From: Desulfovibrionaceae bacterium
GTDB lineage: Bacteria > Desulfobacterota > Desulfovibrionia > Desulfovibrionales > Desulfovibrionaceae
Length of the DNA: 36,671 nt
Direction: 5' to 3'
Assembly: GCA_031082225.1 (NCBI GenBank)
Contig: JAVHLG010000037.1
Location: 1-36,671 of the forward strand
Part shown: one piece after another, positions 1-36,671 of the stretch
Numbering within the stretch: the stretch's first letter is position 1
Layout: each line of letters opens with the position of its first letter
The notes under the pieces: model-generated
What the model was told of the DNA's origin: nothing
Seen by the model: only the letters and a program-made list of their open reading frames with translations
Databases searched by the model: none
Made by a program: the position numbers and the translations under genes

Positions 1-20
1 TATTTTTTCATGGGGCAACG

Positions 21-1172
<1,152 letters not shown>

Positions 1173-1323
1173 GGGGGGATCTCCAGGGGATGTTGCGGTG
1201 GAAGGTGGAGGTCAAAAAGTCGGCCCATAAAAAAAGAAGCCAACCCTTGTCAATCGCGCGGGTTTTCCCGGCCTCCGGACGCACGGCGGCCACGCGCCGG
1301 AAAATGCATGCCACAAGGACGGG

Positions 1324-1713
1324 TCACGGCGTCAGATAACGTTCCATGAAAAGGTCGAGAACCTTTTTTTTGTCGGCGTCGGAAAGCAGCATGTAATCCC
1401 GATCCGCCACCTTGAGGGCGAAAAACTCCAGAAGCTTCATGCGCCGGATGTCCAGGGGGACTTTGCGAAATTCCGGGGCGCTCACGAAGACCGCCACATC
1501 CGGGGCCACCTTGTCAACATACCGGATGGGAAGCGGTTCCTTGCCGGGCATGCGGCGGTCCATGACCGCGTCGCCGCTTCTTCCCTCATGCCTCCAGGAA
1601 AACAAACCGCTCATGAACGTCTCGTGGCGGGCGTAACGCATATGGTAGACTATCCCCGCAGCAAGCAGGAGGAGCAGCACGGCGGCCAGGATGATGCCGT
1701 TACGGATGTGCAT
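1324..1713 (-). CDS. Small membrane-anchored protein of unknown function
   Basis: A 129-residue protein I do not recognise. Residues 7-23 are a clear hydrophobic segment (ILAAVLLLLLAAGIVYH), so it is probably anchored in the inner membrane with a soluble, charged C-terminal domain in the periplasm. The soluble part has no cysteine and no motif I can name. It starts 67 nt downstream of the M23 endopeptidase and is followed by icd, so it may be co-transcribed with the peptidase and work in the envelope. That role is context-based inference only. Confidence 0.7.
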   Translation of the reverse strand: MHIRNGIILAAVLLLLLAAGIVYHMRYARHETFMSGLFSWRHEGRSGDAVMDRRMPGKEPLPIRYVDKVAPDVAVFVSAPEFRKVPLDIRRMKLLEFFALKVADRDYMLLSDADKKKVLDLFMERYLTP

Positions 1714-1780
1714 GGCGCATTCGCTTTCCCCCGGGGGAGCGGCCGCAGTCCGCTGGCGCGGACAGCCCGGCGGTCCGGAG

Positions 1781-3151
1781 CTATTGGGATATCTCGCCGC
1801 CGAAACGGCGCATCTTCTGGGTCACGTTGTCTTCCAGCCACTTGGCGTCCCACCATTCGATGGGGATGACCTCCAGCCCGGAGAGCACCATGCCGAAATG
1901 CAGATGATCGCCGAAGGCCAGGCCCGTGGTCCCGGTGCGGCCGATGATCCGGCCCTTGGCCACGGCGTCCCCGGTCTTGACGTCGATCTGGCTCAAGTGT
2001 CCGTACAGGCTTTGCAACCCCAGGCCGTGATCGATGACCACGGTCTGGCCGTAGAGCCCCATATCCCCGGCAAAGACCACCACGCCGTCGTTGGCGGCGG
2101 GCACGGCGGCCCTGGGGGTGGAGGCCAGGTCGATGCCCATGTGGTGCTGCCGGTCGATCATCTCGCCCTTGTAGAAATAGGCGCGTTCGGCCCCAAAGGA
2201 GCCCAGAACCGACGACCCGGGCAGATAGATGAAGGGACCGTTCCACAGGGGTTTGGGCGCGGTCTTGCGGCCGAGGTCGCGCAGCACGGCCTCGTCCTTG
2301 CGGCGCTGGTCGCCGTTGACCTTGCCAAACAGGGTCAGGGGATCACGCGCCTCGGGGTACAGGGCGGCGAAAGCGGGCATCTTCGCGGCCAGGAATTCGT
2401 CCGTGACATCCACCCGCTCCTGCCTGAAACGGCGCTTGATGGCCATGTTCACGAAAAACCCCGTGCGCTCGTTTCCGGCCCGGTCCTCGGCATAGAGTCG
2501 GGGCTTGTAGTCCTCGGCCTCCATGTCCCGGGGATAGGCGAAAAGGCAGGCATAGGAACCCGAGTCCTGCTTGAAGCCCGGGAAAAAACGGTCTCCAACC
2601 ATCACCCCGCTGCGCTCTGGCTCCTTGGAGACGGTGTAGATGACCAGCCCCACCCCGCCCTGGCGCATGTAGTGCGTGGGCGTCAGGGGCCGCACGTTGG
2701 GCGGGGCCATGTCCAGGGTCATGTGGCGGTCGATGCGCGTGGCGTTTCCGGCCCCGAAATTGAAAAAGGATCCGTCCGTGACCACCACCTGCAATTCGAA
2801 CTCCCCGCCACGCAGTTCGGCCTTTTCCAGGCTGAAGGTCTCCATGACGGATTTTTGCAGCCCGTCGTAGGACTTGCGCAAGACGGTATATTTCTTGAGC
2901 CCCTGGCCAGCCGTCACCACGATGGACTTGATGCCGGACCCCGGGTCTTCGGCCTTGACGGTGAACTCCTTTTTAAGCGAAACTGCGTCAATGAGGGGAT
3001 AGAGCGCCACTGTGGGCTTCTCCATATCCTCCATGAGAAAAAGCACGCCCACTCCCGCCGCCGCAAGCGGCCCCAAAATGACCACGGCCAGGAGCACCAT
3101 GCCGACCGGGCCGAGTTTCTTTTTTTTCTTGGTGGGCTTCGTAATGCGCAT
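1781..3151 (-). CDS. Membrane-anchored M23 family metallopeptidase
   Basis: Putative zinc endopeptidase acting on peptidoglycan cross-links, or a LytM-type regulator. The 456-residue protein has a Lys-rich cytoplasmic N-terminus, one transmembrane helix (about residues 15-40), a long Ig-like or all-beta periplasmic region, and a C-terminal M23 domain. The M23 metal ligands are visible: HHMGID (His and Asp), SLYGHLSQI, and the terminal GDHLHFG with its His-x-His pair, so the site looks catalytically intact. The ATG at 3151 opens the minus-strand run; a 3D-domain cell-wall protein is transcribed divergently 76 nt away, which suggests a shared envelope function. Confidence 0.9.
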   Translation of the reverse strand: MRITKPTKKKKKLGPVGMVLLAVVILGPLAAAGVGVLFLMEDMEKPTVALYPLIDAVSLKKEFTVKAEDPGSGIKSIVVTAGQGLKKYTVLRKSYDGLQKSVMETFSLEKAELRGGEFELQVVVTDGSFFNFGAGNATRIDRHMTLDMAPPNVRPLTPTHYMRQGGVGLVIYTVSKEPERSGVMVGDRFFPGFKQDSGSYACLFAYPRDMEAEDYKPRLYAEDRAGNERTGFFVNMAIKRRFRQERVDVTDEFLAAKMPAFAALYPEARDPLTLFGKVNGDQRRKDEAVLRDLGRKTAPKPLWNGPFIYLPGSSVLGSFGAERAYFYKGEMIDRQHHMGIDLASTPRAAVPAANDGVVVFAGDMGLYGQTVVIDHGLGLQSLYGHLSQIDVKTGDAVAKGRIIGRTGTTGLAFGDHLHFGMVLSGLEVIPIEWWDAKWLEDNVTQKMRRFGGEISQ

Positions 3152-3227
3152 GACGATCCTTCAACACGTCCGCCACGCGGCATGCGAGGCGTGTGGTGTC
3201 TTAAACGTTCACCGGGAGCAACACAAG

Positions 3228-3788
3228 GTGCATCAGACGTTTCACACGACCCATGACTGTCCCCGGACGCAGGGAAGGCCGGACTTCGGCCTTGGCTGCG
3301 TCCTGGCCGACCTCGGACGAACGTACGCCCTCCCTGTGGCGGCGCTTTCCGCCATGCTGCTTATCACGGCGACAGCCTTTTTCCAGACGCGCGCCGCATC
3401 CCTGGCCAGGGAGACGGCACGGACGGCCGTGGAACTGTCCATGCGCGCCGACGACACCCGGCTGGCCGGGGATCGCTTCGCCCCCTATCCCGAGCCGCGC
3501 CTGTTTACGGTCACGGTCACGGCCTACAGCCCGACCCCCGATCAGACCTGGGGCGATCCCTGGACCGGGGCCATGGGCCGTCGGGTGCGCCCCGGCAAGA
3601 CCCTGGCCGTCTCCCACGACCTCAAGCATCTCCTGGGCAGCCGGGTCTACGTCCAGGACGTGGGCTACCTGGTGGCCGAGGATCTCATGCACCCCCGCTG
3701 GGAAAACCGGGTGGATCTGTGCCTTGGGGCCCGCGCCCAGGCCGAGGCCTTCGGCGTCAGGCAACTGAACATGATCGTTCTGGACTAA
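3228..3788 (+). CDS. 3D (Asp-Asp-Asp) domain protein, probably cell-wall active
   Basis: The C-terminal part carries a 3D domain, named for three conserved aspartates and related to the catalytic region of MltA-type lytic transglycosylases. Visible landmarks are VTVTAYSPTPDQ, LGSRVYVQDVGYLVAED and NRVDLCLG. A hydrophobic segment (ALPVAALSAMLLITATAFF) precedes it, so the protein is likely membrane-anchored or secreted. The open frame runs upstream into the divergent M23 gene, so I chose the GTG at 3228 because GGAG lies about 9 nt before it and it gives 186 residues with a complete membrane segment. A later ATG near 3354 is also possible. Function (peptidoglycan cleavage) is inferred from the domain. 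Confidence 0.75.
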   Translation: MHQTFHTTHDCPRTQGRPDFGLGCVLADLGRTYALPVAALSAMLLITATAFFQTRAASLARETARTAVELSMRADDTRLAGDRFAPYPEPRLFTVTVTAYSPTPDQTWGDPWTGAMGRRVRPGKTLAVSHDLKHLLGSRVYVQDVGYLVAEDLMHPRWENRVDLCLGARAQAEAFGVRQLNMIVLD

Positions 3789-3802
3789 GCCCCCGCACCC
3801 CC

Positions 3803-3829
3803 CGGCCATCCCCGCCAAGGGCATGGCCG
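3803..3829. terminator. Possible bidirectional terminator hairpin
   Basis: A 7-bp inverted repeat, CGGCCAT at 3803-3809 and ATGGCCG at 3823-3829, sits in the 57-nt gap between the convergent 3D-domain gene and SPOR lipoprotein gene. There is no T-run on either strand, so the call rests on position and symmetry. Confidence 0.35.
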
Positions 3830-3845
3830 CACACCCGCCCTCCGG

Positions 3846-4901
3846 TCATTCCAGGCGCGTGAAGGCCACGGCCTCCACGTCGCCTACGGACATGGACGCC
3901 CCCACCTCCACGGATCCGTCGGCCAGATAGGCCGGGGAGGTGTAGGTGACCAGGGTGTCCGGCAGATAGCCTTCCATCTTGATGGAACTCGGAATCTTCT
4001 CGGCCTTGCGCTTGTAGGCGTCCACGCACAGGAGCAGGTTGCGCTTGGCGTTTTGCGCCGCGGCTTTCTGGGCCATGAGCGGCTCGCCGGTATCGGCCCG
4101 GCTGGTTCCGGTGGTGGCGATGCGCTCGGCGTCCACATGGCACTGTCCCGTCGGGCCGGTGATGACGGCCGGGGCAGCCGGGGCGGCCTTCTGGACGGAG
4201 GACGGCGCCACCGGGGCTTTGGCGGGCCCTGCGGCGGACGTCGCCGGGGCCTGGGGCGGCGCGGCACGGCGCGGATCGCCGGAGATCAGCGTGGGATCGG
4301 AAATGCCCAGGGCGGCCAGGGCGGCCCTGGCCTCGGGTTCGGTTCCCGCCATTTTGGCGTAGACCCGGTAATAGACCTTGCCCTGGGGCGTCTGCCCCTG
4401 CTCGATCGAACCCTGGTGTCCCCTGGCCGCCAGCACGTCGCGCAGGCTCACGGCATTGGCCTCGTGGGCGAAGGAGCCTACCTGGAACGTCAACAGCCCC
4501 GCGACCGGAGCGCCCGTCTGGGGGCTCGGGACAGCATAGGGGGAATGGGTCTGGCCCTGGGGCTGGACCGGCGTGACCGGCGTTCCCTGGGGCGACTGGG
4601 CCACGGGCGCAGGCTGGACCGGAGCAGGGGTTGGCGCGTAGGGCGGCAGGTGCTGCGGGCTGGTGGTGGACACGCTCGGCTGGGGCGACGGGGCAGGGCC
4701 TGCATAACCTGGGTCCGCAGGTGGCGGCGCGCCCCCCAGATCGCGTTCCATGGGGGTCGGCTGCCCGACGTTGCTCCCGGCGCTCGTGGAGGGCGGCGGC
4801 GTCTCCGGGGGAGATCCCAGGATCTCCTTTTCAAAGGCGACCCGTCCGGAACATCCCGCCACAAGCGCCGCCAGAATCACAAACTGCATGATCGTTTTCA
4901 T
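3846..4901 (-). CDS. SPOR-domain lipoprotein
   Basis: Predicted lipoprotein that binds denuded peptidoglycan at division sites or septal wall. From the ATG at 4901 the N-terminus is a lipoprotein signal with lipobox LVAGC, giving Cys17 as the lipidated residue. A long Pro/Gln/Ala-rich linker follows. A SPOR-like domain (about residues 130-200) starts at LLTFQVGSFAHEANAVSLRD and contains KVYYRVYAK. A second Pro/Ala linker leads to a C-terminal domain with CHVDAERIATTG and NAKRNLLLCVDAY that I cannot name. An upstream in-frame ATG at 4913 adds four residues. It follows the L,D-transpeptidase gene by 84 nt in the same direction, fitting a cell-wall operon. Confidence 0.8.
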   Translation of the reverse strand: MKTIMQFVILAALVAGCSGRVAFEKEILGSPPETPPPSTSAGSNVGQPTPMERDLGGAPPPADPGYAGPAPSPQPSVSTTSPQHLPPYAPTPAPVQPAPVAQSPQGTPVTPVQPQGQTHSPYAVPSPQTGAPVAGLLTFQVGSFAHEANAVSLRDVLAARGHQGSIEQGQTPQGKVYYRVYAKMAGTEPEARAALAALGISDPTLISGDPRRAAPPQAPATSAAGPAKAPVAPSSVQKAAPAAPAVITGPTGQCHVDAERIATTGTSRADTGEPLMAQKAAAQNAKRNLLLCVDAYKRKAEKIPSSIKMEGYLPDTLVTYTSPAYLADGSVEVGASMSVGDVEAVAFTRLE

Positions 4902-4985
4902 GGTCTTCTCCATGCCGGTTCGACGCCGTCAACGGGACGGCGCGACTGGGACGCGGGACAGAACCGATACGTCGTCAAGGCCCGC

Positions 4986-6278
4986 TCACGGCCTTGAAAC
5001 GGACGTCTCGGCCCCCTGGCCGACCATAGGCGGAGCATGCTCGAAAAAGACGACCTCCGTGCCCACGTCCAGGATTCTGGCCAGTTCCAAGCCCTCGTCG
5101 TTGCGCATGCGGATGCACCCGTTGGTCACCCGCCTGCCGATGGACTTGGGGTCGTTGTTGCCGTGAATGCGATAGGCGAACCCGTGGGACAGGTGCATTT
5201 TGAACGGTCCCATGGGATTTTTCACCCCCGGCGGCATGACGTCGGGCAGGGTGCGCCCCTTTTGTCTGGCCCGGCGTTTCATGTTCTCCGTGGGCCGCCA
5301 CCAGGGTTCGAATTCGATCTGGGTGATGACCCCCCAGCCTGCCGGGGCCTCCACGTCGCCCGCCGGGGTGGCCACCGTATAGATCCTGGCCGGATGCCTG
5401 ATGCCGTCAGCCTGTTTTTTGTACAAAATAAGGGTGCAATCCGCCAGGTAGACCTCAATGGCGTACCGGGCCTTGCGGTCGTACTGCTCCTGGACGGCTG
5501 GCGTCAGCCGGTCGGCAAAATCCCTCGGGGCCGGTTTTTGCAGATGATCCAGGACGTAGGACACCAACCGCTCGCCCCCCTGGGGATCGGGGACGGGCCA
5601 GTCGGCCGCCCTCCCCCGTGCGGCGGCCGCGTCCGGGGCCATGGCCCCGCCGCCCGGGGTTTCCCGGGAAGGGGACGAAGACGGCGCGAGATCTCCGGGG
5701 ATGGCCGGAACCGGGGGGGAAGCCGCCACCGGCCCCGGGAGGGCGGCCACGGTGGGAGAGATCGCTGCCGGTTCCGCCCCAGGCGCAGGCATCGGCGCAG
5801 GCGGCGAGGCTGTGGTCGGGTCGGCAGGGGCGGCGGCCTCCGCAAGGCCCACCACCGTGCCCACCGCGTCCCCGGGGCCGGGACGCCGCGCCACCTGGAC
5901 CAGCCTGTCGCGGTACAGCACCAGGGCGTCCTGGGAAAAACCCGTGAGGTAGCCGGAAAGGACGTAGCCGCGCACCCCGCCCCGGACCTCGATTTCCGCC
6001 CAGGCCCCGGCCGTTGCGAGCACCCGGACCACTTCTGCGGCCTTGAGAACCCGTTTCGTGGCCGCGCCGGAGTCGGGCGAGGCAAGCAGGCACAGCCCGT
6101 TGAGCCGCACCGCCTCGTGACGCGCCGGGGCGACCTCGGTTCCTGCCGCACCACGGGAAAGGGCCGACTGTCCGTCCGGCAGAGGCGTGTTGTCCCCGGC
6201 CTGCCCCCAGGTCGCCGATGAAAACACCAACACCCCAAAAAACACGGCCAGCCTCGACAACCGCCACACCCGCATCAT
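4986..6278 (-). CDS. Secreted L,D-transpeptidase with SH3 domain (YkuD family)
   Basis: Predicted periplasmic enzyme forming 3-3 peptidoglycan cross-links or attaching proteins to the wall. The 430-residue product has a signal peptide (residues 1 to about 26, ending in SSATWGQA) and a bacterial SH3-like domain (about 45-115). A long Pro/Ala-rich linker precedes the C-terminal YkuD domain. The catalytic signature is present as RIHGNNDPKSIGRRVTNGC followed by IRM, with the nucleophile near Cys388. The start ATG at 6278 overlaps the stop of the nitroreductase gene (ATGA), with GGGGGAA just upstream, which implies translational coupling. An in-frame extension upstream is only the shadow of the nitroreductase gene. 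Confidence 0.9.
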   Translation of the reverse strand: MMRVWRLSRLAVFFGVLVFSSATWGQAGDNTPLPDGQSALSRGAAGTEVAPARHEAVRLNGLCLLASPDSGAATKRVLKAAEVVRVLATAGAWAEIEVRGGVRGYVLSGYLTGFSQDALVLYRDRLVQVARRPGPGDAVGTVVGLAEAAAPADPTTASPPAPMPAPGAEPAAISPTVAALPGPVAASPPVPAIPGDLAPSSSPSRETPGGGAMAPDAAAARGRAADWPVPDPQGGERLVSYVLDHLQKPAPRDFADRLTPAVQEQYDRKARYAIEVYLADCTLILYKKQADGIRHPARIYTVATPAGDVEAPAGWGVITQIEFEPWWRPTENMKRRARQKGRTLPDVMPPGVKNPMGPFKMHLSHGFAYRIHGNNDPKSIGRRVTNGCIRMRNDEGLELARILDVGTEVVFFEHAPPMVGQGAETSVSRP

Positions 6279-7261
6279 GGTTCCCCCGTCCTTGCGGCAT
6301 CCTGGTCCTGTCCTGTTCCGGCATGCCCCCGCCATGTCCCGGGGGCATGAAAAACCCGCACCGGCGGGCGCAGCCTGCCCGCGACCTTGTGGTATCGCTC
6401 CGTGGAATAGCCCAGGGCGATGACCGCGTAAACCGTCTCCTCGCGGCCGATGCCCAGACTTTCCTGAATTTTCCTGTCGTGCTGCATGGCGGCCACGGCA
6501 TAGCCGATCAGACAGGTTCCGATCCCCATGGCATGGGCCGCCAGCAGCATGTTCTGGGCGGCCAGCAGGGCGTCCTCGGCCGGACAACTGGCCCCGGGGC
6601 GGGAGGTGACGACGATGGCTGCGGGGGCCCCGTGGAACAGCCGGTCCGTGCCGTCACGCTCCCAAAGCGCCAGGGCCTGGGCCACAGAGTGGTAATGCTC
6701 CCGGTAATAGTCGTCCAGGTCGGGGCGGCCCACCAGGCGCATGGCCAGCCGGATCACGGGATTGGCCGCCATGGCGTTGAGCTTTCGGAAAAACCGGGCC
6801 AGGGCCTCGCCCAGAAAGGTCACGGCCGGGCGGTCAGGCAACAGGGTGAAGGCCCATTTCTGGCTGTTGTGCCCCGAGGGCGCGCTGATTCCGGCCCGCA
6901 CCAGATCCAGGAGCGCCTCCCGGGGCACGGGCCGCTCCAGATAGCTGCGCACGGAGCGCCGGGAACGCATCAGCCGGATCAGTTCTCCCGGATCGCCCAG
7001 CCCGGGGGCCAGCCAGTCCGATCCGGTCGTGACGGTGGCGAAACTCCCGGCAAAGGGATCCAGGCCGACCACCGCCACCGCCCCCTCGGGACACGCCGCC
7101 TGGCAGTGGCCGCAGGTCAGGCAGGCCTGGTCCGTGACCACGGCCTTTTTGGCCTCCAGGGCCAGGGTCTTGGTGGGGCAGGATCGCACGCACAGACCGC
7201 AGCCCACGCACAAGGCGGCATCGACCACCACCGGCTTCGCCAGATCGGCCCCCGCGCTCAC
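6275..7261 (-). CDS. Ferredoxin-nitroreductase fusion protein
   Basis: Predicted cytosolic flavoprotein: an N-terminal 2[4Fe-4S] ferredoxin domain (CVGCGLCVRSCP and CLTCGHCQAACP) followed by an FMN-dependent nitroreductase domain opening with RSRRSVRSYLERPVP and AGISAPSGHNSQ. Such fusions may accept electrons from ferredoxin to reduce nitro-aromatics, quinones or an unknown substrate; the substrate cannot be read from sequence. I chose the GTG at 7261, giving 328 residues, because the ferredoxin domain begins about 17 residues later and upstream codons overlap the NlpC gene. The start is uncertain. Its likely ribosome-binding site lies inside a perfect hairpin (7265-7285). The end overlaps the L,D-transpeptidase start. 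Confidence 0.88.
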   Translation of the reverse strand: MSAGADLAKPVVVDAALCVGCGLCVRSCPTKTLALEAKKAVVTDQACLTCGHCQAACPEGAVAVVGLDPFAGSFATVTTGSDWLAPGLGDPGELIRLMRSRRSVRSYLERPVPREALLDLVRAGISAPSGHNSQKWAFTLLPDRPAVTFLGEALARFFRKLNAMAANPVIRLAMRLVGRPDLDDYYREHYHSVAQALALWERDGTDRLFHGAPAAIVVTSRPGASCPAEDALLAAQNMLLAAHAMGIGTCLIGYAVAAMQHDRKIQESLGIGREETVYAVIALGYSTERYHKVAGRLRPPVRVFHAPGTWRGHAGTGQDQDAARTGEP

Positions 7262-7359
7262 GCGGCCCCCCAGGCCCTGGGGGGCGACCAGCGGGGCCCA
7301 ACACCCCCGGAAACAAGACCGGACACCGGGAACACAACGAAACAGGAATGTTTTTTCAT
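7258..7359 (-). CDS. Possible 33-residue leader ORF before the nitroreductase
   Basis: A short open frame begins with ATG at 7359 (MKKHSCFVVFPVSGLVSGG) and ends with TGA at 7258-7260, exactly overlapping the chosen GTG start of the nitroreductase (GTGA). Its ribosome-binding site is weak. It could be a translated leader that couples or regulates the downstream gene, or a chance frame in the 112-nt gap after the NlpC gene. No family is recognised. Confidence 0.25.
   Translation of the reverse strand: MKKHSCFVVFPVSGLVSGGVGPRWSPPRAWGAA
7265..7285 (-). promoter_or_regulatory. Hairpin covering the presumed ribosome-binding site
   Basis: Perfect inverted repeat GCCCCCCAGG / CCTGGGGGGC around a single central base, immediately upstream of the GTG at 7261. 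On the minus strand the G-run of the second arm is the only plausible Shine-Dalgarno sequence, so folding would hide it. A regulatory role is inference; its strength depends on the start codon being right. Confidence 0.4.
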
Positions 7360-7373
7360 TCTCAAGCGGGGTG

Positions 7374-8114
7374 TTAGAGGTTGGCTTTCGAGGCCTTGGC
7401 TTCCGTGGCCGCGCTGAGTCGGCGCGCCTCCCCGGAGGCCGTCTTCGGCCCGGCCTCGGTCGGGGCCGCAATGCGCCGGGCGGTCACGAACCACCGGGAG
7501 TAGTCCCCGGAGTCCATGCGCTCCACGCGGACCCCGGCGGCCCGGGACGAGGAATGCAGCATACGGCCGCCGCCGAGAAAGATGCCCACATGATTGATGC
7601 CCGCCTCGCGGTTGGTGGAGAAAAAGACCAGATCCCCGGGCAAAAGCATGTCCCGCCCGACCGGTGCGCCCATGGCCGCCTGATGGGCGCTGTGCCTGGG
7701 CAGGGAGGCCCCCAGGCGCTGGTACACGGCCCTGGTCAGACCCGAGCAGTCCACCCCGGCCGGGCTGTCGCCTCCGAAAAGATAGGGCGCGCCCAGATAG
7801 GCCTCGGCCGCGCGCAGGATGGCCGCCCCCCGTACGTCAAGGCCGGTCACGAGTTCTCCGACGCCCTGGGGGATGGTTTCTTCAATGGCTTTTTTCTCGC
7901 GCAGGGCGGCCACCAGGACGTCGTGCCCCGGCTTTTTCTCGCCGGGACGCAGGGTGTAGAGTTCCTTGTAGCGGGCGTCCAGGCGTCGGGCGCTGGTATG
8001 CAGCATGCCCAGGCCGTCCTCGAATCCGTAGATGGTCTGCCCCATGGCCGGACTGGGAAACCATGCGCCGACAAGGAGCAGGATCAGGGCGGCTGCGTGG
8101 GTCCAGAGGCTCAT
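7374..8114 (-). CDS. NlpC/P60 family cell-wall cysteine hydrolase
   Basis: Predicted periplasmic gamma-D-glutamyl-diamino acid endopeptidase trimming peptidoglycan stem peptides. The 246-residue protein has an N-terminal signal peptide ending around SPAMGQ (residue 26). A helical region follows, then the NlpC/P60 domain from about residue 97. The nucleophile is Cys123 in VDCSGLTRAVYQ, His175 lies in INHVGIFLGGG, and His187 may be the third polar residue. The ATG at 8114 overlaps the stop of the upstream histidine kinase gene by 4 nt, indicating tight co-translation. With the downstream L,D-transpeptidase and SPOR lipoprotein it forms a peptidoglycan-remodelling set. Confidence 0.9.
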   Translation of the reverse strand: MSLWTHAAALILLLVGAWFPSPAMGQTIYGFEDGLGMLHTSARRLDARYKELYTLRPGEKKPGHDVLVAALREKKAIEETIPQGVGELVTGLDVRGAAILRAAEAYLGAPYLFGGDSPAGVDCSGLTRAVYQRLGASLPRHSAHQAAMGAPVGRDMLLPGDLVFFSTNREAGINHVGIFLGGGRMLHSSSRAAGVRVERMDSGDYSRWFVTARRIAAPTEAGPKTASGEARRLSAATEAKASKANL

Positions 8115-9538
8115 CGCCCGTCCTCCGCCATAGGCGGTGCCATGTCGTCCCCGGCCCGGAAACGCTCCGGATCCGACTGACCGGCGTAGGTGATGCGGCA
8201 GGGGGCCTCAACCCGCCTGAGCTTTACGCAGTCCGGCCTGAACAGGCACTGTTCCTGACCGCATATGTCGAACCTGCCCCGGCCGAAGCAGGGTTCAAAG
8301 CCCTCCGCAAGCTGGATTTCACGCACGGCGTCCACAGCCGACAGGCCCACGATGTTCACCCCGGCCAGCCGGGCCTTGGCCGTCAGGAAGCAGGCGTCCA
8401 GCCCCTCGCCCACCATGCCCCCGGGCATCTCGGCCAGGTCGCCGCTCACGGCGTTGTGCAGGGGGAGGCGCAGATTGACGGTGACGCCGCCCCTGGCCGC
8501 GCTATGGACCGTCAACTCGCCGCCGTGCTCCATGACGATCTTGCGGGCCATGGTCAGTCCGATCCCGGAGCCCCGGGCCTTTGTCGTGAAAAACGGATCA
8601 AAGACAAAGGGAAGGTTGTGATCCGATATCCCCGGCCCATCATCGGAGACGGCGATGCACCAGGCCAGTTCCCCCCGCCGGGCCGCCACTCCCACGCGGA
8701 CCTCGCCCGGACCGGAAAACTCCACGGCGTTGCGCAGGATCTCCGACAGGGCCAGATGCATAAGCCCCCGGTCCACGTGGCAGATACCCTCGTCCACATG
8801 GATATCCCACACCACCGCCCGACCGGACTGGGCCGCTGTCCGGGCTGCCTCGGACGTGACCCCTTCCACCAGGGGCAGCAGTGGCGAGGGCGCGGGCTTG
8901 GGTCGCTGTATGGAGGCCAGCCGGACCACCGTGCCCACGATGCCTTCCAGCCGCAGGGCCTCGGAAAAGATGATATCCGGATATTCGGTGGACAGGCCGC
9001 GATCCTGCATCACGGCCCGCATCTTGCGGGAAAAGCCGCCGATGGCGGCCGTGGGATTGCGAATCTGATGGGCCACGGACAAGGCCAGATTCCCCAGGCT
9101 TTCGATAATGTCATGCTGCAATCGGTTTTTTTCGCGCAGCACCAGGGTCTCGCGTTCCCTGACCTTGCGCAGTTCGGTGACGTCCTCGAAGATGCACACC
9201 ACCCCGACCATCCTGCCCCGCCGAAGCACGCAGGAAATGCTGGCGATCAGATGCAGGGCGCGCCCGTCCGGCGTGGTATAGGCGATTTCGCGTTGCGTCG
9301 CGTCCTGGCCCCGCACCACAGCGGCTTCCACCAGGGCGGCGAAGGCGGCGGCTCCTGGCCCATCCGGAAATATCGCGCGCCACAAGAGGCCCTTGAGATC
9401 CTCCCGCCCAAGGCCGAGGATATCCCCGGCGGCCGGACTCGCGGCCGCGACCCGGCCGTCCCGGTCGAAAACCACAAGGCCCACCGGCATGCATTGCAGG
9501 ATGTTGTCTTCGATGACACGCCTGGGGGTCGGCATCAT
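8111..9538 (-). CDS. PAS-domain sensor histidine kinase with Cys-rich C-terminus
   Basis: Soluble sensor kinase of 475 residues with no transmembrane segment. A PAS domain (about residues 10-125) is followed by a dimerisation/phosphoacceptor region with His157 in SVAHQIRNPTAAIGGF. The HATPase domain shows EILRNAVEFS (N box), SDDGPGI (G1), DPFFTTKARGSGIGL (F and G2). Unusually, about 110 residues follow the catalytic domain and include five cysteines spaced C-x8-C-x4-C-x5-C-x9-C (FDICGQEQCLFRPDC region), suggesting a metal or iron-sulfur site. No response regulator gene is adjacent. It starts 59 nt after the DsbA-like gene and overlaps the NlpC gene, so it is probably part of the envelope operon. 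The signal sensed is unknown. Confidence 0.9.
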   Translation of the reverse strand: MMPTPRRVIEDNILQCMPVGLVVFDRDGRVAAASPAAGDILGLGREDLKGLLWRAIFPDGPGAAAFAALVEAAVVRGQDATQREIAYTTPDGRALHLIASISCVLRRGRMVGVVCIFEDVTELRKVRERETLVLREKNRLQHDIIESLGNLALSVAHQIRNPTAAIGGFSRKMRAVMQDRGLSTEYPDIIFSEALRLEGIVGTVVRLASIQRPKPAPSPLLPLVEGVTSEAARTAAQSGRAVVWDIHVDEGICHVDRGLMHLALSEILRNAVEFSGPGEVRVGVAARRGELAWCIAVSDDGPGISDHNLPFVFDPFFTTKARGSGIGLTMARKIVMEHGGELTVHSAARGGVTVNLRLPLHNAVSGDLAEMPGGMVGEGLDACFLTAKARLAGVNIVGLSAVDAVREIQLAEGFEPCFGRGRFDICGQEQCLFRPDCVKLRRVEAPCRITYAGQSDPERFRAGDDMAPPMAEDGR

Positions 9539-9597
9539 GCACCTTTATCCGCCCGAACCGATTCGCCCGGCCGGGGACTGCGACATGCCGCGTCCGG

Positions 9598-10473
9598 CTA
9601 TTTGATCTCCCGGCAGTCCGTGCATTCCGTCTTCCCCAGGTTTTTGCCGGCATGGTCCTTGTCCGCGACAACGGCCTGCGGCGTGCCCGGGGCGGCCGCC
9701 CCGTCCTTGCCCTTCTCCAGGGCCTTGGCCACGGCGTCCTCGAAGACCGGCAGGGGCGCCGCGCCCCGGACGGACAGGCCGCCCACCACATACGTGGGGG
9801 TTCCCCGGAACTTGAACGACCGGGCTTCATCCCCGTCCTTCTGGATCCGTTCGTCAAGCTCGGGGCGCTTCATGTCGGCATCCAGGCGGGCTGCGTCAGC
9901 GCCCAAGGTCACGGCCAAGGCCCGCAAGGCGGCCTCCCCCCCCTGGGCCATCTTTTCCTGGTCCGCAAACACGGCATCGTGAAAGGCCCAGGCCAGTTCG
10001 GGCTTTTGCAGCCCCAGGGCCTCGAAAACCAGGGCGGCGTGACGGGAAAGGGGGGCGTTGGCGAAATGCTTGAACACCACCCGGACCTGCCCCGGGTACT
10101 TGTCGACCAGGGTTTTCATGGTGACGGCCCCGTTGGCGCAGTAATGGCAAAAAAAGTCCGAATATTCCGCGATGACGACCGGCGCGTCGGGTTTGCCGAG
10201 GCTTAAGCGGCCAGGCTCGATCACAGGCTTGAGGGGGTTTTTCATTTCCTCCTCGATGCGCCTGGTTTCCTCGGCCTGTTGACGTTCCCTGGCGGCCTCC
10301 TCCAGAATGCCCAGCAACTGGCCTTTTTCCTTTCGCAGCGCCTCGATGAGGATTTCCGGATGTTCCTGCAACAAGGTCCGCATCTGGGCTTCCATGTTCT
10401 GCGCGCCTGCGGCCGGAACCGCCAAACATCCTAAAATCAAAAAAAGCGCCACGATCACGCGTCGATTCGACAT
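9598..10473 (-). CDS. DsbA-family disulfide oxidoreductase/isomerase with second CxxC
   Basis: Predicted periplasmic thioredoxin-fold protein for disulfide formation or isomerisation. The 291-residue product has a signal peptide (about 1-24, cleavage near PAAGAQ) and a charged coiled-coil stretch (about 28-78) that may dimerise it. A DsbA-like domain follows from about residue 88, with active-site Cys109-His-Tyr-Cys112 in SDFFCHYCANG. The cis-Pro loop is RGTPTYVVGG. The last eight residues add another CxxC (Cys284-Thr-Asp-Cys287), which is not usual for the family. ATG at 10473 has AAGGA about 7 nt upstream. First gene of the minus-strand envelope/redox run. Confidence 0.9.
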   Translation of the reverse strand: MSNRRVIVALFLILGCLAVPAAGAQNMEAQMRTLLQEHPEILIEALRKEKGQLLGILEEAARERQQAEETRRIEEEMKNPLKPVIEPGRLSLGKPDAPVVIAEYSDFFCHYCANGAVTMKTLVDKYPGQVRVVFKHFANAPLSRHAALVFEALGLQKPELAWAFHDAVFADQEKMAQGGEAALRALAVTLGADAARLDADMKRPELDERIQKDGDEARSFKFRGTPTYVVGGLSVRGAAPLPVFEDAVAKALEKGKDGAAAPGTPQAVVADKDHAGKNLGKTECTDCREIK

Positions 10474-10725
10474 TGTCTTTTCCTTTTTCGTGCTGATGTG
10501 GAGTGCCAGGGGCGTCAGGCTGGAACGCGTGAAACGTCCAGGCTGCTCGTCTACGTTTTTTAAGGAAGATATAGAAGTCCCCGCAACTTGTCATCCGCTT
10601 CATGGTCACACCTCCAACCGGAGCCGCCGTCGGTGCATGCGCCGCGACTCCGGCCGCACCCATGCCGGGTGACGGGGAGCGCGCGATCCTGTAGGGGGGA
10701 AACGAGACGCCCAAGGAGAAACGCA

Positions 10726-10812
10726 ATGGCCTATCTGCTGGTCATGGTCGCCGTACTGGCGGTCATCGTGATTTTCTGCATAAGCGGTCCTGCCATCGGC
10801 CCCAGGGTCTGA
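10726..10812 (+). CDS. 28-residue single-span membrane miniprotein
   Basis: A very short frame starting at ATG 10726 behind a strong AAGGAG about 7 nt upstream. The product is almost entirely one hydrophobic helix (starts MAYLLVMVAVLAVIVIF, then a Cys and a Gly/Pro-rich tail) and ends with TGA at 10812. The good ribosome-binding site and clean membrane segment support real translation. It stands alone on the plus strand, divergent from the DsbA-like gene and convergent with the 63-residue gene. It could be a regulatory membrane peptide or a toxin-like peptide; the sequence does not decide. Confidence 0.5.
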   Translation: MAYLLVMVAVLAVIVIFCISGPAIGPRV

Positions 10813-10929
10813 GGCCCAGGCCCTGCCTGTCGCCGTGAGCGGCGGGACCACTCGAAGCAGGATGCAGCAAAAGACGACACCAACCGTACGTCGGCAGCCC
10901 CGCCCCGGCGACCGGCCGTGAACCGGGCT

Positions 10930-10964
10930 GGCCGGGACGCTCCTCCCGGGCAGGAGCCCCGGCC
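10930..10964. terminator. Strong hairpin between two convergent small genes
   Basis: GGCCGGG (10930-10936), a 2-nt bulge, GCTCCT (10939-10944), a 7-nt loop, then AGGAGC (10952-10957) and CCCGGCC (10958-10964) form a 13-bp GC-rich stem. It lies in the 183-nt gap between the stop codons of the plus-strand miniprotein and the minus-strand 63-residue gene. No T-run follows, but position favours a bidirectional stop or pause signal. Confidence 0.5.
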
Positions 10965-10995
10965 CTGATCCGGAGGCGGTCCGGGCCGGACGGCT

Positions 10996-11187
10996 TCATA
11001 TCTTTTTATTGACGATGGCGGCCTTGAAGGCCATTTCGATGGGCATCTCCCGGCGCAGCATCATGTCTTCGAACTGCGCCTGGGCCTTGGAACGCAGTTC
11101 ATTGGACACCGTCAGATATTCGGCAATGATTTCCATGGCCCGGTTGTGCGAGGTATCCGGCGGCATGGTGAATCCGGAGAGCGTCAT
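10996..11187 (-). CDS. 63-residue hypothetical protein
   Basis: Small soluble protein of unknown function. The start ATG at 11187 has GGGGGAC about 6 nt upstream. The sequence is amphipathic and helical, with MEIIAEYLTVSNELRSKAQ followed by FEDMMLRREMPIEM, and a basic C-terminus. A much longer frame runs through it to 12159, but that is the antisense shadow of potA. It is divergent from the pot operon with 384 nt between, so it could share that regulatory region. No domain is recognised. Confidence 0.6.
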   Translation of the reverse strand: MTLSGFTMPPDTSHNRAMEIIAEYLTVSNELRSKAQAQFEDMMLRREMPIEMAFKAAIVNKKI

Positions 11188-11571
11188 GATCGCTTGTCCC
11201 CCTGGGCGTCCCGGCGCGCGTCTGGCGCGGCGCTGGTTCTGGTTTTCCCACTGTACTCTATCGGATGCCGACCCTGGGTTCTTTAGGTGCACGAAGGACC
11301 ATATAAAAAGACTCCCCCGGGTTCCTCCCATGCCATGCAGCCCCGGAACAACTTTTTTTCGTAAACGCCATTTTTCCATGCCCCTCGCCGCGCGATAACC
11401 ACCCGATTTTTTTACGGGCCCATGACCGTCCCGCAAAAAGCCGCACCGGACGCGACGATCCGATCGTTGACATCCCCCCGGTTTCACTCCATGTTCCCCT
11501 CGCCGGTCGGCGGTTCCCCCCTTTTTCCGTCGGCCCCGGCAGCACCAAACCGGAGGATATGACAAGGGGCG
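11188..11571. other. Divergent intergenic region upstream of potA
   Basis: 384 nt without a supported gene between the 63-residue minus-strand gene and potA. It holds a candidate promoter/operator at 11455-11495 and, further upstream, an AT-richer patch (ATATAAAAAG near 11300 and a run of seven T near 11356). The T-run follows a loosely paired GTTCC...GGAAC segment and might end a short plus-strand transcript. No open frame here has a convincing ribosome-binding site. Confidence 0.5.
11455..11495 (+). promoter_or_regulatory. Candidate pot operon promoter with overlapping palindrome
   Basis: A perfect 13-bp palindrome, ACGATC-C-GATCGT (11455-11467), overlaps by one base a consensus -35 box TTGACA (11467-11472). 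A weak -10-like CATGTT follows after 17 nt (11490-11495). The arrangement resembles a repressor or activator site at a sigma-70 promoter, about 75 nt upstream of the potA start. Confidence 0.4.
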
Positions 11572-12735
11572 ATGGAACACGCACTTCCTTGCATCGAACT
11601 GGAACATGTTTCCAAGCATTTCGGGGACCAGTCGGTCCTTCGGGATATCCACCTCACCATCAATCACGGCGAGTTTCTGACCTTTCTTGGTCCCTCGGGC
11701 TGCGGCAAGACCACCATCCTGCGCCTTTTGGCCGGGTTCGAACGTCCCTCCACGGGCCGACTGCGCATCGGCGGCGTGGACGTCACCGACCTGCCGCCCC
11801 ACCGCCGGGCCGTGAACACCGTCTTCCAGAACTATGCCCTCTTCCCGCACATGACCGTCTTCGACAACGTGGCCTTCGGGCTGCGCATGCGCCGGACCCC
11901 GGCCAAGGTCATCGATGCCGAGGTTTTTTCTGCCCTGCGCATGGTCAAGATGGAGACGCACCATGCCCGCCGCCCCAGCCAGCTCTCCGGCGGCCAGCAG
12001 CAGCGGGTGGCCATCGCCCGGGCCGTGGTCAACAAGCCCCTGGTGCTGCTTCTGGACGAGCCCCTGTCGGCCCTGGACTACAAGCTGCGCAAGGCCATGC
12101 AGATCGAACTCAAGGAACTGCGCCGCACCCTCGGCATCACCTTCGTCTTCGTCACCCACGACCAGGAGGAGGCCTTCTCCATGTCCGACCGGGTGGCGGT
12201 GATGAACGAGGGGGTCATCGAACAGATCGACTCCCCCAGCGCCATCTACGAAAAGCCGGTAAACCTTTTCGTGGCCAGATTCGTGGGCGAGATCAACACC
12301 TTCGAGGGCCGGGTGCTGTCCCGAAACGGCACATCCATGCAGGCCCTGGTGGAGGGCGAACAGGTGCGCCTGTCACTTGGCGGCAACGGGAACGGCGGCG
12401 GCGCCCACTGCCCCGAGGGCGGATCGCCCGCCTCCTGCGGATCGCTCTCCGCCGGATCCCCCATCAAGGTGCTTTTGCGCCCCGAGGACGTACGCCTGGA
12501 GCGGGCCGCGCCCGGCGACGCCGGGGGCTTGACGGGCTCCATCGTGGACACCGTCTACAAGGGCATGACCATCGACCTGATCATCGAGATGTCGGGCGGC
12601 AAGAAGATTCTGGCCACGGAATTTTTCAACGAGGACGCCCCCGAGGCCCTTTTCTCCGTGGGCGAGCGGGTGCGCGTGGGCTGGGTCGAGGACTGGGAAG
12701 TGGTGTTGCCCGATGAAGGATCGCAGTCTCTTTAA
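11572..12735 (+). CDS. potA: Spermidine/putrescine ABC transporter ATP-binding protein
   Basis: ATPase that energises polyamine import from the cytoplasmic face of the PotBC permease. The 387-residue protein has Walker [10 protein letters not shown] (residues 40-48), signature [14 protein letters not shown], Walker [13 protein letters not shown] and the switch His in [14 protein letters not shown]-terminal TOBE-type regulatory domain carries an unusual Gly/Ser-rich insertion with two cysteines (about residues 269-292). ATG at 11572 with AAGGGG just upstream. Its end overlaps the potB start by 23 nt. Polyamine specificity comes from the operon partners, chiefly PotD. Confidence 0.95.
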
Positions 12736-13567
12736 GGCCCTGGCGGTGACCCTGACCGTAGGCTGGCTTGCGGTCTTCGTCATCGTCCCCAACCTCCTGA
12801 CCCTGGCCACCGGGTTTCTCACCCGTGGCGAGCCGGAATTCGTCCTTCCGGTCCTGACCTTCGACAACTATGCCCGGCTTTTCGATCCGGCCTTTTTCGA
12901 CATCTTTCTCGACTCCGTATGGCTGGCCTTGTGCACCACGGTCCTGTGCCTTCTCGTGGGCTATCCCTTCGCCTACATCCTGGCCAGGCTGACCCCGGCC
13001 CGCCGCCGCCTGGGCCTTCTCTTCGTCATCATCCCCTTCTGGACCAATTCGCTGATCCGCACCTACGCGCTCATCGCCATCTTAAACGTCAACGGACTGT
13101 TCAACGCAGCGCTTTTGTGGCTGGGAATCGTCTCCGAACCGGTGGAGCTGCTCTACACCAACACGGCCGTCTTTATCGGCTTCACCTACACCCTTTTGCC
13201 GTTTATGATCCTGCCTCTGTACGCCTCCATCGAAAAACTGGACCACCGGCTCATCGAGGCCGCCCGCGACCTGGGGGCCGGTTCCTTTCAGACCTTTTTC
13301 CGGGTCGGCCTGCCCCTGACCCTGCCCGGGATCATCGCCGGCAGCATGCTGGTCTTTTTGCCGGCCTTAAGCATGTTCTACGTGCCGGACATTCTCGGCG
13401 GGGCCAAGAGCCTTTTAGTGGGCAACTTCATCCGCAACCAGTTCCTGGTGGCCCGGGACTGGCCCTTCGGCGCGGCGGCCAGCGTCCTTCTGACCGTGGT
13501 CATGGGCCTTCTGCTCTATGTCTACTGGCTGTGCCACAAACGCGTGCGCAGGGCGGAACCGGCATGA
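12713..13567 (+). CDS. potB: Spermidine/putrescine ABC transporter permease PotB
   Basis: Inner-membrane permease subunit, 284 residues with about six transmembrane helices. The ABC-permease EAA loop is visible as LIEAARDLGAGSFQTFFRVGLPLTLPG, which docks on PotA. The segment LLFVIIPFWTNSLIRTYA is typical of PotB. The start lies inside the end of potA (23-nt overlap) and the stop overlaps the potC ATG (ATGA), so all are probably made from one message with coupled translation. Confidence 0.95.
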   Translation: MKDRSLFKALAVTLTVGWLAVFVIVPNLLTLATGFLTRGEPEFVLPVLTFDNYARLFDPAFFDIFLDSVWLALCTTVLCLLVGYPFAYILARLTPARRRLGLLFVIIPFWTNSLIRTYALIAILNVNGLFNAALLWLGIVSEPVELLYTNTAVFIGFTYTLLPFMILPLYASIEKLDHRLIEAARDLGAGSFQTFFRVGLPLTLPGIIAGSMLVFLPALSMFYVPDILGGAKSLLVGNFIRNQFLVARDWPFGAAASVLLTVVMGLLLYVYWLCHKRVRRAEPA

Positions 13568-14331
13568 AGCGCATGGTCAAGGCCGTCTACCTGGGGACCG
13601 TCTACCTCTTTTTGTATCTGCCCCTGGCGGTGCTCACGATCTATTCCTTCAACGACGCCAAGCATGTGGTGACCTGGAAGGGATTCACCACCCGCTGGTA
13701 CGTGAAGCTGGCCGAAAACTCCGTGCTCCTCGACGCCGCCGTCAACTCCCTGCTCCTGGCCGCGGCCTCGGCCACGGCAGCCACCATCATCGGCACCCTG
13801 GCGGCCATCGCGCTCAAACGCTACCGGTTCACGGGCCGCACCATCCTGTCCACCTCCATGTACGTGGTCATGATGTCCCCGGACATCGTCATGGGCATAT
13901 CCCTGCTCATGCTCTTCGTGCTCATGGGGCTGCCGCTTGGGTTCACCACCCTGTTCCTGTCCCATGTGACCTTTTGCCTGCCGTTCGTCACGGTGACCGT
14001 GCTGGCCCGCCTGACGGGCCTGGACGGCAATCTGGCGGAGGCGGCCATGGATCTTGGGGCGCGCGAATTCGAGGTGTTTTCCCGGATCATCCTGCCCCTG
14101 GCCATGCCCGGCGTCCTGGCCGGCTGGCTCCTAAGCTTCACCCTGTCCCTTGACGACGTGATCATCAGTTTTTTCGTCACCGGTCCCACCTTCGAGATCC
14201 TGCCGCTTAAGATCTATTCCATGGTCAGGCTGGGGGTGAAACCGGAGGTGAACGCGTTGTGCGCGGTGATGTTCGGCGTCACCCTGGCCGTGGTCTCTCT
14301 CACCCAACTCTGCTTCAAGGAGCGAAAATGA
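13564..14331 (+). CDS. potC: Spermidine/putrescine ABC transporter permease PotC
   Basis: Second inner-membrane permease subunit, 255 residues with about six transmembrane helices. It begins MKRMVKAVYLGTVYLFLYLP and contains the PotC-typical YSFNDAKHVVTWKGFTTRWY and the EAA loop LAEAAMDLGAREFEVFSRII. The chosen ATG at 13564 overlaps the potB stop; the reading frame stays open far upstream, but that part is antiparallel to nothing and simply shadows potB. The stop overlaps the potD ATG. Confidence 0.95.
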   Translation: MKRMVKAVYLGTVYLFLYLPLAVLTIYSFNDAKHVVTWKGFTTRWYVKLAENSVLLDAAVNSLLLAAASATAATIIGTLAAIALKRYRFTGRTILSTSMYVVMMSPDIVMGISLLMLFVLMGLPLGFTTLFLSHVTFCLPFVTVTVLARLTGLDGNLAEAAMDLGAREFEVFSRIILPLAMPGVLAGWLLSFTLSLDDVIISFFVTGPTFEILPLKIYSMVRLGVKPEVNALCAVMFGVTLAVVSLTQLCFKERK

Positions 14332-15371
14332 AAAAACATCTCCTGGCCCTCGCGGTCCTTCTGGCCGCCCTTGGCATGGTCATCCCGGCCCAGGCCGCAG
14401 ACAAGACGCTCAACGTCTTCATCTGGTCCGAATACCTGCCCGACGAGGTGGTGGCGGACTTCACCAGGGAGACGGGCATCAAGGTCAAGCTGACCACCTA
14501 CGAAAGCAACGAGACCATGTACGCCAAGATCAAGATGCTCGGCGGCAAGGGCTACGACATCGTGGTGCCCTCGGCCGAATACGTCAGCCGCATGGCCGCC
14601 GAGGATCTGCTGGCCCCCATCGACAAGGGCAGGCTCCCCAACCTGACCAACCTGGACGACACCTTCCGCAACCTGTCCTACGATCCCGACAATGGCCACA
14701 GCGTGCCCTACATGTGGGGCACCACGGGCATCGCCGTGAACACGGACCTGGTGCCCGAGGGCCAGATCACCGGCTACGCCGACCTGTGGAATCCGGCCCT
14801 GGCGGGCAGGCTGCTTTTGCCCGACGACATGCGCACCACGCTTGGCATGGCGCTTAAGGTGCTCGGGTATTCCACCAACGACACGGACCCGGCCCATATC
14901 GAGCAGGCCTATCTGCGGGCCAAGTCCCTCTATCCGGCGGTGAAGGTCTTTGATTCCGATTCGCCCAAGCAGGCCCTGCTCAACCGCGAGGTGACCGTGG
15001 CCGTGCTGTGGAGCGGCGAGGCCTATGTGGCCAACGACGAGAACGACAAGATCGTCTACGTCTTTCCCAAGGAAGGCGTGAACCGCTGGGTGGACAACCT
15101 GTGCATCCCCAAAAACGCGGCCAATGCGGAAAGCGCCCACGCCTTCATCAACTACCTGCTGCGGCCCGAGGTGGCGGCGAAAATCTCCCAGGAAATGGGC
15201 TACGCCACGCCCAACAAGGCCGCCATGCCCCTGCTCCCGGCCGAGATTCGCGACAACCCCATCATCTATCCCCCGGCGGACAGGCTCACGGGCAGCGAGT
15301 TCGAGACCGATCTCGGATCGGCCCAGCGCATCTACGAGCAGTACTGGAGCAGGCTCAAGACCGGACGCTAG
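14328..15371 (+). CDS. potD: Polyamine-binding periplasmic protein PotD
   Basis: Periplasmic spermidine/putrescine-binding protein that delivers substrate to PotBC. The 347-residue precursor has a classic signal peptide (MKKHLLALAVLLAALG, cleavage after IPAQA). The mature part opens with NVFIWSEYLPDEVVADF, a hallmark of the PotD/PotF family; aromatic and acidic residues such as VPYMWGTTGIAVN and WSGEAYVAND fit a polyamine pocket. AAGGAG precedes the ATG, which overlaps the potC stop. Whether it prefers spermidine or putrescine cannot be told. Last gene of the operon, followed by a hairpin. Confidence 0.95.
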   Translation: MKKHLLALAVLLAALGMVIPAQAADKTLNVFIWSEYLPDEVVADFTRETGIKVKLTTYESNETMYAKIKMLGGKGYDIVVPSAEYVSRMAAEDLLAPIDKGRLPNLTNLDDTFRNLSYDPDNGHSVPYMWGTTGIAVNTDLVPEGQITGYADLWNPALAGRLLLPDDMRTTLGMALKVLGYSTNDTDPAHIEQAYLRAKSLYPAVKVFDSDSPKQALLNREVTVAVLWSGEAYVANDENDKIVYVFPKEGVNRWVDNLCIPKNAANAESAHAFINYLLRPEVAAKISQEMGYATPNKAAMPLLPAEIRDNPIIYPPADRLTGSEFETDLGSAQRIYEQYWSRLKTGR

Positions 15372-15432
15372 GACGAGGCCGCATCCGGCGTCATAACGCA
15401 AACCATGCGTCCGCCACGGGCGCGCACGGCAC

Positions 15433-15465
15433 AGCCCCCTTTCCGGTCCGACCGGGAAGGGGGCT
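15433..15465 (+). terminator. Hairpin after potD
   Basis: A 15-bp stem, AGCCCCCTTTCCGGT against ACCGGGAAGGGGGCT with a 3-nt loop (one T-G wobble), lies 62 nt after the potD stop and before mqnA. No T-run follows. It probably ends or attenuates the pot transcript and isolates mqnA. Confidence 0.6.
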
Positions 15466-15522
15466 GGCCTTACGCGGCCCAGCGCCTTGAATTTTCCCGC
15501 AGCTTCGGATAGGTGCCCCCCC

Positions 15523-16380
15523 ATGTCACACCCCACCCTGCGCATCGGCCGCATCGCCTACTTAAACGTCTGGCCCCTGTTCACCCTGCTGGCCCCGATC
15601 ATCGACGCCAACCCCGACGTGGACTGCGTGTCGGGGCATCCCTCGGAACTCAACGCCGCCCTGGGTCGGGGGGAGATCGACGTGGCCCCGGCCTCGGCCT
15701 TCGCCTATCTGGCCAACCCCGGAGGATTTTCCCTCCTGCCGGACTTGAGCATCAGCGCCGCCCTGGCCCCCATCCAAAGCGTGCTCCTGGTCAGCCCGGT
15801 CCCCGTGGACGAACTGGCGGCCTATCTGCGCCGCACTGGGAACACGGTGCTCCTGTCCCGGGCCTCGGCCAGTTCCAACGCCCTGCTCCGGGTACTGTGG
15901 CGGTTTTTCTGGAGGCTGCCCGAGGCCGACTGGGTCATGACCGATCCAGGGACGGGACTTGGCACGGACCGGCCCTTTGTGGAGATCGGGGACACGGCCC
16001 TGTCGTATTACCTCAATCCGCCCGTTGGCCGACACATCATCGACCTGGGCGCGGCCTGGCACGCGCTGACCGGGCTGCCCTTCGTGTTCGCGGCCTGGAT
16101 CGTGCGCCAGGGGCTTGGTGCGGCGCGACAGGCCGTGTTGTCCGGGATGTGGCGCAAGCTCATGGACATCAAGGCCGGTCTGCCGCACCGCCTGGACGAG
16201 TTGGTGGAAAGCGGCGGTCGGCCGGACTGGATCGAGGCAACGGCCCTGGCCGACTACCTGCGCGGGGTCAGCTACGACCTGGGGCCGGACAGACAGGCCT
16301 CCCTGCTGCTTTTCGGCCGCCACTGCCAGGAACTCGGCCTTCTCGACGCCGTGCCGGGCCTGCGCTGGCAGGCGGTGTGA
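15523..16380 (+). CDS. mqnA: Chorismate dehydratase MqnA (futalosine pathway)
   Basis: Cytosolic enzyme that dehydrates chorismate to 3-enolpyruvylbenzoate, the first committed step of the futalosine route to menaquinone. The 285-residue protein begins with LRIGRIAYLNVWPLF, typical of the MqnA/MqnD fold. It has SGHPSELNAALGRGEIDVAPASAFAY and VLLSRASASSNALLRVL, where the Ser-rich loop binds the carboxylate. MqnA rather than MqnD is favoured by the YLNxxPL start and the SALxR-like loop. ATG at 15523 chosen over 15487 because family members start just before the IGRI segment. Menaquinone as sole quinone fits anaerobic respiration. Confidence 0.88.
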   Translation: MSHPTLRIGRIAYLNVWPLFTLLAPIIDANPDVDCVSGHPSELNAALGRGEIDVAPASAFAYLANPGGFSLLPDLSISAALAPIQSVLLVSPVPVDELAAYLRRTGNTVLLSRASASSNALLRVLWRFFWRLPEADWVMTDPGTGLGTDRPFVEIGDTALSYYLNPPVGRHIIDLGAAWHALTGLPFVFAAWIVRQGLGAARQAVLSGMWRKLMDIKAGLPHRLDELVESGGRPDWIEATALADYLRGVSYDLGPDRQASLLLFGRHCQELGLLDAVPGLRWQAV

Positions 16381-16439
16381 GGGGGAGCCTCGTCACGGTT
16401 TTCGTGAAGGCCGCGTCGCGGGCACGGACCCCGAACCAT

Positions 16440-16458
16440 AAAAAAAGCCATCCTGGCT
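16440..16458 (-). terminator. Minus-strand intrinsic terminator-like hairpin
   Basis: Read on the minus strand, AGCCA-GGA-TGGCT is followed directly by a run of T (16446-16440). The stem is short (5 bp). No minus-strand gene lies upstream for several kb, so it may terminate antisense transcription, stop mqnA read-through only weakly, or end an unannotated RNA. Confidence 0.4.
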
Positions 16459-16558
16459 GCTTGTCGCCCCCTGCCGCTTCGGCGCTGTCGGGTGGATACC
16501 CATCCCCGCCCATGCGCAGCCGAAAAGCCTGGCGGGGCTCAAAGCCCGTCACCCGCGC

Positions 16559-16580
16559 CGTCCGGGACAATTCCCGGACG
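16559..16580. repeat. Perfect 9-bp hairpin
   Basis: CGTCCGGGA and TCCCGGACG flank a CAAT loop. No T-run on either side. It could be part of a folded RNA with the terminator-like hairpin 100 nt away, or a protein-binding palindrome. Confidence 0.45.
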
Positions 16581-16848
16581 AAGTCAACGTTGCGCATCCT
16601 ATGGTTAGCAGTGCGACCATAATACTCACAGTTATTTCAACTTATTGGTTGCAACTTTCGGGTCCAGCGTTTTCGAATCCGCCACGCTGGGCTTCCTTCC
16701 CCGATTCGTGCTACAAACACCATGTGACGGAATCCCCCCGGCCGAGATCAACACCGGGTCGAGGCCTCGTCATCTCCCGTTTGTGAACACATCAGCCGGA
16801 TCGCAGCGGAGTCGCGACACACGTGCGATGCGTGGCAAGGGGAATGTC

Positions 16849-18348
16849 ATGAAAGTCACCTCCAGAGGAACCCTCCTGGCCGTCGTCGGTGCAACCCTGC
16901 TCCTGTCCGTCGTTTCCTTCCCCGTCCGAGAATCTGTCGTATCCGGAAGCGACGCGACTCCTTTGGCGATGCCCCAGGAACCCGCGTCAACCGATACGGG
17001 AGCCATGCCGCGGCAAGACCCAGCGCCCCACGAACGGTCAACCGCAACCACGCGGGGGGCTGTGGCGGAAAGACTGCACATCGCAGACCTTGTCTACCAG
17101 GGGGCGTTTCGTCTGCCCGGTCAGTTCAACTGGGGGGCCCTTGGCCTCACGTACTATCCCCCCGGGGACGGCGGACGCGGCAGCCTTTTGGTCACCGGGT
17201 TTCAAGCCCCGTTCGATCCGGATCACCCCGGGGAGACGTGCTGGGATCCCGCATGGGACTGTTATGCGCACTATGGACAGATCACGATACCGGCCCCTGT
17301 TGTCCGGAACAACTGGGAGGATTTGCCGCAGGCCATGTTGCTGGGGACGATGCTCCCCTTTGACCAGGGGTTGGCGGCCACGGTTCACCGGGAGTACGTC
17401 TCCGTCAGCGGCATGGAATACGTTCCCCGGAGCGGTTCCCAGACCCAGGACAAAATCTACGGCTCCCTCGAAGTCTGGTATGCGGAGGGCGTCTTTGGCG
17501 AGGCATCGTTCCCGACAGTCTGGATGGCCAATCTGGACGGGACGCAAGCGCGGGGGATGTTCCATGTCGGGCCGGACAGCACGCCCTATCACGGCCGCAA
17601 AATGGGCTCGTATCTTTTCACGGTTCCACAGTGGTACGCCACACGCTATCTTGGCGGACGACGTCTGGTGACCGGACGCTCCCGGGGAACGCCAGCCTCC
17701 ATGGAGCCCCTCACCACCAGCGGCGGCTCCCAGGGGCCCACCCTGTTTGCCTTCCATCCCTTCGCCAGCGACACCCCTTCAGGGAATCTCGACGCCCTTC
17801 CCCTGCTCTACTACCAGGTGAAATTTCCCGGATGCGCCGGTCCCAACGTCGGCGATCCGGCGGCCTGCGACTATCCGGGCTTCACCATGTGCGACGACTG
17901 GGGCGGAGCATCCTTTGTGGACAATGGATCCCGCCGATCAATCATGATCCTTGGCCTCAAGGGCTTGGGAAACAACTGCTACGACGAGCCTCCAATACAG
18001 TGCCATGACCCGTGCGGCGACACCCACGGATATCACTGCCACCCCTATGAGCGACAGGTGCTCCTGTATGACGTGCATGCCTTGGGAGAGATCGCCCAGG
18101 GACGTCGCGATCCCTGGGAGGTGCTGCCGTATGCCGTGTGGCGTCCCCAGGAATTTTACCTCTCTGATACGATATGCGGGAATACCGGAGGAATGGCGTT
18201 CGACCAACAGGGCGGCCGCCTTTTTATGGTGGAAAGAGGTTTGGGAGGAGATACGAACGCCGCCGTGATCCATGTATGGCGCGTCCCATACGAAAATCCC
18301 GGATCATCCGTCCCAGCTTCGACATTGTTACTCATGCAGCAGGAGTAA
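16849..18348 (+). CDS. Secreted Cys-rich protein of unknown function
   Basis: A 499-residue protein I do not recognise. It begins with a signal peptide or anchor (LLAVVGATLLLSVVSF, about residues 9-24) and a Pro/Thr/Ala-rich linker (about 30-75). A large domain follows, rich in Gly, Trp, Tyr and aromatic turns, starting at LHIADLVYQGAFRLPGQ. Cysteines cluster in CWDPAWDC, CAGPNVGDPAACDYPGFTMC and CYDEPPIQCHDPCGDTHGYH, suggesting disulfides or a metal site; none fits a haem CxxCH. Repeated hydrophobic-Gly strands suggest a beta-propeller-like fold, which is inference. ATG at 16849 with AAGGGG upstream. It stands alone in the accessory region beside mobile elements, so it may be acquired. Confidence 0.75.
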   Translation: MKVTSRGTLLAVVGATLLLSVVSFPVRESVVSGSDATPLAMPQEPASTDTGAMPRQDPAPHERSTATTRGAVAERLHIADLVYQGAFRLPGQFNWGALGLTYYPPGDGGRGSLLVTGFQAPFDPDHPGETCWDPAWDCYAHYGQITIPAPVVRNNWEDLPQAMLLGTMLPFDQGLAATVHREYVSVSGMEYVPRSGSQTQDKIYGSLEVWYAEGVFGEASFPTVWMANLDGTQARGMFHVGPDSTPYHGRKMGSYLFTVPQWYATRYLGGRRLVTGRSRGTPASMEPLTTSGGSQGPTLFAFHPFASDTPSGNLDALPLLYYQVKFPGCAGPNVGDPAACDYPGFTMCDDWGGASFVDNGSRRSIMILGLKGLGNNCYDEPPIQCHDPCGDTHGYHCHPYERQVLLYDVHALGEIAQGRRDPWEVLPYAVWRPQEFYLSDTICGNTGGMAFDQQGGRLFMVERGLGGDTNAAVIHVWRVPYENPGSSVPASTLLLMQQE

Positions 18349-18398
18349 GGACTCTTGAGAACATGAAACCGGAAACCCGTGCAAACGGTCATGCGGGA

Positions 18399-18414
18399 GC
18401 ATCGAAAGCGATGC
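18399..18414 (+). terminator. Hairpin after the secreted-protein gene
   Basis: GCATCG-AAAG-CGATGC followed by CTTTCAATAATTCT, 50 nt after the stop codon. The stem is six base pairs and the T-content downstream is modest, so it is a plausible but not strong intrinsic terminator. Confidence 0.4.
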
Positions 18415-18550
18415 CTTTCAATAATTCTCCATGCCGTGCACAAAAACGTCCGCACAACGTTCAACACCTGCCTCAAGGCAAACGTCCGGCCGATGGCGAT
18501 CCGGCCTGGGCATCAGGCGTCGCCCCGCACCAGGCCATACCGGCGGCCGA

Positions 18551-18662
18551 GTGTCGCGTTCCGCAAATAGCAGGATATTATGTTTCAGTCGTGGCTACTG
18601 GCAATGGCATAAACACTGCTTTCGGCCAAACGAAGCGCATGCTTATTTGCGGAACATGACAC
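18551..18662. mobile_element. MITE-like 112-bp element with terminal inverted repeats
   Basis: The left end (18551-18572) reads GTGTC-GC-GTTCCGCAAATA-GCA; the reverse complement of the right end (18640-18662) reads GTGTC-AT-GTTCCGCAAATAAGCA. They match except for a 2-nt centre and one extra A. The dinucleotide GA lies outside both ends. The inner 67 nt code for nothing evident. This fits a miniature inverted-repeat element or an IS remnant; a large hairpin with a regulatory role is the alternative. Confidence 0.5.
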
Positions 18663-18689
18663 GAAGTCGTCCGGTCACGTGTTCAATCT

Positions 18690-20030
18690 GGTTCTTCTGG
18701 GAATTCCGGGAAGGAAAAGTGATTTGAGACAACGGTAACTCTCCGATATCTCGAAGGTTGCGAAGCCAAACGAGATTAAAGGAGAGCACCGTTGTCCGGA
18801 TCAGAGATTACCCGGCTTCTGGGCGGCTGGGAAGGATATCGTATCGGGACGGTCCAGCGTTTCGAGGCTGGCGAGAAAGGGCTGCAAGCCGAAGTCTGGA
18901 TCGAGCTTTTGCCGCTCAAGCGCAGACGGATGCGTTGCAGCGGGTGCGGAAGACTCGTGAGCAAGGTCCACGATATCGAGGAGCGGTGGATTCGCGACCT
19001 GCCACTTCTGGACGCGGCAACGTGGCTTCTGGTCTGGCACCGCAGGGTTCGTTGCCCGGATTGCGGGGCAAAGCTTGAGGAGTTGCCTTGGGTTGGGCGC
19101 TACTCGCGAGTGACCAAGCGCTTGGCCGAAAGCATCGGCAGGTTGTGCGAGGTGGCTTCCATCAAGCATGTGGCCTCGTTCTTCGACATGAGCTGGTGGG
19201 CGGTCAAGGCCGTGGACAAGCAATACCTTGCTGAAAAGCTCGGACCTCCAGAGGTGAGCAACGTGAGCGCCATCGCCATGGACGAGTTCGCCATCCAGAA
19301 GGGACATCGCTACGCCACGGTAATCGTGGAGCCTTATATCAAACGCGTGCTCTGGGTCGGCCGGGGCCGAAGCCGCGAAAGCATCCGGCCGTTCTTTGAA
19401 CTGCTTGGCCCGGAAGGCTGTCAAGCCATCAAGGCCGTGGCCATGGACATGAACGGCGCTTACGAGGCGGAGGTCCGGGCTTGGTGCCCCGACGCTGCAA
19501 TCGTCTACGACCTGTTCCATGCGGTCATGAAGTACGGCCGCGAAGTCATCGATCCGGTCCGCCGCGCCGAAGCCAAACGTGCCGAGGGTGACAGGCAGGC
19601 GTGCAAGGTGATTAAGGGCTCGCGCTGGCTACTGCTGCGAAACAAGCGAAACATCGAGAACCAGGACGACAGGATCAGGCTCTATGATCTGCTCGAAGCC
19701 AACCGGAACTTGATGAAAGTCTATGTGCTTAAGGAGGATATGAAGCAGCTCTGGGACTTTCGCTACCCGAAAGCGGCTAAACGCTTCTGGAAGGACTGGT
19801 ACCGACGGGCTATGCAAAGCGGGATCGAGCCGCTACGCCGCTTCGCCAAAAGACTCAAGCCCTACGTACCAGGCATCGTGGCCCACTGCCGCCATCGGCT
19901 GCACACCAGTCTCCTGGAAGGGATCAACAACAAGATCAAGGTGATCAAACGGATGGCCTACGGCTTCAGGGACGACGCCTACTTCTTCCTCAAAATCAGG
20001 GCTGCTTTTCCCGGAATTCCGCGATGAACC
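18690..20030 (+). mobile_element. ISL3-family insertion sequence
   Basis: A 1341-bp element bounded by inverted repeats. The left end reads GGTTCTTCTGGGAATTCCGG and the reverse complement of the right end reads GGTTCATCGCGGAATTCCGG, both continuing GAA. It carries one transposase gene of the ISL3 family. That family normally makes 8-bp target duplications, but the flanks (TTCAATCT on the left, AAAAAAGA on the right) do not match. The right end abuts the T-run of a minus-strand terminator. Confidence 0.88.
18792..20027 (+). CDS. ISL3-family transposase
   Basis: DDE-type transposase of 411 residues. The N-terminus has an ISL3 zinc-finger pair (CSGCGRLVSKVHD and CPDCGAKLEELPW), then a helix-turn-helix region, then the catalytic domain. 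Acidic landmarks are VSAIAMDEFAIQKGHRYAT, AVAMDMNGAYEAEV and, near the end, HTSLLEGINNKIKVIKRMAYG with the catalytic Glu. It starts with TTG at 18792, supported by AAGGAG 7-8 nt upstream; no ATG start fits. The length and motifs are complete, so the element may still be active. The stop lies inside the right terminal repeat. Confidence 0.92.
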   Translation: MSGSEITRLLGGWEGYRIGTVQRFEAGEKGLQAEVWIELLPLKRRRMRCSGCGRLVSKVHDIEERWIRDLPLLDAATWLLVWHRRVRCPDCGAKLEELPWVGRYSRVTKRLAESIGRLCEVASIKHVASFFDMSWWAVKAVDKQYLAEKLGPPEVSNVSAIAMDEFAIQKGHRYATVIVEPYIKRVLWVGRGRSRESIRPFFELLGPEGCQAIKAVAMDMNGAYEAEVRAWCPDAAIVYDLFHAVMKYGREVIDPVRRAEAKRAEGDRQACKVIKGSRWLLLRNKRNIENQDDRIRLYDLLEANRNLMKVYVLKEDMKQLWDFRYPKAAKRFWKDWYRRAMQSGIEPLRRFAKRLKPYVPGIVAHCRHRLHTSLLEGINNKIKVIKRMAYGFRDDAYFFLKIRAAFPGIPR

Positions 20031-20060
20031 AAAAAAGAGGGGCACCGTTTCGATGCCCCT
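20031..20060 (-). terminator. Rho-independent terminator of the rimI-pgk-tpiA-secG-tRNA unit
   Basis: On the minus strand AGGGGCA (20060-20054), a 9-nt loop and TGCCCCT (20044-20038) are followed by C and six T (20036-20031). This is a textbook intrinsic terminator about 125 nt past the tRNA-Leu 3' end. The T-run touches the ISL3 right end at 20030. Confidence 0.8.
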
Positions 20061-20185
20061 AAATGTGTCCCCAAAAAACGTGGATGTCAACGTACTCTAC
20101 CGGATGAAGGTGGACTATCGTTTGTCCATCTTCCTATGTTTTCCGGGGGTTTATGGACCTCTTTGGACCTCCCCGGATCATCAAC

Positions 20186-20271
20186 TGGTGCCGAAGGGGG
20201 GACTCGAACCCCCACGAGCATGGCTCACCACCCCCTCAAGATGGCGTGTCTACCAGTTCCACCACTTCGGC
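20186..20271 (-). tRNA. tRNA-Leu (anticodon GAG)
   Basis: Read on the minus strand, the 86-nt sequence folds as a class II tRNA. The acceptor stem is GCCGAAG/CTTCGGC. The anticodon stem CCATC/GGTGG carries loop TTGAGGG, giving anticodon GAG, which decodes CUC/CUU. There is a long variable arm (GAGC/GCTC) and a T arm GGGGG-TTCGAGT-CCCCC. The 3' CCA is encoded at 20188-20186. It lies 13 nt after the secG stop, so it is probably processed from the same transcript. Confidence 0.95.
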
Positions 20272-20284
20272 ATGATACGCGGGC

Positions 20285-20761
20285 TTACTGCCCGGCTGGT
20301 TTCTCCGTGCCCGGCTGGGCGGCCACAGCGGCGGCAGGCGCATTTCCGTCCGTCTTCTCAGTCCCGGCCGAGGGGGCCGGGGCGGCGGGAGGCGCCGTTT
20401 CTTCGAATTTCACAGGGCCTGAACCCTCTTGCTTGGACTCGGCGGGCTTGGCCGCATCCGTCCCGGGCGCTGTCTGGGGAGCCGCAGGCTCCTCGATCTG
20501 GACCCCGGTCATCACCGATGTGCCCGACCCGCGACGTTCCGCACCGGTCTGGACGTTGTAGACCAGGGAGGTGATGAGGAAGATGGCCCCGAAAACGGCC
20601 GTCAGCTTCACCAGAAGGCCCCCGGCGCCGGAACTGCCGAACACCGACTGGCTGCCGCCCCCGAAGATCACCCCCATGCCTTCCTTGCCCGACTGGAGGA
20701 GCACCAGGATGATGAGCCCGACGCAGATGAGAATATGAATGGTGACGATAAGCGTTGTCAA
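20285..20761 (-). CDS. secG: Preprotein translocase subunit SecG
   Basis: Inner-membrane subunit of the SecYEG export channel. The 158-residue protein has the family hallmarks: a first membrane helix (IHILICVGLIILVLLQ), then GKEGMGVIFGGGSQSVFGSS, then a second helix (VKLTAVFGAIFLITSLVYN). The C-terminal half (about residues 75-158) is a Pro/Ala/Glu-rich tail that is longer than in many SecG proteins and of unknown use. It follows tpiA by 41 nt and precedes tRNA-Leu. Confidence 0.93.
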   Translation of the reverse strand: MTTLIVTIHILICVGLIILVLLQSGKEGMGVIFGGGSQSVFGSSGAGGLLVKLTAVFGAIFLITSLVYNVQTGAERRGSGTSVMTGVQIEEPAAPQTAPGTDAAKPAESKQEGSGPVKFEETAPPAAPAPSAGTEKTDGNAPAAAVAAQPGTEKPAGQ

Positions 20762-20802
20762 ACTAATTTTTCCCGTTTTTTCGCCGGGTTGTTTTCCCGG
20801 GG

Positions 20803-21558
20803 TTAGGCCAGGGCGATGGCCGCGAAACTCTCAGCCCGAAGGCTTGCGCCACCTACCAGCACTCCGTCCACGTTGTCAATGCCGATTATTTCCCCGCAGT
20901 TGTCCGGCTTGACGCTTCCACCGTACAAAATCCTGATTTCCTTGGCTTTCTCGCCGTAACGCACGTTCAGCAATTCCCGCACGATGCCATGCGCCTCGGC
21001 GATGTCCGAGGGACCGGCGGTCAGCCCCGTGCCGATGGCCCACACCGGTTCATAGGCCACCACCAGGGCGGAAATATCCGCATCCGGGGCGATTTCCGAA
21101 AGTCCCGCCTCCATCTGGCGGGTCAAAACCTGACGCAGTTCCCCGGCCTTGCGCTGTTCGATCTTCTCGCCCACGCATAAGACCATGGACAGGCCCGCCG
21201 CCAGCCCGAAGGCCACCTTGCGGCCGACAAATTCGTCGGATTCGCCCAGGATGTGGCGGCGCTCGGAATGTCCGGCCAGGGCATAGGCGCAGCCCGCGTC
21301 CAAAAGCATGTCCGGGGCGATCTCCCCGGTGAAGGCCCCCTGGGCCGCAGGGTAGAAGTTCTGCGCACCGAGAAACACCCCCGGGGCGGAAAAGATCTCG
21401 TCGGCCACGGCAAAAAGCGACGTGAAGGGCGCAATGAGCAGCACCTCGCGATCCTCCGGAAGCCGCCCGGCGATCAGTTCCGTCAAAAGGCGGGCCGTTT
21501 CCACGGCCTCGGCCCGGGTCTTGTACATCTTCCAGTTGGCGGCCATGAGTTTTTTCAT
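20803..21558 (-). CDS. tpiA: Triosephosphate isomerase
   Basis: Cytosolic glycolytic/gluconeogenic enzyme interconverting dihydroxyacetone phosphate and glyceraldehyde 3-phosphate. The 251-residue protein shows the N-terminal catalytic Asn-Lys (NWKMYKT), catalytic His in AGHSERR, catalytic Glu in AYEPVWAIGTG, and the phosphate-binding YGGSVKPDNC and VDGVLVGGASL. The length is standard. It starts 4 nt after the pgk stop, so the two glycolytic genes are almost certainly co-translated. Confidence 0.96.
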   Translation of the reverse strand: MKKLMAANWKMYKTRAEAVETARLLTELIAGRLPEDREVLLIAPFTSLFAVADEIFSAPGVFLGAQNFYPAAQGAFTGEIAPDMLLDAGCAYALAGHSERRHILGESDEFVGRKVAFGLAAGLSMVLCVGEKIEQRKAGELRQVLTRQMEAGLSEIAPDADISALVVAYEPVWAIGTGLTAGPSDIAEAHGIVRELLNVRYGEKAKEIRILYGGSVKPDNCGEIIGIDNVDGVLVGGASLRAESFAAIALA

Positions 21559-21562
21559 CGCG

Positions 21563-22759
21563 CTAGCACTCCTTGAGGGCTTTGAAGGCAGGCAGTTCCT
21601 TGCCCTCCAGAAATTCCATGGAGGCCCCGCCGCCGGTGGAAATAAACGTCATCCTGTCCGCAAGGCCCGCCTTGTGCACCACCACGTCCGTGTCCCCGCC
21701 GCCCACCACGGTCACGGCGTCGAGGTCGGCCAGGGCCCGGGCCACAGACAGCGACCCCTCGGCGAAATCCGGATTCTCGAAGGCCCCCATGGGGCCGTTC
21801 CAGAGCACGGTCCTGGCCGGGGCCAGAACCTGGGCGAACAGCCGCGAGGTGGTCGGCCCGATGTCCAGGATCATGCCCTCGGCCGGGATGTCCTGATAGG
21901 GAAACACCCCGGCGGGCCTCATCTCGGCCAGGGGCTTGCCCGCGTCCATGGAAACGGCGAAGTCCACGGGCAGGTAGACGCTCACCTTGCGATCCTTGGC
22001 CAGGGCCAGGATGCTTTTGGCCTCGTCGTACAGGTCCGGCTCCACCAGCGAGACGCCCACGCCAAATCCCAGGGCGGCCACGAAGGTGTTGGCCATGGCC
22101 CCACCGATGACCATGCGGTCCACCTTGGCCAACAAATTTTTCAGCACCCCGAGTTTGGAGGATACCTTGGCCCCGCCGGACACGGCCACAAAGGGCCGGG
22201 CCGGATTCTCCATGGTCTTTCCGAGGTATTCCCACTCTCTTTTGAGCAGAAACCCGGCGCAGGCGGCCTTGGCGTATTTCGGGAAGCCCACCATGGAGGC
22301 GTGGGGCCGGTGGGCCGTTCCGAAGGCGTCGTTGACGAAGATGTCGCCATAGGCCGCCATGGCCTTGGCGAATTCCGGATCGTTTTTCTCCTCGCCGTCG
22401 TGGAAGCGCAGGTTCTCCAGCATGAGCACCTCGCCGGGCGCCAGCGCCGCCACCATCTTCTCCACCTCCGGGCCGACGCAGTCCGGGGCCATGGCCACGG
22501 GACGCCCGATCAGTTCGGAGAGGCGTTTCGCGGCCGGGGCCAGGGAGAATTTCGGATCGGGTTTGCCCTTGGCCTTGCCCAGATGCGAGCACATGACCAG
22601 GGACGCCCCCTTGTCCAGGGCGTGGCGCACCGTGGGCAGGCTGGCCCGGATGCGCAGGTCGTCGGTGATGTGTCCGCCGTCCAGGGGAACATTATAATCC
22701 ACGCGAAGCAAAATCCGTTTTCCGGAGATGTCCATTTCATCGAGAAACTTCATGCTCAT
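21563..22759 (-). CDS. pgk: Phosphoglycerate kinase
   Basis: Cytosolic enzyme transferring phosphate between 1,3-bisphosphoglycerate and ADP. From ATG 22759 the product is 398 residues, the usual length. It shows RVDYNVPLDGGHITDDLRI (substrate-binding N-domain), MCSHLGKAKGKPD, ENLRFHDGEEKNDPEFAKAM, and the nucleotide-binding C-domain ending GGGDTDVVVHKAGL then ISTGGGASMEFLEG. AAGGAG lies 5 nt before the ATG, so it can be translated independently. However, the same frame is open back through rimI to 23278 with no stop, so a RimI-Pgk fusion is possible on paper. Confidence 0.95.
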   Translation of the reverse strand: MSMKFLDEMDISGKRILLRVDYNVPLDGGHITDDLRIRASLPTVRHALDKGASLVMCSHLGKAKGKPDPKFSLAPAAKRLSELIGRPVAMAPDCVGPEVEKMVAALAPGEVLMLENLRFHDGEEKNDPEFAKAMAAYGDIFVNDAFGTAHRPHASMVGFPKYAKAACAGFLLKREWEYLGKTMENPARPFVAVSGGAKVSSKLGVLKNLLAKVDRMVIGGAMANTFVAALGFGVGVSLVEPDLYDEAKSILALAKDRKVSVYLPVDFAVSMDAGKPLAEMRPAGVFPYQDIPAEGMILDIGPTTSRLFAQVLAPARTVLWNGPMGAFENPDFAEGSLSVARALADLDAVTVVGGGDTDVVVHKAGLADRMTFISTGGGASMEFLEGKELPAFKALKEC

Positions 22760-23278
22760 GGCTGCTCCTTGCCGGTTTTTTCGCTCAGTTCCGCCTGGAT
22801 CGCCGCATGTACGCCGCAACACCAGGGCGTCTTCCCGGTTGTCCGGATAATAGGCCCGTCGCCGTCCCTGCGGTTTGAACCCGAAGCAGGCGTACAGGGC
22901 CAGGGCCGGAACATTGGAGGCGCGAACCTCCAGAAACGCATCAGTCATGCCCGTTTCACGGGCAAGATGCAACACATGTCCCAAAAGACGCCGGGCCAGG
23001 CCCTGCCGCCGATGTTCAGGCTGCACCGCGATATTGAGGATCTCCAGTTCTCCGACCACCAGGGTGGCCGTCAGATAGGCGGCAAGCCGCCCGCCGCGCT
23101 CAATGCCGCAGCACAGGAAACGGTCGCTGCCAAGGCTGGTCCGAAACTGGTCCTCGGTCCAGGGCTGGGGGAAAAACCGCCGCTCAAAGGCCGCCAGGCG
23201 CGCCGCATCCCCTGGCCCGAAAAACTGCACGGCGTCCTTTCCGGCCTCGCCACGGCCACCCTGTGCGGACATTCCCAT
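22760..23278 (-). CDS. rimI: Ribosomal protein S18 alanine N-acetyltransferase-like (RimI)
   Basis: GNAT-fold acetyltransferase, by family likely acetylating the N-terminal Ala of ribosomal protein S18. The frame shows FPQPWTEDQFRTSL, the strand ELEILNIAVQPEHR, the acetyl-CoA loop RRQGLARRLL, and LEVRASNVPALALYACFGF then RRRAYYPDNREDALVLRR, where RimI normally ends. No stop follows; the frame runs into pgk through about 18 linker residues. A 1-nt shift after LVLRR would give a helical tail (VHAAIQAELSEKTGKEQP) and a TGA at 22756 overlapping the pgk ATG, suggesting a frameshift here. ATG at 23278 is the first of two possible starts. Confidence 0.8.
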
Positions 23279-23332
23279 TTCCCCCGAAACATGTCATTGC
23301 AGCGCCGTGACAGCCAACGCCACAAGGTGTTC

Positions 23333-23869
23333 ATGAAACGACCCGCCCCGACAGCCCTCCCCGTGGAACTCGTGGAATACGTGGACGGGAGCGACCGCCC
23401 CCTGGGGGTCATGTCCCTTTCCGCCGTCCATCGCCAATCCCTGTCCCACCGCTCCGTGCTCGTTTTGCTCTACGACCTGCGTGGCAAGGTCTATCTGCAA
23501 AAACGCGCCGCCACCAAGCAGTTCTATCCCGGCCGCTACGACGTCTCCGCCTCGGGGCATGTCAAGGCCGGGGAATCGCGGCTGGAGGCGGCCCAACGCG
23601 AGCTTGACGAGGAACTGGGAATCACGGCCCGGGATATGCGGGTCGTGGCCACGGCCCCGGCCTCGCCCCTGACCGGTTACGAGTTCGTGACCCTTTTTCA
23701 CGCCGGAAAAACAGCGGACGAACCGCGCCCCAATCCCGAAGAGGTCTCCGACGGCATGTTCGTGAACCACTCGGAACTGACCTACATGGTGGAGCGCTTC
23801 CGGGAACTGCTCACCCCGGGGCTGGTGCATTTTTTCGAGCAAAACGCCGTGTTCCCGGCGGCCAAATAG
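23333..23869 (+). CDS. NUDIX hydrolase
   Basis: Predicted hydrolase of nucleoside diphosphate-linked or isoprenoid diphosphate substrates. The 178-residue protein has a complete Nudix box, GHVKAGESRLEAAQRELDEE followed by LGI. The layout (ELVEYVDGSDRPLGVMS, then YLQKRAATKQFYPGRYDVSAS) resembles YfcD/IPP-isomerase-like NUDIX proteins. Substrate is unknown. ATG at 23333 with AAGG upstream is chosen; an in-frame ATG at 23291 is also possible. The open frame extends far upstream only as antisense to rimI-pgk. Divergent from rimI by 54 nt. Confidence 0.9.
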   Translation: MKRPAPTALPVELVEYVDGSDRPLGVMSLSAVHRQSLSHRSVLVLLYDLRGKVYLQKRAATKQFYPGRYDVSASGHVKAGESRLEAAQRELDEELGITARDMRVVATAPASPLTGYEFVTLFHAGKTADEPRPNPEEVSDGMFVNHSELTYMVERFRELLTPGLVHFFEQNAVFPAAK

Positions 23870-24011
23870 CTCTGGCGCGGCGACCGTCCGGCGAACGCCC
23901 GACGCGTCTGCCCTTTCCGCTCCGCAGCGCCTTCCCTTCCCCCCAAGTGTTGCGTTCAGCAATTTCCGGTATGCTGTAAAAATCAGCAAAACCTTGAATT
24001 TATGAATTTTA

Positions 24012-24034
24012 TTTACAAAAATGGTTTTTGTAAA
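24012..24034. terminator. AT-rich perfect inverted repeat between convergent genes
   Basis: TTTACAAAAA-TGG-TTTTTGTAAA, 10-bp arms with a 3-nt loop, just past the stop of the YdcZ-type gene (minus) and 142 nt after the NUDIX gene (plus). Position favours a bidirectional terminator. The strikingly low GC of 23950-24035 resembles the island at 24483-25647. Confidence 0.45.
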
Positions 24035-24041
24035 CGCCACT

Positions 24042-24482
24042 CTAGCCCTTGATCAGAAACACCCCGGCGGCCAGAAACGCCGCGCCGATGATCCGCTGCA
24101 GGTCCAGGGGCCGCACCGGATAGCCGAGGACGCCGAAATGATCCAGGGCCAGGGAGGACACGATCTGTCCGGCGATGATCACCGAGATCATGACCCCGGC
24201 CCCGAGCTTGGGCACCAAAAGCACCGAGGCTGCCACGAAAAAGGCCCCGAAGGCCCCGCCGGTCCAATACCACCAGGGGGCGGCGGCAACGGTCTGGCCA
24301 AGGGGCAGGGGAATGCGGAACACCAGCAGGTAGGCGGCCAGGACCACCGTCCCCACCACAAAGGAGATGAACGCGGCGGCCTCGGCCCCGCCGACCATCC
24401 GCCCCAAAAGGGCGTTGATGCCCGCCTGGACTGGAATCAGGATGCCCGCCGTGAGCGCCATGAGGAGAAAAGGCCATGTCAT
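24042..24482 (-). CDS. YdcZ/DMT-type membrane permease
   Basis: A 146-residue integral membrane protein with five hydrophobic segments, matching the YdcZ family of drug/metabolite-type transporters (DUF606). Landmarks are AGILIPVQAGINALLGR, PWWYWTGGAFGAFFVAASVL and VIIAGQIVSSLALDHFGVLG. Members are half-size and probably dimerise; substrate unknown. The gene is GC-rich but its upstream region is AT-rich, so its promoter probably lies in the adjoining island (TATATTAT-like sequence near 24510 on the minus strand). No strong ribosome-binding site is seen before ATG 24482. Confidence 0.85.
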   Translation of the reverse strand: MTWPFLLMALTAGILIPVQAGINALLGRMVGGAEAAAFISFVVGTVVLAAYLLVFRIPLPLGQTVAAAPWWYWTGGAFGAFFVAASVLLVPKLGAGVMISVIIAGQIVSSLALDHFGVLGYPVRPLDLQRIIGAAFLAAGVFLIKG

Positions 24483-24544
24483 AAAATCTATACCTATACC
24501 ATGTCGATAATATATAAACTACATTTGCGATTAATTAAAAACAT

Positions 24545-24561
24545 CTGTTCGTTAAAAACAG
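24545..24561 (-). terminator. Weak terminator after the HEPN-like gene
   Basis: On the minus strand CTGTT-TTTAACG-AACAG is followed by ATGTTTTTAATT. The 5-bp stem is weak, but the T-rich tail and its place 50-70 nt after the gene's stop support termination. Confidence 0.35.
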
Positions 24562-24611
24562 GACAATATCTAGCTCATCACAATGTGAAACAAGCACGCA
24601 AATGGAACATA

Positions 24612-25586
24612 TCAACACCGTAAATCTTGGACAATAAAACATGTACTATCCGTCACACCAAATGTGTGTGTAATTTTTCTGGAAATTCTTTTAATTATCG
24701 CAACAACAGCCTTATACGTCAACATAAAATCTAAGTTTGACGCATACGAGCCATAGTATCTGAAATTAACAATTTGTTTGTCACTCGGAATAGCACGAAA
24801 TAACTTTTCATCAAATCCCAACTCTTTACTCCCTCCAGCTATTTTGAACAACTTCCGCAGATCATGTGTTTTTGGAAAGGCATGATCTCGCTGTAACAAA
24901 TATATCTTTAAGGTTTTTTCAATCGCAAGATGAATATCCCAATGCATAAAACAGGATGGACCAATTTGGTTTTTAACAAATTGCTCTACAGCATTATTTA
25001 AATGCTGAACAACACTTTGCCGCATTGCATAGTATTGTTCAGAAACTGCAGCAAGAGATAAATCAATATTTATATTCCGCAACATAACAACAATAGATTT
25101 AACTCGTTTAAGAATACTATTTCTTAGTTGTTGATCCATTGAATTAAAATTTGGAGGCGACACAATCATGTCAAGAATTCTTTCGCCATCTAAAACTGAT
25201 CTCGGACAATAAACTTCAAGATGCTTCTCTTGATTCTTTGATGCTTTGGTTACGGTCACCGGAACATTAACCAGATAAGGTGTTCCATAAATGAGAATCA
25301 CCCCTTTAATTGTTGATTTTTCTTTTTTAAAATTACCATACTTATCATCATACCAAATACGTACGTATTTCAATAAATCAGTAAACCAACGTTCGGCAAC
25401 AAAATTCTCTGTCATTCCACAATCTGGAACTACAATTTCATTTTTTACAAGTAAAAAAGCTACATCAAGAGGTCTATCTGAAATTTTTACATCAGAATGA
25501 GCAAGAAATCTATCTAGCCGTTCAAACCATTCATTTGCCACACATTGCCCATCAATTTCATTGTCAATGTCGTGCTCAGTGTTCAT
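24612..25586 (-). CDS. AT-rich gene with C-terminal HEPN-like domain
   Basis: A 324-residue protein encoded by DNA with far lower GC and different codon use than its neighbours, a sign of recent transfer. Residues 1-200 match nothing I recognise. Residues about 213-305 resemble a HEPN domain: WDIHLAIEKTLKIYLLQRDH, then AFPKTHDLRKLFKIAG, then VNFRYYGSYASN, and a last helix. HEPN proteins often act as RNases in defence or toxin-antitoxin systems, or as nucleotide-binding partners. The classic RxxxxH catalytic motif is not clearly present, so RNase activity is uncertain. No antitoxin or nucleotidyltransferase partner is adjacent. A hairpin sits over the start region. Confidence 0.7.
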   Translation of the reverse strand: MNTEHDIDNEIDGQCVANEWFERLDRFLAHSDVKISDRPLDVAFLLVKNEIVVPDCGMTENFVAERWFTDLLKYVRIWYDDKYGNFKKEKSTIKGVILIYGTPYLVNVPVTVTKASKNQEKHLEVYCPRSVLDGERILDMIVSPPNFNSMDQQLRNSILKRVKSIVVMLRNINIDLSLAAVSEQYYAMRQSVVQHLNNAVEQFVKNQIGPSCFMHWDIHLAIEKTLKIYLLQRDHAFPKTHDLRKLFKIAGGSKELGFDEKLFRAIPSDKQIVNFRYYGSYASNLDFMLTYKAVVAIIKRISRKITHTFGVTDSTCFIVQDLRC

Positions 25587-25587
25587 T

Positions 25588-25617
25588 CTAGCACCCGGGA
25601 TAATAAATTTATGCTAG
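25588..25617 (-). promoter_or_regulatory. Hairpin in the leader of the HEPN-like gene
   Basis: CTAGCA (25588-25593) and TGCTAG (25612-25617) form an inverted repeat ending one base before the ATG at 25586. No clear Shine-Dalgarno sequence is seen outside it, so folding could limit translation. It might also be an operator. Confidence 0.35.
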
Positions 25618-25647
25618 CAAAAAAATTCTTTACTCCTATTTATATAC

Positions 25648-26061
25648 TCAACTATACGTTTTATCCACCACCGTCTTCCCGATGGGCGCCATGGCCAGCA
25701 TGGCCAGCTTCAAGTGCTGAAACCCGAACGGTATCCCGATGATCGTCACGAAATTGAGCGCGGCGGCCAGGATATGGCCGATGGCCAGCCAGATGCCGGC
25801 CAGGACGAACCAGATGATGTTGCCCAGAAGGCCAAGCCCCCCGGTTCCCAGATCCTCACGCCCGGTGACCAGCTCCCGGTTGACCACCTCCTTGCCGAAG
25901 GGCCACAGGGACAACGTGCCGATGACGAAGCAGGACCGGCCCCAGGGGATGCCGATGATGGTCACGAACATGATGATGCCCGACAGATACCACCCCAAGG
26001 CCATCCAAAACCCGCCGAGTACAAGCCACAGGATGTTCAACAAAAAATTGACCGGGGCCAT
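25648..26061 (-). CDS. YccF domain membrane protein
   Basis: A 137-residue inner-membrane protein built from two similar YccF units: NILWLVLGGFWMALGWYL ending FVTIIGIPWG, and NIIWFVLAGIWLAIGHIL ending FVTIIGIPFG. The role of the YccF family is unknown. It starts 12 nt after the rhodanese-ferritin gene and probably shares its transcript. The 3' end marks the right edge of the AT-rich island. Confidence 0.9.
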   Translation of the reverse strand: MAPVNFLLNILWLVLGGFWMALGWYLSGIIMFVTIIGIPWGRSCFVIGTLSLWPFGKEVVNRELVTGREDLGTGGLGLLGNIIWFVLAGIWLAIGHILAAALNFVTIIGIPFGFQHLKLAMLAMAPIGKTVVDKTYS

Positions 26062-26073
26062 GCTTCCTCCAGA

Positions 26074-26940
26074 TTAGGGTTCGTATTTGTGCGACATCCG
26101 GTCCAGGTGCACGGACAGGGCCGCCAGATGTCCCTTTTCTTCGCGGGAAAGGCGCAACAGGGCCTGGCGGCTGTCCTCGGAGACCGCCGCCCGGGCGCAT
26201 CTGGCGTACAGATCCTGGGCCTGGGCCTCCACGGCCATGGCCAGTTCCAGGACGTCGCGCAGGTCTTCGGGGACGCCGCCGCGCCCGGAAAGATAGGCCA
26301 CGCCGGGAAGCCCTCCCTCCAGGGCCGCGCCGGTAGGGCTTTCGGACACGGCGGCATCAAGCCTCGCCGCATCCGGAACCGCCGCCCCGCTTTTGCGCCA
26401 CAGGGCCAGGACCATGGCCTTGTGTTTGTCCTCAAACCCGGCCAGCCTGCGAAACGTCTCGGCCAGTTCGGGATCGGCGGCCTTGTCGGCCTGGGCGTGG
26501 TAGAACGCGCCCAGGCGGACCTCCATGGCGTAGGCCACCTGGAAAATGGCCTCGGGTCCGGCGTCTGGCGGCAAAAAGACAATCCCCTGCTCCACTGGGC
26601 CGACGGCCCCGGCCCCGCGCCAGGCCAGCACCCCTCCGGCCATGTTCACCACCGGGGAAAACCCCTGACCGGCCAACATCGCCGCCGCAGCGGCGCTCCG
26701 GTGTCCGGAGCGGCAATAGGTCACCGTGGGCTTTTCCCGGTCCAGCTCGGAAAGGCGGTCGGACAGTTCCCCCAGGGGGGCAAGCCGCGCCCCGGGCAGA
26801 TGAAACTCCCGGTATTCCCAGTCCTGGCGCACATCCACCAGATTGACCGCCTCCGGAGGCGTTTTGGCCAGAAACCGGCGCACCTCGTCGGCGCTCTGGG
26901 TGACCACTCCGCCCGTCGCATCCGGCATGTCTTTTGCCAT
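26074..26940 (-). CDS. Rhodanese and ferritin-like (rubrerythrin-type) fusion protein
   Basis: Predicted cytosolic protein of 288 residues. The N-terminal rhodanese domain (about 12-110) has the persulfide Cys76 in TYCRSGHRSAAAA. The C-terminal ferritin-like domain (about 135-285) has diiron ligand motifs AMEVRLGAFYHAQ, FEDKHKAM, VEAQAQDLY and REEKGHLAAL. Such fusions are typical of anaerobes and may handle sulfane sulfur together with peroxide or iron; the reaction is unproven. ATG at 26940 is chosen because GGGGAC lies about 6 nt upstream and the rhodanese fold starts soon after. It lies 71 nt after the amidohydrolase gene. Confidence 0.88.
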   Translation of the reverse strand: MAKDMPDATGGVVTQSADEVRRFLAKTPPEAVNLVDVRQDWEYREFHLPGARLAPLGELSDRLSELDREKPTVTYCRSGHRSAAAAAMLAGQGFSPVVNMAGGVLAWRGAGAVGPVEQGIVFLPPDAGPEAIFQVAYAMEVRLGAFYHAQADKAADPELAETFRRLAGFEDKHKAMVLALWRKSGAAVPDAARLDAAVSESPTGAALEGGLPGVAYLSGRGGVPEDLRDVLELAMAVEAQAQDLYARCARAAVSEDSRQALLRLSREEKGHLAALSVHLDRMSHKYEP

Positions 26941-27011
26941 GAATCGTCCCCACCATGCGGTCTGGCCGCAGTTTTCGTCATAGGATGACATGCGCTCGGC
27001 GCGGTACGATG

Positions 27012-27830
27012 TCAAGACGCAGGCGGCGGCGCGTCGCCGCAGTCAAGGCCGATATCGGTCAGGGCGGCGGCCAAGGTGGCGGGGATCAGGCGCACAAGCG
27101 ATTCAAAGACCGGCCGATCCGCTGTGACGAACCGCTGGTTCACCTCCAGTTCGATGCCCAGATAGCCCGCCGGGAAACGCTTGCGAAGCGCCGTGACATG
27201 TCCGTCGGAGACGCCTTTGTAGGGCGCGTTGCGGCGCACCCGCAACTCCGGCCGGGCCGTGGCCAGGCGCGCCTTCCAGGCCGCGCACAGGGCCCGCTCA
27301 CCGTCCCGGCGGGGATCGTACAAAAGCCCCATGTCCATGGTCCGGGCCGCGCCGCGCCAGACCGGCACGAAACTGTGCGAGGCCAGATGGATGACGGTCT
27401 TCCCGGCCTTCAGAATATCGTTGACGGCCGCCAGAACCTCCCGGCGCATGGGCTGGTAGTGGGCGTCGAGAAGCGCCTGGCGCACGGACTGGGGCAGCCC
27501 CTTGGTATATTTTGAAAATTGCTTGGGGTGTCCGATGGAGCGATTCTGATCCACCACCAGCCGGGTCACGGTGCTGAAAAATAGCGGGGCATTGAACGCG
27601 GCGGCCAAGGCCCTGGCCATCTCCAGGGCCCCGGCGTCGTAGCCGCCGTGCCCGGCCAGATGATCGCCCTCGGTGCTGAACAGATGGGCCACTTCCAGGG
27701 GCACCCGGTTGCCGCCGTGCTCGCAGGTGACCACCACGGCCGCCGCATGACCACGCAACCCGTCGGGCAACCCGCCAGATGGCCTGCCGGGCGGCCCGGA
27801 GTCGGCCTGGACCGCGTGGGCGTCAGCCAT
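27012..27830 (-). CDS. N-formylglutamate amidohydrolase family protein
   Basis: Zinc-dependent amidohydrolase-like protein of 272 residues. Family motifs are TCEHGGNRVP (metal ligand), AGHGGYDAGALEMA, VTRLVVDQNRS and HLASHSFVPVW, then YLGIELEVNQRF. Classical members cleave N-formylglutamate in histidine breakdown, but no hut genes are here. The gene overlaps the end of the carboxylate-amine ligase by 8 nt and belongs to a cluster with two amide-bond-forming enzymes. Its substrate is therefore more likely a glutamyl or N-acyl product of that pathway (inference). ATG 27830 chosen; a TTG at 27833 precedes it. Confidence 0.88.
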   Translation of the reverse strand: MADAHAVQADSGPPGRPSGGLPDGLRGHAAAVVVTCEHGGNRVPLEVAHLFSTEGDHLAGHGGYDAGALEMARALAAAFNAPLFFSTVTRLVVDQNRSIGHPKQFSKYTKGLPQSVRQALLDAHYQPMRREVLAAVNDILKAGKTVIHLASHSFVPVWRGAARTMDMGLLYDPRRDGERALCAAWKARLATARPELRVRRNAPYKGVSDGHVTALRKRFPAGYLGIELEVNQRFVTADRPVFESLVRLIPATLAAALTDIGLDCGDAPPPAS

Positions 27831-29061
27831 CAAAGACCTCCCCGGCCTCCAGGCAGTCGGCCAGCCGCCGGTAGACGGCCACCAGATTCGGGCGCGAGAC
27901 GTCGCCGTGAAGGGCGGCCAGGATGCGCCGGGCCAGGCATCCCCGGGTCAGGATGGTCCCAAGGGGCGCGTCCCAGAGGGGGTCGCGCTCCATGTCCGGC
28001 CCCACGGCCTGCACCAGCGCCCGCCAGGCGTCGGCGGCCGTGATCCGGCCGGGCGGCAGCCCGAGCGCCGCCTGATAATCCGGGTCATCGACCACTGCCG
28101 CATCCGCGTCGTAGATGACCGAGCGCAGGATGTCCGCCAGTCGCGCCGTGTCCATGTCCCGATGCCGTCCGATGTCCCCGACGTGGCCCTGGGCCAGGGC
28201 CAGAAGTGCGCCACGGATCAACCCGGCCACAGCCACATCGGCGGCCGGGCATTCCTGGGTGTCCAGGACGCGGATCTCGATGGCCCCCCGGTCGAAACGG
28301 GCGATGGCCCCCCGGGCATTGAGGAATTCGTCGCACAAAAGGCCCTCCGGGTCCAGGGGGGTCATGTCCCGGTACATGCGCTGAAAGATGTCCCGGCGGT
28401 AGGACGTCTCGTCGAAAATCGGCTCGGGGACCACCAGACCGGCCACGGACGGAACCCGGGCGGAATTTTTCCCGTAAAACCCCATGCGGCTGTCGAGCAT
28501 GCCGGTGATGTGGCCGTCCAGGACCGGCGTGGAGGCGGTCAGGGCGGGCATCAGCGGCAGAAGCAGGCGCACGGCGGCGTGCAGGCGGCCAAACTCCCCG
28601 TCGCCGCAAAACGGCAGGTTGATGTGCATGCTCTGCAGGTTGGACCAGCCATGCCCCCGGCACCCGAAAATACGGTCGAAGGCCTCGTAGACCGGGCCGT
28701 ATTCATGGGGCCACAGCACCGTTTCCGTGCCCGGGTCCATGAAGGGATGCGCCCCCGTGGGCAAAAGGCTGGCCCCGTGCGGGGCCAGGATGGCGTTTAT
28801 GCGCCGGACGTGGTCCTGGAAGGCCGCCGCCGTTCCGGCCAGCCGCGGGACAGGCCCTGAGGTCTTCAGCTCGATGACGTGGGACACCAGTTCGTTGGAC
28901 CACGAGATGTCCTCGAATTCCACGTCCGAGACCGCTTCCCCGGCCGCGTCGCGCAGCACCAGATCGGCCCGGGGCAGCACCCGCAGGGTCGCCGCGTCCA
29001 CGATCATGTATTCGATCTCAAGTCCCGTGACCTGGAAAAGATGGAAGACGCGGGGACTCAC
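27823..29061 (-). CDS. GCS2-family glutamate-cysteine ligase-like carboxylate-amine ligase
   Basis: ATP-dependent ligase of the glutamine-synthetase fold that joins a glutamate-type carboxylate to an amine. The 412-residue protein opens with VTGLEIEYMIVD, the GCS2 metal/glutamate site. It then has SNELVSHVIELKTSGPVP, GAHPFMDP, NLQSMHINLPF and ARFDRGAIEIRVLDTQE. The start is GTG 29061, overlapping the stop of the RimK-like gene (GTGA); an upstream extension would only overlap that gene. It lies between a RimK-like ligase and an amidohydrolase. A glutathione role is unlikely from context; the amine partner is unknown. Confidence 0.88.
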   Translation of the reverse strand: MSPRVFHLFQVTGLEIEYMIVDAATLRVLPRADLVLRDAAGEAVSDVEFEDISWSNELVSHVIELKTSGPVPRLAGTAAAFQDHVRRINAILAPHGASLLPTGAHPFMDPGTETVLWPHEYGPVYEAFDRIFGCRGHGWSNLQSMHINLPFCGDGEFGRLHAAVRLLLPLMPALTASTPVLDGHITGMLDSRMGFYGKNSARVPSVAGLVVPEPIFDETSYRRDIFQRMYRDMTPLDPEGLLCDEFLNARGAIARFDRGAIEIRVLDTQECPAADVAVAGLIRGALLALAQGHVGDIGRHRDMDTARLADILRSVIYDADAAVVDDPDYQAALGLPPGRITAADAWRALVQAVGPDMERDPLWDAPLGTILTRGCLARRILAALHGDVSRPNLVAVYRRLADCLEAGEVFDG

Positions 29062-30527
29062 GGGACCATGCTCCCGGCCTTTCTGGCCTCGATGCGTTTC
29101 AAAAAGACCTCCATGATCTTCAGATACAGATCGTCCTGAAGCACCTCGTCCTCGTATCCGGCGTCGATGTTGGGATTGTCGTTGACCTCGATGACGTAGA
29201 CCTTCTTGCCGATCTGCTTGAGGTCCACGCCGTAGAGGCCGTCGCCGATGAGGTTGGCGGCCTTTAAGGCCATACGCACCACGGTTTTCGGGGCCTTGGT
29301 CACGGGCAGGGTCTCCACCTTGCCGTAGACCTCCCGGCCGGAGCCGTCCTTGCGAAGGATCTGCCAGTGCTTGGCGGCCATGTGGTACTTGCAGGCGAAA
29401 AGGGGCCGCCGGTCCAGGATGCCGATACGCCAATCGAAGGTTGACGGCACGTATTCCTGGGCGATGACCAGCTCGGACTTGGCCAAGAGCCGCTTGGCCT
29501 CCTTCATGAGCCGGTCCTTGTCCCGGGCCAGGACCACGCCCTGGGAGAAGGCGCTGTCGGGCTGCTTGAGCACGCAGGGCAGGGAAAATTCGGCCAGCAC
29601 CTGATCGATATTCTTACTGTGCAAAATCAAAGTCTTGGGAACGGGAACCCGGTAGCGGGTCATAAGCTCTGCCAGATAAACCTTGTTGGAGCAGCGCAGA
29701 ATGGATTCCGGATCGTCGATGACCACCAGCCCCTCGGCCAGGGCCTTGCGGGCGATGCGGTAGGTGTGGTGGTCCACGCTGGTGGTTTCGCGGATGAACA
29801 GGGCGTCGAATTCGGAGAGGCGGTTGGAGTCGTCGCGGGTGATCAGTTCCGTGCCAAGGCCCACGGTCTCGGCGGCCTTGACGAACTTTTTCAAGGCCTT
29901 TTGGTCGGACGGAGGGTGTTTTTCGGCCGGATCGTAGAGAATGGCCAGGTCGTAGCGGTTGACAGGCCGCTTGGGGATGACCAACTTCTTCCCGGCGAAG
30001 TACTCCGAGGCCATGGATTGGGCGAACTCCCGGTCCGCAGCCGGGATGTCCTTGACGCTTAAAGGCGAGATGTTTTGCAGGTTCCAACAGGCCGAACAGC
30101 CGAAATCGGCGCGCAGGAAAGGGGCCGGAAAGGACTTGAAGAGCCTGGAGGCCACGGGCTCGAACATCCTGTCCGGGGTCTTGCCGAAATAGATGTTCAC
30201 GCTGATCTTGCGCGGCTCCTGATCCACCAGTTGCCGACCGATGACCTCCTCCAGTTCGTCCGAAACCAGCCGGATGATGCCCTGGGACTTCATGTCCTGG
30301 ATGGTCACGATGCCCGGCACGGGCTTGTGTCCCCGGGCCTCGGCCAAAAGCGACACGTAGTAGCCGATGCTCTGGTAGCGGTAGGATTTGCACAGATTGA
30401 AGATCTTGACGCCCTTGAGCGCCGGAAAGGAGTCGTCGGCCAGATAGGACCGGGCGGCCACGGGCTCGACCCCCGAAAAAACCAGGGAGCACTCCTCGGG
30501 ATTTTCGATAACTACCAAAACGGACAC
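29058..30527 (-). CDS. RimK-like ATP-grasp ligase with N-terminal RLAN-type domain
   Basis: Predicted peptide/amide ligase of 489 residues. The N-terminal part (about 1-165; SVLVVIENPEECSLVF, then FNLCKSYRYQSIGYYVSLLA and FGCSACWNLQ) matches the RLAN domain found before some RimK-like enzymes. The ATP-grasp region (about 225-480) shows DALFIRETTSVDHHTYRIA, PCVLKQPDSAFSQGVV, IAQEYVPSTFDWRIGILD and the Mg-binding YVIEVNDNPNID. By family it activates a carboxylate as acyl-phosphate and couples an amine, often adding Glu or similar residues. It starts 3 nt after the C39-like gene and couples to the GCS2 gene by GTGA. The acceptor may be a small molecule or a protein tail. Confidence 0.9.
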   Translation of the reverse strand: MSVLVVIENPEECSLVFSGVEPVAARSYLADDSFPALKGVKIFNLCKSYRYQSIGYYVSLLAEARGHKPVPGIVTIQDMKSQGIIRLVSDELEEVIGRQLVDQEPRKISVNIYFGKTPDRMFEPVASRLFKSFPAPFLRADFGCSACWNLQNISPLSVKDIPAADREFAQSMASEYFAGKKLVIPKRPVNRYDLAILYDPAEKHPPSDQKALKKFVKAAETVGLGTELITRDDSNRLSEFDALFIRETTSVDHHTYRIARKALAEGLVVIDDPESILRCSNKVYLAELMTRYRVPVPKTLILHSKNIDQVLAEFSLPCVLKQPDSAFSQGVVLARDKDRLMKEAKRLLAKSELVIAQEYVPSTFDWRIGILDRRPLFACKYHMAAKHWQILRKDGSGREVYGKVETLPVTKAPKTVVRMALKAANLIGDGLYGVDLKQIGKKVYVIEVNDNPNIDAGYEDEVLQDDLYLKIMEVFLKRIEARKAGSMVP

Positions 30528-30530
30528 GTC

Positions 30531-31274
30531 TTATCTCCTGGATTTGCGTTTTTTGGCCTTCACCCGGCGCGGAAAGACCACCAGCATGTTGGCGTCGTAG
30601 GTCAAAATCCCCAGCATGATGGCGCAGATGAGCCGGTTAAGCGGCACGTCGTAGTGCTGGCCCTCGCTCATGGGGTTGGGAAGAAGCGGATCGGCGATGC
30701 GGGTGGTGCGGGCCTCGCGGTTATAGCCGCTGATGACCACGAAATGCCCGGACGGATCGCCGTGCACATCGTCGTACACGATCCTGCCGGTCTCGTCGTC
30801 GCGCTCCCGGGGGGTCCGGTACAGGTAGGTGGCCGAAAGCCCGGTCAGCACGGGCAGGCCCCGGGTGAGAAGCGAACGGATGAGCGAGGCCGTGAGATCC
30901 TCGAAGGCGATCTCCCCGCCGCGTCGCAGAAAGCGCAGGTAGGCCCTGGAGGCCAGCTTCAGCTTGGCATCGTCGCTGGCCTTCATGCGCTCGGTGAGGC
31001 GACTGCCCATGTCCGGCGCGCCGGGGCCGAACCAGGTGGGATCGAAGACCTGCAGGTTGAAGGTATAGAGTCTGGCCCCGTAGCCCCGGGCCAGGGCGTG
31101 GCTGCCCAGCAGCACCCCCAGCGTGCCGCCGCCCGCCAGGGTGGGGACTTCCCGGATGACCCGCTCCAGGGGGATGCGGTCTCCATAATAATGATAGACC
31201 GCGTGCAGGCAGGTGGGCCCGCAGGTGGTGTCGTCCGGTTGGGGGAGGATGTCGATGCCGAGTTTGGATTCCAT
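30531..31274 (-). CDS. C39-like (papain-fold) cysteine peptidase
   Basis: A 247-residue protein with a C39/papain-like catalytic set: oxyanion-hole Gln12 and nucleophile Cys18 in PQPDDTTCGPTCLHAVYHYY, His177 in SGHFVVISGYN, and Asp195 in IADPLLPN. No signal peptide or ABC transporter domain is present, so it likely acts in the cytoplasm. The C-terminus is very basic (RRVKAKKRKSRR). First gene of the amidoligase cluster, 3 nt before the RimK-like gene. It may trim or hydrolyse the ligase product, or transfer it to an amine; both are inference. ATG 31274 chosen because QPDDTTC should lie near the start; upstream codons are non-coding. Confidence 0.85.
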   Translation of the reverse strand: MESKLGIDILPQPDDTTCGPTCLHAVYHYYGDRIPLERVIREVPTLAGGGTLGVLLGSHALARGYGARLYTFNLQVFDPTWFGPGAPDMGSRLTERMKASDDAKLKLASRAYLRFLRRGGEIAFEDLTASLIRSLLTRGLPVLTGLSATYLYRTPRERDDETGRIVYDDVHGDPSGHFVVISGYNREARTTRIADPLLPNPMSEGQHYDVPLNRLICAIMLGILTYDANMLVVFPRRVKAKKRKSRR

Positions 31275-31370
31275 GGGGGGTGGCCTGGCGGGCTGTGCCG
31301 CCGGGACGGGTTGATCAGATACCCGAAGGCAGGGGAATGTCAAACGCCCAGGCAGAAAAAAACGCCAAAA

Positions 31371-31421
31371 GGGAAACTAATCTTTGACGTACCCCCTGTT
31401 GAAACATTATTGAAGTTTCCC
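31371..31421 (+). promoter_or_regulatory. Promoter region of glutamate synthase with flanking inverted repeat
   Basis: TTGACG (31384-31389) is a good -35 box; CATTAT (31405-31410) or TTATTG (31407-31412) could be the -10. The pair is enclosed by GGGAAACT (31371-31378) and AGTTTCCC (31414-31421), 8-bp arms that look like an operator or a large stem. It lies 45-95 nt before the amidotransferase ATG, in the 191-nt gap to the divergent peptidase gene. Confidence 0.45.
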
Positions 31422-31465
31422 CTCCACGCAATCGTGTCGGGAAATTCACATTTTTGGGGGAAACC

Positions 31466-32596
31466 ATGTGTCGTCTTTTCGCCCTCACCAGCCAGGCGCC
31501 GGTTTCGCCCATGCTGGCCGTCAATGCCTTAAACGTCATGAAGGAAGGGCATGACGGTTCCGGCGTGGGACTTTTCTTAAGCGGCCTGGGCGGCCCCTTC
31601 GGCCAGATGCCGGACTGCCCCATCCTTTCCGGGATATTTACCGAAAAGGGCCTGCGGCTTCTGGACGAATACGCCATGAGCAAGGGCTTTCTGGCCAAAC
31701 ACACCGTGGCCATCACGCCCAAAAACGACCCTCCGGCCGGAACCCCCCGGCGCGGAACCTATCTGGCCCGGGCCTACGAGCCCTCGGCCCAGTGGAAGGA
31801 TCTGCCAAAGGACAAGCGCGAGGCCGCCCTGGTCCAGGCCCGCCTGGATCTGCGCCACATGGGCGCGGACAACGAGGACGTGAAGGTCTTCAGCTTCTGG
31901 CCGGATACGGTGATGATCAAGGAGGTGGGCGACCCGGTGACCGTGGCCGAATACCTGGGACTCGACCGCGCGGAGTTTTTCGCCAAGCGCATCCTGGCCC
32001 AGGGACGGCAGAACACCAACTACGCCATCAACCTCTATGCCTGCCATCCCTTCTTCATCCAGGGCATAAGCACCATGACCAACGGGGAGAACACGGCCTT
32101 CGTGCCCATCCGGGAATACCTGTCCTCCCGGGGCGTCACCGGCTACGAGGGCTACCAGTCCGACTCCGAGGTCTTCACCCATATCCTGCACTTCACCCTG
32201 AACCGGCTGGGACTCGGGATCGAGGCCTACAAGCACGTCATCACCCCCCTGGCCGATAGGGAGTTGGAGAACCACCCCGACCGGGCGTTTCTTTCCAACA
32301 TCAAGAACGTGTGCCGCAAACTGACCATCGACGGACCCAACTGCGTCATCGGCTGCACCCCGGACGGGTCCATGTTCATGGTCCAGGACCGCAAAAAGCT
32401 TCGGCCCGGCGTGGTGGGCGGCCGTCCCGGCATCTTCGCCTTCTCGTCGGAGATCTGCGGCTTAAACGAGGCCATCCCCGAACGTGACCGGAGCAAGGAT
32501 TTCCAACCCATGTATCTCGATACGGCCATTGTCGGGCCGGATTGCCGTGAGGTGAAAATATGCCGTCAGAGCCAGTCATTACTCCGTCCACACTGA
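31466..32596 (+). CDS. Glutamate synthase, class II glutamine amidotransferase subunit
   Basis: Cytosolic subunit that hydrolyses glutamine and supplies ammonia to the synthase. The 376-residue protein begins MCRLFALTSQAPVSP, where Cys2 becomes the N-terminal nucleophile after Met removal, as in class II (Ntn) amidotransferases. It then has NVMKEGHDGSGVGLFL, NTNYAINLYACHPFF and ENTAFVPIREYL. In classical GltB this domain is fused to the synthase; here it is a separate gene, as in archaeal-type enzymes. ATG 31466 has GGGGGAAA just before it. The 3' end overlaps the next gene by 37 nt. Confidence 0.9.
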   Translation: MCRLFALTSQAPVSPMLAVNALNVMKEGHDGSGVGLFLSGLGGPFGQMPDCPILSGIFTEKGLRLLDEYAMSKGFLAKHTVAITPKNDPPAGTPRRGTYLARAYEPSAQWKDLPKDKREAALVQARLDLRHMGADNEDVKVFSFWPDTVMIKEVGDPVTVAEYLGLDRAEFFAKRILAQGRQNTNYAINLYACHPFFIQGISTMTNGENTAFVPIREYLSSRGVTGYEGYQSDSEVFTHILHFTLNRLGLGIEAYKHVITPLADRELENHPDRAFLSNIKNVCRKLTIDGPNCVIGCTPDGSMFMVQDRKKLRPGVVGGRPGIFAFSSEICGLNEAIPERDRSKDFQPMYLDTAIVGPDCREVKICRQSQSLLRPH

Positions 32597-34194
32597 GCCT
32601 CAAGGATCTCCCCTGGGTGCTTGACTGGGACAAGTCCACCTGCACCCTGTGCGGGCGGTGTACCGCCGTGTGCCCGGTGAGCGCCATCGAACTCGGGGTG
32701 TTCCGCAAACGCGAGGTGTCCGCCTCCCTGGGGCTCAAAAACAAGCCCGGGCAAAGCGTCACGGTCTACCAGGGCATCCGGCAGCGCACGGACCCGGCCT
32801 ACCGCTGCATCGGCTGCGGCATGTGCAACATGGTGTGCCCGAACAACTCCATCCAGCCCACGTCGCACCCCGAGGCCACCACGCTCAAGTTCCACAACAA
32901 CCGTGGCGGCCAGCCCCGCACCCGGGGCGGACGGCGCAACGACACCGGCAGCCTGCTGGACCAGATCAAGTTCATCCGCATTTCCATGCTCACGGACCCG
33001 GCCCTGGACGCCGGACGCCACGAGTTCGAGCTGCGCACGCTTCTGGGCCGCATCCTGCCCCCCGAGGAGGGCATGGCCGCCTTTGCCGACGGCCGCTGGA
33101 CCCCTCCCGTACGCGAGATCTATCCGCTCATGATCGGCGGCATGTCCTTTGGGGCCCTGTCCCCCAACATGTGGGAAGGCCTCCAGATGGGCGTGGCCTA
33201 CTTGAACGAGGAACTGGGCATGCCCGTGCGCATGTGCACCGGCGAGGGCGGCTGCCCTCCCCGGCTCCTGCGTTCGCGCTTCCTCAAATACGTCATCCTG
33301 CAGATCGCCAGCGGCTACTTCGGCTGGGACGAGATCATCCACGCCATCCCCCAGATGAAGGAAGATCCCTGCGCCGTGGAGATCAAGTACGGCCAGGGGG
33401 CCAAACCCGGCGACGGCGGACTTCTCATGTGGCACAAGGTCAACAAGCTCATCGCCGCCATCCGGGGCGTGCCCCCGGGCGTGAGCCTGCCCAGCCCCCC
33501 CACCCACCAGACCAAGTACTCCATCGAGGAGGCCGTGGCCAAGATGATCCAGTCCATGTCCATGGCCTGGGGATTCCGGGTTCCGGTCTATCCCAAGATA
33601 TCCGGCACCACCTCGGCCGGGGCGGTCTTAAACAACCTGGTGCGCAACCCCTTCGCCGCAGCCCTGGCCATCGACGGCGAGGACGGCGGCACCGGCGCGG
33701 CCTACGCCGTGTCCATGGATCACATGGGGCATCCCATCGCCTCCAACCTGCGCGACTGCTACCTGTCGCTGGTGGAACAGGGCCGCCAGAACGAGATCCC
33801 GCTCATCGCCGGGGGCGGCATCGGCAAAAACGGCAACCTGGCCGCCAACGCCGCCTCGCTGATCATGCTCGGGGCCAGCGCCGTGCAGGTGGGCAAATAC
33901 GTCATGCAGTCCGCAGCCGGATGCGTGGGCTCGGAGATCGACCGCTGCAACGTGTGCAACATCGGCGTCTGCCCCAAGGGCATCACCTCCCAGGATCCCC
34001 GCGTCTATCGCCGCCTGGACCCGGAAAAGGTGGCCGAAAGGCTGGTGGACACCTTCGTGGCCTTCGACGTGGAGCTTCGCAAAATCGTGGCCCCGCTTGG
34101 CCGCTCCACCTCGTTGCCCATCGGCATGTCCGACGCCCTGGGGATCAGCGACTATCGCGCCGCCAAGCGGCTGAAGATCAAATACGTGGTCTGA
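32560..34194 (+). CDS. gltB: Glutamate synthase FMN domain subunit with N-terminal ferredoxin
   Basis: Core synthase that makes glutamate from 2-oxoglutarate and ammonia on FMN. The 544-residue protein has two [4Fe-4S] motifs near the N-terminus (CTLCGRCTAVCP, about residues 28-39; CIGCGMCNMVCP, about 87-98). The FMN-barrel domain follows with MIGGMSFGALSPNMWEGLQ, VEIKYGQGAKPGDGG, PKISGTTSAGAV, AIDGEDGGTGAAY and LIAGGGIGKNG. The [3Fe-4S]-type ligand set is CNVCNIGVCPKGI. It matches archaeal-type, ferredoxin-containing GltB. It starts inside the amidotransferase gene (37-nt overlap) and ends 71 nt before the third subunit. Confidence 0.93.
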   Translation: MPSEPVITPSTLSLKDLPWVLDWDKSTCTLCGRCTAVCPVSAIELGVFRKREVSASLGLKNKPGQSVTVYQGIRQRTDPAYRCIGCGMCNMVCPNNSIQPTSHPEATTLKFHNNRGGQPRTRGGRRNDTGSLLDQIKFIRISMLTDPALDAGRHEFELRTLLGRILPPEEGMAAFADGRWTPPVREIYPLMIGGMSFGALSPNMWEGLQMGVAYLNEELGMPVRMCTGEGGCPPRLLRSRFLKYVILQIASGYFGWDEIIHAIPQMKEDPCAVEIKYGQGAKPGDGGLLMWHKVNKLIAAIRGVPPGVSLPSPPTHQTKYSIEEAVAKMIQSMSMAWGFRVPVYPKISGTTSAGAVLNNLVRNPFAAALAIDGEDGGTGAAYAVSMDHMGHPIASNLRDCYLSLVEQGRQNEIPLIAGGGIGKNGNLAANAASLIMLGASAVQVGKYVMQSAAGCVGSEIDRCNVCNIGVCPKGITSQDPRVYRRLDPEKVAERLVDTFVAFDVELRKIVAPLGRSTSLPIGMSDALGISDYRAAKRLKIKYVV

Positions 34195-34265
34195 GTCCGA
34201 CCGACGCCTACCTGAACGACGGGAGCGTCGCCGGCGCATCCGCAACAGCCTTTGGAGACCGTACC

Positions 34266-36602
34266 ATGGCACGAAACGCTTCGACGACCATCCACATAAG
34301 CGGCCAGGAAGACGGCCGCCGCGTGGAATCGCGCATCCTCGAGGAACGCATCCAACGCGCCGTCACCCAAGGCGCCCGCGACCTGGCCATTGAGGCCCAC
34401 GGTCAGCATGGCCTGGGCGGCCGCCTGTGGATTTCCGAAAAAGAGCCCATCACCGTGGCCATCACCGGTTCGACCGGACAACGCGTGGGCGCCATGGGCT
34501 TCCCCAACACCCGCATCGAGGTGATGGGACCAGCCTCGGACGATGTGGGCTGGCTCAACGCCGGGGCCGAGATCGTGGTCCACGGCAACGCCTCCAACGG
34601 CGTCGCCAACGCCATGGCCCAGGGCAAGGTCATGATCGGGGGCAACATCGGCTCCCGGGGCATGACCATGACCAAGGCCAACCCCCGGTTCACCCCGCCC
34701 GAACTGTGGGTGCTCGGCTCCACCGGCGACTCCTTCGCCGAGTTCATGGCCGGCGGCACGGCCGTGGTCTGCGGCCACAACCCCCAGGATCCGGAAAACG
34801 TCCTGGGCTTTCGTCCCTGTGTGGGCATGGTCGGCGGACGCATCTTCGTGCGCGGCCCCCACAAGGGCTTTTCCCAGAAAGACGCCAAACTTGAACCCAT
34901 AAGCGATGCGGACTGGGACTGGCTGACCACTAACCTGCGCGGCTTCCTCAAGGCCATCCATCGCCCGGAACTCCTCGACGCCCTCACCGTACGCGACCAA
35001 TGGCTGCTCATCGTGGCCAAAAGCCCCTACGAGAAGGCCAACTCCGCAAGGCGTTCCATGTCCGCCTTCCGCTCCCAGGTCTGGGACCGCGAATTGGGCA
35101 TGGGCGGCCTTATCGGCGACCTGACCCCGCTTGACCGCAGCCCCATCCCGCTGATCGTCACCGGCGAGATGCGCCGTTACGTGCCCGTGTGGGAAAACAA
35201 ACGCCGCAAAGCCCCCTGCCAGTCCAACTGCCCCACGGGCATCCCCGTCCAGGAGCGCTGGCAGCTCATCCGGGACGGCCATGTGGACGAGGCCGTGGAC
35301 CTGGCCATGGCCTACACCCCCTTCCCGGCCACGGTGTGCGGCTACCTGTGCCCGCACCTGTGCATGCAGGGCTGCACCCGCTCCACCAAAAGCATGCTGC
35401 CCGTGGACATCACCTTTCTGGGCAAGGCCGGGGTTTCCAGCAAAGTCCCGCCCCTGCCCGAACTCTCCGGAAAAAAGGTGGCGGTCATCGGCGGCGGCCC
35501 GGCAGGCATCTCCGCCGCCTGGCAGGTCCGCCTCCAGGGACACGAGGCCGTGGTCTACGACATGGACGAGATGCTGGGCGGCAAGATCTCCTCGGCCATC
35601 CCCAACACCCGCATCCCCAAAGAGGTCGTGGAGGCCGAACTGGAACGCGTTCGCCAGGTGCTGCCCCATGTGCACCTCAAGCACAAACTCACCCGGGACG
35701 AATTCCAGAACATCGTCGACACCAATGACTTCACCGTGCTGGCCGTGGGCGCGCAAAAGCCCCGCGTCCTGCCGGTCCCCGGCGCGGACAAGGCCATTCC
35801 CGCCCTGACGTTTTTAAAGCTCGCCAAAAAAGGGCAGGCCAAGCCCGGCAAACGCCTGGTCATTGTCGGCGCGGGCAACGTGGGCTGCGACGTGGCCACC
35901 GAGGCCGCCCGCTTCGGGGCCGAGGACATCACGCTGATCGACATCCAGAAGCCCGCCGCCTTCGGCAAGGAAAAAGTCGACGCCGAGGCCGTGGGTGCGA
36001 AGTTCCGCTGGCCCTGCTTCACCAAGGAGATCACAGACGATGGCCTGGTCCTGACCACCGGCGAGGTCATCCCGGCCGATACCGTCATCTTCTCCATCGG
36101 CGACCAGCCGGACCTGGACTTTCTGCCCGACACCATCGCCGCCAACCGGGGCTACGTGGTGGTCAACGAACTAGGGCAGACCTCCGAATCCAAGGTCTTC
36201 GCCATCGGCGACATCGTCAAACCCGGCCTTTTGACCGACGCCATCGGCGCGGGCCGCACCGCCGCCCTGGCCATCGGCGACATGCTGGCCGGACGCCGCC
36301 CCACCCCGGACACCCGGGAAATGATCGCCTATTCGCGCATCAAGCTCGAATACTTCGACCCGCGCATCCCCTCCTTCTCGGATATGGGACACTGCGCCTC
36401 GGAATGCTCCTCCTGCGGCTCCTGCCGGGACTGCGGCCTGTGCGAGGCCATCTGCCCGCGCGGGGCCATCACCCGCAACGCCCTGGAAGGCAAGAAGTTT
36501 GAAATGGTCAGCGACCCGGACAAATGCATCGGCTGCGGCTTCTGCGCCGGTGTCTGCCCCTGCGGCGTCTGGTCCATGACCCCCAATACCCCGCTCGGTT
36601 AG
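34266..36602 (+). CDS. Glutamate synthase GXGXG domain - GltD oxidoreductase - ferredoxin fusion
   Basis: A 778-residue fusion completing the synthase. Residues about 1-240 are the GltB C-terminal GXGXG domain (VMGPASDDVGWLNAGAEIVV, then GGNIGSRGMTMTKANPRFTP). A GltD-type N-terminal iron-sulfur domain (CQSNCPTGIPVQERW, then CGYLCPHLCMQGCTR) follows. Next comes an FAD/NAD(P) oxidoreductase with KKVAVIGGGPAGISAAW, RLVIVGAGNVGCD and KVFAIGDIVKPGLLTDAIGAG. The C-terminus has two ferredoxin motifs (CGSCRDCGLCEAICP, CIGCGFCAGVCPCG). It would carry electrons from NAD(P)H or ferredoxin to the FMN subunit. ATG 34266 has GGAG about 9 nt before. The same frame stays open far upstream as a shadow of the FMN gene. 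Confidence 0.92.
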   Translation: MARNASTTIHISGQEDGRRVESRILEERIQRAVTQGARDLAIEAHGQHGLGGRLWISEKEPITVAITGSTGQRVGAMGFPNTRIEVMGPASDDVGWLNAGAEIVVHGNASNGVANAMAQGKVMIGGNIGSRGMTMTKANPRFTPPELWVLGSTGDSFAEFMAGGTAVVCGHNPQDPENVLGFRPCVGMVGGRIFVRGPHKGFSQKDAKLEPISDADWDWLTTNLRGFLKAIHRPELLDALTVRDQWLLIVAKSPYEKANSARRSMSAFRSQVWDRELGMGGLIGDLTPLDRSPIPLIVTGEMRRYVPVWENKRRKAPCQSNCPTGIPVQERWQLIRDGHVDEAVDLAMAYTPFPATVCGYLCPHLCMQGCTRSTKSMLPVDITFLGKAGVSSKVPPLPELSGKKVAVIGGGPAGISAAWQVRLQGHEAVVYDMDEMLGGKISSAIPNTRIPKEVVEAELERVRQVLPHVHLKHKLTRDEFQNIVDTNDFTVLAVGAQKPRVLPVPGADKAIPALTFLKLAKKGQAKPGKRLVIVGAGNVGCDVATEAARFGAEDITLIDIQKPAAFGKEKVDAEAVGAKFRWPCFTKEITDDGLVLTTGEVIPADTVIFSIGDQPDLDFLPDTIAANRGYVVVNELGQTSESKVFAIGDIVKPGLLTDAIGAGRTAALAIGDMLAGRRPTPDTREMIAYSRIKLEYFDPRIPSFSDMGHCASECSSCGSCRDCGLCEAICPRGAITRNALEGKKFEMVSDPDKCIGCGFCAGVCPCGVWSMTPNTPLG

Positions 36603-36606
36603 ACAA

Positions 36607-36655
36607 CCGGGGCTGCCGCCCCGGACCCCGCCCGGGGGGACCATTGTCCCCCCGG
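36607..36655 (+). terminator. Double hairpin after the glutamate synthase operon
   Basis: Two perfect stems follow the stop at 36602: CCGGGGC-TGCC-GCCCCGG (36607-36624) and CCGGGGGGAC-CATT-GTCCCCCCGG (36632-36655). They are joined by a C-rich linker and no T-run follows. Position and strength support a terminator or mRNA 3' end stabiliser; paired GC hairpins of this kind recur in related genomes, as far as I recall. Confidence 0.6.
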
Positions 36656-36671
36656 CCCCCCCGTCACCGGC

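Follow-up and report, generated by a model that had tools for sequence, protein, structure and literature searches.

A conserved four-gene amidoligase operon from Desulfovibrionaceae and its putative gamma-glutamyl pathway

What is made, or modified, by four abutting genes that encode two predicted amide-forming ligases and two members of amide-cutting families? This question is raised by a stretch of 36,671 nucleotides from a Desulfovibrionaceae bacterium (contig JAVHLG010000037.1), referred to here as the window, in which positions 27012-31274 of the minus strand carry the following features:

30531-31274, minus strand: C39-like papain-fold protein (247 aa; Pfam), first gene of the operon, start ATG
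29058-30527, minus strand: RLAN-RimK ATP-grasp ligase (489 aa; Pfam), start GTG
27823-29061, minus strand: GCS2-type carboxylate-amine ligase (412 aa; Pfam), start GTG
27012-27830, minus strand: N-formylglutamate-amidohydrolase-like (NFG) protein (272 aa; Pfam), start ATG
31275-31465, minus strand: intergenic region between the operon and the divergent glutamate synthase genes, with TTGACA-16-TATCTG seen by eye

Four abutting genes and their protein families

The coordinates and spacings given in the original prediction were re-checked and are correct: the C39 and RLAN genes are separated by 3 nt, RLAN and GCS2 overlap by GTGA, and GCS2 and NFG overlap by 8 nt. Across the named loci, C39-RLAN and RLAN-GCS2 are most often spaced at -4 nt, with ORFs and starts in public and family loci picked by simple scripts, not a gene caller. 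The TTGACA-16-TATCTG stretch lies about 40 nt ahead of the C39 start. Its TTGACA hexamer is preserved in two congeners and its TATCTG is changed in both. Because a consensus scan found no sigma-70 site and did not match this stretch, it is taken only as a hint of a promoter.

The RLAN-RimK protein matches RLAN (PF14401, 147 bits against a cut-off of 25) and RimK (PF08443, 40.9 against 21), and its residues K321, D435, E447 and N449 are invariant in a 62-row alignment; the two domains and the Mg/ATP residues together place it as a predicted RLAN-RimK ATP-grasp ligase. Membership of the GCS2 ligase family follows from PF04107 (98.3 bits, cut-off 21). E15, E17, Q143 and E262 of this protein are invariant over 53 rows; it falls under the cut-off of each NCBIfam model that it matched, and is far from YbdK and plant GCL. 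The C39-like protein matches Peptidase_C39_2 (PF13529, 34.6 bits, cut-off 24) and also PF03412; it has no signal sequence evident on inspection by eye, and its Q12, C18, H177 and D195 are invariant over 51 rows. The NFG protein matches FGase (PF05013, 73.6 bits, cut-off 28.9) and no NCBIfam model, with E37, H38, H152 and E227 invariant over 33 rows, and its family profile matches the solved structure of Atu2144 (2odf; E 2.4e-36). These invariant residues are the ones expected to be catalytic in their families. The earlier claim of intact catalytic residues in all four proteins agrees with their invariance in alignments of 33-62 rows.

Co-inheritance, gene order and neighbours

RLAN is present in 18 of 99 family genomes. 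The GCS2 subfamily was also found in 18, 17 of them with RLAN, the C39 subfamily in 17 (17/17 with RLAN), and the NFG subfamily in 13 (13/13 with RLAN, all within the 17 C39 carriers). Co-presence of RLAN and C39 is far above chance (Fisher p 3e-18, or 4e-9 at the genus level; the genomes are related, so independence is overstated). These overlaps agree with the expectation that the four families co-occur in relatives, and contradict the rare co-occurrence that had been named as a refutation.

Conservation of gene order, proposed at the outset as a check across genomes, was also observed: 74 of the 80 named loci hold at least two of the genes, and the order C39-RLAN-GCS2-NFG is unbroken in all 74; the public loci with the operon cover at least nine phyla by record title, many of the records being metagenome-assembled. 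Carriers include Thiobacillus thioparus DSM 505 (locus L061), Pontibacter and Noviherbaspirillum. All four genes occur in 41 of the 80 best public loci and C39-RLAN-GCS2 only in 23 more; RLAN, papain-like and GCS2 genes lie side by side in the window, in 16/17 family relatives and in 64/80 named loci. NFG is optional, being present in 39/66 loci with room for it, a slight undercount: locus L103 carries NFG by Pfam and was missed by our own profile, and absence is thus overcounted. RLAN stands alone in 6/80 loci (5/6 with room for C39 and GCS2), C39 and RLAN occur without the others in 4/80 (three end at a contig edge, and L038 has 5.9 kb of room), and RLAN and GCS2 occur without C39 in 5/80, indicating that the four genes do not always form one pathway. 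Mirror-tree correlations (r 0.65, 0.64 and 0.57 for 66, 67 and 36 loci) were reached by none of 2000 permutations; the operon genes have moved together, in a manner compatible with vertical descent or joint transfer alike. RLAN was matched in 0/14 well-known control genomes, which may explain the operon's being overlooked. Its phage search gave two weak and partial matches, and its plasmid search gave 15 records, 11 of which cover 80% or more of RLAN.

Among flanking genes, 90 of 138 picked at public loci and 48 of 95 picked at family loci (two congeners among those left out) were scanned, the 48 containing no general gene. No neighbour outside the core is generally conserved, the widest cluster of ORFs of 50 aa or more covering 6/80 loci. 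Nor is a transporter, carrier-protein or export gene generally conserved beside the operon at the public and family loci, so that the product probably stays intracellular. EgtC-like and MFS genes each account for 4 of the 90 public flanking genes. The EgtC-like class-II amidotransferase family strips gamma-glutamyl groups; its four members here flank the operon in 4/80 loci, in two different arrangements, and score 190-204 bits, under the cut-off of 218.65. No ergothioneine gene was recognised in eight further genes near these loci, and EgtC-like genes were found in 0/99 family genomes by a search that also matched no control. In Azospirillum, a GNAT acetyltransferase-C39 fusion overlaps RLAN on a 13.4-kb stretch with no GCS2 or NFG match. 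This second architecture fits N-blocking by GNAT, as by GCS2, of a unit that RLAN extends. The divergent glutamate synthase adjoins the operon only in the window's genus (3/18 RLAN loci), and is therefore not counted as part of the unit.

Predicted folds and candidate chemistries

Is this ordinary known chemistry that has been misread? Going by family names, the genes could serve to synthesise glutathione, to degrade histidine or to glutamylate S6. Glutathione synthesis pairs the same ligase families, GCS2-type GshA and ATP-grasp GshB, and the papain-fold enzyme Alr0975 has its counterpart of matching fold in the operon. Sub-cut-off matches to TIGR01380 (GshB) were also found in 48/99 genomes, the best at 118.8 bits, but none of the 99 exceeded the cut-off of 299. 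The window's GCS2 scored 23.8 bits against 249 for TIGR02048 (cyanobacterial GshA), and RLAN 25 against 331 for NF007764 (the S6 RimK equivalog). The standard glutathione genes gained no support, these GshA and GshB cut-offs being missed and PF04262 (GshA) having no match in the window's genome; unlike that pathway, the operon also has an extra FGase and an RLAN domain. Histidine degradation, in which the NFG protein would have the HutG role, is likewise unsupported: HutH (PF00221) is unmatched in the same genome and matched in 5/14 controls; the earlier statement that hut genes are lacking holds genome-wide for histidine ammonia-lyase, the only hut gene checked. Ribosomal protein S6 is unsupported as a target, its RpsF tails ending in Glu in 1/17 operon-bearing and 1/13 operon-less genomes (the lone-RLAN genome G048 standing outside this comparison) and the S6 RimK cut-off being missed. 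None of the textbook roles was supported by the profile or RpsF tests, in line with the earlier claim, and a misreading of ordinary chemistry is highly improbable.

The structure model of the RLAN-RimK protein (pLDDT 90.4) points to another chemistry. Its residues 192-480 superpose best on ArgX with LysW, LysX and RimK, which are tied (Z 27-28), and lower on glutathione synthetase 1gsa (Z 22.6). This resemblance to ligases for protein or carrier C-termini (ArgX-LysW, RimK-RpsF) favours reversible tagging, in which RLAN would attach a residue, glutamate or some other, to a protein or small carrier at its C-terminus or on a side chain, GCS2 would cap this residue or extend it by one more, and the tag would be taken off again by C39 and FGase. 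A published maker/breaker pair of this kind, a RimK-type ligase with the opposing protease RimB, acts on RpsF (PMC12239564), and an intracellular tag would agree with the lack of a generally conserved export gene. The operon differs from RimK-RimB, however, in its RLAN domain, in cutting enzymes from other families and in showing no S6-tail signal, the RpsF tails not differing between carriers and non-carriers. LysW-carrier biosynthesis gained no support in the window's genome, where the best LysW match is 13.8 bits against a cut-off of 53.2, and the ORFs screened beside the operon (50 aa or more) include no generally conserved carrier gene. Tagging is rather unlikely.

The nearest solved folds of the C39-like model (pLDDT 94.9) are the phytochelatin-synthase-like Alr0975 and the C39 peptidases, which are tied: the top superposition is the Alr0975 glutathione acyl-enzyme (Z 16.5, 2.4 A, 160 residues), and C39 peptidase domains reach Z 16.2. 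Papain-fold relatives span hydrolases, transpeptidases and amide synthases. The predicted two makers and two breakers hold up as one functional unit, in which two families form amides and two cut them; "two breakers" was too firm, given these relatives and the optional NFG. Papain-fold acyltransferases occur in known pathways, and CtaG, the amide synthase of closthioamide, is among the fold matches. A non-ribosomal compound could be assembled by such an amide synthase or acyltransferase and deblocked by FGase, in secondary metabolism or in amine detoxification by temporary glutamylation. This is improbable: CtaG, at a best E of 1.6e-3, comes behind the C39 peptidases and the phytochelatin-synthase-like folds and is not among the 50 superpositions listed, and carrier-protein, transporter and amine-catabolism genes are not generally conserved among the scanned neighbours. 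C39 peptidases also cleave leaders, and ATP-grasp ligases modify graspetides. A graspetide-like peptide, with C39 cutting the leader and the ATP-grasp and GCS2 enzymes modifying a short genome-encoded core, would agree with the presence of the leader-bound C39 domain 6mpz among the fold matches, but C39 is free-standing here and no small ORF (50 aa or more) or transporter is generally conserved near the operon, and this reading is very unlikely.

A putative gamma-glutamyl pathway

The reading that we prefer, tentatively and with a probability of about 0.4, is that the four enzymes form a cytosolic pathway, complete in itself, for a small gamma-glutamyl compound, following the logic of glutathione without the known glutathione enzymes. 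Plants, cyanobacteria and alphaproteobacteria synthesise glutathione with such a pair, a GCS2 enzyme and then an ATP-grasp ligase. In the reaction order that we infer, GCS2 would form an amide between glutamate's gamma-carboxylate and the amine of X, a presumed amino acid or amine, giving gamma-Glu-X, and RLAN-RimK would couple the carboxylate of this N-blocked unit to a second presumed amino acid or amine, Y, as the ATP-grasp enzyme does in glutathione synthesis. The C39-like enzyme may then act on gamma-Glu-X-Y through an acyl-enzyme, either by hydrolysis or by transfer of gamma-Glu-X to another acceptor, a step modelled on phytochelatin-synthase-like enzymes acting on glutathione, and the FGase-type zinc enzyme may remove N-acylated glutamate; the directions of both cutting enzymes, like the gamma-glutamyl linkage, are presumed.

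The observed gene content, co-inheritance, fixed order and abutting genes argue for this pathway, as do the Alr0975 superposition, the EgtC-like neighbours, the GNAT-C39 architecture of Azospirillum, and the predicted folds and invariant residues. The ArgX/RimK superposition, the tie between C39 folds, the small number of EgtC-like genes, the gaps in NFG and the loci where RLAN lacks C39, GCS2 or both argue against it. The narrower proposal, that the operon makes and turns over a glutathione-like gamma-glutamyl tripeptide or amine conjugate with a papain-fold transpeptidase in the role of phytochelatin synthase, is doubtful.

Neighbourhoods of RLAN-RimK, papain-like and GCS2 amidoligase genes were reportedly described by Iyer and colleagues in 2009 (Mol Biosyst) and predicted to serve peptide synthesis. 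The operon resembles them in having RLAN-RimK beside papain-like and GCS2 genes; here, in contrast, FGase is included, and the order of the four genes was tallied over several phyla and their co-occurrence followed in a phylogenetic profile. An ATP-grasp-type ligase is likewise coupled to a papain-like amidase in glutathionylspermidine synthetase/amidase, whose families differ, and the operon has two more enzymes. No product or characterisation of the operon was found in the open-licence literature, outside which most subscription papers lie. Since the kind of neighbourhood is already known, the operon is best described as a well-supported putative metabolic unit, not as categorically new.

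Fixed order in at least nine phyla, co-inheritance and the lack of general helper genes together point strongly to a single metabolite or modification that has been conserved, and with its two ligases and two cutting enzymes the pathway is open to direct testing. If the preferred reading is true, a glutathione-like gamma-glutamyl compound would span many bacterial phyla, though RLAN matches none of the 14 well-known genomes.

The operon and its conservation

Four minus-strand genes at the coordinates claimed in the original prediction were borne out, with intergenic spacings of +3, −4 and −8 nt, in a 4.08-Mb genome of 99.98% completeness.

Genes of the operon and adjoining features in the window
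30531-31274, minus: C39-like papain-fold protein (C39); Pfam, above cut-off
29058-30527, minus: RLAN-RimK ATP-grasp ligase (RLAN); Pfam, above cut-off
27823-29061, minus: GCS2-type carboxylate-amine ligase (GCS2); Pfam, above cut-off
27012-27830, minus: N-formylglutamate-amidohydrolase-like (FGase-like) protein (NFG); Pfam, above cut-off
26074-26940: rhodanese-rubrerythrin fusion, the next gene after the operon on its downstream side; adjoins it in the window's genus only
31466-36602: split glutamate synthase, divergent from the operon; such an arrangement in the window's genus only

NCBIfam assigns a name to none of the four proteins: GCS2 and RLAN match its models only far below cut-off, and C39 and NFG have no match.

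Within the family, RLAN is present in 18 of 99 genomes. When the 17 carriers other than the window were compared, C39, RLAN and GCS2 were found side by side in 16, the remaining locus (L035) having RLAN alone, and NFG was next in the row in 11, the remainder including a locus (L031) where a contig end cuts the operon. The operon is truncated by the contig end in a relative's contig, G005:C126. Profile searches detected the GCS2 subfamily in 18 of the 99 genomes (17 in common with RLAN), C39 in 17, every one with RLAN and GCS2, and NFG in 13, all within those 17 and in one case on a separate contig. Co-occurrence with RLAN gave Fisher p values of 6e-17 (GCS2), 3e-18 (C39) and 1e-12 (NFG) over the 99 genomes, and 5e-8 (GCS2) and 4e-9 (C39) at genus level, values that exaggerate independence because the genomes are related. 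The extra GCS2 genome, G020, has a gene of the operon subfamily with a stop inside the match (C45:20843-22051) and no detectable RLAN, C39 or NFG; this gene is possibly a decaying remnant.

Across phyla, at least 585 RLAN relatives were confirmed with one genome per species, and the best 80 were analysed, so the sample leans to close relatives. Co-occurrence and order across genomes, the check set by the original prediction, came out in its favour: among these best 80 of at least 585, all four genes occur in 41 loci, and the order C39-RLAN-GCS2-NFG is unbroken throughout. The 41 include loci with NFG cut by a contig end (L048, L062, L113) or with C39 (L046) or GCS2 (L068, L090) split over two frames. 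A further 23 have C39, RLAN and GCS2 without NFG, and smaller sets comprise RLAN-GCS2-NFG (1), RLAN-GCS2 (5), C39-RLAN (4) and RLAN alone (6). Where the contig leaves enough room, C39 is found in 67/79 loci, GCS2 in 66/72 and NFG in 39/66, the last an undercount. By record title, many being metagenome-assembled, the four-gene loci span Pseudomonadota (Thiobacillus thioparus, Noviherbaspirillum, Nitrosomonas), Desulfobulbaceae, Desulfuromonas, Planctomycetota, Verrucomicrobia, Nitrospirota, Omnitrophota, Vicinamibacteraceae, Bacteroidetes (Pontibacter, Marivirga), Ignavibacteriae, Balneolaceae, Spirochaetes and Leptospiraceae. Partner-protein distances follow those of RLAN (r 0.57-0.65, 0/2000 permutations). 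Two plasmid records were also seen: RLAN-GCS2-NFG annotated in a row in Legionella adelaidensis (L117), and a lone RLAN-RimK in Pseudomonas aeruginosa (L116), with a gamma-glutamyltransferase and a glutamate/aspartate ABC transporter encoded nearby.

Surroundings of the core

The operon is flanked downstream by the rhodanese-rubrerythrin gene and yccF, and upstream by the divergent glutamate synthase; among the family neighbourhoods compared, these adjoin it only in two congeners. L031 has a rhodanese-rubrerythrin gene of 45% identity at a distance of 6.8 kb from its operon. The synthase consists of a separate amidotransferase-like protein starting MCRLF, which has no match in Pfam or NCBIfam, together with an FMN domain and, downstream, a long frame. 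GC content is 45% over 24001-26000 versus about 64-69% either side, and this AT-rich stretch holds a HEPN-domain gene (24612-25586) that is perhaps a recent acquisition.

Pfam scans, which took in 90 flanking genes plus 48 from loci of the family, turned up no general partner gene, and the widest cluster of ORFs (at least 50 aa) outside the core covers at most 6 of the best 80 loci of at least 585. An EgtC-like class-II amidotransferase adjoins the operon upstream in two loci (L042, L044) and downstream in two (L069, L071), scoring 190-204 bits, below the cut-off of 218.65; no ergothioneine gene was recognised among eight further neighbouring genes scanned there, and the window's family gave 0/99 in a search in which control genomes gave no match either. 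No NFG was detected in L036; there, GCS2 has beside it, on the opposite strand, a gene for an AstE/AspA-type deacylase (9738-10862), a possible functional substitute for NFG. In L110, a free-standing GNAT gene precedes RLAN and a diaminopimelate-decarboxylase-like gene (below cut-off) follows, GCS2 not being found.

Known roles, predicted folds and a proposed pathway

The suggestion that textbook roles do not fit gained support for the roles tested: the window's genome has no match to histidine ammonia-lyase (HutH) or to PF04262 glutamate-cysteine ligase, and GshB is above cut-off in 0/99 family genomes (48 having sub-cut-off matches). Ribosomal protein S6 (RpsF) tails show no difference between operon carriers and non-carriers. 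Since 81 of the 99 genomes are without RLAN too, the operon is no family-wide stand-in for standard glutathione synthesis.

For the C39 model (pLDDT 94.9) two kinds of structure tie as best superposition: the Alr0975 acyl-enzyme with glutathione (2bu3; Z 16.5, 2.4 Å, 160 residues) and domains of C39 peptidases (9azl; Z 16.2, 2.0 Å, 136 residues). Residues 192-480 of the RLAN model (pLDDT 90.4) superpose on ArgX with LysW (3vpb; Z 28.1, 2.5 Å, 268 residues), tied with LysX (28.0) and RimK (27.3). These likenesses of predicted models speak for fold, not function. The NFG profile matches the solved structure Atu2144, and that of GCS2 matches YbdK and plant GCL only remotely. Because the RLAN ligase half most resembles enzymes acting on carrier or protein C-termini, tagging of a protein or carrier is the main rival explanation, albeit a less likely one; no LysW carrier was above cut-off in the window's genome.

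The simplest reading of the conserved set, to which we give a probability of roughly 40%, is a predicted cytosolic pathway for a gamma-glutamyl peptide or amine following the logic of glutathione, since the set combines GCS2 and an ATP-grasp ligase with a glutathione-processing-like papain-fold enzyme and a glutamate-type acyl hydrolase, and has no general exporter. Iyer and colleagues, in their 2009 survey of amidoligases, reportedly already linked RLAN-RimK with papain-like peptidases and GCS2. PMC12239564, PMC12096838, PMC10318531 and PMC10945688 cite that survey, the last treating a phage amidoligase. The open-licence literature searched reports no product of the four-gene operon.

A second architecture was found in Azospirillum brasilense Sp7, in which the gene for a protein fusing a GNAT acetyltransferase to a C39-like DUF3335 domain overlaps RLAN; the 13.4-kb stretch around it gave no match to GCS2 or NFG. 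The C39-like domain is thus paired with RLAN in two architectures. The acetyltransferase and GCS2-plus-NFG appear as alternatives beside this pair, and may serve to block the N-terminus of the unit that RLAN would extend and to take the blocking group off again.
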